NCBI RefSeq assembly: GCF_002356115.1
Contig: NZ_AP014836.1
Span: forward strand, 558,001-622,000
DNA from: Candidatus Nitrosoglobus terrae
Lineage (GTDB): Bacteria; Pseudomonadota; Gammaproteobacteria; Nitrosococcales; Nitrosococcaceae
Length of the DNA stretch: 64,000 bases
Direction of reading: 5' to 3'
Position numbers and translations under genes: made by a program. The notes beneath the pieces were generated by a model, which ran no database searches, was not told the origin of the DNA, and was given only the letters and a program-made list of their open reading frames with translations. Shown here piece after piece: positions 1 through 64,000 of the stretch. The number at the start of each line of letters is the position of its first letter. Position 1 is the stretch's first letter.

Positions 1-952
1 TTTCAAAGGATTGACTATTTTCTTTGGAAAAATTCTTAGCTGTAAACGTAATATCTGCACTATACAAATAAAGATATGCTCTTAATATTAAATCTTTACT
101 TATGGTAAATCCTTTGTCTTGAATATTATCTACTAATTGATGAATTTCCTTCCGTGCATCTCTAGTTACCCAGTTTGCAATGACCATAGACATGACTAAA
201 TCAGAAAAATCTAAGGGTTTACCACCACTATTGATGCGTATAAAAATATTTAAAGCGGTATCTATCTCTTGATCCGATTTTAATAAAAAGAAATTAATGG
301 GGGTATCTCGGGTAATTACCCGTCTTAATTGGCGTATCGTATTTTTTGAAAACGCGCTAAATGATTCTATAAAGCTATCAAGATCCTCATCGCTAGGGAA
401 ATTTAATATTTCCCCTACTTTAAACCATGAGATATTACGAGAATCCTTATATATTCTTTGGCTATGCGTGTTGGAGTCTATTAAAAACTTGAATTCATAA
501 ACCCGCCCATCTTCTTGATCAGAGAGCTTTTCATCTATATTTAAATACAATCGTCTTGTAGGAATATTCCGCTCAGTATCTTCCCATCTCTTCCCAGTAA
601 CTTTATAAGCATAATTTCCCTTTAAGCCGATATATAAAGCGGTTAAGCGCTGCTGGCCGTCTAAAATAGCAATGAAAGACGATAGGCCATTTGTTGAAAT
701 CTCTTCATTATGTGTTTTATATCTTTCTCTGAATTCAGAAATAAATTTATAAAATTTATATTTTTTTGCATTTTCTTTTACCTCCCAAAATAAAAACGAA
801 CTAATGGGGTAGCTTTTCATAATGGAGTCAAAGAGCCATTCAATTTTATCGTGAGACCACACAAATTCTCGTTGAATCGCCGGTAATAGGTAGCTATTTT
901 CCGTAATTTTATGAACCGCTTCTGCAATGGTGATTGGGGTTTGAAAGGACAT
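1..952 (-). CDS. DUF262 domain protein (GmrS/ParB-like nuclease fold), partial at window edge
   Basis: An uninterrupted frame of about 317 codons starts at an ATG read leftward from 952 and runs off the left edge, so the C-terminus is missing. The N-terminus (SFQTPITIAEAV, then LLPAIQREFVW) and the motif LDGQQRLTALY near residue 100 are hallmarks of DUF262, the ParB/Srx-like domain of GmrS-type type IV restriction enzymes and related proteins. A second conserved stretch, FIRINSGGKPLDFSDLVMS, lies near residue 240. DUF262 proteins often occur in defence loci, usually with a C-terminal DUF1524 HNH domain, but that part is not visible. The only neighbour seen is comEC, a core gene, so a defence role is not shown here. 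Confidence 0.85.
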   Translation of the reverse strand, partial: MSFQTPITIAEAVHKITENSYLLPAIQREFVWSHDKIEWLFDSIMKSYPISSFLFWEVKENAKKYKFYKFISEFRERYKTHNEEISTNGLSSFIAILDGQQRLTALYIGLKGNYAYKVTGKRWEDTERNIPTRRLYLNIDEKLSDQEDGRVYEFKFLIDSNTHSQRIYKDSRNISWFKVGEILNFPSDEDLDSFIESFSAFSKNTIRQLRRVITRDTPINFFLLKSDQEIDTALNIFIRINSGGKPLDFSDLVMSMVIANWVTRDARKEIHQLVDNIQDKGFTISKDLILRAYLYLYSADITFTAKNFSKENSQSFE

Positions 953-1115
953 TTTTTCTTCTTTCTTTTTAAATTGATAATGCTTGATCTAAATTCCTCA
1001 GTTTATTAATTCGTCTATTGGCTGCTATCCTTTAGCGTTGTTATTTTATTTTGGTGATGTTGCCACGGGCTTTTAAAAGGTAAAAGTATTTATTGCTATC
1101 TATTACTCAATCATG

Positions 1116-3452
1116 CTAATCCCCGGTCCAATAGTGGCGATTACGCTGCCTGAAAGTCTCTGGATCATTGAGGGTATTTTGATCTAAATGGAATGTAATC
1201 GCTCCATGGCGGGCGGTATCCCATGTTTTTGCTCCATGCTGAAGATAGCGCTGAACAATCGAAGGTTGAGGAAAGTGCCATTGATTCCGATAGCCTACAG
1301 CAAAAAGGACGTGCTTAGGATTAACAGCAGTGATAAAGGCAGGGCTTGAAGAGGTCAAGCTACCATGATGAGGGGCTACTAAAATAGTCGCTGAGAGATT
1401 AGAGGAATTAGCGGTCACTAGTGCATGCTCTGCTTGGCGCTGAATATCCGCGGCAATAAGAATGTGCTGCTCTCCTCTAGTGATACGCAGTACACAGGAA
1501 TGATTGTTACCTTGGCCAGAATCTGATGAAGGGTGAAGTATTTGAAAATCGATTCCATCCCAATGCCAGCGTTGGCCGCGAATACATTGCTGTGCTTCAA
1601 TCTTATTGAGTTGATTAGGCGTGCTGGTAAGTATTTGGGTGGCGGGTATTTGATGTAGGAGTCCTGTTGCCCCCCCAGCATGGTCATTATCACTATGGCT
1701 GATAATTAAAGTATCCATATGATGGATGCCTTGACTACGGAGAAAGGGAGCGATTACGGCTTCACCTGCATTAAATTGGGAACTGTAGCGAGGGCCCGTA
1801 TCAAACACTAAGGTATGGTGGCGAGTACGAGCAACTGCCGCTAGACCTTGTCCCACATCAAGCAGGGTAAACCATAGAGATCCATCAGCTGGGCGTGCTT
1901 GTGGTAGCAAAAACAAAGGGAGTAGCGCAATCGATCCTAGCCAGCGTCCGGGTAATCCTCGTGGAGCGAGGATAAGCAAGCTTCCAAGCGTGGCTGAAAT
2001 GAGCACCCATAAGGGAGGGGCTTGGTGATCCCACTGAGCTAGAGGAAGGGTCGCACACCAAGTAAGGAATTTCCAGAGTATAGCGAGCAGGTGATCGGCA
2101 AAACGAATAATAGGGATTCCTACAGTAGGAAAAGGTATAAGCAATAATGTTCCCAGAAGTAATATTGGAACGATAAGCAGTTCTACCCAAGGAATAGCGA
2201 TTATATTTGTAAGAGGAGCCACTAAGGAAAGGCGCTGGAATTGGTACAGGAGTATTGGAGCTAACCCAATAGCCACTACCCATTGAGCTTTACCCCACTG
2301 CCGCCAAAGACGCTCAAAATGATAAAAAATAGCACTAGGGTAAGCAGTTTCAGTGGAAGAAGATGGCCGAAATCCTGCCATTCCAATTATCAGTATTGCA
2401 ACTGATCCAAAGGAAAGCCAAAATCCTGCGGTAAGAACGGAAAGCGGGTCCCAAATAAGCACTAATAATAGGGCCAGCGCAAGGGTACGGGAGACGTGAA
2501 TGGGGCGTTTTAGTAATATCGCAAGCATGACGAGACCTACCATAATCAGCGCCCGTTGAGTGGGAACGGAGAAGCCAGCCAAACCTGCGTAACACAAAGC
2601 ACTCATGAGAGCACCAATAGCAGCCGCTTGATGAGCGGGTAAGATTAAAATATTAGCCGCCCGCAAAGACCAGAGCCGTCGTCCTAGAAAATAAACCCAT
2701 CCAGCTAATAAACTAATATGTAGCCCTGAGATTGAGACTAGATGAATGGTTCCTGTACGTTCCAGAACTTGCCATTGTTGAGGGAGAATATTATGCTCTT
2801 TACCTAAGGTAAGTGCCTCTACTAGCCCTCGTTGGGGGCTACCAGAAAGTACGACATTAATCTGCTCAAGTAGATACTGACGAATTCGATCAATAGGGTA
2901 GTAATACCGATGGGATTCGATAAGATGATTGGCGGCTGATTCCCGAACGTAGCCGGTAGCTCGAAAACCTTGTTGGAAGAGCCAACCTTCATAATCAAAT
3001 CCTCCTAGATTCATAAACCCTCGTGGTCGCTTAAGTCGGGCTATTAATTGCCAATGATCCCCTACTTTGAGCTTAGAAGGTGGTTTTTGATACCAGTTTA
3101 AACGTATCCATTGGGGTGTATCCCAAACTTGATCTTTAAATAGTAAGCGTTTAGAGGCAAATGTAAAATGTAGGCTATGATTTTGATCATCAGGAATAGA
3201 GGCTATAATACCATCTAGGAGCACATCCTGCCCTTCTAATGTTAGAGGTAATTCTTGGGAAAGTAATAGATCTGCGCGGAAAAGCGCCCAAAGAAACCCA
3301 GCAATGATCAGTAATAGTGGTCTTAGGTGTTTATAAAGAAGGATGAATGGAATACACCCCAATAGGAGCCAAGACCATTTAGGGTCTGGTAACTGGGGTA
3401 ATTGTTGCAGAAGCGTCACTCCTGCAAGAAAAGCAAGGGAGTTTAATACCAT
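1116..3452 (-). CDS. comEC: DNA internalization-related competence protein ComEC/Rec2
   Basis: ComEC forms the inner-membrane channel that takes up single-stranded DNA in natural transformation. The 778-residue protein has the expected three parts: N-terminal membrane segments and a DUF4131-like region (about 1-190), the Competence domain with many transmembrane helices (about 205-480, including HLVSISGLHISLL near 238-249), and a C-terminal metallo-beta-lactamase domain with LLDVGQG and the metal-binding HSDNDHAGG near 586-594. Length fits the family. It is divergent from the DUF2062 gene, a frequent neighbour in gammaproteobacteria. The type IV pilus regulators and pilins at the far end of the window make competence plausible, but that link is inference. 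Confidence 0.95.
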   Translation of the reverse strand: MVLNSLAFLAGVTLLQQLPQLPDPKWSWLLLGCIPFILLYKHLRPLLLIIAGFLWALFRADLLLSQELPLTLEGQDVLLDGIIASIPDDQNHSLHFTFASKRLLFKDQVWDTPQWIRLNWYQKPPSKLKVGDHWQLIARLKRPRGFMNLGGFDYEGWLFQQGFRATGYVRESAANHLIESHRYYYPIDRIRQYLLEQINVVLSGSPQRGLVEALTLGKEHNILPQQWQVLERTGTIHLVSISGLHISLLAGWVYFLGRRLWSLRAANILILPAHQAAAIGALMSALCYAGLAGFSVPTQRALIMVGLVMLAILLKRPIHVSRTLALALLLVLIWDPLSVLTAGFWLSFGSVAILIIGMAGFRPSSSTETAYPSAIFYHFERLWRQWGKAQWVVAIGLAPILLYQFQRLSLVAPLTNIIAIPWVELLIVPILLLGTLLLIPFPTVGIPIIRFADHLLAILWKFLTWCATLPLAQWDHQAPPLWVLISATLGSLLILAPRGLPGRWLGSIALLPLFLLPQARPADGSLWFTLLDVGQGLAAVARTRHHTLVFDTGPRYSSQFNAGEAVIAPFLRSQGIHHMDTLIISHSDNDHAGGATGLLHQIPATQILTSTPNQLNKIEAQQCIRGQRWHWDGIDFQILHPSSDSGQGNNHSCVLRITRGEQHILIAADIQRQAEHALVTANSSNLSATILVAPHHGSLTSSSPAFITAVNPKHVLFAVGYRNQWHFPQPSIVQRYLQHGAKTWDTARHGAITFHLDQNTLNDPETFRQRNRHYWTGD

Positions 3453-3556
3453 ACTTTGCGATAAATCAGATTCCGGTGATAAAATTTAATGTATTGTTAT
3501 ACCCATAAGAGCGTAACTTAGAGATAATAAACAATGTGAATTTATAGGGTATCGTT

Positions 3557-4084
3557 ATGTCACGGAGAATTCTTAAACGCTATCTACCAAAACCTCAATA
3601 TATTAAGGAACATAAACATCTACGTCACTTTGGGGAGTGGTTATCCACCCCTAATCTGTGGTATCTCAACCGTCGATCGGTAGCTTGGGCAGTAAGTATC
3701 AGCTTATTTATTGCTTTTATCCCGGTACCCGGTCATACGCTGCTGGCAGTGATTGCTGCCATATGGGCGCGAGTTAATCTGCCAGTGTGTATCTCAGTCG
3801 TTTGGTTTAATAACCCTTTTACGATGGGGCCAATATATTTTTTTAACTATAAGGTTGGGGCTTGGTTACTAGGAAGCCCGATTGAAATGATAGAATTTGA
3901 AGCTACTTGGCAATGGCTAAAAACAGGGTTTCTTACTATTTGGCAGCCGTTTCTACTGGGATCTGTAGTGGTAGGTTTAGTAGCGAGTATTCTCGGTGGT
4001 TTAGGTATGAATTATTCATGGCGATTAGGGGTATATCGACATTGGAAAGAACGAGTGCGTAAAAGGATAGTACCGCAGACGTAG
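3557..4084 (+). CDS. DUF2062 domain-containing membrane protein
   Basis: A 175-residue protein matching the DUF2062 pattern: a basic N-terminus, the conserved stretch WYLNRRSVAWAVSISLFIAF followed by PVPGHTLLA, then VWFNNPFTMGPIYFFNYKVG, and a second hydrophobic block (about 128-150) before a basic tail (RKRIVPQT). At least two to three transmembrane helices are evident. The function of DUF2062 is not established. It is commonly found beside comEC in gammaproteobacteria, as here, where the two are divergent with about 100 bases between them. It converges with lolD, 17 bases away. Confidence 0.88.
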   Translation: MSRRILKRYLPKPQYIKEHKHLRHFGEWLSTPNLWYLNRRSVAWAVSISLFIAFIPVPGHTLLAVIAAIWARVNLPVCISVVWFNNPFTMGPIYFFNYKVGAWLLGSPIEMIEFEATWQWLKTGFLTIWQPFLLGSVVVGLVASILGGLGMNYSWRLGVYRHWKERVRKRIVPQT

Positions 4085-4101
4085 GTAAGAGGTGAGTTAT
4101 T

Positions 4102-4806
4102 TTAGGGTAATAATCCTTGCACTAACTGGCCGTCTACTAAAGTAAGAACCCGATTCATTTGCATGGCTAAATGAGGATCATGAGTAACTACTATCAGTGC
4201 TGTATTTAAATCTCGATTAAGATCCAGCATTAAGTTAAAAATTTGTTCAGCATTTGCCCGATCTAAGTTACCGGTGGGTTCATCTGCTAGTACACAATTA
4301 GGATCGGTAACAAGTGCTCGTGCTACTGCAGCCCGCTGACGCTCACCCCCTGATAATTTTCCTGGTTTGTGATGAAGGCGCGCCTCTAATCCAACCCGCT
4401 CTAGGAGTGTTTTTGCTTTTTTTCGTGCTTTTGCTGCTTTAGCGCCTGCAATAAGTAAAGGTAGAGCAACATTCTCTAGGGCAGTGAATTCTGGTAGTAA
4501 GTGGTGAAATTGGTAGACAAATCCTAGGGTACGGTTACGTAGCTGTCCGCGCTTTACATCGCTAAGCTGAGCCATATTCTGGTTAGCAACCCAGACTTCG
4601 CCTCGAGTTGGGTGATCTAGCCCTCCCAATAAGTGGAGTAAGGTACTTTTGCCAGATCCAGAGGTTCCTACAATAGCTATTCGTTCTCCTTGGGTTACAG
4701 ACAAATTTATCTCTCGCAGCACTTCTATCAAGAGATAACCATCAGCGAAGCTTCGGCCTAATTTGTGGCAACTTAAGATTATCTCTGTAGGTGAACTAGA
4801 ACTCAC
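4102..4806 (-). CDS. lolD: lipoprotein-releasing system ATP-binding protein LolD
   Basis: ATPase of the Lol complex, which extracts outer-membrane lipoproteins from the inner membrane and passes them to LolA. The 234-residue protein has all ABC motifs: Walker [10 protein letters not shown] (47-55), Q-loop region near [11 protein letters not shown], signature LSGGERQ (151-157), Walker [13 protein letters not shown] (171-182) and a switch His in VVTHD. These are typical of the LolD/MacB ATPase class. The gene is the last in a leftward group with the Lol permease, but a DUF2853 gene stands between them, which is unusual because lolC and lolD are normally adjacent. Confidence 0.95.
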
Positions 4807-4922
4807 GGGAGAGCAATTACTTCCTGATTATCTAGTATGAATATAAATAAGACACATTTCCCTTTTTTGCCTAGAAGCAAGAAGGATAATTTTTTATGGA
4901 AAATCGTAAAAATTATATTTGA

Positions 4923-5261
4923 TTATATATACAATGCTTCTTTATTAAATCTTTTAATAAGCAAGGCATAGAATAAGGTTCTGTATTTTTTTCGATTGGC
5001 GCTGCCTAATTTTTCTATTACTTCTTTTATGGCTTGGTCTAATTCAGGATCCTCTTTAAGCCCCAACTTACCAATTAAAAAATTTTTCCTGACAGTTCCT
5101 AACTCATCTTGGCTAGTAGAAGAAACAAGCTCCGAATTGGCATTATAAATAGAGGGTCCTAGGCTTTTGGCGACTGAAACTAGAAAGTCATGAGAGATAT
5201 CTAAATTTAATCTTTTAACTTCTGCGGAATATTTATCGATAGCTTCATCAAATTTGCTCAT
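4923..5261 (-). CDS. DUF2853 family protein
   Basis: A 112-residue soluble protein. It matches the pattern of the DUF2853 family: an N-terminal helix (MSKFDEAIDKYSAEVKRL), the central SLGPSIYNANSE, then VRKNFLIGKLGL and a C-terminal block with SANRKKYRTLFYALLIKRF. No signal peptide or membrane segment is seen. The biological role of the family is unknown to me. It is placed between the LolC/E permease gene (120 bases upstream) and lolD (116 bases downstream). Those gaps are large for an operon, so it may have its own promoter. Confidence 0.85.
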   Translation of the reverse strand: MSKFDEAIDKYSAEVKRLNLDISHDFLVSVAKSLGPSIYNANSELVSSTSQDELGTVRKNFLIGKLGLKEDPELDQAIKEVIEKLGSANRKKYRTLFYALLIKRFNKEALYI

Positions 5262-5380
5262 AGGGGAAAATTAAAATTTAATATAGGTAGAAATTTATAA
5301 TTAAACGCTATTAGTTCAGCACTCTACCCCTATAAAACTGTAAAATCAATCAATTAATGTAGTCATTTCATTTACAGATA

Positions 5381-6628
5381 TCATACATAGCGTAGCGCTT
5401 CTGCGGGTTGAGTTCGGGCTGCTCGCCAAGCAGGATATAGGGTAACTAGAACACAGAGTACAAAAGAGGCACCGCAAATAGTAGTGACATCGTTCCAGCT
5501 TAGCTCTGAAGGTAACTCGCTAATATAATAAATTTCTGGAGGTAGGAATTGCACACCAAAAAGGGATTCGATATGGGGCACTACGGTTTCTACGTTAGAG
5601 GCAAGCGCAACTCCGCCTATCATGCCTAAGAATGTGCCAATAAGACCAATAATTGTCCCCTGAACCATAAAGACTCCCATGATGCTTGCCGGAGTCGCTC
5701 CCAAAGTGCGTAGGATAGCGATATCTGCTTGTTTATCAGTGACGACCATGACTAAGGTAGAGACGATGTTAAAAGCGGCCACAGCAACAATGAGAAACAG
5801 GATGACAAACATAACTGTTTTCTCAGTTTTTAAGGCGCGGAAAAAATTGGCGTGTTGGTAAGCCCAGTCTGCTGTTTGGTAGTTATCGGGAAGTGTTTCC
5901 CGTAATTCGTAAGCAATTTCAGGGGCTCTAAATAGATCGTGGAGCTTAAGGCGAAGCCCGCTGATTTTTCCTTGGAGGCGAAACAGTGTTGCCGCATCTT
6001 CTATATTCATGATTGCAAGGGCACTATCATATTCATACATCCCTACTTGGAAAATTCCGCTTACTGTTACCTGCTTAATTCGTGGGATAATTCCCGCTGG
6101 GGTAGCTGTTGCTTGAGGGGTTACCACGATAATTTTATCGCCAACAAAAACACCTAAGGAGCGAGCTAAGTCTATACCTAATACTATCTGGAAGCTTTTT
6201 GGGCGTAAGCTATCTAAGTTACCTATCTTTATTTTGCTACGGATATCATCGACTTGATCTTCTTGATCTAACTGAATTCCTCGAATTAACGTGCCTTGTA
6301 CCCGACTACTGTGAGTAACCATGGCTTGCCCCTCTACAAAGGGAGCAATACCGGCTATTCTGGGATCCGCTTTTACTTTAGCTTTTAGCTCCTGCCAGTT
6401 TTTCAGTGTTCCATCATGACCTGTGATAGTGACATGAGCAATCGTACCTAAAATACGAGTACGTAGCTCTTTCTCAAAACCGTTCATCACTGAGAGCACG
6501 GTAATTAAAGCTGCTACACCTAAGGCTACTCCCAGCATAGAAGTAAGAGAGATAAAAGAAATAAAATAATTATTCTGCTTAGCTCGAGTGTAGCGTAGAC
6601 CTATATAAAGGGATAAAGGTTTAAACAT
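5381..6628 (-). CDS. lolC: lipoprotein-releasing system permease, LolC/LolE family
   Basis: Transmembrane subunit of the Lol ABC transporter. The 415-residue protein has the family topology: one N-terminal transmembrane helix (about 21-48, after YIGLRYTRAKQ), a large periplasmic domain (about 50-270) and three C-terminal helices (about 272-300, 320-345, 380-400). The stretch FISLTSMLGVALGVAALITVLSVMNGFE is a hallmark of LolC/E. Only one permease gene is present here, whereas E. coli has lolC and lolE flanking lolD. A single permease (often called LolF) is known in many bacteria, so lolC is a family-level name. rpiA lies 25 bases upstream in the same direction. Confidence 0.93.
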   Translation of the reverse strand: MFKPLSLYIGLRYTRAKQNNYFISFISLTSMLGVALGVAALITVLSVMNGFEKELRTRILGTIAHVTITGHDGTLKNWQELKAKVKADPRIAGIAPFVEGQAMVTHSSRVQGTLIRGIQLDQEDQVDDIRSKIKIGNLDSLRPKSFQIVLGIDLARSLGVFVGDKIIVVTPQATATPAGIIPRIKQVTVSGIFQVGMYEYDSALAIMNIEDAATLFRLQGKISGLRLKLHDLFRAPEIAYELRETLPDNYQTADWAYQHANFFRALKTEKTVMFVILFLIVAVAAFNIVSTLVMVVTDKQADIAILRTLGATPASIMGVFMVQGTIIGLIGTFLGMIGGVALASNVETVVPHIESLFGVQFLPPEIYYISELPSELSWNDVTTICGASFVLCVLVTLYPAWRAARTQPAEALRYV

Positions 6629-6653
6629 GATAGGCTAAAGATCGTAGCGTTTA

Positions 6654-7325
6654 TTAAGTACCTTTAGGATAAACTGTCTTTGCCCCTGATGCAGTACCAA
6701 GAATGAGCATATCTGCTGGACTGATAGCAAAAAGGCCGTTAGTCACTACTCCCGTGATATTATTTAATTGCGTTTCCAATTTAGCAGGCTCCATAATTGA
6801 CAATCCATGAATATCAAGAATCTGATTGCCATTATCAGTAGTAAAACCCTCACGATAGACGGGCTGGCCACCAAGTTTAATAACTTGTCGGGCAACATAG
6901 CTACGAGCCATTGGAATCACTTCAACAGGAAGTGGAAATTTGCCTAGTATATCAACCAGTTTTGACTGCTCAGCAATACAGATAAATTTTTTGCTGGCAG
7001 CAGCAATAACTTTCTCACGGGTGAGTGCGCCACCACCACCTTTAATCAGTTGTAGATAGTGATTAGATTCATCGGCACCATCAATATAAATTGGAATTTC
7101 ACCCACGGAGTTCAGATCATAAACTGGGATATTCAAGGCTTTAAGCTGCGTTGTAGAGGATTCAGAGCTAGATACGGCGCCCTCAATTTTGCCTTTAACT
7201 GTCTTTAGCAGATCAATGAAATGGTTAACCGTAGAGCCAGTACCAACACCGATAATAGTACCTACCTCTATATACTCAAGGGCGGCTTTAGCCACTAGCT
7301 TTTTCATTTCATCAGGACTCATCAC
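6654..7325 (-). CDS. rpiA: ribose-5-phosphate isomerase A
   Basis: Interconverts ribose 5-phosphate and ribulose 5-phosphate in the pentose phosphate pathway. The 223-residue length is typical. Diagnostic motifs are [14 protein letters not shown] (about 25-38), SSESST near 53-58, YIDGADESN with the catalytic acidic cluster (about 81-89), and [11 protein letters not shown] (about 94-104). There is a double Met at the start (MMSPDEMKK); the first is used here and the second is equally possible. The gene is divergent from ilvA, the usual neighbour of rpiA in gammaproteobacteria, across about 90 bases that must hold both promoters. Confidence 0.96.
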
Positions 7326-7414
7326 TCTACTCCAAAAGTTATATTATCTGTTACTTTAATAAATTATATGTAAAACAAGAAGCTGCTAACACTATTATTT
7401 ATTATTGTTAATGT

Positions 7415-8953
7415 ATGGCCATACTATACTCTTATGTTGAGCGTATTCTTAAGTCCCGAGTTTATGAGCTTGCCAGAGAGACTCCACTGGATTCAATGCG
7501 GCGTCTTTCACTGCGGTTACAAAATAGTATCTTGCTAAAACGAGAAGATCTGCAATCAACTTTCTGTTTTAAGCTTCGAGGCGCTCATAACAAACTTACC
7601 TATCTATCAGAAGAGGCGTGTCGTCGTGGGGTGATTGCCGCCTCAGCAGGCAATCATGCCCAAGGGGTTGCGCTTTCCGCGCGTAAATTAGGCATTCATG
7701 CACGGATTGTGATGCCAAGAACTACCCCGTCCATTAAAGTTGAATCGGTTCAGGATCTAGGTGCTGAGATTGTACTGATCGGAGATACCTATGATGAAGC
7801 TTATCAGCACGCCTTAACTTTGGCTAAAAACGAGGGACGTACTTTCATTCACGCTTATGATGATCCGGATGTGATTGCTGGCCAAGGGACTATTGGGATG
7901 GAAATCTTACGTCAGCACTCAAGGCCGCTACGGGCCATATTTGTACCTGTTGGTGGGGGTGGTCTTATTGCAGGAATTTCTGCTTATGTGAAAGCTTTAT
8001 TTCCTGAGATTCGAATTATCGGCGTAGAGCCTGAGGATGCTCCAACCCTTTATCGTTCTTTGGAAATGGGAAAGCCGATTCGATTAGATCATGTGGGTAT
8101 TTTTGCCGATGGTGTTGCTGTACGTCAAATGGGGGAGGAGTCTTTTCGTATCGCTCAAGAAACTGTTGATGAGGTCATTTTGGTGGATAGTGATGCAATT
8201 TGCGCAGCGGTTATGGATATTTTTGAGGATACTCGCTCTATTGCCGAACCCGCAGGCGCTTTGGCTATTGCTGGGTTAAAGCGCTATGTAGCCCGTGAAG
8301 GGCTTCGGGGTCAACATCTGGTGGCTATTAATAGCGGTGCTAATACCAATTTTGATCGGTTGCGTTATATCACTGAGCAGGCCGAGTTAGGGGGGCAGCG
8401 CGAAGCTTTATTTTGTGTCACGATACCGGAAAAACAAGGTAGTTTTTTGAAGTTTTGTGAAGCAATTGGTGATTATGGGATTACAGAGTTTAATTACCGC
8501 TATGCAGATCCAAGTGATGCCCATATATTTGTAGGAGTTCAGATGCGTAATGGCAGCCAGATTAAAAATCAATTGCTCCAGCAACTCCAAGCTCAAGGCT
8601 ATCCGGTAGTAGATATGACTGCTAATGAAATGGCTAAACTCCATATACGTTATATGGTAGGTGGACATGCTCCAGAGCTGAAGAATGAGGTGCTCTATCG
8701 GTTTGAGTTTCCTGAGCGCCCTGGCGCTTTATTAAGTTTTTTAGCCCATATGGGGAATCGCTGGAATATTAGTTTATTCCATTATCGTAATCATGGAGCT
8801 GCGTATGGTCGAGTTTTGATAGGGATTCAGGTGCCTAGTGCTGAAAGAAAAGAGTTTCAGACTTTCTTGGATGAGCTCACTTATGTTTATCAAGAAGAGA
8901 GTGACAATCCAGCTTATCAGTTATTTTTAGGTTCACCTCCATTTCATACCTAA
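7415..8953 (+). CDS. ilvA: threonine ammonia-lyase, biosynthetic
   Basis: PLP enzyme that deaminates threonine to 2-oxobutanoate, the first step of isoleucine synthesis. The catalytic domain (about 1-320) has the PLP lysine in CFKLRGA (K53), SAGNHAQG (78-85) and the phosphate-binding glycine loop PVGGGGLIAG (about 178-187). Two C-terminal regulatory ACT-like domains follow (about 330-410 and 425-505; REALFCVTIPEKQGSF and NEVLYRFEFPERPGALL). The double regulatory domain and 512-residue length mark the isoleucine-sensitive biosynthetic form rather than the short catabolic TdcB. An attenuator leader peptide was looked for upstream and not seen. Confidence 0.96.
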   Translation: MAILYSYVERILKSRVYELARETPLDSMRRLSLRLQNSILLKREDLQSTFCFKLRGAHNKLTYLSEEACRRGVIAASAGNHAQGVALSARKLGIHARIVMPRTTPSIKVESVQDLGAEIVLIGDTYDEAYQHALTLAKNEGRTFIHAYDDPDVIAGQGTIGMEILRQHSRPLRAIFVPVGGGGLIAGISAYVKALFPEIRIIGVEPEDAPTLYRSLEMGKPIRLDHVGIFADGVAVRQMGEESFRIAQETVDEVILVDSDAICAAVMDIFEDTRSIAEPAGALAIAGLKRYVAREGLRGQHLVAINSGANTNFDRLRYITEQAELGGQREALFCVTIPEKQGSFLKFCEAIGDYGITEFNYRYADPSDAHIFVGVQMRNGSQIKNQLLQQLQAQGYPVVDMTANEMAKLHIRYMVGGHAPELKNEVLYRFEFPERPGALLSFLAHMGNRWNISLFHYRNHGAAYGRVLIGIQVPSAERKEFQTFLDELTYVYQEESDNPAYQLFLGSPPFHT

Positions 8954-9007
8954 GTAGTTAGCATAAGTATTAGGGTATTTTAATTTTTTAATTATTTGAG
9001 CTTATAA

Positions 9008-11473
<2,466 letters not shown>

Positions 11474-11489
11474 TGTACTGAGAACAACT

Positions 11490-12026
11490 ATGATAATCAA
11501 TCGGTGGCGAGTGAGTTCTTTTCTGTTGTCCCTATTGTTACTGGGGGGGTGTGGTTTCCAGCTACACGGTAATGTCAAATATTCTCCTTTACTTAGCAGA
11601 ACTTATCTACAAGGCGTTCCGTCTTATAGTGAGCTAGCAGTACAAATTAAACGTGGTCTTGAGGCGGGTGGTGCCACTGTAGTATCAGAAGCAAAGGATT
11701 CTAGCGCAATATTAAATATTACCTATAATCAAGTAGGGCGAGAAATACTCTCTGTAGGGGGAGCTGCTACTAAAGTGCAAGAGTATGCGCTTAGGTATGT
11801 GCTCCAGTTTGAGGTCACGGATTCTAAGGGTAATAAGATATTGTTACCCTTGCACCGCTTGGAAGCGGTGCGAGAATATCGATATGATCCCCTTAATCTG
11901 CTTTCAACGGGAGATCAAGAAAACCTGTTACGCGAAGCAATGCAGAAGGATATAGTAGAACAAATTCTTTGGCGTTTGGAGGCGCTGCAATCTGCCCCAG
12001 ATAAGCCTCAAGCAAATGAAGATTAA
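11490..12026 (+). CDS. lptE: LPS-assembly lipoprotein LptE
   Basis: Outer-membrane lipoprotein that plugs and supports the LptD translocon for lipopolysaccharide. The 178-residue precursor has a lipoprotein signal with lipobox LLGGC, so Cys21 is the likely lipidated residue, followed by GFQLHG, which is conserved in LptE. Sequence similarity within the family is otherwise low, so the call rests on signal, size and the leuS-lptE-holA order, which is conserved in gammaproteobacteria. Its 3-prime end overlaps holA by 11 bases, indicating translational coupling. Confidence 0.92.
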   Translation: MIINRWRVSSFLLSLLLLGGCGFQLHGNVKYSPLLSRTYLQGVPSYSELAVQIKRGLEAGGATVVSEAKDSSAILNITYNQVGREILSVGGAATKVQEYALRYVLQFEVTDSKGNKILLPLHRLEAVREYRYDPLNLLSTGDQENLLREAMQKDIVEQILWRLEALQSAPDKPQANED

Positions 12027-13047
12027 GTTAGGGCAGTTAGATACTTATCTAAGGCGAGGATTATCTCCAGTTTACCTATTATTTGGAGATGAATTACTAC
12101 TTATAGAAGAGACGGCGGAGCTTATCCGTGCTCAAGCTTCGGCGCAAGGCTTTAATGAGCGGGAAGTGATGTATGCTGATAAGGGATTTAACTGGGAGCA
12201 GTTACAGCAAGCCATTGAGGGGTTTTCTTTATTTTCCTCTCGTCGCCTTATTGAGTTACGGATATCAGGAGGATCTCTTGGTGAGTCGGGGGCTAAAATC
12301 CTACAGGATTATGCAAAAAATATAAGGCAGGATACGCTCTTGCTGATCATTGGTAATAGGTTTGATCGTCGACTTCAAGAGAGCAAATGGTTCTCTGCGC
12401 TTGAGCAAGCAGGGGTTATGATTTCGATACCTAAGCTTGATTATGAGGTATTGCCACAGTGGATCGAGAACCGTATGCGCACTAAGGGGTTACGTCCAAC
12501 GCCTGAGGCTATATTGGCATTAGCTAGGCGTTTAGAAGGTAATTTGCTTGCTTGTGCTCAAGAGATTGATAATTTAGTGTTGCTACACCCTAAGGGTGTT
12601 ATAGATATCAACATAATTGAAGAGGCTATTGCTAATAATGCCCGTTATGATGCGTTTCGCCTTGTAGAGTGCGCGTTAGCAGGTAAGATAGTTCAGGTAT
12701 TGCAGGTTTTGCGTGGATTACGTAGTGAAGGAGTAGAGCCTACAATTATTTTAGGTGCTTTAGCTTGGGAGTTGAGACGATTAGTACGCATTACTAGTGC
12801 TCATGCTCAAGGTCTATCTTTAGATCAAGCTTTAAGAGAGCAGCGCGTTTGGGAGCAGCATAAATCATTGATTAAGCAAGCTTTACGCCGCCATTGTGCA
12901 CGTCATTGGCTGATATTTCTGCGACAGCTCAGTGAAATTGATTATATGATTAAGGGAGTAACGCTGGGATATCCTTGGGAGGAGCTACTGCAGTTATGCC
13001 TTATGATTGCAGGAGCCGCCGTGCCTTTAGATCGAAGCAAGGTTTAA
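12016..13047 (+). CDS. holA: DNA polymerase III subunit delta
   Basis: Delta subunit of the clamp loader, which opens the beta clamp. The 343-residue length is normal. Recognisable elements are SPVYLLFGDELLLIEE near the N-terminus, the beta-interaction region around EGFSLFSSRRLIELR, and the C-terminal helical domain with RGLRSEGVEPTIILGALAWELR. There is no Walker A motif, as expected for delta. The start ATG lies inside the 3-prime end of lptE, so expression is coupled to it. Confidence 0.95.
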   Translation: MKIKLGQLDTYLRRGLSPVYLLFGDELLLIEETAELIRAQASAQGFNEREVMYADKGFNWEQLQQAIEGFSLFSSRRLIELRISGGSLGESGAKILQDYAKNIRQDTLLLIIGNRFDRRLQESKWFSALEQAGVMISIPKLDYEVLPQWIENRMRTKGLRPTPEAILALARRLEGNLLACAQEIDNLVLLHPKGVIDINIIEEAIANNARYDAFRLVECALAGKIVQVLQVLRGLRSEGVEPTIILGALAWELRRLVRITSAHAQGLSLDQALREQRVWEQHKSLIKQALRRHCARHWLIFLRQLSEIDYMIKGVTLGYPWEELLQLCLMIAGAAVPLDRSKV

Positions 13048-13091
13048 TTTAAAGATAGTGAGCAGCTTTAAAATTAAGAAACTACAAGTTG

Positions 13092-14348
13092 ATGAATATT
13101 AAAGATTATATACAGAATTTAGGCCGCCAAGCCCGGGGAGCAAGCCGTATATTAGCCCAGAGTAACACCAAAGCCAGAAATCGTGCGCTAGAGATAGCGG
13201 CTTCTATCATAGAATCAGATGAGAAAATTCTGGTAAATGCTAATCAAAAAGACTTAGTCGCAGGTCAAGCTAAAGGGCTAGATAGGGCTTTATTAGATCG
13301 ATTGGAGTTAACAAAAGCACGGATTGCTACAATGGCAGAGGGGTTGCGGCAGATTGTATCTTTACCTGATCCAATAGGCGTAATAGATGACCTTAGTTAT
13401 CAGCCTTCGGGTATTCAGGTAGGGAAGATGCGAGTGCCTATTGGTGTCATTGGAATGATTTATGAATCCCGCCCCAATGTAACTGCTGATGCCGCCGGTT
13501 TATGTATAAAATCAGGTAACGCTGTTATCCTCCGTGGAGGCTCTGAAGCTATCCATTCTAACCAAGCGATCGCTTATTGTATTCATCAAGGATTAGAACA
13601 GGCTGGATTACCACAGGTAGCCGTACAAATAGTTGAGACTACAGATCGGGCAGCAGTCAGTGAACTGATTACCCAAGAGAAATATATAGATGTTATTATC
13701 CCTCGGGGGGGGAAAGGCTTAATTGAGCGTATTAGCCATGAATCAAAGTTGCCAGTGATTAAGCACTTGGATGGGGTTTGTCATGTCTATATTGATGATC
13801 GGGCTGATGTAAATAAGGCAGTGGCAGTAGCGGTGAACGCTAAATGCCAGCGCTATGGGGTTTGTAATGCGATGGAGACTTTGTTAGTTGCTCGTGGAAT
13901 TGCCCCTGAAATACTTCCGATATTAGGAAAACACTATCAAGCAGATGGGGTAGAATTACGAGGCTGCTTGGAGACACAAAATTTGCTGCTTGGCGTTAAA
14001 TCTGCAATTGAAGAGGATTGGTACACTGAATATTTAGCGCCCATTTTAGCTATCCGAATAGTGTCTGGTCTTGATGAGGCAATTGCCCATATTACCCATT
14101 ATGGCTCCCATCATACTGATACTATTGTAACTGAGGATTTAACACGGGCTAAGCGTTTTCTGATCGAGGTAGACTCCAGTTCCGTTATGGTAAACGCATC
14201 AACCCGCTTTGCGGATGGTTTTGAATATGGCCTAGGGGCTGAAATTGGTATTTCTACTGATAAACTTCATGCTCGAGGACCTGTTGGCCTTGAAGGATTG
14301 ACCTCACAGAAGTGGATTGTGCTTGGGGATGGCCATATCAGGCAATAA
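13092..14348 (+). CDS. proA: glutamate-5-semialdehyde dehydrogenase (gamma-glutamyl phosphate reductase)
   Basis: NADPH-dependent reduction of gamma-glutamyl phosphate in proline synthesis. Conserved parts include [29 protein letters not shown], and the catalytic cysteine in [14 protein letters not shown] (the Cys of GVCNAMET is near residue 258). The length of 418 residues fits ProA. A TTG at 13089 directly precedes the ATG at 13092; the ATG is chosen as the more usual start. proB is not adjacent. proA before nadD is a common gammaproteobacterial arrangement. Confidence 0.96.
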
Positions 14349-14360
14349 GATTTTCTGGTT

Positions 14361-15053
14361 TTGAGTTTAAAAAGGCTGGCCTCTAAATCTAGTAATTCTA
14401 CGGTGCCTATTGGTATCTTTGGAGGTACTTTTGATCCTGTCCATTTTGGCCATTTACGTCCTGCTTTAGAGTTACTTGAACGGCTATTTTTAGCTGAAAT
14501 ACGGTTTATTCCTTGTCGGTGTCCTCCTCACCGCCCGCTGCCAGTTGCCGACCCTGAGCAGCGTTTAGCTATGTTACAGCTAGGGATCGCTGGAGAGTCT
14601 AGGTTTAAGGTTGATGATCGTGAGTTTTATCGTTCAGGCCCATCCTATATGGTGGATACCTTAATTTCTCTAAGAGCAGAAAAAGGACAGGCACCTCTAT
14701 GCTTAATATTAGGTACAGATGCTTTTTTAGGACTTCCTAAATGGTATCGGTGGCTGGAATTGATTGAGTTAGCACATTTATTAGTGATAAAGCGCCCCGG
14801 TGAGATCCTTCCTCAACAAGGGGTGTTAAAAGATCTTTTAGATGAAAGGAAAATTTCTAACCCAAAACAGCTAAAAGCGCAATCTATAGGTTGTATTTTA
14901 CCGATGGAAACTACTCAGCTTGGCATATCAGCTACTCAGATTCGAGTTTTATTAAAGGCAGGACAAAGCGTGCGCTATCTCCTGCCCGATGCAGTTTGGA
15001 ATTATATTCAAACAAGCGGGTTGTATTCTTCCTCTGTTATATTGGAGAAATAA
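14361..15053 (+). CDS. nadD: nicotinate-nucleotide adenylyltransferase
   Basis: Adenylates nicotinate mononucleotide in NAD synthesis. The nucleotidyl-transferase signature GIFGGTFDPVHFGHLRPA (about 18-35) contains the (H/T)xGH-type motif, and ISATQIR near residue 193 is the C-terminal counterpart. No ATG lies upstream of the core motif; the frame begins at a TTG, 12 bases after proA, which is the best available start. The stop codon overlaps the ATG of rsfS. Confidence 0.95.
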   Translation: MSLKRLASKSSNSTVPIGIFGGTFDPVHFGHLRPALELLERLFLAEIRFIPCRCPPHRPLPVADPEQRLAMLQLGIAGESRFKVDDREFYRSGPSYMVDTLISLRAEKGQAPLCLILGTDAFLGLPKWYRWLELIELAHLLVIKRPGEILPQQGVLKDLLDERKISNPKQLKAQSIGCILPMETTQLGISATQIRVLLKAGQSVRYLLPDAVWNYIQTSGLYSSSVILEK

Positions 15054-15406
15054 TGTCTGCAGTAAATCATGTTAAAGAAATAATTATTTCAGCTTTAGAA
15101 TCTATAAAAGGCCAAGATATTCAGATCTTAGATGTGGGTAATTTAACGGATATGACGGATTATATGGTAATTACCAGCGGCACTTCTAATCGTCAAGTTA
15201 AGGCTTTAGCTAATGAGGTTATTGAACAATGTAAGGCAGCGGGATATCGCCCTTTAGGGGTAGAAGGCGAGTTGCATGGAGAGTGGATATTGGTGGATAT
15301 GGGGGATGTAGTGACCCATATTATGCTGCCCCAAGTACGCGCTTTTTATAATTTGGAAAAACTCTGGAATGCGCCCCATCTTCAGATAGCTAAAAATAAT
15401 AACTAG
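15053..15406 (+). CDS. rsfS: ribosomal silencing factor RsfS
   Basis: RsfS (Iojap/YbeB) binds ribosomal protein L14 and blocks subunit joining in slow growth. The 117-residue protein shows the family features: ALESIKGQDIQILDV, LTDYMVITSGTSNRQV-like region (here MTDYMVITSGTSNRQV), GVEGELHGEWILVDMGDVVTH-type core and FYNLEKLW near the end. The start chosen is the ATG at 15053, overlapping the nadD stop codon (TAATG), with GGAGAA just upstream; the frame is open further upstream but that part lies within nadD. It is followed by rlmH after one base. Confidence 0.96.
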   Translation: MSAVNHVKEIIISALESIKGQDIQILDVGNLTDMTDYMVITSGTSNRQVKALANEVIEQCKAAGYRPLGVEGELHGEWILVDMGDVVTHIMLPQVRAFYNLEKLWNAPHLQIAKNNN

Positions 15407-15407
15407 C

Positions 15408-15881
15408 ATGCGTATTTATATGATAGCAGTAGGCCACCGTATGCCACATTGGGTTGCTGAAGGCTATCATCATTATGCCCGCCGCTTGCCTCAGCACTGC
15501 TCTCTTCATCTAGTAGAAACTGCTACTGCTAGACGTGGCAAGAGCGGGAATTTAATCAAATGGCAGCAAGAAGAGAGCGATCGCTTGCTAGAGGCTATTC
15601 CTGCTAATAGTAAAATAATTGCGTGCGATCAGCGAGGAGAGGCTTGGACGACAGATACGGTGGCTAAATACTTTCAAGTATGGATGGGTGAAGGGCAGAA
15701 TATAGCGTTATTAATCGGCGGTCCTGATGGATTAGCGCCAGCTTGTTTGGAGCGGGCTACACGTAAATGGTCATTATCTGCCCTTACTTTACCCCATAAT
15801 TTAGTACGCGTAATATTAGCAGAACAGATTTATCGTGCTTTTAGCCTGCTTAGCTATCATCCATATCATCGGGGAAGCTAA
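15408..15881 (+). CDS. rlmH: 23S rRNA (pseudouridine1915-N3)-methyltransferase RlmH
   Basis: SPOUT-class methyltransferase modifying pseudouridine 1915 in helix 69 of 23S rRNA. The 157 residues match the usual length of about 155. Seen are the N-terminal MRIYMIAVGHRMPHWV, the SAM-binding knot LLIGGPDGLA (about 104-113) and the C-terminal LTLPHNLVRVILAEQIYRAF with YHPYHR. rsfS-rlmH is a near-universal gene pair. A gap of 93 bases follows, with an inverted repeat. Confidence 0.97.
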   Translation: MRIYMIAVGHRMPHWVAEGYHHYARRLPQHCSLHLVETATARRGKSGNLIKWQQEESDRLLEAIPANSKIIACDQRGEAWTTDTVAKYFQVWMGEGQNIALLIGGPDGLAPACLERATRKWSLSALTLPHNLVRVILAEQIYRAFSLLSYHPYHRGS

Positions 15882-15925
15882 TTTCATATTTCCTGATGGC
15901 AGCTATAAATTTTTTACTCATAAAC

Positions 15926-15952
15926 AGATTACTAATGCCCATTTAGTAATCT
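15926..15952. repeat. 10-bp perfect inverted repeat between rlmH and maf
   Basis: AGATTACTAA at 15926-15935 is matched by TTAGTAATCT at 15943-15952 around a 7-base spacer. It could form a hairpin 3-prime of rlmH, but it is AT-rich and lacks a run of T after the right arm, so it is a weak terminator candidate at best. An operator ahead of maf is the alternative. Confidence 0.45.
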
Positions 15953-15974
15953 AAAAGTATTTAAGTTTTAAATA

Positions 15975-16592
15975 TTGAAGAATAATAAACCCTTTTGTTG
16001 TATTTTTCCTTTTATTGCCCTTGCTTCTTCTTCGCTACAGCGGCAGGTTTTGTTGGCTCAGATCGGGGTTAAATTTAGAGTCCTCAATATTAAGGTCAAT
16101 GAATGCCCTATACTAAACGAGGGCCCTGCCCATTATGTTTGCCAGCTAGCTTTGGCTAAAGCTAGGGCAGGTTGGACGCAGCAGCTGCCTATAGATCGCT
16201 TACCTGTTTTGGGGGCTGATACTACTGTTGTGGTAGAAGGTGAAATTCTAGGTAAACCTGAAGATTCAGCCCATGCTGATCTTATCTTGGCACGGCTTTC
16301 TGGCCGTAGTTATCAGGTGATGACCGCTGTCGCTTTAGTTGATGATAGAGAGCAATATCGATTAAGTATGAGTACTGTAACTTTTAAGCAGCTGACTGAA
16401 ACTGAACGCCAGCAATATCTTGCCTCTGGTGAAGGGATTGATAAGGCAGGGGCTTATGAGATCCAAGACCGAGCTGCTTTATTTATTTCTGATCTTAAGG
16501 GCAGCTATTCCGGGGTAATGGGGCTACCTTTATATGAAACAGGAGAATTACTTCAAAGTCTGCTAAAAAAAAATGGAATGACTGGTGAGTGA
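15975..16592 (+). CDS. Maf family nucleotide pyrophosphatase
   Basis: Maf proteins hydrolyse non-canonical or excess nucleoside triphosphates (dTTP/UTP, or m7GTP). The 205-residue protein has [18 protein letters not shown] near the N-terminus, [18 protein letters not shown] (about 76-93) with the catalytic acidic residue, and [14 protein letters not shown] in place of the typical GKAGAYGIQG. The start is a TTG at 15975; no ATG precedes the LASSS motif, which normally lies near residue 10, so the N-terminus is somewhat longer than usual and uncertain. It overlaps the RNase G start by 8 bases, a classic maf-rng coupling. Confidence 0.93.
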
Positions 16593-18066
16593 GGAAATCC
16601 TCATCAATGTCATGCCCAATGAGACTCGGGTTGCTGTAGTTGAAAATGGAATAATGCAGGAATTATATATTGAACGCGGTAGTCGTCGAGGTTTGGTGGG
16701 CAATATTTATAAAGGGCGAGTAAGCCGGGTGTTACCTGGTATGCAAGCCGCTTTTGTAGATATAGGTTTGGATCGAGCTGCTTTTCTCCATGCTTCTGAT
16801 ATTCGATTGCCTACTGGCCAGCTAGGAAATTTAGAGAGCAAAATGGGAGCGGAAGTACCTCCTACTATTACCTCTCTGCTCACAGAAGGGCAGGAAGTAT
16901 TAGTGCAAGTGATCAAGGATCCAATTGGGGCTAAGGGGGCGCGATTAACTACCCAGATTTCTATAGCTTCCCGTTATTTAGTTTATATGCCAGAAATGTC
17001 TGGTGTTGGAGTTTCATTAAAAATTGATAATGAGGCGGATCGCCAACGGCTCAAAGATTTATTAGCTTCTATATGGCCTGAAGATGATCAAGGAGGTTAT
17101 ATCATTCGCACGGTAGCGGAAGGGGCAGTTGAAGCCGATCTTCGTGCGGATATAGAGTTTCTGCGTAAGCTTTGGCATCTTATTAAAGAGCGCGCTCGAA
17201 TGACTAAAGCAGGCAGTATTATTCATGAAGATCTTTCTTTAGTAATACGAACCATGCGTGATCTTGTGCGTGAAAAGGTAGAGCGAGTTCGCGTTGATTC
17301 TCGTGAGACTTATTTCAAGTTAGTTGATTTCTCTAATCGTTTTATCTCAGATCTTTTTACCACTATTGAGCACTATCAAGGGGAGCGGCCTATTTTTGAT
17401 CTCTATGGTATTGAGGATGAAATTCAAAAATCTTTAAGCCGGAAGGTACAGCTTAAATCCGGTGGCTATTTGATTATCGATCAAACAGAGGCGATGGCCA
17501 CAATTGATGTTAATACAGGGGCTTTTGTAGGTCATCGTAATCTGGAGGAGACTATTTTTAAAACTAATTTGGAGGCAGTACAGGCTATCTGTAGGCAGCT
17601 GAGGTTACGTAATCTTGGGGGTATTATCATTATTGACTTTATTGATATGGAGGAAGAGGATCATAAGCGGCAGGTATTACGCGCGTTGGAACATGGATTA
17701 GAAAAGGATCATGCTAAAACGTATATTAGTGAGGTCTCCTCTTTGGGGTTAGTGGAAATGACCCGCAAACGTACTCGCGAAAGCCTAGAGCAGATACTTT
17801 GTGAGCCTTGCCCTACTTGCAGTGGCAGAGGTACGGTGAAGACTGTAGAAACCGTATGTTATGAAATCCTGCGGGAGGTTTTACGTGAAGCCAAGCAGTT
17901 TGAAGCTAGCCGGTATTTAGTGATTGCTGCTCAAGAAATAGTGGATCGGTTAATGGATGAGGAATCGACCCATGTTGCTGAGCTAGAAGCCTTTATAGGT
18001 AAGCCTATAAAATTTCAGCCTGAATTACTCTATATGCGAGAGCAATTTGATGTTGTAATGATGTAA
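16585..18066 (+). CDS. rng: ribonuclease G
   Basis: Endoribonuclease that matures the 5-prime end of 16S rRNA and degrades RNA. The 493-residue length fits RNase G rather than the longer RNase E. Parts in order: N-terminal [18 protein letters not shown], an S1 RNA-binding domain (about 38-130; [21 protein letters not shown]), the catalytic region with IDVNTGAF and IIIDFIDM, and the zinc-link cysteines CEPCPTC near 410. The start is a GTG inside the end of maf. It has no long disordered C-terminal scaffold, again as expected for RNase G. Confidence 0.96.
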
Positions 18067-18092
18067 CCATTTAATCATTATTGTCAGGCATC

Positions 18093-21000
18093 ATGTCTAT
18101 GGTCTCTATTTGCCGCCGCTATTTTTTTATAATTTTAGGGATATTAACCGGTTGTATCCTACTTGCGGGAGGCGCACTATGGGCAGTCATAGACAATAAC
18201 CCAGTGATGGCATCCCGCTGGTTGAGCACTTTTCTAAACCAAGAAGCCCATATTGATGCTATTGATCTACGATGGGAGGGATTTAGACCTCAATTAAAAT
18301 TAACAAATATACGTATAACAGATTTAAAAACAAGACGGCAGCTACTAGCGTTTAAAGAAATTTCCTTTGCTGCCGGATCTGCTGCTAAGGATAAATCACA
18401 GCACGTTATTATCACCGGAGGGCAGCTTATAATAGAACAAAAACCAGAAGGATGTTTTCGTATCCTTGGTTTGCAGAACTTGAACACCCCTTGCTCCCAT
18501 CATTCTTATCCCCCTTGGTGGTTATCTAAATTTGATCAATTAGCTTTAGTAGATATTATTATTCTCTGGAACGCTCTAGGCTTAGAGGGAAAGCCTATGG
18601 GTCTAAAGATAGAGAGCCTGCGTTTGGTTAATAACGAAGATATTTATCGAATTGAAGGATCAGCAATCTTATCTAAGGGGCTTGGTAAGAGAATTAAGAT
18701 CAAAGCAAAATTCGATGGTAAAGAGATCCAAGATCCTAAAAGTGGCCTCCTATATGTTAAAGGGGAAGGCTTACAATTGGAACCATGGCAAGCCTATAGC
18801 TTCTTTAATGGACTACATTTTACTCGAGGTACGGGTGATTTGGAGTTAACACTACGTTGGGATAAAGCTGCTTTGCGTCAATCGTTAGTTAAGTTTGACT
18901 GGAAGGAGCTAGGTATTTCTGGAAATAGTCAAGCTGTTGGTATTGCTAATAAAATCTCTTTTCAGCAGTTGACAGGCGTTGCTCATTACCAGCAGCTCAC
19001 AAAAGGATGGTCGATTACAGTCCCTCGCCTTTCAGTAATCCGAGGTAATCAAGCTTGGCCACCGACCTCATTGCAAATTAAGGTAGAAAAAGATCCAATC
19101 CTGAAGTTACAGGGTCAGTTTAAATTTCTACGTCTCCAAGATATTATTCCTATATACCAACTGGGTGCCCAGACAGATTCTCGATTAAGCTTATTACTAG
19201 CAAAAATTCAACCAGCAGGAGATCTACGGGATATCAAAATAATTCTACCGTTTGGAGAGACACAAGCAAAAGATTGGGAGATTTTTGCTACGGCAGAGAA
19301 TTTTGGGACTCAGCCTTGGCAGCATTGGTTAGGTTGTCAAGGCTTATCGTTTAAGCTGCAGCTGGCAGGTGGTTCAGGACAGTTGCATATGGATAGTCAT
19401 AATGCTCGATTGTTCAGTAATTATTTAGAGCAACCCGTAGCGTTGAATACTTTTCAAGGGAAAGTGATTTGGCGGCTAAAGAACGGGGGTTGGCAGATCT
19501 TAGGAGATAATATTCAGCTGCAAAATCAAGATTTAGCCTTAGCTGGATCGTTACAGCTTAATAAAGGTTCAGGGGAAAATACCCCTTATTTAGATCTATC
19601 TTTGATACTACAAGAGATGAATCTAACTACTTTATCTAAGTATCTTCCGGCAAGTATCATGAAGCCTCACTTAGTGCAGTGGCTGGATCAGGCATTTCTT
19701 AGTGGCCAGATAAAAACAGGCAGTCTTCTATTTCAAGGGCCTGTAGATTATTTTTCTTCCGATAGAACTCAGGGGCAATTTACAGCAGATTTAGATTTAT
19801 CTGGGGTGACGTTACATTATAGTGATCAGTGGCCGGTGTTTAAGCAGATAGATGGCCATTTTCATAGTGATGGTCAAAAGATTATCGTTAATGTAGCTAG
19901 AGGTAAGTTATTTAATGCCAACATAATGGGCATTACTGCGGAGATTACTGATCTAAGTGGGAACGTTGTCCCTTTAAAGGCGGTAGGCCAAGCTCTAGGA
20001 GATTCAAGGGATGTCCGTGATTTTATCCAGCAAAGTCCTTTAAAGGAAGAATATGGTGGGTTTATTGAACGCGTAGAAGTGCATGGGAATACCCATATAA
20101 ATTTAAGCCTAGGATTAGCTATAAGAGGGGATGCAAGACATCCTAAGGTAGATGGAGAATTGGTTTTTACTGATGCTTATTTACGTCAGCTAGAAAATCT
20201 TCGCTTAGAATTTACAGCAATTCGGGGTGGATTACACTTTACTGAGAAAAAACTAGTCTCAAAAAACTTGACTGGTCAGCTTCTTGGCCGGCCAGTTAAA
20301 GCAGATCTTTCCAGTTTGCCTGGAAAATCTGGGAGCGATGGTAGGGTTGAGCTAAGTCTTAGTGGCCGTATGGAAGCGCAAGCGCTAGCAAAAAAATGGT
20401 TTTCATCTTGGTCACCTTGGTTACAAGGCAGCGCTAATTTTACTACAAAAATGATATTACAGAATGGTAAAAAATTTGCGGTTACGATGGCGCAGGTGAG
20501 CTCTGATTTAAAGGGGATTAAAGTAACGTTACCCCCACCGCTGGAAAAGCCGGCTGATCAGGTACAAAAGCTATTTTTAGAGATTTATGAGCCTATTGAA
20601 GATAAAAGAAGATTTGAAATAGCCTATGGAGAAAAGCTGCAGGGGATATTTGAAGCTGAAGATGGAGAGCTGCTTGATCCCATAAGAGGGGAGATACGGG
20701 TTGGCGGAGATCCCCCTCTACTGCCTGATCAAGGCGTTCAGCTTGTAGGCGTATTGCCTAATCTTTTGGTAGATGCTTGGCAGCAAGTGCTAATAAAAGT
20801 TGCTCAGGCAGGTTCTATGGGAAATAAGCTCAAGGCTATTATTCTACAGGCAGATCAGGCTGAGCTATTTGGGTGGCATTTTAAGAAGATCATCATAAAG
20901 GCAAATAGATCCTTGGCTCACCACTGGCAGGCTCAGGTTACTGCTCCTAATTTGAGGGGAGTTATAACTATACCTGATACTGGATCAAATCAGCCTTTAG

Positions 21001-21926
21001 CAATAAATTTGGATTATTTACGCTTACGTCCAAAATCATCATCTAATGAGCGCCTAGGTACGGACTCTAATTTGCAACCTGCTCTTAATCAGGATAGCGA
21101 TCCTAATCAATGGCCTTCTATTGATCTGGTATGCCGCCAATGCTGGTATGATGACTATAATTTAGGTTTAGTACAGGCCCATACCAGTACCTATGAAGGA
21201 GGGTTATATTTAAGGCAATTGGAAATTATATCGGCAGCTGCACAGATTAAAGCTAGTGGAGATTGGATACTTAATGGAAGAACTCAGCGCTCTTCTTTAG
21301 AGTTTAAAGTATATAGCCCAGAGCTTGGGCAATTATTGACGAGTTTTGGCTACCGAGCCAATATTATTGGCGGGGAAACGGAAATTGATGTTGCGGCTGA
21401 TTGGCCGGGTTCGCCTACATCACTAACCTCTGAGCTATCCTCTGAACGGTTAAATGGTACTGTGCAGCTGAAAGTAGGTAAAGGGCGTCTGCTAAGTGTA
21501 GAGTCTGGGCCAGGCCAATCGCCTAATATATTGAACGTTTCGGCTTTTCACCGGCGATTACCACTAGATTTTAGCGATGTTTTTGGTGAAGGTCTTCCTT
21601 TCGATCAGATTGAAGGCGGTTTATCTTTTAACCAAGGGGATCTTTATTTTAACAAATTTATTATAGAAGGCCCGATGGCTCAGGTTCGAGCAAATGGAAA
21701 GATCGGTTTTGGATCTCAAAATTATAATTCTAAGCAAACTATAAGGGTAGCTCCGAGCCTACCTTTAGTTGGTTCGATGGTTGGTGGGCCTATAGGTCTA
21801 GGTGTGGGTACTATTCTAATGCTAACTGATAAATTAATCGATAAGATATTTGGAGCTCAGTTTGGACAGTTGATGGCTTATTATTATCAGGTCTCAGGTT
21901 CTTTACCTAAACCGGCAAAGCAGTGA
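18093..21926 (+). CDS. yhdP: YhdP family protein (AsmA-like, envelope lipid transport)
   Basis: A very large envelope protein of about 1277 residues with an N-terminal membrane anchor (roughly the first 12-35 residues, hydrophobic FFIILGILTGCILLAGGALW) and a long periplasmic beta-rich body. YhdP, TamB and YdbH bridge the envelope and move phospholipid to the outer membrane in E. coli; this is family knowledge. Supporting features are the DUF3971/AsmA-like pattern, a C-terminal AsmA-like domain (FDQIEGGLSFNQGDLYFNKF) and the rng-yhdP-nitrilase order. The ATG at 18093 is used; a TTG four codons upstream at 18081 is an alternative. It follows rng after 26 bases. Confidence 0.92.
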   Translation: MSMVSICRRYFFIILGILTGCILLAGGALWAVIDNNPVMASRWLSTFLNQEAHIDAIDLRWEGFRPQLKLTNIRITDLKTRRQLLAFKEISFAAGSAAKDKSQHVIITGGQLIIEQKPEGCFRILGLQNLNTPCSHHSYPPWWLSKFDQLALVDIIILWNALGLEGKPMGLKIESLRLVNNEDIYRIEGSAILSKGLGKRIKIKAKFDGKEIQDPKSGLLYVKGEGLQLEPWQAYSFFNGLHFTRGTGDLELTLRWDKAALRQSLVKFDWKELGISGNSQAVGIANKISFQQLTGVAHYQQLTKGWSITVPRLSVIRGNQAWPPTSLQIKVEKDPILKLQGQFKFLRLQDIIPIYQLGAQTDSRLSLLLAKIQPAGDLRDIKIILPFGETQAKDWEIFATAENFGTQPWQHWLGCQGLSFKLQLAGGSGQLHMDSHNARLFSNYLEQPVALNTFQGKVIWRLKNGGWQILGDNIQLQNQDLALAGSLQLNKGSGENTPYLDLSLILQEMNLTTLSKYLPASIMKPHLVQWLDQAFLSGQIKTGSLLFQGPVDYFSSDRTQGQFTADLDLSGVTLHYSDQWPVFKQIDGHFHSDGQKIIVNVARGKLFNANIMGITAEITDLSGNVVPLKAVGQALGDSRDVRDFIQQSPLKEEYGGFIERVEVHGNTHINLSLGLAIRGDARHPKVDGELVFTDAYLRQLENLRLEFTAIRGGLHFTEKKLVSKNLTGQLLGRPVKADLSSLPGKSGSDGRVELSLSGRMEAQALAKKWFSSWSPWLQGSANFTTKMILQNGKKFAVTMAQVSSDLKGIKVTLPPPLEKPADQVQKLFLEIYEPIEDKRRFEIAYGEKLQGIFEAEDGELLDPIRGEIRVGGDPPLLPDQGVQLVGVLPNLLVDAWQQVLIKVAQAGSMGNKLKAIILQADQAELFGWHFKKIIIKANRSLAHHWQAQVTAPNLRGVITIPDTGSNQPLAINLDYLRLRPKSSSNERLGTDSNLQPALNQDSDPNQWPSIDLVCRQCWYDDYNLGLVQAHTSTYEGGLYLRQLEIISAAAQIKASGDWILNGRTQRSSLEFKVYSPELGQLLTSFGYRANIIGGETEIDVAADWPGSPTSLTSELSSERLNGTVQLKVGKGRLLSVESGPGQSPNILNVSAFHRRLPLDFSDVFGEGLPFDQIEGGLSFNQGDLYFNKFIIEGPMAQVRANGKIGFGSQNYNSKQTIRVAPSLPLVGSMVGGPIGLGVGTILMLTDKLIDKIFGAQFGQLMAYYYQVSGSLPKPAKQ

Positions 21927-22002
21927 ATTTAAAAAGATTGGGATATAAAGCAAAAATTATGTCTTTATATACACATAAAATTAAGAGAATAGGGGAGGCT
22001 GC

Positions 22003-22830
22003 GTGAGTATTGTTGCCGCTATTCAAATGGCATCTGGCCCTAATGTAGGGGCTAATTTATTAGAGGCAGAACGGCTTATCACTCAAGCGGCTGCTGAAGG
22101 AGCGAATTTAGTTGTACTTCCAGAAAATTTTGCTTTAATGGGAGAAAAAGATGGATCTTTGCTAAGTATTGTAGAAGAGGAAGGTACTGGCCCTCTTCAG
22201 AGTTTTTTAGCGCAGCAAGCAGCAAGAAATAAACTTTGGTTGGTAGGTGGTACTATTCCATTACGGGCTATTGCAACGAGTAAGGTTCGTGCTGCATGTT
22301 TGCTTTTTGATGCCAATGGCAAGTGTGTAGCCCGTTATGATAAATTTCATTTATTTGATGTTGTTCTTCCTGGGGGAGAGGAAAGATACTGCGAATCTTT
22401 AACTATAGAGCCTGGGCAAAATATAGTAGTTGCTGATACTCCTTTTGGGCAGATAGGGCTTGCAATCTGCTATGATTTACGTTTTCCGGAGCTGTTTCGC
22501 GCTTTAGTGGAGCAAGGAATGGAAGTTCTAGTTTTACCGTCAGCGTTTACTGCAATTACAGGTAAGGCGCATTGGGAGCCTTTAGTACGAGCACGTGCTA
22601 TTGAAAATCTCTGCTATGTTGTGGCTGCGGGTCAAGGTGGCTTTCATATTAGTGGGCGTACAACTTATGGAGATAGCATGATTGTTGATCCTTGGGGTGT
22701 GGTATTAGCCCGACTTCCTCGAGGCTCTGGGGTGATCACCGCTGAATTGGATTCTGATCGATTGCATAATACTCGCCGTAATTTTCCTGCCATCGAACAT
22801 CGACGTTTTACTTGTAAATTAGTCGGATAG
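22003..22830 (+). CDS. carbon-nitrogen hydrolase family protein (Nit-type omega-amidase/deaminated glutathione amidase-like)
   Basis: Nitrilase-superfamily amidase of 275 residues. The catalytic triad is visible: Glu41 in VLPENFALM, Lys114 in YDKFHLFDV and Cys156 in AICYDLRFPELFR. The overall pattern (LFDANGKCVARYDKFHLF, PGGEERYCES) is that of the Nit1/YbeM branch, which hydrolyses deaminated glutathione as metabolite repair; the substrate here is inferred. The start is a GTG at 22003 preceded by AGGGGAGG, a strong ribosome-binding site. The gene commonly follows yhdP in gammaproteobacteria; tldD, often next, is replaced here by a PP-loop protein. Confidence 0.92.
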   Translation: MSIVAAIQMASGPNVGANLLEAERLITQAAAEGANLVVLPENFALMGEKDGSLLSIVEEEGTGPLQSFLAQQAARNKLWLVGGTIPLRAIATSKVRAACLLFDANGKCVARYDKFHLFDVVLPGGEERYCESLTIEPGQNIVVADTPFGQIGLAICYDLRFPELFRALVEQGMEVLVLPSAFTAITGKAHWEPLVRARAIENLCYVVAAGQGGFHISGRTTYGDSMIVDPWGVVLARLPRGSGVITAELDSDRLHNTRRNFPAIEHRRFTCKLVG

Positions 22831-22910
22831 ACTGAGGCTAAAGTAATTTATAAATCATTATGTAAATCAGGCAGATCTAATTATTCTTTAGTAGATGATG
22901 CAGAAAAATT

Positions 22911-23954
22911 ATGAAGAAACAGCGTAAAGCCGTAGCCCTGATTTCAGGAGGATTGGATTCCATGCTTGCTGCTAAGGTTATGCTGGCGCAAGGTATCCAT
23001 ATAGAAGGAATCAATTTTTTCACTGGGTTTTGTGTGGAAGGGCATACACACGCTATTCGTAATAAAGATAAAAGCCGAACTAAGCGTAATAATGCATTAT
23101 GGGTGGCCGAGCAACTAGGTATTAAGCTGCATATAGTTGATGTGATTACTGAATATAAAAAAGTAGTTCTCAATCCAAAACATGGCTACGGGGCTAACCT
23201 TAATCCTTGTTTGGATTGTAAATCTTTCATGGTAGCTAAAGCGCTGACGTGGATGAGAGAGCAAAATTTTGATTTTATCGTAACGGGTGAGGTTGTAGGT
23301 CAGCGGCCTAAATCACAGCGATCAGATACCATGAAAATTGTAACCCAAGAGTCTGGTGCAGGTGATTTATTATTACGGCCGCTTTGTGCTAGAAATTTAT
23401 CTCCTACTGTTCCAGAACGTGAAGGATGGGTTAACCGGGATAAACTTTATGATTTTAGCGGTCGTTCGCGTAAACCACAAATGGCGCTTGCTGCGTATTT
23501 TGGAATTGAAAACTACGCGCAACCTGCGGGAGGCTGTTGTTTTCTAACAGATGCTAGTTATACAGCTAAGCTGAATGATTTATGGCGAGCACGTCATACT
23601 CGGGACTACGATTTGGATGATATTATGTTGCTTAAGGTGGGGCGGCACCTTCGACCACAGCCTCATTTTAAACTTATTATCGCTCGTGATGAGGGGGAGA
23701 GTAATTATCTGGAGGGATACGCTAAAGAGTTTATTCATTTGCGAACTCTCAGTCATAGCGGCCCACTAGCATTAATTGATGGAGATCCAAAAGAGGAGGA
23801 TCTTATCTTAGCCAGTCAATTAGTAGCACGCTTTAGTCAAGGACGGGAAGCATTACAAGTGCAGATAACTGTAGCCCATCCAAATAAAGCAGTGCGGATG
23901 CTGGAAGTCACCCCTCTTGCTAGTGAATCTATACCCCAAGAGTGGTACGTTTAA
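22911..23954 (+). CDS. MnmA/ThiI-like PP-loop protein, probable tRNA thiolation enzyme
   Basis: A 347-residue protein with an N-terminal PP-loop ATP pyrophosphatase domain: ALISGGLDSMLAAKV carries the SGGxDS motif (about 11-17), and NPCLDCKSFM (about 101-110) is the adenylation-domain cysteine pair seen in tRNA 2-/4-thiolation enzymes. Later come TGEVVGQRPKSQRSD and PAGGCCFLTD with two adjacent cysteines. The C-terminal half (about 215-340, RHLRPQPHFKLIIARDEGESNYL) looks like an NFACT-R/DUF814-type RNA-binding module. Enzymes of this layout are usually annotated as MnmA-like or ThiI-like. A TusA-type sulfur carrier gene follows after 12 bases, which supports a sulfur-transfer role. The exact modified base is unknown. 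Confidence 0.82.
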   Translation: MKKQRKAVALISGGLDSMLAAKVMLAQGIHIEGINFFTGFCVEGHTHAIRNKDKSRTKRNNALWVAEQLGIKLHIVDVITEYKKVVLNPKHGYGANLNPCLDCKSFMVAKALTWMREQNFDFIVTGEVVGQRPKSQRSDTMKIVTQESGAGDLLLRPLCARNLSPTVPEREGWVNRDKLYDFSGRSRKPQMALAAYFGIENYAQPAGGCCFLTDASYTAKLNDLWRARHTRDYDLDDIMLLKVGRHLRPQPHFKLIIARDEGESNYLEGYAKEFIHLRTLSHSGPLALIDGDPKEEDLILASQLVARFSQGREALQVQITVAHPNKAVRMLEVTPLASESIPQEWYV

Positions 23955-23966
23955 ATTTTCCCTATT

Positions 23967-24197
23967 ATGCATACTTTAGATGCACGGAATTTACTATGCC
24001 CGCTACCTGTCATCCGAACTCAGCAGAAAGTGAGCGAGCTAATGCCAGGGGATATACTGGAAGTCATCTGTACCGATCCTGGAGTGTTAAACGATATCCC
24101 TGCTTGGTGTCGGATTAATGGCCATCATGTGCTTGAAGCTACTGAATGGGGTCGAGAAGTACGGATACGTTTAGAGGTGAATAAACTAACTACATAA
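23967..24197 (+). CDS. TusA-family sulfur carrier protein
   Basis: A 76-residue protein with the TusA fold signature: HTLDARNLLCPLPVIRTQQ contains the CPxP motif with the persulfide-carrying cysteine (Cys11), followed by MPGDILEVICTDPGVLNDIPAWC and a C-terminal strand. TusA-like proteins relay sulfur as a persulfide to thiolation enzymes or in sulfur oxidation. It lies 12 bases downstream of the PP-loop protein gene and is probably its sulfur donor; that partnership is inferred from adjacency. Whether it is the cell's main TusA cannot be told from this window. Confidence 0.9.
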   Translation: MHTLDARNLLCPLPVIRTQQKVSELMPGDILEVICTDPGVLNDIPAWCRINGHHVLEATEWGREVRIRLEVNKLTT

Positions 24198-24251
24198 GTT
24201 TTGATCATAGAATATTTCGAATAAATTGCTCTAGAAGCTGGAGAGATCTTG

Positions 24252-25661
24252 ATGGCCATTGATGATATTTTAAAAATGATTAAAGAAGAGGAGGTAAAAT
24301 TTGTTGATTTCCGCTTTACGGATACTAGAGGGAAAGAACAGCATCTCTCTACGCCTGCTTATAGATTAGATAAGGAAATATTTAGGGACGGTAAGATGTT
24401 TGATGGTTCCTCTATTGCGGGGTGGAGGGTAGTTCATGATTCAGATATGATTTTAATGCCAGATCCTGAGACAGCGGTTATTGATCCTTTTATGGAAGAT
24501 AAAACCTTAGTGTTACGCTGCGATATTATGGAGCCCGCTACTCTCCAAGGCTATAGCCGTGATCCTCGCTCTATTGCAAAGCGAGCTGAAATTTATTTGA
24601 AATCTACCGGTATTGCAGATACTGCTTACTTTGGCCCAGAGCCTGAGTTTTTTGTATTAGATGATGTCCGTTGGGGCGTTGATATGTCTGGGGCTTTTTA
24701 TAAGATTGACGCTGAAGAATCCCACTGGAATTCTCAACGGGTTTATGAGAGGGGAAATATTGGGCATCGGCCTAGCATTAAAGGGGGTTATTTTCCAGTA
24801 CCTCCGGTAGATTCCTTACAGGATCTTCGCTCTACTATGTGCCTTATTATGGAGCAAATGGGTTTACCTGTAGAAGTACATCATCACGAATCAGCTACAG
24901 CGGGACAATGTGAGATTGGAACTCAGTTTAATACGCTTGTACGCCGAGCGGATGAATTACAGATTCTAAAATACGTTGTGTTAAATGTAGCCCACTCTTT
25001 TGGTAAAACGGCTACTTTTATGCCTAAGCCTTTAGTAGGAGATAATGGTAGTGGTATGCATGTCCATCAATCTTTAGAGAAAAATGGGGAAAATCTTTTC
25101 TCTGGGAGTAAGTATGGTGGTTTATCTGAAATTGCTTTGTACTACATAGGGGGTATTATTAAGCATGCCCGAGCGTTAAATGCTTTTACCAATGCTTCAA
25201 CTAACTCGTATAAACGCTTAGTACCTGGTTTTGAAGCACCAGTATTATTAGCTTATTCGGCCCGCAATCGATCCGCCTCAATTCGGATACCCTATGTTAC
25301 CAGCCCCAAAGCGCGACGTATTGAGGTTCGATTTCCTGACGCAACTGCTAATCCTTATTTTGCCTTTGCTGCTATGCTTATGGCCGGACTTGATGGTATT
25401 CAAAATCAAATCCATCCTGGGGATCCTATGGACAAAAATCTTTATGACTTACCCCCAGAAGAGATGAAGGATATTCCTACGGTTTGTTTATCTCTTGAGC
25501 ACGCTTTGGAAGCGCTAGATCGAGATCGGGGATTCCTCAAGGAAGGAGAAGTATTTACGAATGATGCTATTGATGCTTATATCTCACTCAAGATGGAAGA
25601 TGTGACTCGCCTGCGAATGACGACGCACCCTATTGAATTTGATATGTATTATAGTAGTTAA
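24252..25661 (+). CDS. glnA: type I glutamine synthetase
   Basis: Condenses glutamate and ammonia with ATP; central to nitrogen assimilation. The 469-residue protein has the full GS pattern: [15 protein letters not shown] near the N-terminus, [19 protein letters not shown], the ATP-site region [16 protein letters not shown], and the adenylylation loop NLYDLPPEE with the regulatory Tyr near 398, so it is probably controlled by GlnE. The ATG at 24252 is chosen; a TTG immediately precedes it. No sigma-54 promoter (GG-N10-GC type) was seen in the 54 bases after the TusA gene. The PII gene glnB is elsewhere in this window at 51.8 kb. Confidence 0.97.
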
Positions 25662-25772
25662 CGGTTAAGGTTTTACTATTAAGCTATTAATATGGTTTTT
25701 ATGTAACGTCTTTAGCTTGAATAGCTCTAGTTTTTAGTAGACAATACTTACTTAAAAAAGGAGGAAATAATA

Positions 25773-26048
25773 ATGAAATTACCGTATTTATCAATAGCAT
25801 TAGCTGCGTTAGTATCATTTTCTTTGGCATCATTTTCTGTATCTGCAGAAGAAACCGTTGCTGAAAAAGCTGAAGCGAAAATAAAGGATACAAAAAGAGC
25901 GGCTGAACAAGCAGCTGACCGTGCAGAAGAGGCAAAATGCACAGATGGTACTATTAAATGTTTAGGTGAAAAAATTAAGCACCGGACAGGCGAAGCCTAT
26001 GACTCGGTTAAGGATAAGAGCGTTGAGCTCAAGCATAAGATGGATTAA
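25773..26048 (+). CDS. small secreted helical protein, unknown function
   Basis: A 91-residue protein with a clear Sec signal (about 1-25, cleavage expected after VSA in SFSVSAEE) and a mature region that is highly charged and alanine-rich with heptad-like spacing (AEKAEAKIKDTKRAAEQAADRAEEA), suggesting an amphipathic helix or coiled coil. Two cysteines (KCTDGTIKC) sit in the middle and could form a disulfide in the periplasm. A very strong ribosome-binding site (AAAGGAGG) precedes the ATG by about 8 bases, so high expression is likely. Product not recognised. A terminator lies about 105 bases downstream. Confidence 0.75.
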   Translation: MKLPYLSIALAALVSFSLASFSVSAEETVAEKAEAKIKDTKRAAEQAADRAEEAKCTDGTIKCLGEKIKHRTGEAYDSVKDKSVELKHKMD

Positions 26049-26152
26049 CTAGGTAATCATAAAAATTTTTATAAAATTGATCGCGCGTAGATTTCTTTTT
26101 AATCTTTTTATCCTATAGATATTAGGTGAGTTAGTTTTTTTCGGCTACACAT

Positions 26153-26178
26153 AGGGGCTTATGTTCGGCCCCTTTTTT
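26153..26178 (+). terminator. rho-independent terminator after the small secreted protein gene
   Basis: A GC-rich stem AGGGGC (26153-26158) pairs with GCCCCT (26168-26173) around a 9-base loop and is followed directly by a run of T residues (26173-26178). This fits an intrinsic terminator on the plus strand for the glnA/small-protein transcript. Confidence 0.75.
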
Positions 26179-26265
26179 ATGAGTATTGCCATAAAAAACT
26201 TGTTCTTAACATATTTTATGTTGCAACACAGATATTAGGGTAAGCCATAAGTAAAGAAAGGTTTT

Positions 26266-26895
26266 ATGCCTATAATTTTTCTTTTACTTAGTTTGATATC
26301 GCTTGTTACAACAGGGGATATCTATAAGTATACCCATCCAGATGGAACAGTTGAATATTCCGATCAACCAAAAAGAGGTGCTATAGAAACGGAGTTAAGA
26401 TTACCTCGGGTCTATGCCCCATTACAACCTAAAGATAAAGACAAAGCTGCTCATGAAGAAACGCCGCCCTTACCACCTCAAGCCGTACCTTCTTATCGGG
26501 TTAGTATTGTGACTCCTCATAACGAAGTTACTATAAGAGAGAATAGGGGTAATGTAGAGGTAGTACTTCAGGTGCAACCGCCCCCTGAAGCTGATTCTGG
26601 CTATACGCTCCAGCTTTTATTAGATGGGAGAGCGGTAAGTAAGCCGCAGAATCGTCTTAGATATCCATTAACAGATATAGATCGCGGGGTTCATACGTTA
26701 CAAGCTGGGTTATTTGATCCATCAAGAATACTAGTAGCAAAATCTGATTTAATTACCTTTTATATGCAGCGTATGTCCATATTATTTCATAATACTGGCA
26801 CTAACAATCCTGGAGGTGTACAGATGGCACCCAGAGCACCTCAAATGCCAAAAATGCCGGGGCCTCCTAACTCTGGCGGCGCTGTTCCTCCATAG
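26266..26895 (+). CDS. DUF4124 domain-containing protein
   Basis: A 209-residue exported protein. The N-terminus (about 1-17) is a signal-like hydrophobic segment, followed at once by the DUF4124 signature DIYKYTHPDGTVEYSDQPKRGA. A middle domain (about 85-165, YRVSIVTPHNEVTIRENRGNVEV) resembles a beta-sandwich, and the tail is rich in Pro, Met and Gly (APRAPQMPKMPGPPNSGG). DUF4124 proteins are common, mostly uncharacterised periplasmic proteins of beta- and gammaproteobacteria and are often found near glnA, as here. A ribosome-binding site AAAGAAAGG lies upstream. Confidence 0.85.
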   Translation: MPIIFLLLSLISLVTTGDIYKYTHPDGTVEYSDQPKRGAIETELRLPRVYAPLQPKDKDKAAHEETPPLPPQAVPSYRVSIVTPHNEVTIRENRGNVEVVLQVQPPPEADSGYTLQLLLDGRAVSKPQNRLRYPLTDIDRGVHTLQAGLFDPSRILVAKSDLITFYMQRMSILFHNTGTNNPGGVQMAPRAPQMPKMPGPPNSGGAVPP

Positions 26896-27465
26896 ATTAC
26901 CTTTAGTTAGCAGGTTATTTTATTATCCACTAAAGGGTTGGTATTTTTTTTTAATTAAGTATAAGGCTGAGCAGATAAGAGGGAGCCATAGTATTTTTGA
27001 GTAGATTTATAGTGATCAGGCTTAGTTAGCCAACCAATAAAATTAATCAATATAATTAAAAGGACAATAATAATAAAACTTTTAGGTAATTTCATAAGTT
27101 TGTATTTTTAAAATAATGCTGGACTTATTGATTAAGTATCAGTGTGTACTTTTTACGCTTACTTGAATTTTGCAGTTGCTAAAAAACGAGTTCCTATAGG
27201 TTAATAATATAGTACGATTAAAGAGAATAGGCTTATATAAAATATCTTACTATATCATAAAAGGAATACCCTATTTAGGCGACTGTTGCGAGAAGATGGC
27301 TATTGAATCGATGCTGAATATTTCCCAGTAGTTAGGCTAAGAGCCTATTTTAGAGTTCTTTATAGCCTCTCGTATATAGTGGTTAAATTTTCTTGCCGGA
27401 TACGGATCTATTGGTGTTGGCCGTAGCATCTTGCTTATTCTGGGAGCCTTTACAATCATGGTGCT
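26896..27465. other. 570-base gap between the DUF4124 gene and mutM
   Basis: An AT-rich stretch between the plus-strand DUF4124 gene and the minus-strand mutM. It contains one credible short leftward open frame (26955-27095, listed separately). The right part (about 27270-27469) has a plus-strand frame with several stops whose last 28 codons resemble a membrane helix; this may be the remnant of a lost gene. No RNA gene or strong terminator was recognised. Confidence 0.5.
26955..27095 (-). CDS. possible 46-residue single-pass membrane protein
   Basis: A short frame read leftward from an ATG at 27095 encodes 46 residues: a basic start (MKLPKS), a strongly hydrophobic stretch (FIIIVLLIILINFIGWL, about 7-23) and a polar tail with several Lys and Tyr. 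This has the look of a small bitopic membrane protein. No good ribosome-binding site is visible and the region is AT-rich, where such frames occur by chance. Product not recognised. Confidence 0.3.
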   Translation of the reverse strand: MKLPKSFIIIVLLIILINFIGWLTKPDHYKSTQKYYGSLLSAQPYT

Positions 27466-28281
27466 CTAATATTGACATTGGCTACAATAGTAGCTTGATC
27501 GTTGACCAATACGGTCTAAGCGGATAGGGCTACCACAAATAAAGCACGGATGGGTTGCACGACCGTAGACTTTCAGTTGGTGGGAAAAATAACCCGGATT
27601 ACCATCGCTATTTAAAAAATCTCGTAAGGTTGTTCCACCAGCTTGAATGGCTTTAGATAATATTGTTTTAATAGCTTCAGCCAAAATCTGGTAACGGGCC
27701 AAGCTAATTTGGCTTACTATTCGCTGAGGATGGATATTAGCTTGAAATAATGCTTCATTAGCATAAATGTTTCCAACTCCTACCACTATTTGATTATTCA
27801 TAATAAAGGTTTTGATTGTACTACGCTTGCCATTAGATTTCTGGGATAGATAATAGCCATTAAATGAAGGATCCATAGGTTCTAATCCTAAGGATTTTAG
27901 TAATGGGTGGTATAAAGGATTTTCTTCGGTCCAGAGTATTGCCCCAAAACGGCGAGGATCATGAAAGCGTAAGCAATTATCATTATTTAAGATGATATCG
28001 ACGTGATCATGTCTTTTCGGTGGTGTATTAGTCGGTACAATACGTAAATTACCAGACATACCTAAGTGGAGAATAATAGTGCCTTGAGAGCAATTTAATA
28101 GGAGATATTTACCTCGTCGCTGTACAGATAGGATATATTGACCCACTAAACGTTGAGGTAAAAACGCAGGAACTGTCCAGCGTAAGCGTGGCTCTCGAAT
28201 TAGAATGGTGCGTATTTGGTATTTTACTATATGCGGTTCGATGCCACTACGGGTGGTTTCAACCTCTGGTAGTTCGGGCAC
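27466..28281 (-). CDS. mutM: bifunctional DNA-formamidopyrimidine glycosylase/AP lyase
   Basis: Base-excision repair enzyme removing 8-oxoguanine and formamidopyrimidines. The mature N-terminus PELPEVETT provides the catalytic proline (Pro2) and Glu3. Other marks are HLGMSG near residue 71, VGNIYANEALF (about 168-178) and the C-terminal zinc finger CFICGSPIRLDRIGQRSSYYC followed by SQCQ. The 271 residues match Fpg. It lies 24 bases after the DUF4340 gene and may be co-transcribed with the Gld-like transporter genes. Confidence 0.97.
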   Translation of the reverse strand: MPELPEVETTRSGIEPHIVKYQIRTILIREPRLRWTVPAFLPQRLVGQYILSVQRRGKYLLLNCSQGTIILHLGMSGNLRIVPTNTPPKRHDHVDIILNNDNCLRFHDPRRFGAILWTEENPLYHPLLKSLGLEPMDPSFNGYYLSQKSNGKRSTIKTFIMNNQIVVGVGNIYANEALFQANIHPQRIVSQISLARYQILAEAIKTILSKAIQAGGTTLRDFLNSDGNPGYFSHQLKVYGRATHPCFICGSPIRLDRIGQRSSYYCSQCQY

Positions 28282-28305
28282 TTTAGCTGCTTATTTAATA
28301 ATAGC

Positions 28306-29232
28306 TTATTTTTTATTATCACTAGATAATTTATTGTTACCACTATCGCCTTGCGGCAGCTCGAATAGCGTTTTCCATGCAGGGGCGGGGAGATTATATT
28401 GAACACCGAAATCTGATCGCACTAGTACTAATTGCGGCAAATCTGAAAGAAGATCAAGATGAATTGGAGAGGCCCCTTTTTGTTCTATTTCGATAGTAGC
28501 CAATACTGTTTTATCTCCTTTAAGGCCTATTTGTTGTACTGTATACTGCTGCCATGCGTTTATTAAGGTAGCAATTGTTTCACTAGAGGGTGGATTATCT
28601 ATACCTATACCCTCAGCAACCCATTGACCTTCTTTTTGGTATAGAGTAATAACGTTTTTAGGGTTGACATTTGGATTACCATTACTGATGGTAACCTGAG
28701 GGATCTGCAGTCTGCTAATAGGGTGATGATCTGGTAGTAATGCTGGATCGAGAAATTTAGGAGCTGCTGAAGTAATGGTATGAAAAGCAGTATTATCAAT
28801 GAGGTGGACGGTATCTGCTAGTAAAACATAGCGATTTTGGTTTAGAGGTGCAGTTACGCCAAAATCAATAGCCAAATCATTTAGGTATAAACGGTTTTTA
28901 GGAGAACTTAAACCCAATTTAGTTAGATCTAGGTTTTGCACAGGATAATGGCTATAGCTTTTAGTTTTAGCCACGTCTAACAGGGTTTTAACCACTAACA
29001 TATTAGCTGGACCGTGGATAGGGGCAGTAAGGAGCCATTTTCCTTCTTTGCGCTCTAAGTGAATTTCCTCATGTGATTCATTATGGATAACCCGAATAGC
29101 TTCAATCTTATCGGAGCTTATTGAAGTAAGCGGGGGCGAATCTGCCTTAGAGCCAGGCTCATAGAAAAATACCAGCCCTAAGACGATAACAATAGCTGTC
29201 AGAGCCAGATTAAGTAAGGTACGCGTATGCAT
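28306..29232 (-). CDS. DUF4340 domain-containing protein
   Basis: A 308-residue envelope protein with one N-terminal membrane helix (about 6-24, LLNLALTAIVIVLGLVFFY) and a periplasmic part. The repeated pattern, such as ISSDKIEAIRVIH followed by WLLTAPIHGPANMLVV, is that of DUF4340, a domain that accompanies GldG-type ABC systems. The gene follows the GldG-like gene by 18 bases on the same strand, completing the usual ATPase-permease-GldG-DUF4340 set. The molecular role of the domain is unknown. Confidence 0.88.
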   Translation of the reverse strand: MHTRTLLNLALTAIVIVLGLVFFYEPGSKADSPPLTSISSDKIEAIRVIHNESHEEIHLERKEGKWLLTAPIHGPANMLVVKTLLDVAKTKSYSHYPVQNLDLTKLGLSSPKNRLYLNDLAIDFGVTAPLNQNRYVLLADTVHLIDNTAFHTITSAAPKFLDPALLPDHHPISRLQIPQVTISNGNPNVNPKNVITLYQKEGQWVAEGIGIDNPPSSETIATLINAWQQYTVQQIGLKGDKTVLATIEIEQKGASPIHLDLLSDLPQLVLVRSDFGVQYNLPAPAWKTLFELPQGDSGNNKLSSDNKK

Positions 29233-29250
29233 AATAAAATAATACTTAAC

Positions 29251-30663
29251 TTAACGTTGACGTCGTCGCCACCAGATCAATATTCCAGCCCCTAATAGCG
29301 CTGCGGGGAGGATAAAAAGAAATATGATGCCTATCGCTGATGAGGCGGCAGGCGAAAGCTGGAGTGTTGTATCTGGGCGTATTCGTGCTGGAACAGTAAT
29401 AAGACGATCTTCATGAGTTAGCCAGTTGATAAGGCTAAGACCCAAATCTAGATTGGAGCCATTGCCAAGATGGCTGTTAGAAATGAAATCTCCGTCACCA
29501 ATGATAACTACCCGCTGCTGATCATTATTTTTAGACCGATTGTTACCTTGATGGTTGGATTTGTCTTTATCAGCGACTTCTTTTTCCAAGAGAGATCGTT
29601 CTCGGTTTAAGGCTAACCCAATAGTAAGTGGCCCTAATATATCCTGCTCCTTATCATACTCAATTTTCTTTCCCAGCTCGGAGGTCTCTACCCAAGATCG
29701 AGATAGTGTGGTTAATATAGGTACCGACTGCCATTGACTACCTTTAATGACCTCTAATGCAGCTGACTGAGGAAATAAGGTGATAGATGTTAGAGAATCA
29801 GTAATAGGATGGTTCCCGTATTTTGGAACTAAAGCGAAGGTAGCATTACCGCGACCAAGCAAAATTTGAGCGCTAGGGTCAATAATTACTCCAGGTAGAA
29901 CCTTGATGCTAAGATCTTCTGCTAGGGTCTCAAGATTATGCAGAGAGCCGGGATCAATAAGCCAAAGTAAATGACCCCCATTTTTAATATAGTCACGAAT
30001 TAGATCTACCTCCCCAGGCAGAAAATTGGTCTGCGGGCTGGCTATAATTAAAACTTGATTATGATTATTTGGAATCTGAGATTGAGCTGATAGATTTAGA
30101 GTTTGAATATGAAACCCCTTGGTTTCTAGCTGCTTGGTAAAATTCTCTAAAGCAAAGTTAGCATTCCCGCGAGGATCTCGTTCACCATGCCCCTCAAGGA
30201 AAATAACCCAAGCATTCTCACTACGAGCAACCCGATTGAAGGCATTGGTTAGATCTTTTTCAGATAAATCTTGCAGTTTTTCCTGCCGCCCATCTTTTTT
30301 AATAACAAGCTCTGTTTGGAACCTAACTCCTAGCTCACGAACTTTATCGGGATCTGTTTCTGGGTTGATAAATTCAAGCTTTAGATCAGGCTTATAATGC
30401 TGATAGCGATTAATAAGCTTTGTGATTTTCTCCTTAGTGTTAGGATCTTGAGCAAAGCTTATAACGGTAATTTGGCCTTCAAGTTGTTTCAAAAGTACTT
30501 GGCTCGCCTTGGAAAGGGTATTACGGCCGCTAGCTGTCCAGTCAGCTTGGTAATTGTAACGCATGCTGAGTACAGCAATGAGACCAATAGCTGTTAAAAA
30601 CAACAGAATAAAAAGAAGATTTTGTAATCGTATATACCAATGGGTTTTTCGAGTAACACGCAT
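29251..30663 (-). CDS. GldG-family ABC transporter auxiliary protein
   Basis: A 470-residue protein with membrane helices at both ends (about 14-34 and 440-464) enclosing a large periplasmic domain. Family marks are NTLSKASQVLLKQLEGQITV, VIFLEGHGERDP (about 155-166), and FLPGEVDLIRDYIKNGGHLLWLIDPG, typical of the GldG/ABC_transp_aux family. The family was named for Bacteroidota gliding motility but is widespread in proteobacteria that do not glide, where its substrate is unknown. It lies between the ABC permease gene and the DUF4340 gene in one leftward operon. Confidence 0.9.
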   Translation of the reverse strand: MRVTRKTHWYIRLQNLLFILLFLTAIGLIAVLSMRYNYQADWTASGRNTLSKASQVLLKQLEGQITVISFAQDPNTKEKITKLINRYQHYKPDLKLEFINPETDPDKVRELGVRFQTELVIKKDGRQEKLQDLSEKDLTNAFNRVARSENAWVIFLEGHGERDPRGNANFALENFTKQLETKGFHIQTLNLSAQSQIPNNHNQVLIIASPQTNFLPGEVDLIRDYIKNGGHLLWLIDPGSLHNLETLAEDLSIKVLPGVIIDPSAQILLGRGNATFALVPKYGNHPITDSLTSITLFPQSAALEVIKGSQWQSVPILTTLSRSWVETSELGKKIEYDKEQDILGPLTIGLALNRERSLLEKEVADKDKSNHQGNNRSKNNDQQRVVIIGDGDFISNSHLGNGSNLDLGLSLINWLTHEDRLITVPARIRPDTTLQLSPAASSAIGIIFLFILPAALLGAGILIWWRRRQR

Positions 30664-30697
30664 ATGCTGCCCCGCCTCACTTTTTAATGCTTATATA

Positions 30698-31456
30698 TCA
30701 ATGGGGTAGCCGGTCAGCATCGAGCCGACGGATACTAAATGCTAGAAAAGCGACCACAATAAGTAGATAATAAACAATATCACTACTATTGAATTGGCCT
30801 TCTAGCAAAGCTTGGTAGTGCCGAAGCAGGGAGAGATAAGTAAACAGCTCACTTCCTTGATTTAAAACACCACTGCTACCTACCCAATCAATAATCCAAA
30901 GTAGCAATAATATACCAAAGGTGCTTATAGCAGCTACTGTAGCCTGCTGAGTTAGGGAAGAGAAAAACAATCCAATTGCAGTAAAGCTCGCAAGTAGTAA
31001 GCATAATCCAAGCAATCCTGCTGCTAAGAGTCCTAAATCAAGAGATCCTCCAGCTAGCAGGGAAAGAGGCATTAAGGCAATCAGGATCGTCATAATTACA
31101 AAGAATATTAATGTTCCTAAATATTTACCTAGGACAATCTCAGTCATGGAGAGAGGAGCCGAAAATAATAAGGTTAAGGTGCGGCTGCGCCTTTCGTCAG
31201 CTATTAGGCGCATTGTCATGAGCGGAACTATAAGTAGCATAACTACAGCAGCATTTTGAAATAATGGGATAGCGACAATCTCTGTGACCCCAGGTGCTTC
31301 AGGAAGACCCATTAATTGGGATTGAATCTGTGCAAAATAGGCAACTTGAGTTAAGAACATATAGCCAAGTAAGAGCTGGGTAACTGCTAGAGTGGCCCAA
31401 GCTAAGGGGGAGAGAAATAAGCGACGTAGCTCATGTAGCGCTAAGGTGAGAATCAT
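30698..31456 (-). CDS. ABC-2 type transporter permease (GldF-like)
   Basis: A 252-residue membrane protein with about six transmembrane helices. LTLALHELRRLFLSPLAWATLAVTQ at the N-terminus, MRLIADERRSRTLTLLFSAPLSMTEIVLGKYLG in the middle and the final helix YYLLIVVAFLAFSIRRLDADR are typical of GldF/ABC-2 permeases. Its start overlaps the stop of the ATPase gene upstream by one base, indicating tight coupling. With the ATPase, the GldG-like and the DUF4340 proteins it forms a complete transporter set of unknown substrate. Confidence 0.92.
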   Translation of the reverse strand: MILTLALHELRRLFLSPLAWATLAVTQLLLGYMFLTQVAYFAQIQSQLMGLPEAPGVTEIVAIPLFQNAAVVMLLIVPLMTMRLIADERRSRTLTLLFSAPLSMTEIVLGKYLGTLIFFVIMTILIALMPLSLLAGGSLDLGLLAAGLLGLCLLLASFTAIGLFFSSLTQQATVAAISTFGILLLLWIIDWVGSSGVLNQGSELFTYLSLLRHYQALLEGQFNSSDIVYYLLIVVAFLAFSIRRLDADRLPH

Positions 31457-32403
31457 TAGCTCACAATCTCCTGCGAATCTTGAGTCTGAGTAATAGCAAC
31501 GAATATCTCTTCTAACGTATGCCGTTCCGGGGTAAGTTCCCGTAAACGCCAGCCTTCATTAACCGACCTATAGACTAGTTCATCTACTGGATCTTGTTCA
31601 GGCCCGTAACAAAGACGAATCCGCCCATCCCTTTCAATATCTATACTATCTATACCTTTTAGAGACATTAGCATCTCTTTCGTGGGAGGATTATCCAGCT
31701 TTATTAGAATACTTGTGGTTTGCATGCGCTGACTTAAACCTACAATAGTATCCGTGAGCACTAGCTTGCCTTGGTTGATAATCTGCACTCGATCACAAAT
31801 GGCTTGTACTTCGGGCAGAATATGAGTAGAAAGAATGACACTATGCTCTTGGGCTAGCTGGCGAATGAGATCCCGAATCTCCCGAATTTGTATGGGATCT
31901 AAGCCTACTGTAGGTTCATCTAGAATAATGACAGCAGGTGAATGAATGATTGCTTGGGCGATGCCCACCCGTTGCTGATATCCTTTAGAGAGATTACCAA
32001 TTAAACGGTAGGTTACATCCTTTAAACCGCAGCGTTCTATCACCATTTCAACTGCACTAGCCTGTTGGTTTTGCGGTATACGATTAAGGCGAGCGCAGAG
32101 AGAAAGATACTCTTTAACCGCAAGCTCTCGATAAAGCGGAGGATCTTCAGGCAAATAGCCTAATCCATGTTTGGCTTGCTTTGGTTTATCAAGTAAATCA
32201 ATGCCATTAATCCAAACTTGACCGGAGCTTGGTGCTAAATTACCCGTTAATATTTGCATTGTTGTTGATTTACCAGCGCCATTAGGGCCAAGTAAACCAA
32301 GAACCTCACCTCGCCGAACGTCAAAACTTACGTCCTTAACAGCACAATGCTCGCCGTAATATCGGTAAAGTTGTTCTGCACGTACTAATACATCCTGATT
32401 CAT
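31456..32403 (-). CDS. ABC transporter ATP-binding protein (GldA-like)
   Basis: A 315-residue ATPase with Walker A GPNGAGKST (about 39-47), signature LSKGYQQRVG (about 138-147), Walker B VIILDEPTVGLD and switch region STHILPEV. A C-terminal extension after about residue 220 is typical of the GldA/CcmA-like class that partners ABC-2 permeases. It is the first gene of the leftward operon GldA-GldF-GldG-DUF4340 (probably also mutM). The 346-base gap upstream is expected to hold its promoter on the minus strand. Confidence 0.93.
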   Translation of the reverse strand: MNQDVLVRAEQLYRYYGEHCAVKDVSFDVRRGEVLGLLGPNGAGKSTTMQILTGNLAPSSGQVWINGIDLLDKPKQAKHGLGYLPEDPPLYRELAVKEYLSLCARLNRIPQNQQASAVEMVIERCGLKDVTYRLIGNLSKGYQQRVGIAQAIIHSPAVIILDEPTVGLDPIQIREIRDLIRQLAQEHSVILSTHILPEVQAICDRVQIINQGKLVLTDTIVGLSQRMQTTSILIKLDNPPTKEMLMSLKGIDSIDIERDGRIRLCYGPEQDPVDELVYRSVNEGWRLRELTPERHTLEEIFVAITQTQDSQEIVS

Positions 32404-32749
32404 AGGGGCAGTATTATATTCATTATGGGTTATCTTGCTACTAATGTTAGCTGGTAAAATTATAATTTTGACGGGTTGTGCTTGTAGCTTAATTTAGAAT
32501 AGGCGTAATTCATCGGAACTCTATATATAAATATAAGGAGAAAACACAACCTAATAAAATACGGTAAGCATTGGGCTAATGCAACCTTTGGGTAAATAGG
32601 TATTAGTAATACAAACTAGATTAAATAATAGCGCTGCAGTAATTTAGACTAGATATTCCCCTGCCACCCTCATTTTCGTCCCCCTATAGGGAGAGCGCGG
32701 TGTAATTGCTATGATAGATTGATTTTTATTAAAATCAAGCGACTAATAG
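32404..32749. other. 346-base gap between the ABC operon and rpmG
   Basis: An AT-rich stretch lying between two leftward units, with no open frame that looks like a gene. It should carry the 3-prime end of the rpmB-rpmG transcript and the promoter of the ABC operon. A weak hairpin at 32719-32738 (TTGATTTT, 4-base loop, AAAATCAA) sits just after the rpmG stop, but it has no GC pairs in quantity. Nothing else could be recognised. Confidence 0.5.
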
Positions 32750-32905
32750 TTATTTAATTTTAGCCTCTTTATAGATTACATGCTGGCGCACTACGGGATC
32801 GTATTTTTTCTTCTCTAATTTCTCTGGTGTGGTACGTTTATTTTTTGTTGTTGTGTAATAATGGCCTGTGCCTGCGCTAGATACCAGCTTAATTTTATCA
32901 CGCAT
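32750..32905 (-). CDS. rpmG: 50S ribosomal protein L33
   Basis: A 51-residue protein read leftward from an ATG at 32905: [20 protein letters not shown], then a middle with [17 protein letters not shown] and [14 protein letters not shown] at the end. This is the cysteine-free form of L33. A ribosome-binding site (AAGGAG) lies 8 bases ahead of the start. It follows rpmB by 17 bases, the universal rpmB-rpmG operon. The gene is short enough to be missed by length-limited gene calls. Confidence 0.97.
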
Positions 32906-32922
32906 AAATTTTTCTCCTTACC

Positions 32923-33159
32923 TTATATTTTTTCCCCACGAGCTCGGATATCCACCAGAACCTGATCGATACCAAGTTTATCTATCACTCGGAGTCCTTT
33001 ACTGCTTATTCTAAGTTTTATCCAGCGTTTTTCACTTTCCACCCAAAGTCGATGAGTATGGAGGTTGGGTAAGAACCGTCGTCGGGTTTTATTGTTAGCA
33101 TGAGAGACGTTGTTGCCGCTCATCGGGCGTTTACCCGTTACTTGGCATATTTTAGACAC
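32923..33159 (-). CDS. rpmB: 50S ribosomal protein L28
   Basis: A 78-residue ribosomal protein with the typical L28 start [24 protein letters not shown]-type pattern, followed by [10 protein letters not shown] and the [14 protein letters not shown] block, ending in the usual [19 protein letters not shown] region. Length and sequence agree with gammaproteobacterial L28. It heads the rpmB-rpmG operon. Confidence 0.98.
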
Positions 33160-33238
33160 GAATGACTACTCCTAAGACAATGATCCTAAAGACACACCTA
33201 TTTTATGCTAAATATATAGGTTAGATCCAGAGCTGTTT

Positions 33239-34114
33239 TTATAGCTGTGGTTTAAAAAATTTTGAATCGGAAATCGGGGTGTTTGTGATACCTAGGTTAG
33301 AGGGTTGATTATCCCATAATCCTATTTCTACCGGGATCATAATTTCTGCAGCAACTGGCAGATGATCAGAGATAGCATATTCTAAAGTATAGGTTTGCGT
33401 GACTTCTAGGGAAGGGCTTACCAAAATATGATCAATATGTCGTTTTGGTCGCCAGCTAGGATAGGTTGCAGTTTTAACAGCGGATAGCTTTAGCCCTGTT
33501 TCTCGTAATAAAGCACTGAGTTCTGGGCTATTAGGCTGGCAGTTCAAATCACCCATCACTACGACATAGGGATACCTGTAGATCAATTTACTGATAAGGG
33601 CTAATTGTTGAATTCTTGAGCGACGACCTAAAGCAAGATGCATTATAATCACGATTAATGGATTATTGGGGTTGCCAAAGTGGGCTAAAATAGCGCCTCG
33701 GCCAGGAATTAAACCTGGTAGTCTGTAGGTACGGATATAATTTGGTTGCACTCTACTTAGCAGAGCGTTGCTTTGTTGAGCAATATTACCAAAGCGGCGA
33801 GTCACTTGCTGATGCCAATGAGGAAAATTGCAGAGCTTAGCTAATAACCCTGCTTGATTAATAAAACCAGTTCGCAAGCTCCCAATATCAGCTTCTTGTA
33901 GCCCAACGATATCAAAATCAAATATCATTTGAGCAATATTTTTCATAGTTTCATAGCAATTTAAATCTGGAATCACGTGTTTCCAGCTACGGGTGAGATA
34001 GTGATGATAGCTGGTAGTCACAACGCCCGCCTGAATGTTATAGCTTAACAGGCGTAAGCGATGACTCCTTTGCGCCAATGGGAGTAGAGGCCCACATGGA
34101 GCTAAAGCTGGCAT
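33239..34114 (-). CDS. endonuclease/exonuclease/phosphatase family protein
   Basis: A 291-residue protein of the EEP superfamily (DNase I/Mg-dependent phosphoesterase fold). Metal- and phosphate-binding motifs are all present: LLSYNIQAGV (about 23-32), IVGLQEADIGS with the catalytic Glu, VVMGDLNCQP (about 190-199) with Asp and Asn, and AISDHLPVAAEI with the C-terminal Asp-His. No signal peptide is clear. The substrate could be DNA, a phospholipid or a phosphorylated metabolite and cannot be told. It is on the same strand as the nucleotide-sugar epimerase gene, 20 bases downstream of it. Confidence 0.88.
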   Translation of the reverse strand: MPALAPCGPLLPLAQRSHRLRLLSYNIQAGVVTTSYHHYLTRSWKHVIPDLNCYETMKNIAQMIFDFDIVGLQEADIGSLRTGFINQAGLLAKLCNFPHWHQQVTRRFGNIAQQSNALLSRVQPNYIRTYRLPGLIPGRGAILAHFGNPNNPLIVIIMHLALGRRSRIQQLALISKLIYRYPYVVVMGDLNCQPNSPELSALLRETGLKLSAVKTATYPSWRPKRHIDHILVSPSLEVTQTYTLEYAISDHLPVAAEIMIPVEIGLWDNQPSNLGITNTPISDSKFFKPQL

Positions 34115-34134
34115 ATTGCCTTTATGCTTAATAG

Positions 34135-35148
34135 CTAACTGGTTACCTTATAATAATCTTTATACCAAATAACGAATCGAATAATTCCCTCTTCAATGGG
34201 AGTATTAGGACGAAACCCAGTATCTTTCATTAAATCATCTACATCGGCATAGGTTGCTGGTACATCACCTGCTTGCATAGGTAGAAAATTCTTTTTTGCT
34301 TCGCAGCCAAGGCATCCCTCTAGTGCTTTAATAAATTGAAGAAGCTGTATAGGTTGGTGATTGCCAATATTGTAGATTCGATAGGGTGCAGTGCTTGTGC
34401 TCGGATCAGGGCTTATTCCATCCCAATTAGGATTAGGCATAGGCAGCCGATCTAGTGTACGAATAACCCCTTCGACGATATCATCAATATAAGTGAAATC
34501 TCGTTGATGGTGACCGTGATTATAGACATCGATAGGTTTGCCTGCGAGGATATTACGGGTAAATTTAAATAACGCCATATCTGGCCGTCCCCAAGGGCCA
34601 TAGACGGTAAAAAAGCGTAATCCAGTTGTGGAGAGTTGATAAAGATGGCTATAGGTATGAGCCATAAGCTCATTGGCTTTTTTCGAAGCAGCATAGAGGC
34701 TTAAAGGGTGATCTACGTTATCATGGGTTGTGTAGGGCATTTTAGTGTTAGCCCCGTAAACAGAGCTACTTGAAGCAAATACCAGATGTTCTATCTGATG
34801 GTGGCGGCAGTTTTCTAAAATATTTATAAATCCGTAGAGATTACTATCTACATAAGCGTAGGGATTTTCTAATGAATAACGGACTCCAGCTTGGGCAGCT
34901 AAATTCACTACTCGTTGGGGTCGGTGCTGAGCAAATAGATTATCGAGTGATTTCCTATCCTCCAAACCAATCCGCGCCTCAGTAAAAGCTGGGTGTTTTT
35001 GAAATTGGGCAAGGCGAGCAATCTTAAGATTAACGTCATAATAGTCATTAAGATTATCTACCCCGATGACTTCATCACCTCGGTTTAATAATTTCTTAGT
35101 TAGGGCAGCACCAATGAAACCAGCGCTTCCAGTTACCATAATTTTCAT
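34135..35148 (-). CDS. NAD-dependent nucleotide-sugar epimerase (UDP-glucuronate 4-epimerase type)
   Basis: A 337-residue extended SDR enzyme. The NAD-binding loop is GSAGFIG (7-13) and the active site has Ser in [10 protein letters not shown] and the Tyr-Lys pair in YAASKKANE. The stretch [17 protein letters not shown] is typical of UDP-glucuronate 4-epimerases that make UDP-galacturonate for capsule, LPS or exopolysaccharide; exact substrate is inferred. It lies 57 bases after a UDP-sugar 6-dehydrogenase gene on the same strand, so the two probably act in sequence. No glycosyltransferases are beside them in this window. Confidence 0.9.
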
Positions 35149-35205
35149 TATAACGTTTCCTAGAATTTGCTTTGCTTAATGAGTATTATTATTCTCTTTG
35201 AGTAT

Positions 35206-36483
35206 TTAGAGGCGACCGTCCACCGCATTCCTAGGTAGAAGATGCTTAACATCGTAAAGAATGCTCTCTGGCTTCCCTAAAGCGCGTATATTTTCAATTC
35301 CTAATTTTGTAAACTGCTGATGGGCAACAGCGATAATAATAGCATCGTAATAGCCATTATTTAAGTTAGTGATTAGTGGAAACCCGTATTCCTCTAGAGC
35401 CTCTTTAGTCTCTACCCAAGGATCATAAACATCGATTTGAGCATGGTAGTTTTTTAGTTCAGTAACGATATCGATTACCCGGGTATTGCGAAGATCAGGG
35501 CAATTTTCTTTAAAGGTGAGTCCTAGAATCAGTATTCGGCTATCTACTACATGGATTCGACGCTGAGTCATAAGCTTTACTACTTGATTAGCGACGTAGC
35601 TACCCATACCATCATTAACTCGGCGCCCAGCAAGGATCATCTCTGGTAGATAGCCAATGGCTTGAGCTTTATGGGTAAGATAATAAGGATCAACCCCTAT
35701 GCAATGACCGCCTACAAGGCCGGGTCGAAAAGGTAGAAAATTCCATTTGGTAGCCGCTGCTTCTAAGACTTCTTGAGTATCAATACCTAGGCGATTAAAC
35801 AGCATGGCTAACTCGTTAATCAGGGCAATATTGACATCTCTCTGCGTATTTTCGATAACTTTTGCTGCTTCTGCCACTCGGATACTACTAGCTTTATAGG
35901 TTCCTGCGGTGATAATACTGGCATAGAGTTGGTCAACTAACGCCGCCGCTTCAGCTGTGGAGGCTGAGGTAACTTTACGGATAGAGGTAACCCGATGTTG
36001 TTTATCCCCTGGGTTGATTCGCTCAGGGCTATAACCGACAAAAAAATCTTGATTGTATTTTAGGCCTGACTTGTGTTCTAGAATGGGAACACAAACCTCT
36101 TCGGTAGCTCCTGGATAGACGGTAGATTCAAAAATAATAATATCATCTGGTTTAAGTACACTGCCTACGGTAAGGCTTGCGGATTCCAACGGGCGAAAAT
36201 CAGGACGTTTATGTTCATCAATGGGCGTGGGGACAGTGACTATATAAACATTACAATTAGTCATATCTTGCACGTGGTGAGTATATTGCAGCTGATTGGC
36301 TTGGGCAAGTAACTCGGGTTCTACTTCCAATGTACGGTCATGCCCCTTTTTTAACTCGGCAATGCGGGTTGAATTAATATCAAATCCTAGGGTGGGGAGT
36401 TTTTTTCCAAATTCTACTGCTAGGGGTAGCCCTACATAACCTAGACCAACAATACCGATTTTTACTTGTTCAAACGTTAGCAT
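35206..36483 (-). CDS. nucleotide sugar dehydrogenase (TviB/WbpA-like)
   Basis: A 425-residue UDP-sugar 6-dehydrogenase. The N-terminal NAD-binding motif is [17 protein letters not shown] (about 9-25), the catalytic cysteine is Cys261 in [15 protein letters not shown], and the C-terminal domain includes [16 protein letters not shown]. The pattern [13 protein letters not shown] and overall likeness is to the Vi-polysaccharide TviB/WbpA group, which oxidises UDP-HexNAc to the uronic acid, rather than to UDP-glucose dehydrogenases; this is a family-level judgement. It precedes the epimerase gene in one leftward unit downstream of gatA. Confidence 0.9.
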
Positions 36484-36626
36484 TGCAAGTTCCTCATTTG
36501 ATTTTTAGTGGGCTGCTTTACAGGTTAAATGTATTTAATTTTCCAAAGATTTAGAGTAGCCAGCTAAATTGTTTAGCTTTTTCTGTTCTTTTTCTATAGC
36601 TATATATCTGCTAATTGAGCTAAAAC

Positions 36627-38078
36627 TTAATACCCTACAGGTGTCTTATTGTGCCAGTCTGTGATTTGTTGATAGCGGTGCGCCATATTAAGCAGCTTTG
36701 CTTCACAGAAATAATTACCAATAATTTGTAAGCCTATAGGCAATTTATCGGTAAATCCTGTAGGTATTGAAATCGCAGGCAGTCCAGCCAGATTAACACC
36801 AATGGTGTAAATATCGGCTAAGTACATAGAAACAGGATCATTGGCTTTTTCTCCAATCCGAAAAGCAGGCGTTGGTGAAGTGGGACTCATAATTACATCC
36901 ACTTCTGTAAAGGCTTGCTTAAAATCATTGCTGATAAGACGGCGTAATTTTTGGGCTTTGAGATAATAAGCATCATAGTAGCCTGCTGAGAGCACATAAG
37001 TGCCTATTAGAATCCGGCGCTTAACCTCAGATCCAAAGCCTTCACCACGAGAGCGACAATAGAGATCTAGGATATCTTTAGGATTTTTACAGCGATAACC
37101 AAAGCGGGCACCATCATAACGGGAAAGATTGGAAGAGCACTCTGCAGGGGCAACTACGTAATAAGTGGGAACGGCCAGCGCAGTATTGGGTAGACTAATT
37201 TCCCTGATCTGAGCGCCAAGGTGTTCAAATTCTTTAATGGCATTTTCAATGACAGCAGCAATATTAGGGGACAGCGTTTCGTTGAAATACTCTTTGGGTA
37301 GCCCGATCTTAATCCCCGTTATATCCTTCTCAAGCAAGGCTGTATAATCAGGAACTGTTTGTTCTACAGAAGTGGAATCTTGTTTGTCAAAGCCTGCCAT
37401 GGTGTTAAGTAGTAAGGCTACATCTGCGGCAGTGTGGGCCATTGGCCCTGCTTGATCGAGACTGGAAGCAAAAGCGATCATCCCATAACGAGAAACTCGG
37501 CCATAAGTAGGCTTTAACCCAGTAATCCCACATAAGGCTGCTGGTTGGCGAATAGATCCGCCAGTATCGGTACCGGTAGCAACTGGAGCAAGTTTTGCGG
37601 CGACTGCTGCTGCCGATCCTCCTGAGGATCCACCCGGCACTCGATCATGATCCCAAGGGTTTTTTACTGGACCATAGAAACTCGTTTCATTACTGGATCC
37701 CATAGCAAATTCATCCATATTTGTTTTTCCAAGGATCACTGCCCCAGCAGTCTTGAAGCGAGTTACCACCGTAGCATCATAGGGTGCCGTAAAATTATCA
37801 AGCATTTTTGAGCCACAGCTGGTTTTAATGCCTGCAGTGCAGAAAATATCCTTATGAGCTATAGGGATACCGGTTATAGGCCCGCCTTTACCGGATTGCA
37901 GCATAGCATCGGCGGCTTTTGCTTGTTTCAGGGCTTCTTCAGAGGATACGGTAATAAAGCTATTGAGGTGCTTATCATATTGTTTGATGCGTTGTAGATA
38001 ATGCTGCGTGAGTTCCTCACTTGAAAACTCACCAGATCTAAGGGCATTGGCTAATTCGGTTAAAGATTTATGATGCAT
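36627..38078 (-). CDS. gatA: Asp-tRNA(Asn)/Glu-tRNA(Gln) amidotransferase subunit GatA
   Basis: Amidase subunit that supplies ammonia for transamidation of mischarged Glu-tRNA(Gln) and Asp-tRNA(Asn). The Ser-cisSer-Lys triad is present: Lys76 in PIAHKDIF, Ser151 in [10 protein letters not shown] and Ser175 in [12 protein letters not shown]. The 483-residue length is normal. It follows gatC by 34 bases on the minus strand. gatB, which usually comes next, is absent; the following gene is a nucleotide-sugar dehydrogenase, so gatB must be elsewhere in the genome. Confidence 0.97.
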
Positions 38079-38112
38079 ATATTGTATTTTCCACAGCGCT
38101 ATATTGGCCTAT

Positions 38113-38400
38113 TTAATCAATAACTTTAGGGACTAGATAAATGCCTGCTTCAACTTCAGGAGCACCAGATTGAAAAATCTCTCGCTGATTAACTTCGGTA
38201 ATTTCATCGGGACGTAATCGTTGGCTAGTCTCTAAGGGATGAGCCATTGGCTCAATTCCGATGGTATCAACTCTATTCATTTGTATTACGAGATCTAGGA
38301 TGTCGCTTAAATCCTGTACGTAGTTAGGTATGGTTTCCGGATTAATAGCGAGACGAGATAGATAGGTGATATGTTTAACATCAGCTGTTGTTAACGTCAT
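38113..38400 (-). CDS. gatC: Asp-tRNA(Asn)/Glu-tRNA(Gln) amidotransferase subunit GatC
   Basis: Small stabilising subunit of the GatCAB amidotransferase. The 95 residues carry the typical start TTADVKHITYLSRLAI, the middle QDLSDILDLVIQMNRVDT, the conserved PMAHPLE and the tail of the family, REIFQSGAPEVEAGIYLVPKVI. It precedes gatA on the same strand and opens the operon. Confidence 0.96.
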   Translation of the reverse strand: MTLTTADVKHITYLSRLAINPETIPNYVQDLSDILDLVIQMNRVDTIGIEPMAHPLETSQRLRPDEITEVNQREIFQSGAPEVEAGIYLVPKVID

Positions 38401-38711
38401 GGTTTTTTTCCTGTATCTCCTAATGTTATGGTATTTGAAATTTTAATGTAACTCTTTGTTAGGTTAAAAAACTAGGTTATGGGGACTCTATTTTTTAGAG
38501 TTATAATCTATAAGTTATTATGTTTTATATCCTATTGTATTAATTAACATCTAGGGAGATGTTAGCTTCTTGTTTTTTAGAAACTAAAGGCAATAAGCCT
38601 ATCATTTCTCCGTCTTTCAAGGGAGCAGTGGTGAGACTTAATAATAATCTTACTTCCTTCACCACTTTCGGTATGTTTAATCCTCAAGTAGCTAATATTG
38701 TGGAATAAATA
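38401..38711. other. 311-base divergent region between gatC and mltB
   Basis: This gap holds the promoters for the leftward gatCA unit and the rightward mltB unit. It is AT-rich and no gene was recognised. The only structure seen is an 8-bp inverted repeat, AGTGGTGA at 38627-38634 with TCACCACT at 38659-38666, separated by 24 bases and lying about 45 bases ahead of the mltB start. Confidence 0.5.
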
Positions 38712-39698
38712 ATGAGAAGAATATTTGTTTTTTTGATATCGCTCGCCTGTGTACCAGTAATCACTATTGCTAATGCTGATTTACCTGGCGTTGATAATTT
38801 TATTAATGAGATGACTACCCGATATGGTTTTGATAAAACTGAGCTTTATCAGTTATTTGCAGAAGTTGAAGTAAAGCCAGACATATTACGAGTAATTTCA
38901 CGGCCAGCAGAGAAGGGTAAACCTTGGCATGAGTACCGTCGTATCTTTTTGACTCCTCAGCATATTCAAGGGGGAGTTGCTTTTTGGAAGGCTAATCAAG
39001 CTAGCCTTACTAAGGCGAAAAAGGTATTTGGAGTAGCTCCCGAGATAATTGTGGCTATTATTGGTGTAGAATCCCGTTATGGCGGCCATACTGGCGGTTA
39101 TCGCGTGATGGATTCTTTGTCTACCTTGGCTTTTCGGTATCCTCCGCGCGGTCGTTTTTTTCGCCAGCAATTAATGGAGCTTTTACTGTTGGCTAGAGAA
39201 GAGAAACAAGATCCCCTTTATTTTACGGGATCTTATGCTGGGGCAATGGGATTGATTCAATTTATGCCCGATAGCTTTCGAAGTTATGCTATAGATTTTG
39301 ATAAAGATGGTCGACGAGATATTTGGCAAGATCCCACAGATGCAATTGGTAGTGTGGCTAATTTCTTAAAGCGAAAAGGGGACTGGCAAGCCGATGCTCC
39401 GGTAGCTACCTTTGTTAAGGTTGAGGGTACGGATTACCAACGTTGGCTTAATAAAGGATCTAAGCCTTCAATCCCTTTGCAACAGTTAGCCCAAGCGGGA
39501 ATTCAGATTCCTGCTTCAGTTTCTAAAAATATGTTAGCGTCTGTATTTACATTAGAGCAGGTAGAAGGTCCACAAGTTCTGATAGGGTTTCGCAACTTTT
39601 ACGCCCTTATGCGCTATAATCCCAGTCCTCTTTATGCAATGGCGGTCTATGAGCTAGCTGAAGCAATCAAATTACAATTGAAGGGCCGTAGCTCATGA
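38712..39698 (+). CDS. mltB: lytic murein transglycosylase B
   Basis: Cleaves peptidoglycan glycan strands to give 1,6-anhydro products. The 328-residue protein starts with a Sec-type signal (about 1-22, ending ANA), without a clear lipobox, so it may be periplasmic (SltB-like) rather than lipid-anchored. The catalytic Glu is in IIGVESRYGGHTG (about 115-127); other marks are GSYAGAMGLIQFMPDSFR and the calcium-loop-like DFDKDGRRDIW. It overlaps rlpA by 4 bases and begins a cell-wall gene set. Confidence 0.95.
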   Translation: MRRIFVFLISLACVPVITIANADLPGVDNFINEMTTRYGFDKTELYQLFAEVEVKPDILRVISRPAEKGKPWHEYRRIFLTPQHIQGGVAFWKANQASLTKAKKVFGVAPEIIVAIIGVESRYGGHTGGYRVMDSLSTLAFRYPPRGRFFRQQLMELLLLAREEKQDPLYFTGSYAGAMGLIQFMPDSFRSYAIDFDKDGRRDIWQDPTDAIGSVANFLKRKGDWQADAPVATFVKVEGTDYQRWLNKGSKPSIPLQQLAQAGIQIPASVSKNMLASVFTLEQVEGPQVLIGFRNFYALMRYNPSPLYAMAVYELAEAIKLQLKGRSS

Positions 39699-40426
39699 AG
39701 CCAATAATTTCAGTTCCGATTCTCTCTTTTCTGGCACTGTTTAATACTTCCTGTACACCTAATTCAAAAGACTCTATTTCCTTAACAGAGCCGCCTAGTA
39801 AGTACGGAAATCCACCTTCCTATGAAGTAAATGGTAAGCGCTACTATACTCTTCGCAATTGCCAAGGGTATAAGGAAACAGGCATTGCCTCTTGGTATGG
39901 GTCTGAGTTCCAAGGCCGCCGTACATCTAGCGGTGAGATTTATGATATGCACGCTATGACGGCAGCGCATCGTAGTTTACCCTTGCCTTGTTATGTTATG
40001 GTGACTAATTTAAATAATGGGCGTCAGGTCATTGTACGTATTAACGATCGAGGGCCATTTAAGTCTAATCGGATTATTGATCTCTCCTATGCCGCTGCTG
40101 AGAAGCTGTATTTAGTTAAAGCGGGTACGGGGTTAGTGGAAGTACGGGCTGTTGAGCCAAAAGATATTTCCAATCAGAAAAATATTTCTTTGAAAAAAGA
40201 TCTCTATATCCAAGTGGCTTCTTTCCAGAATCGTAGCAATGCTGAACAACTACAAAAACAATTACAATCCATGGTTGATACAGCGGTGAAAATAAATCCG
40301 GTGTCACGGCAGCTAGTATCTTTTTATCAGGTGCGTATAGGCCCATTATCAAATGCTGAGAATCTTGATAGTCTTACAAAGCATCTTGCAGGTATAGGTT
40401 TTTCGGATTATATGATTATTCACTAA
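39695..40426 (+). CDS. rlpA: septal ring lytic transglycosylase RlpA family protein
   Basis: A 243-residue envelope protein with an N-terminal signal and a Cys at 20 (FNTSC) that could be lipidated, though the lipobox is weak. The double-psi beta-barrel (RlpA) domain spans about 65-155, with GIASWYGSEFQGRRTSSGE and VRINDRGPF including the catalytic Asp. A C-terminal SPOR domain (about 165-243, LYIQVASFQNRSNAEQLQ) would bind denuded glycan at division sites. It follows mltB with a 4-base overlap, a conserved pairing. Confidence 0.95.
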   Translation: MKPIISVPILSFLALFNTSCTPNSKDSISLTEPPSKYGNPPSYEVNGKRYYTLRNCQGYKETGIASWYGSEFQGRRTSSGEIYDMHAMTAAHRSLPLPCYVMVTNLNNGRQVIVRINDRGPFKSNRIIDLSYAAAEKLYLVKAGTGLVEVRAVEPKDISNQKNISLKKDLYIQVASFQNRSNAEQLQKQLQSMVDTAVKINPVSRQLVSFYQVRIGPLSNAENLDSLTKHLAGIGFSDYMIIH

Positions 40427-40506
40427 ACTAATAATTATCGCTATGCTATTGCAGTGAATTATTTATCTTCTATCTCTATGTTTTCCGTATATTCTAAAAG
40501 AATCAG

Positions 40507-41670
40507 ATGAAGTCATATCGTTATTTTTCTATTGGGTGTTGGATCCTATTGCTGTTTGTAGGTAATCCTGCTTTAGGGCAGGTATCCCTTCTTACGCCAT
40601 CCGCGCCTACACTTAGCGCTAAAACCTATATTCTTGAGGATTTCACAACAGGTCAGGTACTTGTTGAGTCCCAGTCTAACAGTCGGATTGAGCCGGCTAG
40701 TATCACTAAACTCATGACTTCCTATGTAGTGTTTAGTGAGCTTAAACGGGGTAATATCCACCTTGAGGATGAAGTTTTAATTAGTGAAAATGCTTGGCGC
40801 ACGGGAGGATCACGGACCTTTATTGAAGTAAATACTCGGGTTCCGGTAGAAATCCTAGTAAAGGGAATGATTATTCAATCGGGTAATGATGCTAGTGTAG
40901 CCTTAGCGGAGCAGATAGGGGGTACTGAAGAAGTATTTGTTGCTTTAATGAATCAGCAAGCTCAGCGATTAGGTATGTTAGATTCTCATTTTGAGAATAG
41001 CACTGGTCTGCCCAGTCAAAATCATTATATGACGGCTCGAGATATTGCTGTTTTAGCTAGGGCTATTATTCAAGACTTTCCAGAGTATTACCCTTGGTAT
41101 TCTGAGCAGAAATTTACTTATAACAATATTAATCAATATAATCGCGATACTTTGTTAAAACGCGACCCAAGCGTTGATGGCCTTAAGACAGGTTATACAA
41201 AAGCTGCGGGTTATTGTTTAGTTTCTTCGGCTAAGCGAAATGGAATGCGGCTAATTTCTGTAGTCATGGGTGCGGCAAGCCCTAATATTCGAGAGAATGA
41301 GGCGTTGACTTTACTTAATTATGGCTTCCGTTTTTATGATACACGTGGCCTTTATACGGCTAAAGCGCCTGTAATCGATGTACGGGTTTGGCAGGGAGTA
41401 GAGAAGAAATTATCACTGGGATTAGCAAATGATCTTTCGATGACACTGCCACGAGGGCAATGGAAGGAATTGTCATCAACAATTCAAGTAGAAGATCCTA
41501 TTACAGCGCCTATTGCTAAAGGGGCGAAATTAGGGGCTGTAGTCATTAAGCTTGGGGAAAAAGCCGTGCTTAAAGAACCTTTAATAGCTTTAACTACAAT
41601 TCCAGAAGGATCGTGGTGGCAGCGGATGAATGACTGGGTTTTGTCTTTTTTTAATAAAGAATCGCCTTGA
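40507..41670 (+). CDS. dacC: D-alanyl-D-alanine carboxypeptidase (PBP5/6 family)
   Basis: Low-molecular-weight penicillin-binding protein that trims the terminal D-Ala of stem peptides. A signal peptide (about 1-24, ending ALG) is followed by the three active-site motifs: SITK (Ser65-Lys68) in EPASITKLMTS, SGN in IIQSGNDASVAL and KTG in DGLKTGYTKAAG. The C-terminal beta-domain (about 285-360) and a final amphipathic helix (WWQRMNDWVLSFF) suit membrane association as in DacA/C. The dacA versus dacC name is not decided by sequence alone. Its stop overlaps the start of the transaminase gene. Confidence 0.93.
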   Translation: MKSYRYFSIGCWILLLFVGNPALGQVSLLTPSAPTLSAKTYILEDFTTGQVLVESQSNSRIEPASITKLMTSYVVFSELKRGNIHLEDEVLISENAWRTGGSRTFIEVNTRVPVEILVKGMIIQSGNDASVALAEQIGGTEEVFVALMNQQAQRLGMLDSHFENSTGLPSQNHYMTARDIAVLARAIIQDFPEYYPWYSEQKFTYNNINQYNRDTLLKRDPSVDGLKTGYTKAAGYCLVSSAKRNGMRLISVVMGAASPNIRENEALTLLNYGFRFYDTRGLYTAKAPVIDVRVWQGVEKKLSLGLANDLSMTLPRGQWKELSSTIQVEDPITAPIAKGAKLGAVVIKLGEKAVLKEPLIALTTIPEGSWWQRMNDWVLSFFNKESP

Positions 41671-42530
41671 GTATAGTTTATCTTAATGGCAAGTTTTTGC
41701 CGCTAGTGGAAGCAAAGATTTCAGTATTAGATCGGGGTTTTTTATTTGGCGATGGCGTTTATGAAGTCATTCCGGTTTATGGAAAGTATTTTTTTCGTTT
41801 AATTCCCCATTTGCAACGGCTTGAATATAGTCTGCAGGCTATTAAGCTAAAAAATCCATTATCACTAAGTCAATGGCAAAGCACTCTTCAGCAGCTAATT
41901 AGGTTTAATAATGGGCTAGATCAAGCGGTTTATTTACAGATAACCCGAGGATCTGCCCCTCGAGATCATGCTTTCCCACAGAAAATTGAACCAACCATTT
42001 TTGCTATGAGTAACCCTATTAAGCCGGTGCCAGAGAAATGGCGTATAGAAGGGGTAACTGCTGTCCTCCGTGAGGATATCCGCTGGAAATACTGTCATAT
42101 TAAATCTGTTGCTTTGCTATCTAATGTGCTATTACGGCAAGAAGCTGTTGAATCTGGGGCGCAAGAGGCCATCTTGCTACGAGATGGGCAGCTTACTGAG
42201 GGGGCAGCAAGTAATATATTTATTGTTCAAAAGGGCGTGCTTGTTACCCCGGTTGAAGACTCTTCTTTGTTATCTGGAATTACCCGTGATTTAGTACTGG
42301 AGTTGGCAACAGAGGCTGGTATTCTTTGTGAAGAAAGGATTATCTCTACTAAGGATTTACTCCAAGCTGATGAGATTTGGCTCACTAGCTCTACTCGGGA
42401 AATCCTACCTGTTACTCGCCTTGATGATGTTCAAGTAGGGAGCGGATTTCCTGGTGTTATATGGCAGCAGGTAGATAAACTTTATCAAGAATACAAAGAG
42501 CAAGTGCGATCAGGTCTTTACGGAAACTAA
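41667..42530 (+). CDS. dat: D-amino acid aminotransferase
   Basis: Fold-type IV PLP aminotransferase of 287 residues. SVLDRGFLFGDGVYEVIPVY near the N-terminus is the D-AAT/BCAT signature, and the PLP lysine is in CHIKSVALLSNVL (near residue 146). ASNIFIV and GITRDLVLELA complete the pattern. The position between a carboxypeptidase and lipB matches the conserved dacA-dat-ybeD-lipB-lipA order, though no ybeD-like gene is visible between dat and lipB here. The start is a TTG (41667) overlapping the stop codon of the preceding gene. Confidence 0.93.
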   Translation: MSIVYLNGKFLPLVEAKISVLDRGFLFGDGVYEVIPVYGKYFFRLIPHLQRLEYSLQAIKLKNPLSLSQWQSTLQQLIRFNNGLDQAVYLQITRGSAPRDHAFPQKIEPTIFAMSNPIKPVPEKWRIEGVTAVLREDIRWKYCHIKSVALLSNVLLRQEAVESGAQEAILLRDGQLTEGAASNIFIVQKGVLVTPVEDSSLLSGITRDLVLELATEAGILCEERIISTKDLLQADEIWLTSSTREILPVTRLDDVQVGSGFPGVIWQQVDKLYQEYKEQVRSGLYGN

Positions 42531-42552
42531 AGCTCGAAATAAAAGCGCTATA

Positions 42553-43176
42553 ATGCCAACCGATACGCTGCAGATAAGGCAGCTTAATCTTCAGGATTAT
42601 AATGTTGTATGGCGAGCAATGCAGGATTTTACGACCCATCGTAATCAGGATACGACCGATGAATTATGGGTAGTGGAGCATCCGCCAGTATTTACTTTGG
42701 GGCTAAATGGTAAGGAGAGCCATTTACGGGATGTTAGAGATATTCCGGTTATACATAGTGATCGTGGTGGGCAAGTTACTTATCACGGGTTAGGACAGCT
42801 GATTGTTTATGTGCTTATCGATTTACGGCGCCGAAATTTAGGTATACGACAATTAGTAGATATTCTAGAGCTATCTGTTATTGATTTATTGCAATCATTT
42901 CATATTTATGGTAAGCGTCAGGCTCATGCTCCTGGGGTGTATGTTTTGAGTAGAAAAATTGCTTCAATTGGATTGCGAGTCCGAAGAGGTTGCTCTTATC
43001 ATGGATTAAGTTTGAATGTCGCTATGGATTTGTCCCCTTTTTATCGTATTAATCCATGCGGTTATCCAGGGATGGAGGTGATTGATTTAAGAAGCTTGGG
43101 GGTTACCGTTTCCTTAGCGGCTATTTGGCCGCTTTTTTTTCGGTATCTGAAGCAGCGATTAGAGTGTTTAGTATAG
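42553..43176 (+). CDS. lipB: lipoyl(octanoyl) transferase
   Basis: Moves octanoyl groups from acyl carrier protein to lipoyl domains. The 207-residue protein has [17 protein letters not shown], the conserved [19 protein letters not shown] (about 71-89), the APGVYV stretch with the Lys in [18 protein letters not shown], and [11 protein letters not shown] plus INPCGYPG containing the catalytic Cys. Length fits LipB. It is followed by lipA after 37 bases. Confidence 0.96.
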
Positions 43177-43213
43177 TAATGTCCGTTTCTCTGACAGCAA
43201 GCAGGGTAGCTCA

Positions 43214-44185
43214 ATGAAGCAAAAAATGCCGCCTTCAGGTGAATTAAAGCAGAATATTCGAGATTTAAAAGGTGCTTCTAAAGTGGCTCGGATTCCGATT
43301 AAAGTTGAACCGACCACGGAACGCCAGCGTAAACCTCATTGGATTCGCGCTAAAGCCCCTATAAGCCCTGAGGTATCTCGGCTTAAAGCTTTATTGCGGG
43401 AACATCGTTTACACACCGTATGTGAGGAGGCCTCATGCCCTAATCTTGGAGAGTGTTTTGGGCATGGTACCGCTACTTTTTTAATTATGGGTGATATCTG
43501 TACCCGTCGTTGTCCTTTTTGTGATGTAGCTCATGGTCGCCCAAACCCTCTTGATACTGAAGAACCAGAGCATTTAGCTCAGGCTGTTCGATCAATGGGG
43601 TTACGCCATGTAGTAGTAACTTCTGTTGATCGGGATGACCTACGGGATGGTGGTGCTGCTCATTTTGCAGCTTGTATTCAAGCATTACGTATCCAAACCC
43701 CCCGTACTCGGATTGAAGTCTTGGTGCCGGATTTTAGGGGACGTATGGATCGGGCTTTGCAGGCATTTATTACCACGCCTCCTGATATTTTTAACCATAA
43801 TTTAGAAACAGTACCCCGTCTCTATAAGGCGGTTCGCCCGGGAGCGGATTATCTATGGTCACTGCGTTTATTAGAGCAATTTAAAGGAGGACACCCAACT
43901 GTACCCACTAAATCAGGGTTAATGCTGGGATTAGGGGAAGAGCTGGAGGAAGTTGAACAGGTTATGAAAGATTTACGTGAACATGGGTGCAATATGCTGA
44001 CTTTAGGGCAGTATTTACAACCTAGCCTTTATCATTTACCGGTGCAACGTTTTGTGACTCCAATTGAATTTAATGTACTGGGAGATAAAGCGCGAGCGAT
44101 GGGATTTTCTCATGTAGCAAGTGGCCCTATGGTGCGATCTTCATACCATGCTGATCGCCAAGCCGCTGGTGAAACGGTAGCATAA
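43214..44185 (+). CDS. lipA: lipoyl synthase
   Basis: Radical-SAM enzyme inserting two sulfurs into the octanoyl chain. Both iron-sulfur sites are visible: the auxiliary-cluster cysteines in [12 protein letters not shown] (about 75-86) and the radical-SAM CxxxCxxC in CTRRCPFCD (about 101-109), together with the C-terminal RSSYHAD serine motif. The 323-residue length is normal. It forms the lipBA unit with the preceding gene. Confidence 0.97.
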
Positions 44186-44261
44186 GATAATAGCGCTTGC
44201 TTTAGAAACGACCTGTTTTACCTAGCGGTATCGAGGACAGATTATAATATAGGGATTGATA

Positions 44262-45422
44262 ATGAGTGATTATTTACCGGGTCTTGAGGGTGTTCCCGCA
44301 ACCCGTTCCAATATTTCGGATATAGATGGTGAACGAGGCATACTTTCCTATCGCGGTTATTCCATTGAAGACCTAGCTGAACATAGCACTTTTGAAGAGA
44401 CAGCCCTGCTACTACTGGATGGGGAATTACCCACAGCCGAGCGTTTGGAGGAGTTTACGCAGGAGCTACGACAGAATTATCGAGTAAAATATAATATTCG
44501 AACGCTAATGGCGGCGCTACCTAGTAACGGATCTCCCATGGAAATGTTACAAGCAGGGGTGGCTGCCCTTGGTATGTTTTATCCTGGCAATGAGTGCTTA
44601 ACGGGCTCTGCAGCCTGCACCGATCTTAATTATATTGATAATATGACCGTTAAGATTATTGCTCGTATGCCAGCTTTAGTGGCTATGTGGGAACATATCC
44701 GTAATGGCTATGATCCTATTCCTCCTCGATCCGATCTATCTATTGCCCAGAATTTACTATACATGCTCCATGGTAAAGATCCTGATCCGTTAATGGTGAA
44801 GATCATGGACACTTGTTTGATATTACATGCTGAGCACACAATTAATGCCTCTACGTTTGCCACTTTAGTGGCCGGTTCTACCTTAGCGAGTCCTTATGCG
44901 GTCATTGCCGCTGCTATTGGTACTTTATCAGGCCCTTTACATGGCGGAGCTAATGAGCGCGTGATAGAGATGTTACGCCAGATTGGCCGGCCTGAGAACG
45001 TAAAACTATGGCTTGATGAAATCTTGGCTAGCAAGCAAAAAGTTTGGGGATTTGGTCATCGAGTCTATAAAGTTAAAGATCCTCGGGCTAGGATTTTACA
45101 AAAACTGATGACTCAACTATCAGCTAAAAGAGAAGGTAAGCCTAGCCAGCTGTTAGGGACAGCCTTAGCTTTGGAAGAGGCAGTGATGGAGCGGCTAGGC
45201 CATAAGGGTATTTATCCAAATGTAGATTTTTACTCAGGTATTCTTTATATGGAATTGGGAATCCCAGCGGATCAATTCACTCCTCTATTTGCGATTTCCC
45301 GTTCAGCAGGTTGGTTAGCCCATTGGCGGGAGCAGCTTTCTGACAATCGTATTTTTCGCCCCACCCAAGTTTATGTAGGTAAATCTTTACGGCAATATAT
45401 TCTATTAGCAGCCCGGGATTAG
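44262..45422 (+). CDS. citrate synthase
   Basis: Condenses acetyl-CoA and oxaloacetate. The 386-residue length fits the shorter citrate/methylcitrate synthase type rather than the longer E. coli GltA form. Active-site regions are HAEHTINASTFA (first His), GPLHGGANERVIEML (second His) and GFGHRVYKVKDPRA; the catalytic Asp lies in VDFYSGILY. A role as methylcitrate synthase cannot be excluded by sequence alone, but no prp genes are near. The ATG at 44262 is preferred: AGGG at 44251-44254 is well spaced for it, whereas a TTG two codons upstream is less likely. Confidence 0.93.
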   Translation: MSDYLPGLEGVPATRSNISDIDGERGILSYRGYSIEDLAEHSTFEETALLLLDGELPTAERLEEFTQELRQNYRVKYNIRTLMAALPSNGSPMEMLQAGVAALGMFYPGNECLTGSAACTDLNYIDNMTVKIIARMPALVAMWEHIRNGYDPIPPRSDLSIAQNLLYMLHGKDPDPLMVKIMDTCLILHAEHTINASTFATLVAGSTLASPYAVIAAAIGTLSGPLHGGANERVIEMLRQIGRPENVKLWLDEILASKQKVWGFGHRVYKVKDPRARILQKLMTQLSAKREGKPSQLLGTALALEEAVMERLGHKGIYPNVDFYSGILYMELGIPADQFTPLFAISRSAGWLAHWREQLSDNRIFRPTQVYVGKSLRQYILLAARD

Positions 45423-45428
45423 CTTTGC

Positions 45429-46433
45429 TTATACAGGCAGCTTACTGAGAGCACCTGCTTGCTCCTGTACTAATAAGGGGACTAAATAACCAGGTAAACG
45501 TGTACGCAGTGCTTGATATAGATTCCGGGCAGTGGCTATATCTACTTCAAAGTGAGCAGCGCCTTGGACTTTATCTAATACGTGGAGATAATAGGGGATT
45601 ACGCCTAGATCAAATAGACGTTCACTTAAATCACATAAGGTATCTATATTGTCATTGATTCCTCGTAATAGCACCGCCTGATTAAAGAGCTTACATCCTG
45701 CTTGAGTCAACGCATTAAGCGCTACCTCTACTGTATTATCAAGCTCATTGGCGTGATTAGTGTGAATAACCACTACTTTTTGTAGTGGCGTATCTTTAAG
45801 CCATTGGAGCAGATGAATATCTATTCGCTCTGGGAGCACAATAGGTAGGCGCGTGTGAATCCGTAGACGTTTAAGGTGAGGGATGCAAGCTAAAGCTTGA
45901 GCGAGCGAGGCTAAGCGGTTATCAGTGAGGGTTAAGGGGTCGCCACCGCTGAGAATTACCTCTCGAATACTAGGGTTCTGAGCAATATAGCTGAGTGTCT
46001 GTTCCCAATGATCTTTAGTCGGATTATGATCGACATAAGGAAAATGGCGACGAAAACAATAACGACAATGAATAGCGCAGGCACCAGTGATAACTAGCAG
46101 TACCCTACCAGTATATTTTTGGATAACTCCAGAAGAGCGCACAGCGGCTAAATCACCTACAGGATCTAGGCTAAAATTAGGCGATATCTGATCCTCGGCA
46201 ATTAAAGGAAATACTTGCCGGAAAAGGGGATCATTCGGATCACCTTTTTGCATCCGGGCAATATAGCTATGAGGTACTCGAAGAGGAAATTGCTTGCGGG
46301 TAGTTTCGCTAGCAATTTCAGGATGATCGTTTAATTCTATTAAAGTTAATAATTCTTGTAGGCTACGTACTGCGCGAGCAAGCTCCCTTTGCCAGATGGG
46401 TCTCTGCCGAGCAGCTAGAAGTTGCGTTATCAT
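45429..46433 (-). CDS. epmB: EF-P beta-lysylation protein EpmB (lysine 2,3-aminomutase)
   Basis: Radical-SAM, PLP-dependent enzyme converting L-alpha-lysine to (R)-beta-lysine for EF-P. The 334-residue protein has CxxxCxxC as CAIHCRYC (about 118-125), followed by FRRHFPY, EVILSGGDPLTL (about 151-162), and the N-terminal FPLRVPHSYIARM pattern of EpmB. It is divergent from efp with about 60 bases between, and converges with the citrate synthase gene. Together with efp and epmA it forms a complete EF-P modification set, lacking only epmC in view. Confidence 0.95.
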   Translation of the reverse strand: MITQLLAARQRPIWQRELARAVRSLQELLTLIELNDHPEIASETTRKQFPLRVPHSYIARMQKGDPNDPLFRQVFPLIAEDQISPNFSLDPVGDLAAVRSSGVIQKYTGRVLLVITGACAIHCRYCFRRHFPYVDHNPTKDHWEQTLSYIAQNPSIREVILSGGDPLTLTDNRLASLAQALACIPHLKRLRIHTRLPIVLPERIDIHLLQWLKDTPLQKVVVIHTNHANELDNTVEVALNALTQAGCKLFNQAVLLRGINDNIDTLCDLSERLFDLGVIPYYLHVLDKVQGAAHFEVDIATARNLYQALRTRLPGYLVPLLVQEQAGALSKLPV

Positions 46434-46495
46434 AATGGCTTTTTGTGTCCAAAAATCTAATTAATTTTAACCGAAATTTTTTGAGGAAAGATATT

Positions 46496-47065
46496 ATGGC
46501 AGTCTATAGTACGAATGAGTTTAAATCTGGCCTTAAGGTAATGATGGAAGGAGATCCTTATAGTATTCTAGAGAATGAATTTGTTAAGCCAGGCAAGGGG
46601 CAAGCCTTTAATCGGGTGAAGCTACGTAATTTGAAAACAGGTCGAGTGATTGATCGTACTTTCAAATCTGGAGATACCCTTGAAGGTGCAGATGTCATGG
46701 AAACTCAGCTTCAATATCTGTATTCCGATGGAGAGTTTTGGTATTTCATGTCACCAGAAACCTATGAGCAGTACTCAGTGGATGCGGCAGCTGTTGAGAG
46801 TGCAGTTAAGTGGTTTAAAGAGCAAGATAGTTGTACTGTTACTTTGTGGAATGGGGTACCGCTTTCAGTATCACCGCCTAATTTTGTGACGCTTAAAGTG
46901 ATTGAAACCGATCCAGGTGTTCGTGGAGATACCTCTGGGGGTGGAAGTAAACCAGCTACAGTGGAAACAGGAGCGGTGATTCGGGTTCCTTTGTTTATTA
47001 ACGTTGATGATATGCTCAAGATTGATACCCGTACAGGCGAGTATGTGGAGCGGGCTAAAGGCTAA
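46496..47065 (+). CDS. efp: elongation factor P
   Basis: Relieves ribosome stalling at polyproline stretches. The 189-residue protein has the normal EF-P layout: KOW-like N-terminal domain, two OB domains, and the modified lysine Lys34 in VKPGKGQAF. The start at 46496 is fixed by homology ([14 protein letters not shown]) and by GAGGAAAG just upstream; the frame is open further upstream but that extension is not conserved. epmA follows 34 bases downstream and epmB is divergent, so the Lys34 beta-lysylation system is encoded together. Confidence 0.97.
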
Positions 47066-47099
47066 TTAGAGCTAGATTTTATTTAAGATAGCCTAGTGG

Positions 47100-48098
47100 A
47101 TGGCTAACATAGGTGAGTTTCAGTGGCAGCCTACGGCCAGTAGGGAGACTTTAGTAGCTCGGGCACAAATTCTCGCTGATATTCGTCTTTTTTTTGCAGA
47201 ACGTGGGGTTCTGGAAGTAGAAACGCCGATACTCTCAACAGCTGCAGCAACTGCGCCCCACCTACATAGCTTAACTGCTTTTTACCAGGGGCCTTGTTTT
47301 CCCAAAGGCCAACAGCTCTTTTTACACACTTCTCCTGAGCATGGGATGAAACGTCTTTTGGCTGCAGGCAGTGGCTCAATTTATCAAATTGCGCGGGTTT
47401 TTCGTAACGGGGAAGCTGGGCAGCGGCATAATCCAGAGTTTAGCCTGCTAGAGTGGTATCGACTTGGTTTTGATCACCTTGCTCTTATGGAAGAAGTTGA
47501 TGCCCTTCTTACCTTACTATTAGCCACCTCCGAAGGGGAATATCTAACCTATCAGGAGGTTTTCTTCCACTATCTGGCACTAGATGTTTTTACTGTAACC
47601 ACCTGCTTACTAGGCCAAATTGCACAATCCTATGGGCTTCAGATCTATACAGCTGCTGGCGAATCTCAACGGCAAATGTACTTGGATTTTTTAATGACCA
47701 CTATTGTTGAGCCTCAGCTTGGGCATGAGCGTCCTTGTTTTATTTATGATTATCCTATTGCTGAGGCGCAATTAGCTCAGATTCGCCCGGCTACAAAATC
47801 ATCCCCAGTGCCGGTAGCAGAGCGCTTTGAGGTGTACGTTAAAGGTATGGAATTAGCAAATGGCTATCATGAGCTTAGAGACTTTAGTGAGCAGTGCCAG
47901 CGTTTTAAGGCTGATTTAGCTTGCCGTAAACAATTAGGGCTAGCAGAAGTACCCATAGATGAGTATTTACTTGCAGCTTTGGATCAAGGGTTACCTGATT
48001 GTGCTGGGGTAGCTCTTGGGATAGATCGGTTGCTTATGTTGCGCCTAGGAAGCACACATATTGAAGAAGTTCTAGCTTTCCCTATTGATCGAATTTAA
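47100..48098 (+). CDS. epmA: EF-P--(R)-beta-lysine ligase EpmA
   Basis: A class II lysyl-tRNA synthetase paralogue (GenX/PoxA/YjeA) that attaches (R)-beta-lysine to EF-P Lys34. The 332 residues comprise only the catalytic core with no anticodon-binding domain. Seen are FFAERGVLEVETPIL (motif 1), FRNGEAGQRHNPEFSLLEWYR (motif 2 region) and GVALGIDRLLMLRLG (motif 3). It follows efp on the same strand. Confidence 0.96.
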   Translation: MANIGEFQWQPTASRETLVARAQILADIRLFFAERGVLEVETPILSTAAATAPHLHSLTAFYQGPCFPKGQQLFLHTSPEHGMKRLLAAGSGSIYQIARVFRNGEAGQRHNPEFSLLEWYRLGFDHLALMEEVDALLTLLLATSEGEYLTYQEVFFHYLALDVFTVTTCLLGQIAQSYGLQIYTAAGESQRQMYLDFLMTTIVEPQLGHERPCFIYDYPIAEAQLAQIRPATKSSPVPVAERFEVYVKGMELANGYHELRDFSEQCQRFKADLACRKQLGLAEVPIDEYLLAALDQGLPDCAGVALGIDRLLMLRLGSTHIEEVLAFPIDRI

Positions 48099-48223
48099 GC
48101 AATCAGCGCGCCCATAATCTTAGTTTATTTTTCTCTTCAAATCATGAAAGTTACAGAAAAGTTTGCTTGGTAAGTTGGCTATAGTTTCTATTATTGAGTG
48201 CTTAAGCAATAACGCGTATTTAT

Positions 48224-48688
48224 TTAAGGAGTGATAATCTTCTTATTGGGTGGGACTCGTAAGGTAAAGGTGACGGGGCCATCATTAGTAAGGCTGACTT
48301 GCATGTGAGCACCAAACTGACCCACAGCTACTTTAGGATAGAGAGCGGTAGCTTGAGTAAATAAATAATTGAATAGTGACTCACTAAGTTCTAGGGGTGC
48401 TGCTGAGGTAAAACTAGGGCGAGCGCCTTTCTGGGTATCAGCGGCTAAGGTAAATTGAGGCACCAGTAGTAAACCGCCTTGAGTGTCAATTAAGCTAAGA
48501 TTCATCCGCCCGTTAGTATCAGCAAAGAGACGATAATTAAGTAGACGTTCTAATAATCGGTTGGCTTGATTGTTCCCATCCTCCCGTTCTATCCCTACTA
48601 AGACCAATAACCCTGGGCCAATTTTAGCAATAACTTTTTCAGCAACCATAACTTGAGCATGAGTGACTCGTTGTAGTAATCCAATCAT
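48224..48688 (-). CDS. dtd: D-aminoacyl-tRNA deacylase
   Basis: Removes D-amino acids (and Gly from tRNA-Ala) from mischarged tRNA. The 154-residue protein begins MIGLLQRVTHAQVMV and has LVPQFTLAADTQKGARPSF (catalytic Thr in SQFTL-type motif, here PQFTL) and the Gly-Pro motif in NDGPVTFTLR near the C-terminus. PQ instead of SQ at the first motif is a small deviation. It starts 11 bases after the stop of the aminopeptidase gene on the same strand. Confidence 0.95.
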   Translation of the reverse strand: MIGLLQRVTHAQVMVAEKVIAKIGPGLLVLVGIEREDGNNQANRLLERLLNYRLFADTNGRMNLSLIDTQGGLLLVPQFTLAADTQKGARPSFTSAAPLELSESLFNYLFTQATALYPKVAVGQFGAHMQVSLTNDGPVTFTLRVPPNKKIITP

Positions 48689-48699
48689 CAGTGGAATAT

Positions 48700-49644
48700 T
48701 TATTGAAGTTCTCTGGCCATAATCTGAGTGGCGCGAACTAAAGCGTCGGCATTGGCGAGATCGCTAGATCGATGGCCGGCAGCAGGTACAATGTGTAGTT
48801 GAGCTACTGGCCAAGCTTGATATAATTCCCAAGCGTTGCGCAAAGGGCAGATCATATCGTAGCGACCATGGGTAATTACCCCAGGAATAGTGGCTAATTG
48901 ATGAGCATTGGCGAGTATTTGGTTAGGTGCGATAAAATAATGGTGCTTAGCGTAGTGGGTTTGAATATGGGCCTGAGCCAATATGGCCGTCTGGTTATCG
49001 TAGGGGACTACCTTCTCATAGGTAAACCCGGCGCAACTAGATTTCCAGGTACCTAAAGCCTTAGCTGCAGCCATTTGGGCAAGTTCATCAGTGCCACTCA
49101 GCAGATCAGCAAAAGCAGTGAGTAGGTCGTTTTGTTTTTCAGGCGGAATATTTTTTACTAAACAGGCCCAGGCGTCAGGGAAGATTTGAGGAGCACCTTC
49201 TTGCAGAAACCAGCGGGTATCTTGTGCTCGGGCCAGAAAAATACCATGTAAGATAAGGCCAAGGATCTGATCGGGATAAGTTTCCGCGTAAAGCAGCGCT
49301 AACGCCGATCCCCAAGAGGTACCAAAAATCAACCAGCGCTTAATGCCTAGGTGATCTTGGATTTGGGCTATATCCGCCAGCAGGGCTGAGGTAGTGTTTT
49401 CTTGTAGCTCGCCTCGGGGAGTAGAACGACCGCAACCTCGCTGATCAAAAAGGATGATCCGATAAATATCCGGATCAAAAAAGCAGCGGTGGTGGGGATG
49501 ACAACCCGCCCCAGGTCCTCCATGAAGAAAAAGTGCTGGTAACCCGTTAGGGTTACCACATTCCTCAACATAGAGTTGATGGATTGAGTCAACAGCTAAG
49601 GTATGACATATATACGGTTTAATATCAGGATAAAGGGTAAGCAT
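48700..49644 (-). CDS. pip: prolyl aminopeptidase
   Basis: Alpha/beta-hydrolase releasing N-terminal proline. The 314-residue protein has LFLHGGPGAGCHPHHRCFFDP (oxyanion hole), ILFDQRGCGRSTP, the nucleophile serine in FGTSWGSALALLYAE (about 108-122), the catalytic Asp region HGRYDMICP and the His in PAAGHRSSD. The usual GGSWG is GTSWG here, still within the family. It is followed by dtd after 11 bases. Confidence 0.95.
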   Translation of the reverse strand: MLTLYPDIKPYICHTLAVDSIHQLYVEECGNPNGLPALFLHGGPGAGCHPHHRCFFDPDIYRIILFDQRGCGRSTPRGELQENTTSALLADIAQIQDHLGIKRWLIFGTSWGSALALLYAETYPDQILGLILHGIFLARAQDTRWFLQEGAPQIFPDAWACLVKNIPPEKQNDLLTAFADLLSGTDELAQMAAAKALGTWKSSCAGFTYEKVVPYDNQTAILAQAHIQTHYAKHHYFIAPNQILANAHQLATIPGVITHGRYDMICPLRNAWELYQAWPVAQLHIVPAAGHRSSDLANADALVRATQIMARELQ

Positions 49645-49712
49645 GAAATTGTTTTGCCTATTATTTATTTTATGGACACAATATTAGTATCCTATTTAAG
49701 TAGATTCAAAAT

Positions 49713-50882
49713 ATGATTTTGCATGAATTTCAAGCTAAGCAGCTGTTTACCAATTATGGCATACCTGTACCTCAAGGGGGGCCAGCCACCTCTGCTCAAG
49801 AGGCTTGCGCCTTGGGGCAGAAATTTGAAGGAAATTCTTGGGTAGCTAAGGCACAAATTCACGCTGGTGGGCGTGGTAAGGCTGGAGGTGTGTGTATTGG
49901 CACTACCTTAGAGGCGTTATCCGATTTTTCTACTCATTTACTGGGCACATGCTTAGTCACTGCGCAAACGACGGCGAAAGGATTACCAGTTCATACTATC
50001 TTGGTAGAAAGATCAGCAGACGTGGTTCAGGAATTTTATCTAGCAATGACTATAGATCGCCAGCTAAAGCAGATTGTTATTATGGCCTCAAATCAAGGGG
50101 GGGTAGAGATTGAGCAGGTTGCAAAGGAACATCCAAAGAGGATCCAGCAGCTAGCCATTCACCCAATAGGGGGTCTGCAGCCCTATCAATGCCGGCAAGT
50201 GGGTTTTGCTTTTGGCTTAGGTGGAGAGCAGCGGCAGCAATTAGCTCAGATGATGAAATCAATGTATCGGCTATTTATAGAGCAAGATGCCGCGTTGGTA
50301 GAGATAAACCCTTTGGTTGTGACTGCCCAAGGGGGGGTGTTGGCTTTGGATGCCAAGGTGATACTGGATGATAATGCTGCTTTTCGCCATCCCCATTGGG
50401 AAGAGCTGCGAGATACTACACAAGAGGATCGAAAAGAAGTTCAAGCCCGTACTCACGGATTAAATTATATTTCTTTGGAAGGCGATATTGCTTGTATGGT
50501 CAATGGTGCTGGGCTGGCCATGGCTACTATGGATTTAATTAAGCTTCATGGAGGAGCACCGGCAAATTTCCTTGATGTGGGAGGTACGGCTACAGCCGAT
50601 CGGGTAGCAGAAGCGTTTAAATTGATTGTCGCTGATGGCAAAGTTCAATCGATTTTAGTGAACATTTTTGGAGGAATTGTGCGCTGCGATCTGATTGCAA
50701 CAGGCATTATGCAAGCGGTACAAGAGGTAGGGATTAAGCTGCCCGTGATTGCCCGTTTGGAAGGTACCCATGCTGAACAAGGTCGTACGCTTTTACGAGA
50801 TAGCAAGATGAATATTACCCCAGCAACGGATCTTACGGATGCTGCGCAAAAAGCGGTGGCTGCTGCTAGGAGATCGAGATGA
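49713..50882 (+). CDS. sucC: succinate--CoA ligase subunit beta
   Basis: ATP-grasp subunit of succinyl-CoA synthetase in the TCA cycle. The 389-residue protein starts [20 protein letters not shown], and has [40 protein letters not shown] and [10 protein letters not shown], all standard for SucC. Its stop overlaps the sucD start (ATGA). Confidence 0.97.
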
Positions 50883-51763
50883 GTATTTTAGTGGATGCTC
50901 AGACTCGCGTGATTTGCCAGGGATTTACGGGTAAGCAGGGCACTTTTCACTCCCAGCAGGCCTTGGCTTATGGTACCCAATTGGTAGGCGGAGTAACGCC
51001 AGGTAAAGGAGGACAGACTCATCTGGAGCAGCCAATATTTAATAGTGTAGCAGAAGCAGTAGCCGCTACTGGAGCTGATGCCACAATGATTTATGTTCCG
51101 GCTACTCTGGCAACAGATGCTATTTTTGAAGCGATGGATGCGGGAATAAAGCTTATTGTCTGTATCACTGAAGGAATCCCAGCGCTAGAAATGCTTAAAG
51201 TTAAAGCAGCTTTAGCGGATACTCAATCCAATCTGATAGGGCCTAACTGCCCAGGTATTATTACGCCTGGTGCCTGTAAAATTGGCATTATGCCGGGGAA
51301 TATTCACCAACCGGGGCGGGTAGGGATTATCTCCCGTTCAGGTACTTTAACTTATGAAGCAGTTTACCAAACAAGCCAGCAGGGGCTGGGTCAGAGTACT
51401 TGCGTGGGTATTGGTGGGGATCCTATCCAGGGAATGAGTTTTATTGATTGTTTACTGCTCTTTGAGCAAGATCCCCAAACGGAAGGGATTGTTTTAGTAG
51501 GTGAAATAGGCGGTAGCGCTGAAGAGGAGGCCGCTGAATATATTCAGCAATATGTTACTAAGCCAGTGGTGGCTTATATTGCCGGGGTGACCGCTCCTAA
51601 AGGTAGACGGATGGGTCATGCGGGGGCTATTATCAGCGGCGGCAAGGGAAGCGCTGAAGGTAAAATAAAAGCATTATTAGCGGCGGGGGTTTCTGTAGTA
51701 CACTCACCAGCACAGATAGGGGAATATATGGCTAAAGCGCTCAATGGAAGTAAGGGCGAGTAA
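50879..51763 (+). CDS. sucD: succinate--CoA ligase subunit alpha
   Basis: CoA-binding, phosphohistidine subunit partnering SucC. The 294-residue protein has [45 protein letters not shown], and the phosphorylated His in [15 protein letters not shown] (near residue 246). It shares a 4-base overlap with sucC; glnB follows after 46 bases. Confidence 0.97.
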
Positions 51764-51809
51764 TCAGGTGAGGTTAGGAGTTGACGATATTCATCATAGA
51801 GGATAATAA

Positions 51810-52148
<339 letters not shown>

Positions 52149-52182
52149 TTATAGGGTTTAAGAAACCTAACTCAAACTATCT

Positions 52183-53001
52183 TTATTTAGTAATTTTTAA
52201 TTTCTTTAATTTTTTAATGTCGGGGTAAGTTGGGAAATTAGATTCCAACACCCGCAAATTTTCCTGCGCTAATTCCTGTAGGCCCAAGATTTTATACCCT
52301 CGTACAATAATGCTTAAAGCTTCAGGAATTGCGAGCGTACGCTGATAGTTCTCAATAACGTATTTGGCTCGATTAATAGCCCCAATATAAACGCCTCGGC
52401 GCATGTAGTATTGAGCTATATTAACTTCATGCTGAGCTAGGCGATTGCGTAGATAGACAATGCGTTGAGCGCTATCCTGGGCATATTGGCTCTTTGGGAA
52501 GCGTTTAACAAGGGTTTTGAAATCTTTTAACGCTTCCTCAGCAGAGGCTGGATCTCGCTGGGTTTCATCTTGAGGAACATATTTTTGGATAACCCCAACC
52601 CCTCGCTCAAAGTTAACTAACCCTTTAAGATACAGGGCGTAGTCCATATGATCATTTAAGGGATAGAGGTGAATAAACCGATCCAATGCCGCTAGAGCCG
52701 ATTCTGGCTCATTAGACTTATAATAAGCATAAGCAGATTCTAGTAATGCTTGTTGAGCGTAAGCCCCAAAGGGATAGCGAGATTCTAGCTGCTCATAGAG
52801 CTTAGCTGCTTTTTGATAATCCCCTACATCTAACGCCGATTTAGCTTCGGCATAGTATCGTTCTACTGTCCAATCATTTTCTTTTTTCTCTTTTGAAGCC
52901 TGTTTTTTATCTGATGTATGCTTTTTATCTCCACCAAATAACGAAGAGCAGCCAGCTAAAGAGAGTATTAACAATAAAAGAAGAAAACTAAGCGTTCGCA
53001 T
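52183..53001 (-). CDS. bamD: outer membrane protein assembly factor BamD
   Basis: Essential lipoprotein of the beta-barrel assembly machine. The 272-residue precursor has a lipobox LSLAGC with Cys18, then a charged linker (GGDKKHTSDKKQASKEKKE) and TPR repeats (about 45-250) such as YYAEAKSALDVGDYQKAAKLYEQL followed by RYPFGAYAQQALLESAYAYY. Length and pattern fit BamD. It converges with glnB and is upstream-divergent from the decayed L,D-transpeptidase. Confidence 0.95.
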   Translation of the reverse strand: MRTLSFLLLLLILSLAGCSSLFGGDKKHTSDKKQASKEKKENDWTVERYYAEAKSALDVGDYQKAAKLYEQLESRYPFGAYAQQALLESAYAYYKSNEPESALAALDRFIHLYPLNDHMDYALYLKGLVNFERGVGVIQKYVPQDETQRDPASAEEALKDFKTLVKRFPKSQYAQDSAQRIVYLRNRLAQHEVNIAQYYMRRGVYIGAINRAKYVIENYQRTLAIPEALSIIVRGYKILGLQELAQENLRVLESNFPTYPDIKKLKKLKITK

Positions 53002-53065
53002 ATAATTAGACTATCTCAACTGAATAAGCAGAGGAAGTTTATACTTAAATTAGGAATGAAGCCTA

Positions 53066-53928
53066 TTGTTATCATACCTCGCTGTCATAACGGTTAATGT
53101 TTCTCCCGTATTAGCAGTATGTTTTACGTTGACACTGGCAGGGGAGTCGGTGGTGGGGCAGAATTTATCTGTGCCGGCAAAAGCCTCTGAAACGCTGCTA
53201 GATATTGCCCATCGCTATGATATTGGCTATAGCGAAATTAAAGCGGCTAACCCAAATATTGGCCTATGGTTACCAATTCCCTCCCGATATGTATTGCTTT
53301 AAGCGCCATGGAAAGGGATTGTGATTAGTCTAGCTGAGATGCGATTATATTATTTTCTCCAACCCTCATCGGAGCAGCCAAGGATAGTGATTACCCATCC
53401 GATTGGGATTGGGCAAGAAGGCTAGTCTACGCCACTGGGGGTGACTTCTGTGGTAGGTAAAAAAAGGATCCGGTATGGACTCGCCAGAATCGATACGATT
53501 AGCTCGTGAGGCTGACGGAGCTTCCCTGCCTAGGCGAGTTCTGCCCAGCCCGGGTAATAACCCGCTTAGGAAATTTGCCTTGCGCCTAGGAATGCCCGGT
53601 TATTTGATTCATGGGACTAATCGTCCTTGGGGTGTAGGGATGCGGGTAAGTCATGGTTGCGTTCGATTTTATCCAGAGGATATAGAAAAGAGTTGGAACC
53701 CCAGTCAATATCGTTTATCAGCCATTTAAAGCTGGAATCAAGAACAATAGCCTGTATCTTGAGGCCCATGCCCCTATCCCTGCTTTAAAGCGAGGAAACC
53801 TAATGGATAGGGTTGTGGCTATCATTGCTATAACTGAAAAACCTATTTCCAAGCTTAATTGGAAGTTAGTCCATCAGATCGCTAGCCAGCATACTGGGAT
53901 GGCGACTCCAAATAATTACTTTGGATGA
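53066..53928 (+). pseudogene. decayed L,D-transpeptidase (ErfK/YbiS/YcfS type)
   Basis: Pieces of one ErfK-like protein are spread over different frames. The first frame gives a signal-like start, a LysM-like part (TLLDIAHRYDIGYSEIKAANP), a TAA at 53300, then in the same frame APWKGIVISLAEMRLYYF and HPIGIGQEG up to a TAG near 53424, then PLGVTSVVGKK. A second frame (53475-53729) carries the catalytic region LIHGTNRPWGVGMRVSHGCVRFYPEDIE, and a third frame carries the last part (VNIVYQPFKAGIKN to 53928). Order and motifs match a full-length L,D-transpeptidase, so at least two in-frame stops and two frameshifts have inactivated it. The adjacent Lpp/OprI-like lipoprotein is the kind of substrate such enzymes attach to peptidoglycan. 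Confidence 0.85.
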
Positions 53929-54252
53929 TTAGAAATTTTCGGGGTTAGCTGCTTACGTGTCGCAATTATCGGTTTATTTACATTCACCGGCTTAGCTCCT
54001 GCCAGGTGGCTCACTGCGTTTTTCCTGCTTCATCGGAGCCTTCATGGTCACTTGGGCTTGCCAAAAAGCTATCGTCGAGTTGTTGTGCTCCTCCATAGGC
54101 CTTACTTCCCGCGCTCCTCGCGGTAACCCTAGATGGAAAAGCATCCTATAACAGAAAAACACCACAATCAATACGCTTTATTGTGCCCTCACGCCCGGTG
54201 CTCCAATACATTGCTGGGGGGCGTTGCGCACCTTTGCGCTTCTTCAAAATCT
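53929..54252. other. 324-base gap between the transpeptidase pseudogene and the lipoprotein gene
   Basis: No recognisable gene. A 50-codon minus-strand frame (53992-54144) is open but unrecognised. A short inverted repeat of the type TTGCGCA/TTTGCGC lies near 54219-54240, just beyond the 3-prime end of the leftward lipoprotein gene, and may help end that transcript, but there is no T run after it. The GC content looks higher than in the AT-rich neighbours. Confidence 0.4.
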
Positions 54253-54582
54253 TTATTTTTTCATCGCTTTTTCAAACATGCGATCTGCTTTAGCGCAGCA
54301 CTGGGTGACGGCGTTAAGTGCCTTATCGGCAGTTTGTTGAGCAGTATCGGTCTTGGAGGAGATCTCCTCAATAGAGTCTGAGGCAAATTTAGCCGATCTT
54401 TGCGCCTCTTGGGCGGTCTCTTGCGCTTGATCAGCGCTCTTTTGTGCTGCCTGAACAAGGGTTTCTAGCCGTTTTATTTCGCTGGTTTTACCCGTAAACC
54501 AGCTAGTACAAGCGCCAAGCGGTAGTAAAAGAATGGTGATAGTGCTGAGTTTTAGAGTGCTATAAAAATTTTTTCTTATCAT
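54253..54582 (-). CDS. Lpp/OprI-like alanine-zipper lipoprotein
   Basis: A 109-residue lipoprotein. The signal ends in the lipobox LPLGAC, making Cys25 the lipid site. The mature part is a long alanine-rich heptad-repeat helix (SEIKRLETLVQAAQKSADQA, QETAQEAQRSAKFASDSIEE, TAQQTADKALNAV), like Lpp of E. coli and OprI of Pseudomonas but longer. The C-terminus is AMKK; a terminal lysine is the residue by which Lpp is linked to peptidoglycan. Two adjacent cysteines (TQCCAKAD) near the C-terminus are unusual. The gene is convergent with a decayed L,D-transpeptidase. Confidence 0.85.
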   Translation of the reverse strand: MIRKNFYSTLKLSTITILLLPLGACTSWFTGKTSEIKRLETLVQAAQKSADQAQETAQEAQRSAKFASDSIEEISSKTDTAQQTADKALNAVTQCCAKADRMFEKAMKK

Positions 54583-54800
54583 ATATCTCTTTAGGTTAAG
54601 AAGATAAGCTTTAAAAATTTTTCTAGCTTGCCTTAACAGCGTATTTTAAAAGCTAGCAGGAAAAATGAAAAAAATCCAATTTTTAGTCATTGCCTTGGAT
54701 AGAGACTTTAACCAGCGTATCATATAGCAATATTTACTAAGGTTACCTACCCGGTAATAGCCTCGGCTATTTTATTTTATCTGATGAAAGGCTCTATTTT

Positions 54801-55604
54801 ATGCATCCCCTCCTTAATATTGCAGTGCGCGCAGCACGAAGTGCTGGTAATTTAATTGTTCGTTCCCTAGATCGAGTCGATCACCTAGAAGTTACGGTAA
54901 AGGGGCGTAATGATTTTGTCAGCGATGTTGATCGCCGTGCTGAGCAAGAAATTATAAATATTATCCATAAAGCTTACCCAGATCATCAGATTCTAGCTGA
55001 GGAGGGAACTGGGCAAGCGGGGAAAAAAGAAGAGGATATTGTCTGGATTATTGACCCGCTAGATGGCACCACTAACTTTCTCCATAGTTTTCCTCAGTTT
55101 TCTATCTCCATTGGCATCAAGCATAGAGACTGGCTGCAGCATGCAGTGGTCTATGATCCTTTACGGCAAGAGCTATTTACTGCTTCTCGGGGAAATGGTG
55201 CTCACCTGAATGATCGGCGGATAAGAGTCAGCCGGCAAAAAGGATTGGAGGGCGCTTTACTAGGAACGGGCTTTCCCTTTAAAAAACATCAATATCTGGA
55301 CTGTTATCTTACGACCTTTAGAGCCTTATTTCAGTACGCGAGCGATATCCGACGACCCGGATCTGCTGCTTTAGATCTGGCCTATGTAGCTGCAGGTCGT
55401 TTAGATGGTTTTTGGGAGCTTGATCTGGCCCAGTGGGATATTGCCGCTGGAGTACTACTCATCCAAGAATCGGGGGGAATTGTTACTGATTTTGCGGGAG
55501 GCCATGATTTTTTAACTACGGGTCATGTGATCGCAGGAAACCCAGCAGTTCATAAGGCTATCCTCCAGACTATCCAGCCGTTGATAATCGATGATCTACG
55601 TTAG
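54801..55604 (+). CDS. suhB: inositol monophosphatase family protein (SuhB type)
   Basis: Mg-dependent phosphatase fold of 267 residues. Metal-binding motifs are seen: EEGTG (Glu) in LAEEGTGQAG, DPLDGTTNF (about 87-95), and the C-terminal WDIAAGVLLIQESGG (near 213-227). NDFVSDVDRRAE near the N-terminus is typical of SuhB. In E. coli SuhB also acts in rRNA antitermination with NusA; whether this one does cannot be seen. It stands alone between the lipoprotein gene and typA. Confidence 0.93.
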   Translation: MHPLLNIAVRAARSAGNLIVRSLDRVDHLEVTVKGRNDFVSDVDRRAEQEIINIIHKAYPDHQILAEEGTGQAGKKEEDIVWIIDPLDGTTNFLHSFPQFSISIGIKHRDWLQHAVVYDPLRQELFTASRGNGAHLNDRRIRVSRQKGLEGALLGTGFPFKKHQYLDCYLTTFRALFQYASDIRRPGSAALDLAYVAAGRLDGFWELDLAQWDIAAGVLLIQESGGIVTDFAGGHDFLTTGHVIAGNPAVHKAILQTIQPLIIDDLR

Positions 55605-55660
55605 TTAACACACACTTATTCTTAAATTACCTAGGGATTTAATTACATTGGTTGCCTTAT

Positions 55661-57490
55661 ATGCTCAATAAACTTCGTAATATTGCCATTATTGCCCATG
55701 TAGATCATGGTAAAACCACTTTAGTGGATCAGCTCCTGAAACAGTCCGGTACTTTTGGGGAGTGGGAAACAGTAGCAGAGCGAGTGCTTGATTCTAATGA
55801 TATTGAGCGGGAACGCGGTATTACCATTTTGGCTAAAAATACGGCCATTGAGTGGAATGATTACCGGATTAATATTGTGGATACTCCCGGTCATGCAGAT
55901 TTTGGCGGCGAGGTAGAACGGGTACTTTCCATGGTGGATTCAGTGCTGTTGTTGGTGGATGCGGTGGATGGTCCTATGCCTCAAACCCGTTTTGTCACCC
56001 AGAAAGCGTTTGCCATGGGTCTACATCCTATTGTGGTCATCAATAAAATTGATCGACCCGGTAGTCGCCCAAGCTGGGTATTGGATCAAACCTTTGATCT
56101 GTTTGACCGTTTAGGCGCTACCGAGAAGCAACTGGATTTTCCCGTAATTTATACCTCAGCCCTACATGGCTATGCGGGGCTTGATCCCCAGGTACGATCT
56201 GGGGATATGACTCCGTTGTTTCAGGCCATTATCCACTATGTTTCCCCGCCTGATGTGGATCTAGAAGGTCCGTTTCAGATGCAGATTAGTAGCTTGGATT
56301 ATAGTAGCTACGTAGGCGCCATTGGCATTGGCCGTATCCAGCGAGGGGTGATAAAAACTAATCTTCCGGTGGAAATTATCGATCGGGAGGGAATCCGGCG
56401 TAAAGGGCGGGTATTGCAAGTGATGGGATTTATTGGTCTTAAGCGCACGGAGATCCCAGAAGCGAGGGCTGGCGATATTATTGCAATTTCAGGGATCGAT
56501 AATTTACGTATTTCTGATACTCTTTGCGATCCTAGTCAAGTGCAAGGGCTACCCCCCCTAACGGTAGATGAACCGACGGTCAGTATGACCTTTCAGGTCA
56601 ATAATTCCCCGTTTGCAGGCCGAGAAGGTAAATATATTACCAGTCGCCAGCTACGGGATCGTTTATTCCGAGAGCTTATTCATAATGTCGCTTTACGGGT
56701 TGAAGAGGGCGAAGATCCAGATAAATTCAAAGTGTCAGGCCGAGGTGAGCTGCATTTATCTATCTTGATTGAGAATATGCGGCGGGAGGGTTACGAGCTG
56801 GGGGTATCGCGACCCGAGGTGATTGTTAAAGAAATTGATGGAGAATTGTGTGAACCTTATGAATTATTTGTTGCCGATGTAGAAGAGGAGACTCAAGGGG
56901 CAGTGATGGAAAAGCTGGGAGAGCGTAAAGGCGATCTCAGTAATATGGTGCCTGATGGTAAAGGGCGGGTGCGTTTGGAGTATATGATCCCTTCCCGAGG
57001 CTTAATTGGGTTTCAGACGGAGTTTATGACTGCGACCTCCGGTACTGGGCTGATGTACCACGTGTTTGATCATTACGGCCCCATTAAAAAAGGCGCGATG
57101 GTGTATCGTAACAATGGGGTTTTGATAGCAACGGGGGTGGGTAAAGCCTTGGGCTATGCGTTGTTTAAGCTGCAAGAACGGGGGCGGCTTTTTATCAGCC
57201 CAGGGGCTGAAGTCTATGAGGGCATGATTATTGGTATTCACTGTCGGGAAAATGATCTAGTCGTTAATCCTTTAAAGGCTAAGCAGCTGACCAATATCCG
57301 CGCGGCGGGGAGTGATGAAAATATTTTGCTCACCCCACCGATACAACTGAGTTTAGAGCAAGCGCTAGAGTTTATTAGCGAAGATGAGTTGGTTGAGGTC
57401 ACGCCTAAGCATATCCGGTTACGTAAGAAGTTTTTGTTAGAGAATGATAGAAAACGGGCAGCGCGGAGCAAGCTAGCAGCGGGGGAGTGA
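55661..57490 (+). CDS. typA: translational GTPase TypA/BipA
   Basis: Ribosome-binding GTPase of the EF-G class with roles in 50S assembly and stress response. The 609-residue protein has G1 AHVDHGKTT, G2 in RERGITI, G3 DTPGHADFGGE and G4 NKIDRP, then the EF-G-like domains and the BipA-specific C-terminal domain (GLIGFQTEFMTATSGTGLM). The ATG at 55661 is preferred because it gives MLNKLRNIAIIAHVDHGKTT, the normal start; a TTG at 55652 would add three residues. Confidence 0.97.
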   Translation: MLNKLRNIAIIAHVDHGKTTLVDQLLKQSGTFGEWETVAERVLDSNDIERERGITILAKNTAIEWNDYRINIVDTPGHADFGGEVERVLSMVDSVLLLVDAVDGPMPQTRFVTQKAFAMGLHPIVVINKIDRPGSRPSWVLDQTFDLFDRLGATEKQLDFPVIYTSALHGYAGLDPQVRSGDMTPLFQAIIHYVSPPDVDLEGPFQMQISSLDYSSYVGAIGIGRIQRGVIKTNLPVEIIDREGIRRKGRVLQVMGFIGLKRTEIPEARAGDIIAISGIDNLRISDTLCDPSQVQGLPPLTVDEPTVSMTFQVNNSPFAGREGKYITSRQLRDRLFRELIHNVALRVEEGEDPDKFKVSGRGELHLSILIENMRREGYELGVSRPEVIVKEIDGELCEPYELFVADVEEETQGAVMEKLGERKGDLSNMVPDGKGRVRLEYMIPSRGLIGFQTEFMTATSGTGLMYHVFDHYGPIKKGAMVYRNNGVLIATGVGKALGYALFKLQERGRLFISPGAEVYEGMIIGIHCRENDLVVNPLKAKQLTNIRAAGSDENILLTPPIQLSLEQALEFISEDELVEVTPKHIRLRKKFLLENDRKRAARSKLAAGE

Positions 57491-57494
57491 GTGG

Positions 57495-57728
57495 ATGCAG
57501 TTTTTGTTATTGGGGCTGATGCTGTTTTTAGTTTACACGTTGTTAAAAAAACAGCTAAAGAATTACCAAATTGGCCGAAAAAATAAGGAGGAAAAGATCG
57601 CCCAATCCATGGTGCGTTGTGCCTATTGTGATGTTTTTTTACCTGAGAATGAGGCACTAACAGCGGGCAAACATTATTTTTGTTGCCGCGAGCACTGGGA
57701 ATTGGGGTCAAAGCATAAAAAAACATAA
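57495..57728 (+). CDS. PP0621 family protein
   Basis: A 77-residue protein with one N-terminal transmembrane helix (about 2-17, QFLLLGLMLFLVYTLL), a basic linker and a small metal-binding-like domain with CAYCDVFLPENEAL and HYFCCREHW (Cys and His pairs that could bind zinc). This is the pattern of the PP0621 family, which in Pseudomonas and relatives sits just upstream of a PilS-like sensor kinase, as here. Its function is unknown. It is 4 bases after typA and 14 bases before the kinase gene. Confidence 0.88.
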   Translation: MQFLLLGLMLFLVYTLLKKQLKNYQIGRKNKEEKIAQSMVRCAYCDVFLPENEALTAGKHYFCCREHWELGSKHKKT

Positions 57729-57742
57729 ATCTAAGGGAGTTT

Positions 57743-59359
57743 ATGGTAAAGGTAAGCAACAATGTAGCAATAGATGCGGATATCGCTTGGCGGCTGTTAA
57801 TTATTTTCTGCGCTTATCGCTTGCTAATGGTTTCTGCATTTTGGTGTGCTATCGTTATTGAGGTAGCGCCCCCCCTGCTGGGTCAGCTTTATCCTAGTCT
57901 ATTCTTTGTGACCAGTTTGATCTATGGCGCGGTGGCGATTGTTTTTATGCTGCTGGCCGCTACGCGCGTCAGTGGCTTTTATTTTCAGGTACTACTCCAG
58001 CTAGGGATCGATATTGGCGTGATTACCCTACTAATGCACGCTAGTGATGGGGTATCCAGTGGCTTAGGGATGCTGTTAATCATGGTGATTGCGGCTGGAG
58101 GAATTTTAATCTCTGGTTATATTGCCACCGCGCTAGCAGCTATAGCCGCCTTAGCCGTGCTGTTTGAGCATTCTTATCTGGTTTTTTTCCAAGGGATTGA
58201 TACCGATAGCCATTATACCCAAGCGGGTTTATTAGGCATGGCTTTTTTCGCTACCGCATTACTCTCCCAAGTATTGATGGCTAGAGCGCGTAAAAGCGAA
58301 AAGCTAGTGGTGCAACGAGAGCGGGATCTAGCCAATTTAGATCAGCTCAATGAATATATTGTGCAGCAGTTGAAAGTAGGGGTTTTAGTGGTGGCTCATA
58401 ATGGCGCTATCCGGCTTATCAACCAGATGGGACGAGAATTATTAGCCTTACCAGCGAAAGAATCTCTTAAGCATTTATCCATAAAATTAATCCCCTCCTT
58501 GGCGGATCGGTTCACCGAATGGCAACAAAATCCTACGTGGTATCAACCTAAAACGATTTATGTCGATTTAAACCAACCTGAGATCCAAGTTAAATTCATT
58601 AGCTTAGGTGCTTCTTATGGAACTTTGATCTTTTTAGAGGATACCTCAGTCATTGCTCGCCAAGCCCAGCAGCTTAAGCTGGCTTCTTTAGGCCGGTTAA
58701 CCGCCAGTATTGCCCATGAAATCCGTAATCCTTTAGGCGCTATTAGCCACGCCGCTCAACTGCTGGATGAATCTGCTGCTTTGCACCATACCGATGAACG
58801 TCAGCTGTTAAAGATTATCTTAAGTCATTGTGATCGGGTTAACAGTATTATTAAAAACGTGTTACAACTTGGCTATCAAGGCCCAAGTTTATTGGATTCC
58901 ATCGCCTTAAAGCCATGGTTAACGAGTTTTCTGGAAGAATTTTGTGCCACTAAGGAAATTCACCTAGAGCAAGTGGCTCTGCAGGTAGATCCAGAGCACG
59001 CGCAAGCCTATGCCAATCCCTCTCAGCTTTATCAGATTGTCTGGAACCTTTGCGATAATGCGTGGCGGCATGCCCAAGGTTCTGGCTATCCGCCTTATTT
59101 CCAAATTATAGCCGGCATAGAAGAGCATAGCCGTCAGGTGTTTTTAGAGGTGATTGATACCGGTTCGGGGGTTCCCAATGAGATTGCTGAGAAAATATTC
59201 GAGCCTTTTTTCTCCACTCAAGGTACCGGATTAGGGCTGTATCTAGTACAAGAGTTGTGCGAGCGCAATGGTGCTACCATCCAGTATTTCCCCGGACCCA
59301 AGGGCGGAAGCTGTTTTCGGATTTGCTTTATTTCCGGGGCTGAAATTAATGCCCCATGA
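57743..59359 (+). CDS. pilS: two-component sensor histidine kinase, PilS-like
   Basis: A 538-residue membrane kinase. About six transmembrane helices occupy residues 15-185, as in PilS, followed by a PAS-like region (about 205-300), the phosphoacceptor His in SIAHEIRNPLGAISHAAQLL, and an HATPase domain with the N box (LYQIVWNLCDNAWRHA), DTGSGVP and GTGLGLYLVQ. The family senses pilin level in the membrane and phosphorylates PilR. The start lies 14 bases after the PP0621 gene and the stop overlaps the pilR-like start (ATGA). A pilin gene follows, supporting the assignment. Confidence 0.92.
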   Translation: MVKVSNNVAIDADIAWRLLIIFCAYRLLMVSAFWCAIVIEVAPPLLGQLYPSLFFVTSLIYGAVAIVFMLLAATRVSGFYFQVLLQLGIDIGVITLLMHASDGVSSGLGMLLIMVIAAGGILISGYIATALAAIAALAVLFEHSYLVFFQGIDTDSHYTQAGLLGMAFFATALLSQVLMARARKSEKLVVQRERDLANLDQLNEYIVQQLKVGVLVVAHNGAIRLINQMGRELLALPAKESLKHLSIKLIPSLADRFTEWQQNPTWYQPKTIYVDLNQPEIQVKFISLGASYGTLIFLEDTSVIARQAQQLKLASLGRLTASIAHEIRNPLGAISHAAQLLDESAALHHTDERQLLKIILSHCDRVNSIIKNVLQLGYQGPSLLDSIALKPWLTSFLEEFCATKEIHLEQVALQVDPEHAQAYANPSQLYQIVWNLCDNAWRHAQGSGYPPYFQIIAGIEEHSRQVFLEVIDTGSGVPNEIAEKIFEPFFSTQGTGLGLYLVQELCERNGATIQYFPGPKGGSCFRICFISGAEINAP

Positions 59360-60687
59360 GGACTTCACCCCTAGCCCTCATTGTTGATGATGAGCCAGAT
59401 ATCCTAGCTCTGCTGGAGCTAACCCTCGCCCCCATGGGGATCCGCTGCCAAAAAGCCGCCAATCTTGAACAGGCGCAGCAATGCCTCCAGCAGCAAGGGT
59501 TTAATTTGTGCCTGACGGATATGCGCTTACCCGATGGAGATGGGATTACGCTGGTGAAACACATTAATCAGGCGTATCCCCAACTGCCTGTTGCCGTCAT
59601 CACCGCCCACGGCAATGTGGAAGCGGCGGTCACGGCGTTAAAATCTGGGGCGTTTGATTTTATTTCCAAACCAGTGGATCTGGGCACTCTCCGTAATTTG
59701 GTCAACACCGCCCTGAAATTGCCCTCCACCTATCCGCAAAAAGAGCGCCGGACTCGCCACCAACTACTAGGGGAATCCCCTCCCATGCGGGTCGTGCGCG
59801 CCCAGATTGCTAAATTAGCCCGCAGCCAAGCGCCAGTTTATATTAGTGGTGAATCTGGCACCGGCAAAGAGCTAGTGGCGCGGCTCATCCACGCCCAAAG
59901 CCCACGTTCGGCAGGGCCGTTTGTACCTGTCAACTGTGGCGCTATCCCGGATTCTTTGCTGGAAAGTGAATTTTTTGGCTATGAAAAAGGCAGTTTTACC
60001 GGCGCTCATCGAGACAAGGCGGGATTATTTCAGAGTTCTGAAGGGGGTACGCTGTTTTTAGATGAAGTGGGGGATTTATCCTTAGCTATGCAGGTGAAAC
60101 TATTGCGCGCCATTCAAGAGCGAGCGGTACGGCCTTTGGGAAGTGCGAGTGAAATCTCAGTAGATGTTCGCATTCTCTCCGCCACTCATCAAGATCTGGC
60201 GTTATTAGTTAAGCGGGGAGAATTTCGTCAAGATCTGTTCTATCGGCTGAATATTATTGAGCTGCCTCTGCCGCCCTTAAGAGCGCGATCAACGGATATC
60301 CCCGCCTTGGCAGATCATATCCTTACGCGGCTAGCGGCCACGAATCAAATGATCTGTCCCCAACTCACCCCCGAAGCGCTGGCAAAACTCCAAGCCTATC
60401 ATTTTCCTGGGAATGTGCGGGAGCTAGAAAATATCTTGGAACGGGCGCTGATTTTGCGGGAAGAGGAATTGATTCAGGTGGAGGATCTCCAGTTACCGGT
60501 AACTAGCCATGGCCTTAGTTCAACTCTTACGGTTGATTCCTTAGAAAACCGGCTTGAATCTGTGGAAAAACAAGCCATCCTCCACGCTTTAGCCCAGACC
60601 GGCTATAACAAAACCGCGGCGGCTAAATTGTTGGGGATCACGTTTCGCGCCCTGCGCTATCGGCTGAAAAAATTGGATCTGGAATAA
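59356..60687 (+). CDS. pilR: sigma-54-dependent response regulator, PilR-like
   Basis: A 443-residue NtrC-family activator. The receiver domain (about 1-120) has the acidic pair DDEPD and the phosphorylated Asp in LTDMRLPDGDG. The AAA+ domain (about 135-375) has Walker A GESGTGKE, the GAFTGA loop appearing as GSFTGA, and Walker B GGTLFLDEVGDL. The Fis-type helix-turn-helix at the C-terminus is NKTAAAKLLGITFRALRYRLKKL. The GSFTGA variant (Ser for Ala) is found in active family members. It lies before a pilin gene with a sigma-54-like promoter, as expected for PilR. Confidence 0.93.
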   Translation: MRTSPLALIVDDEPDILALLELTLAPMGIRCQKAANLEQAQQCLQQQGFNLCLTDMRLPDGDGITLVKHINQAYPQLPVAVITAHGNVEAAVTALKSGAFDFISKPVDLGTLRNLVNTALKLPSTYPQKERRTRHQLLGESPPMRVVRAQIAKLARSQAPVYISGESGTGKELVARLIHAQSPRSAGPFVPVNCGAIPDSLLESEFFGYEKGSFTGAHRDKAGLFQSSEGGTLFLDEVGDLSLAMQVKLLRAIQERAVRPLGSASEISVDVRILSATHQDLALLVKRGEFRQDLFYRLNIIELPLPPLRARSTDIPALADHILTRLAATNQMICPQLTPEALAKLQAYHFPGNVRELENILERALILREEELIQVEDLQLPVTSHGLSSTLTVDSLENRLESVEKQAILHALAQTGYNKTAAAKLLGITFRALRYRLKKLDLE

Positions 60688-60858
60688 TTGGGGCGGCAAC
60701 CGCTGCTTTGTTTAAAACCCTCAAATCGGCTTTCCTCAGTCCCGCCTAGGGTGGGGGCTTGCCCTGATTATTGCTTGATTTCCGGTGGGTAAGCGTTATT
60801 GGTCTCTAGCTATGGATTCCGCTGTTTTTCTTTATTTATACCCATCCCTATCAATTTC

Positions 60859-60877
60859 AGTGACGTACTACGTCACT
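60859..60877. promoter_or_regulatory. 19-bp perfect palindrome, candidate operator
   Basis: AGTGACGTA-C-TACGTCACT reads the same on both strands, with a single central base. An additional half site, GTCACT, begins at 60891, 19 bases after the corresponding arm begins, close to two helical turns. It lies about 175 bases upstream of the expected start of pilin transcription, in the range used by enhancer-binding activators. The bound protein is unknown; PilR sites in Pseudomonas are not described as this palindrome. Confidence 0.6.
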
Positions 60878-60975
60878 ATGGCCCTTGAAGGTCACTGCAA
60901 ACAAATTTTAGTTCGCTGTTAACGTCTCCCCTTTGTTTCATCGTTGTTAATTGCTTGACGTTTTGCCCTCAATAC

Positions 60976-60991
60976 TGTGATCAAATTCACA
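60976..60991. promoter_or_regulatory. CRP/Vfr-type binding site
   Basis: TGTGA-TCAAAT-TCACA matches the CRP consensus TGTGA-N6-TCACA exactly. It is centred about 68 bases upstream of the start expected from the sigma-54-type promoter. A CRP- or Vfr-like protein would be the natural ligand; that protein is not in this window. Confidence 0.65.
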
Positions 60992-61025
60992 AAATAACCC
61001 CATTTCTGCTCGTTCATCTCAATGA

Positions 61026-61041
61026 TGGCATTGGGATTGCT
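61026..61041 (+). promoter_or_regulatory. sigma-54 promoter of the first pilin gene
   Basis: TGGCAT-TGGGA-TTGCT fits the consensus TGGCAC-N5-TTGCW, with GG at 61027-61028 and GC at 61039-61040, the required 10-base spacing. Transcription would begin near 61052, leaving a leader of about 90 bases before the pilin ATG. The upstream PilR-like activator is the expected partner. Confidence 0.8.
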
Positions 61042-61141
61042 TTATATAAAAGCATAGGCAGTTGAGCAAAAACATTCACTGTCTGTTGAAAATTAAATTT
61101 TTATCCACGTTATATTTATGATGTAAACGGAGTGAACAATA

Positions 61142-61624
61142 ATGATGAAACAACAAGGTTTTACTTTAATTGAATTAATGATTGCCGTGGCCATTGTGGG
61201 CGTGTTAGCGGCGGTGGCTATTCCCCAATACCAGACTTATGTTGCCAAAACTCAGGTGACTCGCGCTATTTCCGAGTCTAGCGCCCTGAAAACTGTGGTT
61301 GAGGATTGTCTTAACAATGGTATTCCTGACGGGCAATGCGATCCAGCTGGAAGCCCTTCTGATATTCTTAAAGGCTCTACCCAAGGATCTGAGGTCGCGG
61401 TTCAGGGTTCTGGATTTCCACAAGTTACAATAGGAGCTAAAGGAGCTGATAGCACTATTATAGCCACGCTCAGTGCCCAGGACGGTGGCCATGCAGCAAC
61501 GGCTATCGACGGGGATACAGTGACTTTAACTCGTGATGGTACTACTGGTGCTTGGAAATGTATTTATAGTGGAGCTGCTAAATACAGCCCAGCTAGCTGC
61601 CCTGGCACTGCTGCTGGTGGTTAA
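61142..61624 (+). CDS. pilA: type IV pilin (PilA-like major pilin)
   Basis: A 160-residue prepilin with a short leader MMKQQG and cleavage before Phe7 in G/FTLIELMIAVAIVGVLAAVA, including the conserved Glu at mature position 5. The N-terminal helix continues to about residue 55. Two cysteines in VEDCLNNGIPDGQC and two near the C-terminus (KCIYSG, ASCPGT) could form disulfides, the latter the D-region loop. A GGAG ribosome-binding site lies 9 bases upstream of the ATG. Expression is probably sigma-54 and PilR dependent. A terminator follows 23 bases after the stop. Confidence 0.93.
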   Translation: MMKQQGFTLIELMIAVAIVGVLAAVAIPQYQTYVAKTQVTRAISESSALKTVVEDCLNNGIPDGQCDPAGSPSDILKGSTQGSEVAVQGSGFPQVTIGAKGADSTIIATLSAQDGGHAATAIDGDTVTLTRDGTTGAWKCIYSGAAKYSPASCPGTAAGG

Positions 61625-61647
61625 TACCTAAAGGGTATCTTTCATTC

Positions 61648-61682
61648 AAAGCCATGCTCTATTTACTGGAGCGTGGCTTTTT
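61648..61682 (+). terminator. rho-independent terminator between the two pilin genes
   Basis: AAAGCCATGCTC (61648-61659) pairs with GAGCGTGGCTTT (61669-61680), 12 pairs with one G-T wobble, over a 9-base loop, and the right arm runs into a short T run. It would end most transcripts from the first pilin gene, so the second may be expressed at a lower level by read-through or from its own promoter. Confidence 0.75.
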
Positions 61683-61722
61683 AGGTTTTACCGTCTTCAG
61701 TACGCTGGAGTTTACATACAAC

Positions 61723-62208
61723 ATGAACCATATCCAACAGGGTTTTACCTTAATTGAACTGCTGGTAGGGGTCGCTATTTTAGGGGTGATTACCGCCACG
61801 GCTGTCCCTTGGTATCGTACTTATCTTCCCCGAACCCAAGTGGCAAGGGCGATTGTGGAGCTGAGCGAGCAGAAGGGGGTAGTAGAACAGTGTTTAGGGG
61901 CGGGTTTGCTGAATGTGGGCGCTGGTCTAGGCGCTTGTGATCCCACGGCCATGATTTCCGATATCTTGGCTGGTAATCCTCCTCAAGGATCAACCGTGGC
62001 CCCACAAGGAGCGGTGGGCGGGTTTCCCATTATTTCCAGCCCTTTGCAAGAAAATGGCACCACTATTCAAGCTGAATTTGGCAACCAAGCTTCCCCATTT
62101 ATTCAAGGTAAAACCCTCACTTTCACTCGATCTCAAGGGGGTACATGGCGCTGTCGCTTTAGCGGAGATTCTACATACGCGCCGACTAATTGCCCAGCGG
62201 AGCCGTAA
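61723..62208 (+). CDS. second type IV pilin-like protein
   Basis: A 161-residue prepilin starting at the ATG at 61723: leader MNHIQQG, then G/FTLIELLVGVAILGVITATA with Glu at mature position 5. The frame is open upstream to 61654, but that stretch lacks pilin character. It resembles the first pilin in architecture: VEQCLGAGLLNVGAGLGACDP, SDILAGN and a C-terminal TWRCRFSG...TNCP cysteine pair. The globular part is otherwise divergent. It may be a minor pilin or a silent or alternative subunit. It lies 41 bases after a strong terminator and no clear sigma-54 promoter or ribosome-binding site was seen just upstream. Confidence 0.85.
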   Translation: MNHIQQGFTLIELLVGVAILGVITATAVPWYRTYLPRTQVARAIVELSEQKGVVEQCLGAGLLNVGAGLGACDPTAMISDILAGNPPQGSTVAPQGAVGGFPIISSPLQENGTTIQAEFGNQASPFIQGKTLTFTRSQGGTWRCRFSGDSTYAPTNCPAEP

Positions 62209-62226
62209 TCTAGGGTGGCTATAGCG

Positions 62227-62670
62227 CTAGCTCTCAGGATAAAATTCCTCATCTAGGATTTGTTCTAAACTCCAACCGGTGTGCTCAAAGGCAGGAGGGA
62301 AAGCGCTTTTAGCTAAATGCGTCGTCTCCCATGCCGCTTGAGGTACAGCAGCTAAATAAGCCTCTAGTATCGTCTCACCTAATTTTGGCTTAAGGCTTGG
62401 ATTAGCTTTGAGAACTTGGCTAGCCCTAATCCGCTGCTCATCAATGGTTAACCGCCAACTATTGCTCCGCCGTTTGGGTTGGTATTGCCATTTGAGTAGG
62501 TGAGATAGAGTAATAATCAAACGGTTTTTTAGCTCATGGCGTTCACTTCTGCCCATCTCTTCCAATTCCTCGGCAATTTGATTCATATCCACCTCGTGAA
62601 ATTTTCCTTGCCGTAGTTTTTCTGCGGTTTCGTGAGTCCAAGCGTAGTAATCGGTGTCATGGGTGCTCAT
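62227..62670 (-). CDS. DUF29 family protein, copy 1
   Basis: A 147-residue protein of the DUF29 family: MSTHDTDYYAWTHETAEKL at the start, then MNQIAEELEEMGRSERHELK, the core HLLKWQYQPKRRSNSW and the C-terminal block with NPSLKPKL and EQILDEEFYPES. The family is abundant in cyanobacteria and in some gammaproteobacteria and has no assigned function. The ATG at 62670 is chosen because all copies begin MST.DTDYYAW-like; an upstream alternative adds five residues. Convergent with the second pilin gene, 18 bases away. First of four copies in tandem. Confidence 0.9.
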   Translation of the reverse strand: MSTHDTDYYAWTHETAEKLRQGKFHEVDMNQIAEELEEMGRSERHELKNRLIITLSHLLKWQYQPKRRSNSWRLTIDEQRIRASQVLKANPSLKPKLGETILEAYLAAVPQAAWETTHLAKSAFPPAFEHTGWSLEQILDEEFYPES

Positions 62671-62707
62671 GGTGTCATCTCCCAATGTCAGATTTGGGTA
62701 GGCGGGG

Positions 62708-63130
62708 TTAGTCTTGAGGATAAAACGCCTTATCTAATACTTGTTCCACTGTCCAGCCGGTGTGTTCAAAGGCGGCTAGGAATCTGTTTAGATCTAAATT
62801 TGTTTCAGCATAAGATTCCAATATAGTCGCTTCTAATTCTGGCTTAAGGCTTGGATTTTTCTTTATCAGCTTTCGGATTCGTGATCTCTGCTCAACGATG
62901 GTTCCACGCCAACTATTGCTACGGAAATCAGGCCGATATTGCCACTTAAGCAAGTGAGCGATGAGTACAATTAATCGTAATCGGTTCTCCAATTGCTCTA
63001 ATTGGTTTTTCCCCATATCTTCAATTTCTTCAATAATCACCCCCATATCTACCTCAGTAAATCGACCTTGTCTTAGAAGCTTAGCAGTTTCTTGAGTCCA
63101 ACCGTAAAAATCAGTCTTATAGGTGCTCAT
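62708..63130 (-). CDS. DUF29 family protein, copy 2 (divergent)
   Basis: A 140-residue DUF29 protein, the most divergent of the array: MSTYKTDFYGWTQETAKLL, then IIEEIEDMGKNQLEQLENRL, core HLLKWQYRPDFRSNSWRGTI and tail WTVEQVLDKAFYPQD. It is about seven residues shorter than the other copies between the NPSLKPEL block and the tail. The ATG at 63130 is preferred by comparison with the other copies. It lies 37 bases upstream of copy 1 and 36 bases downstream of copy 3, on the same strand. Confidence 0.88.
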   Translation of the reverse strand: MSTYKTDFYGWTQETAKLLRQGRFTEVDMGVIIEEIEDMGKNQLEQLENRLRLIVLIAHLLKWQYRPDFRSNSWRGTIVEQRSRIRKLIKKNPSLKPELEATILESYAETNLDLNRFLAAFEHTGWTVEQVLDKAFYPQD

Positions 63131-63166
63131 GATTTCTTCTCTCAAGGGTTTAGGGGTCGGCGGGGG

Positions 63167-63607
63167 TTAATCTTCAGGGTAAAAGATCTCATCTAACACC
63201 TGTTCTATCATCCAGTTTGTTTGCTCAAAGGCAGCAGGAAAGGTTTCTTCAGTGAGATTAGTTTCTCGGGCAGCCTGCATCAAGGCTGGGATATAGGCTT
63301 CTAAAACAGCCTCGCTTAGTTTAGGTTTAAGACTTGGATTTTTTCTAAGTACCCGTTTAACCCGAAATCGCTGCTCTTTAATGGTTAATCGCCAGCTATT
63401 GCCTCTGCGATCAGGTTGATATTGCCATTTGAGTAGGTGGGCTAAAATAATAATCAAACGGTTTTCAAGCTCACCTAGTTCACTTCTGCCCATCTCTTCC
63501 AGCTCCTCAGCAATTTGATTCATATCCACCTCGTTAAATTTCTCTTGGCGTAGTTTGGCTGCGGTTTCATAGGTCCAGGCGTAGTAGTCCGTGTTATAAG
63601 TGCTCAT
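63167..63607 (-). CDS. DUF29 family protein, copy 3
   Basis: A 146-residue DUF29 protein: MSTYNTDYYAWTYETAAKL, MNQIAEELEEMGRSELGELE, HLLKWQYQPDRRGNSWRLTI, NPSLKPKL and VLDEIFYPED. It is close to copies 1 and 4; long stretches of its nucleotide sequence are identical or nearly identical to copy 4, for example around 63480-63530 and 63395-63440, so these copies look like recent duplicates. Confidence 0.9.
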   Translation of the reverse strand: MSTYNTDYYAWTYETAAKLRQEKFNEVDMNQIAEELEEMGRSELGELENRLIIILAHLLKWQYQPDRRGNSWRLTIKEQRFRVKRVLRKNPSLKPKLSEAVLEAYIPALMQAARETNLTEETFPAAFEQTNWMIEQVLDEIFYPED

Positions 63608-63656
63608 GGGTTAACCTCTCAGGGGCTGAAGAATAAAAATCCAATGTAATGGGGCG

Positions 63657-64000
63657 TTAGCTTTCAGGATAAAACTCATCATCTAGCACTTGTTCTACCA
63701 TCCAGTTTGTTTGTTCAAAAGTAGGGGGGAAAGTATTTTTAGCTAAATGAGTTTCTCTAGCAGCTTGTGGTATGGCAATAAGGTAAGCTTCTGATGCTGA
63801 CTCAGCCAATTTAGGCTTAAGACTTGGGTTTTGTTTAAGTACCCGCCTAATTCTAACTCTCTGTTCGTCAATAGTCAGTCTCCAGCTATTGCCTCTGCGA
63901 TCAGGTTGGTATTGCCATTTGAGCAGATGAGCCAATAATACGGCGAGGCGGTTTTCAAGTTCATGGCGTTCACTTCTGCCCATCTCTTCCAGCTCCTCAG
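63657..64000 (-). CDS. DUF29 family protein, copy 4, cut by window edge
   Basis: The C-terminal part of another DUF29 protein; the frame is open to the right edge (EELEEMGRSERHELENRL onward), so the N-terminus lies outside the window. It carries HLLKWQYQPDRRGNSWRLTI, NPSLKPKL and the tail VLDDEFYPES. It lies 49 bases upstream of copy 3 on the same strand. More copies may follow beyond the edge. Confidence 0.88.
   Translation of the reverse strand, partial: EELEEMGRSERHELENRLAVLLAHLLKWQYQPDRRGNSWRLTIDEQRVRIRRVLKQNPSLKPKLAESASEAYLIAIPQAARETHLAKNTFPPTFEQTNWMVEQVLDDEFYPES

Follow-up and report, generated by a model that had tools for sequence, protein, structure and literature searches.

The best reading of the gene at 22911..23954 (+) of the window (the whole stretch of 64,000 nucleotides that was analyzed) is a non-orthologous replacement of ThiI that makes 4-thiouridine (s4U) in tRNA. 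ThiI is the textbook s4U enzyme. The gene encodes a 347-amino-acid (aa) protein, an NFACT-R_2/PP-loop fusion and proposed tRNA 4-thiouridine synthase, and we consider it probable that this protein takes the place of ThiI and is fed by a TusA of its own. The reading draws on the domains, predicted fold and conserved residues of the protein, its pairing with TusA, its exclusion with ThiI and its link with DUF1722/RudS, as they were observed within the sampled genomes.

Gene and domain composition

The open reading frame (ORF) begins with ATG. Pfam analysis indicated that the front half of the protein matches tRNA_Me_trans (PF03054, 48.5 bits) and ThiI (PF02568, 44 bits), and that residues 244-346 (23640..23948, +) match NFACT-R_2 (PF18297) with 118.3 bits against a cut-off of 26.9. 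The latter domain, also recovered by VIA-align, is the proposed RNA-binding part. The Pfam search, read up to E 10, gave no THUMP family, and no Pfam match to NFLD-THUMP, rhodanese, NFACT-N or a coiled-coil part was seen in this protein, so that its resemblance to NFACT proteins is confined to the C-terminal domain. Among the NCBIfam models listed, none exceeded its cut-off for the 347-aa protein or for the neighboring 76-aa TusA; the enzyme scored 44.0 bits with TIGR00342 (ThiI, cut-off 264.5) and 40.7 bits with TIGR00420 (MnmA, cut-off 236.95), which rules out an ordinary member of either family. The initial annotation had described a 347-residue PP-loop protein with an NFACT-R-type C-terminus that is neither canonical MnmA nor canonical ThiI, and these descriptions were borne out, as were its motifs SGGLDS, NPCLDCK and GGCCFL, which lie at residues 12-17, 98-104 and 207-212.

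Close homologues, with E-values of 2e-127 or lower, were present in 53 of 59 genomes, comprising that of the window and its relatives, which shows that the 347-aa ORF is not a chance frame. The 53 include one relative (G034:C3:384885-385930) in which the gene looks broken, as its matches contain stops, and leave out another (G057) with a weak partial match only, probably to MnmA. The named close homologues belong to Gammaproteobacteria, such as Methylobacter, Sedimenticola and Chromatiales. All 46 members of set A2 matched PF18297, PF02568 and PF03054 at E 0.001.

The genome that carries the window is 2.02 Mb long and 99.98% complete. By Pfam, the upstream neighbors of the gene are RNase E/G, YhdP and a carbon-nitrogen hydrolase, and those downstream are glutamine synthetase, DUF4124 and a formamidopyrimidine-DNA glycosylase. 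There were no tRNA genes in the window, no matches to Rfam families in 20000-30000 and no repeats in 22830-24260, and promoter- and terminator-like sites in 22700-24400 did not rise above shuffles. A phage gene was ruled out, as no match was obtained in 50,697 phage records. A plasmid gene was likewise rejected; the 72,556 plasmid records gave only 3 matches, all from Fusobacteriota and 34-36% identical, and one of these sits on a 2.1 Mb record.

Predicted structure and conserved residues

The AlphaFold2 model of the protein had a mean pLDDT of 89.4. When its PP-loop part was compared by VIA-align, the ThiI structures 4kr6_A (Z 15.2, rmsd 2.6, 168 aligned, 26% identity) and 2c5s (Z 14.6, rmsd 2.6, 160 aligned) were level with YcfA 9kq6_G (Z 15.4), and LarE and the MnmA structures 2hma (Z 13.5, rmsd 3.1, 172 aligned) and 2deu (Z 13.2, rmsd 3.0, 176 aligned) were placed somewhat below ThiI. 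Foldseek, ordered by E-value, put LarE and MnmA 2deu ahead of ThiI 2c5s, and its matches included TtuA 5mkp and 5b4f. As the two programs rank these structures differently, the fold favors neither ThiI nor MnmA. The C-terminal domain was matched to RqcH 8s1u_H (Z 14.2, rmsd 2.2, 103 aligned) and FBPS 5h3w_A (Z 14.1, rmsd 2.2, 105 aligned). A profile search of solved structures returned MnmA, ThiI and, weakly, RqcH (E 0.015). The predicted fold is thus that of a PP-loop thiolase joined to NFACT-R, and the model makes no choice between the two families.

The alignment of 167 proteins indicated where conservation is concentrated. In the PP-loop motif SGGLDS (22944..22961, +), which by analogy with the family would bind ATP, residues S12, G13, G14, D16 and S17 were kept in 166 of the 167 proteins, with 1 gap. 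The CxxC pair C100 and C103 (23208..23219, +), within NPCLDCK, and C210 of the GGCC stretch at residues 207-210 (23529..23540, +) were kept in 167/167, so that this is not a chance observation for the protein. C41 and C209 were found in 166/167 (one gap each) and C159 in 146/167. Two Fusobacteriota homologues (34-36% identity) retained NPCIDC and one Cys in GGGCLL, which points, by eye, to C100, C103 and C210 as the core trio.

The position of these cysteines was compared by hhalign with a ThiI alignment (9 of the 10 ThiI sequences fetched) and a MnmA alignment (10 sequences). C210 aligned with C344 of ThiI as well as with the second catalytic Cys of MnmA, in GICFIG, and C103 with the first, in NPDILCN, so that both catalytic positions of MnmA (C102 and C199 in E. 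coli) are occupied. The E-value with MnmA (7.8e-13) was as good as that with ThiI (1.2e-12). The motif TGEVVGQRPKSQ at residues 125-136 (23283..23318, +), in which E127 and Q136 were kept in 167/167 proteins, is of the ThiI type TGExxGQxxSQ; together with a following LRPL it resembles TGESLGQVSSQ...LRPL of ThiI and not TGHY of MnmA, and both motifs are absent from the consensus of the MnmA alignment.

Pairing with a TusA-type carrier

A second ORF (23967..24197, +; ATG start) follows after 12 bases on the same strand and encodes a TusA-type sulfur carrier of 76 aa (PF01206, 78.4 bits), as the initial annotation had noted. This carrier is the proposed dedicated sulfur donor. It has the CPxP cysteine of the family, in a CPLP motif (23997..24008, +) with Cys11 as the expected persulfide site, and it scored 48.7 bits with the TusA equivalog NF001423, under the cut-off of 78. 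Over 90% of the 143 adjacent TusA proteins that were collected conserve LCP, and a TDPG...DIPAWCRINGH pattern is seen among them. As to the earlier view that the unit may be distinct from the Tus relay, the analysis covered TusA genes: the carrier is itself a TusA homologue, and a second TusA, which differs from the adjacent one, is encoded elsewhere in the genome.

The survey read 167 loci, one of them that of the window; 166 had room to see the downstream gene, and in 143 of these TusA lay directly downstream on the same strand, which argues that the gene pairing is not due to chance and agrees with the description of the enzyme as paired with its own carrier. By set, where one species may occur twice, this was so in 30/30 relatives, 27/29 loci of the class, 68/80 named genomes and 18/27 loci of the phylum. 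In 88 of the 143 loci, the gene and tusA share 13 bases, a pattern suggestive of coupled translation. The automatic count missed TusA in 23 of the 166 loci; in four of them (L067, L043, L085 and L165) tusA is adjacent by coordinates, in a longer overlapping ORF that the length filter of the neighbor count had removed, and in 3 others TusA was within 571-755 bases. The phylum loci came mostly from other classes (25/27); here the automatic count found the pair kept in 17/25, and the proteins aligned from this group were 48-55% identical to the window protein. It suggested that there is a functional tie and not inherited gene order alone.

The genes beyond the pair were also inspected. Behind tusA, a cation-efflux-type gene starts about 230 bases after the enzyme gene in many of the named relatives; this was the case in 49 of the 80 named loci (L067-L146), with PF01545 in the one region that was checked (L070:7257-7868), and glnA lay beyond it in 34 of the 80. 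In the window, glnA comes directly after tusA (region 24198-24248). The surroundings of two Fusobacteriota homologues were viewed, and no TusA was noticed there. One of the distant homologues, on the Haliovirga abyssi plasmid pHIC (298 kb; locus L217), opens a row of three PP-loop genes (4010-6639), the other two of which encode PP-loop proteins with CxxC that are TtcA-like by eye.

Distribution in genomes

The genome of the window harbors a canonical MnmA (445.5 bits, over the cut-off) and no ThiI; its sole TIGR00342 match is the enzyme gene itself, with 43.5 bits against 264.5. The joint presence of thiI and mnmA, which the initial annotation had named as evidence against its proposal, was therefore not found here. 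In the class sample of 281 genomes (completeness 95 or more; the class is Gammaproteobacteria, judging from the named loci), PF18297 was found in 143 genomes and ThiI in 23, none had both and 115 had neither (Fisher p 2.9e-8, with kinship ignored). The 23 consist of 21 genomes over the ThiI cut-off and two slightly under it, G272 (253.8 bits) and G186 (246.5 bits), which were taken as ThiI because nearly the whole profile was covered. In the phylum sample, with 7 positive genomes in common with the class sample, the gene was in 29 of 264 genomes, ThiI in 82, both in 0 and neither in 153. Counted by family, the gene was present in 74 of 149 and ThiI in 19, again with no overlap. MnmA was over the cut-off in 270/281 class genomes, with or without the enzyme gene, and a replacement of MnmA was ruled out by this count. 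As to whether the pair co-occurs with or replaces thiI and mnmA, these surveys place it alongside mnmA and in the stead of thiI.

PF18297 alone is no proof of the fusion, since it gave matches in 7 of 14 control genomes, B. subtilis among them, and exceeded the cut-off in 5, perhaps through RqcH-like proteins. The open frames in the class sample were at least 330 aa long, except for the second match of G209 (193 aa) and for G081, one of the 143, where a match of 55 positions, in a frame of 60 aa that contains a stop, is probably a remnant. In a genome of 1.2 Mb (G527:C5:544867-545502), ThiI was matched in part only and with seven stops in frame, probably a case of ThiI loss in a reduced genome. 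A ThiI query against the 2.1 Mb Fusobacteriota record retrieved nothing; 29 records of the plasmid collection were matched, none of them Fusobacterium. This absence fits the exclusion, as one record only.

RudS, which is described in PMC11417400 as removing s4U from tRNA, has DUF1722 as its partner domain. The authors of that report observed RudS in two groups that lack ThiI and suggested that such genomes have differently built ThiI homologues or no s4U (PMC11417400). In our class sample, DUF1722 was found in 66 of the 143 genomes with the gene (61/143 without five partial matches, in G075, G193, G159, G293 and G146), in 12 of the 23 with ThiI and in 0 of the 115 with neither. The phylum sample gave 15/29, 58/82 (four of the 58, G352, G364, G390 and G425, with partial matches only) and 0/153, respectively. 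Consequently, every DUF1722 genome without ThiI carries the gene, 66/66 in the class (5 with partial DUF1722) and 15/15 in the phylum. No DUF1722 was found in 77/143 class genomes with the gene, the window's own genome included. In the 20 DUF1722 loci that were read, taken from 81 gene-bearing genomes and mostly high-scoring rather than random, a single open frame (317-426 aa) contained the three Cys motifs of TudS in 20/20.

The samples follow taxonomy, and kinship was allowed for by family-level counts only. By family, DUF1722 was found in 44/74 with the gene, 10/19 with ThiI and 0/56 with neither. Within mixed families, carriers and non-carriers had DUF1722 in 4/8 versus 0/11 for the gene and in 5/8 versus 0/10 for ThiI, pooled as 9/16 versus 0/21. 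Genome size is no explanation, as 49/70 genomes with the gene and 0/46 with neither had DUF1722 among those of at least 3.0 Mb, which were picked by hand from rounded sizes. In one ThiI genome, the DUF1722 match adjoins thiI on the same strand (G309:C25:27078-28575), a possible case of a synthase beside its eraser. Taken together, the lack of any genome with both the gene and ThiI and the link with DUF1722/RudS suggest that the enzyme makes the same product as ThiI. The initial annotation had not chosen between s4U and s2U, and the phylogenetic profiles point to s4U.

Discussion

We infer the reaction, its site at U8, the TusA donor and a [4Fe-4S] cluster from these observations. In the proposed mechanism, a cysteine desulfurase would load TusA with a persulfide on Cys11, and TusA would hand the sulfur to the enzyme. 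The PP-loop domain would use ATP to adenylate a uridine, most likely U8, at C4, and sulfur would then displace AMP. The NFACT-R_2 domain would bind tRNA, standing in for the NFLD-THUMP part of ThiI, and the partner TusA would do the job of its rhodanese domain, whose Cys456 accepts the sulfur in E. coli ThiI as given in the text seen of PMC5372745. For the last step, C100, C103 and C210 might hold a [4Fe-4S] cluster in which one iron is left open, in the manner of NcsA and related enzymes; alternatively, C210 might carry a persulfide. In the portion of PMC10067955 consulted, the [4Fe-4S] cluster of NcsA is held by a CxxC...C set, Cys142/145/233, and by analogy our enzyme is perhaps [4Fe-4S]-dependent.

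The enzyme shares features with several known systems. It resembles ThiI in the PP-loop fold, the TGExxGQxxSQ...LRPL motif, the Cys at the C344 position and the place it takes in genomes, but differs in having CxxC, a C-terminal NFACT-R_2 and a separate TusA gene, and in giving no NFLD-THUMP or rhodanese match. With C-type MnmA/TrmU, for which a CxxC...C layout appears in the text seen of PMC11784392, it shares the PP-loop start and a Cys at both MnmA positions; however, NFACT-R_2 is found where MnmA has its C-terminal part, and a canonical MnmA is present besides. The CxxC...C layout also recalls the [4Fe-4S] tRNA thiolases (TtuA, TtcA, NcsA and some archaeal U8-tRNA sulfurases), although these have other RNA-binding parts and TusA is the presumed donor of our enzyme. 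The NFACT proteins NEMF, RqcH and FbpA have the same fold in their C-terminal domain, whereas the 347-aa protein lacks a match to their NFACT-N and coiled-coil parts and is fused to a PP-loop enzyme. The carrier is like TusA in PF01206 and the CPxP Cys, and unlike it in falling under the equivalog cut-off and in the pattern of the adjacent TusA proteins.

The nearness to MnmA raises the question of whether the protein is a MnmA paralogue, making 2-thiouridine at U34 or another position as an auxiliary of MnmA. The MnmA-like PP-loop with its PF03054 match, C103 and C210 at the catalytic positions, the layout shared with C-type MnmA, the Foldseek order with 2deu ahead of ThiI and the annotation of one Fusobacterium homologue as MnmA/TRMU family would all agree with it. 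We regard it as unlikely, because MnmA is over the cut-off in nearly all genomes of the class sample and yet the exclusion is with ThiI, because DUF1722, which comes from an s4U enzyme, tracks the gene, and because the TGExxGQxxSQ and LRPL motifs are of the ThiI type.

The part for RNA recognition is unrelated to THUMP and matches the fold of RqcH, so a modification elsewhere might be imagined, that is, s4U or another thionucleoside in rRNA, at tRNA U9 or at some other site, guided by the NFACT-R domain shared with RqcH. This is doubtful: the ThiI exclusion, as well as the tie with an enzyme, RudS, that acts on s4U of tRNA (PMC11417400), argues for the product of ThiI. It could also be argued that the exclusion and the DUF1722 link are a taxonomic accident, in which lineages carry different PP-loop genes by chance, as presence is clustered by family and the samples are not independent. 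The pattern nevertheless persists over 149 families, inside mixed families and in large genomes alone, and the phylum sample repeats it with 26 further carriers, which makes an accident very improbable. We lean, by a narrow balance, toward the broader proposal that bacteria have a second and widespread way to s4U8 in NFACT-R_2/PP-loop with TusA, a two-gene synthase that uses a [4Fe-4S] cluster, has replaced the single protein ThiI in about half of the sampled class genomes as well as in further classes of the phylum, and makes the s4U on which RudS organisms without ThiI act.

This combination of domains has been used in print before to mark 4-thiouridylation. Among the papers found, PF18297 was named in one, PMC9239080, where PF02568-PF18297, the same domain order as in our enzyme, marks 4-thiouridylation together with K04487 in Thaumarchaeota; in the passages seen of that paper it is a bare annotation, unlike the present comparison with TusA, RudS and ThiI. 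The ThiI exclusion, the RudS link and the TusA pairing were not found in the literature searched, and no experimental study of this protein was found among the matches listed. The paper on the NFACT domain by Burroughs and Aravind, of about 2014, reportedly predicted a role in 4-thiouridylation for such fusions.

If the proposal is true, s4U would be wider than ThiI counts suggest, and the means by which numerous ThiI-less bacteria could form it would be explained. Genes annotated as MnmA/TRMU family, as in Fusobacterium, or as 7-cyano-7-deazaguanine synthase, as in locus L217, would need a new name, a point based on these two annotated Fusobacteriota records. The pair would also offer a compact TusA-fed thiolase that is ready for biochemistry.
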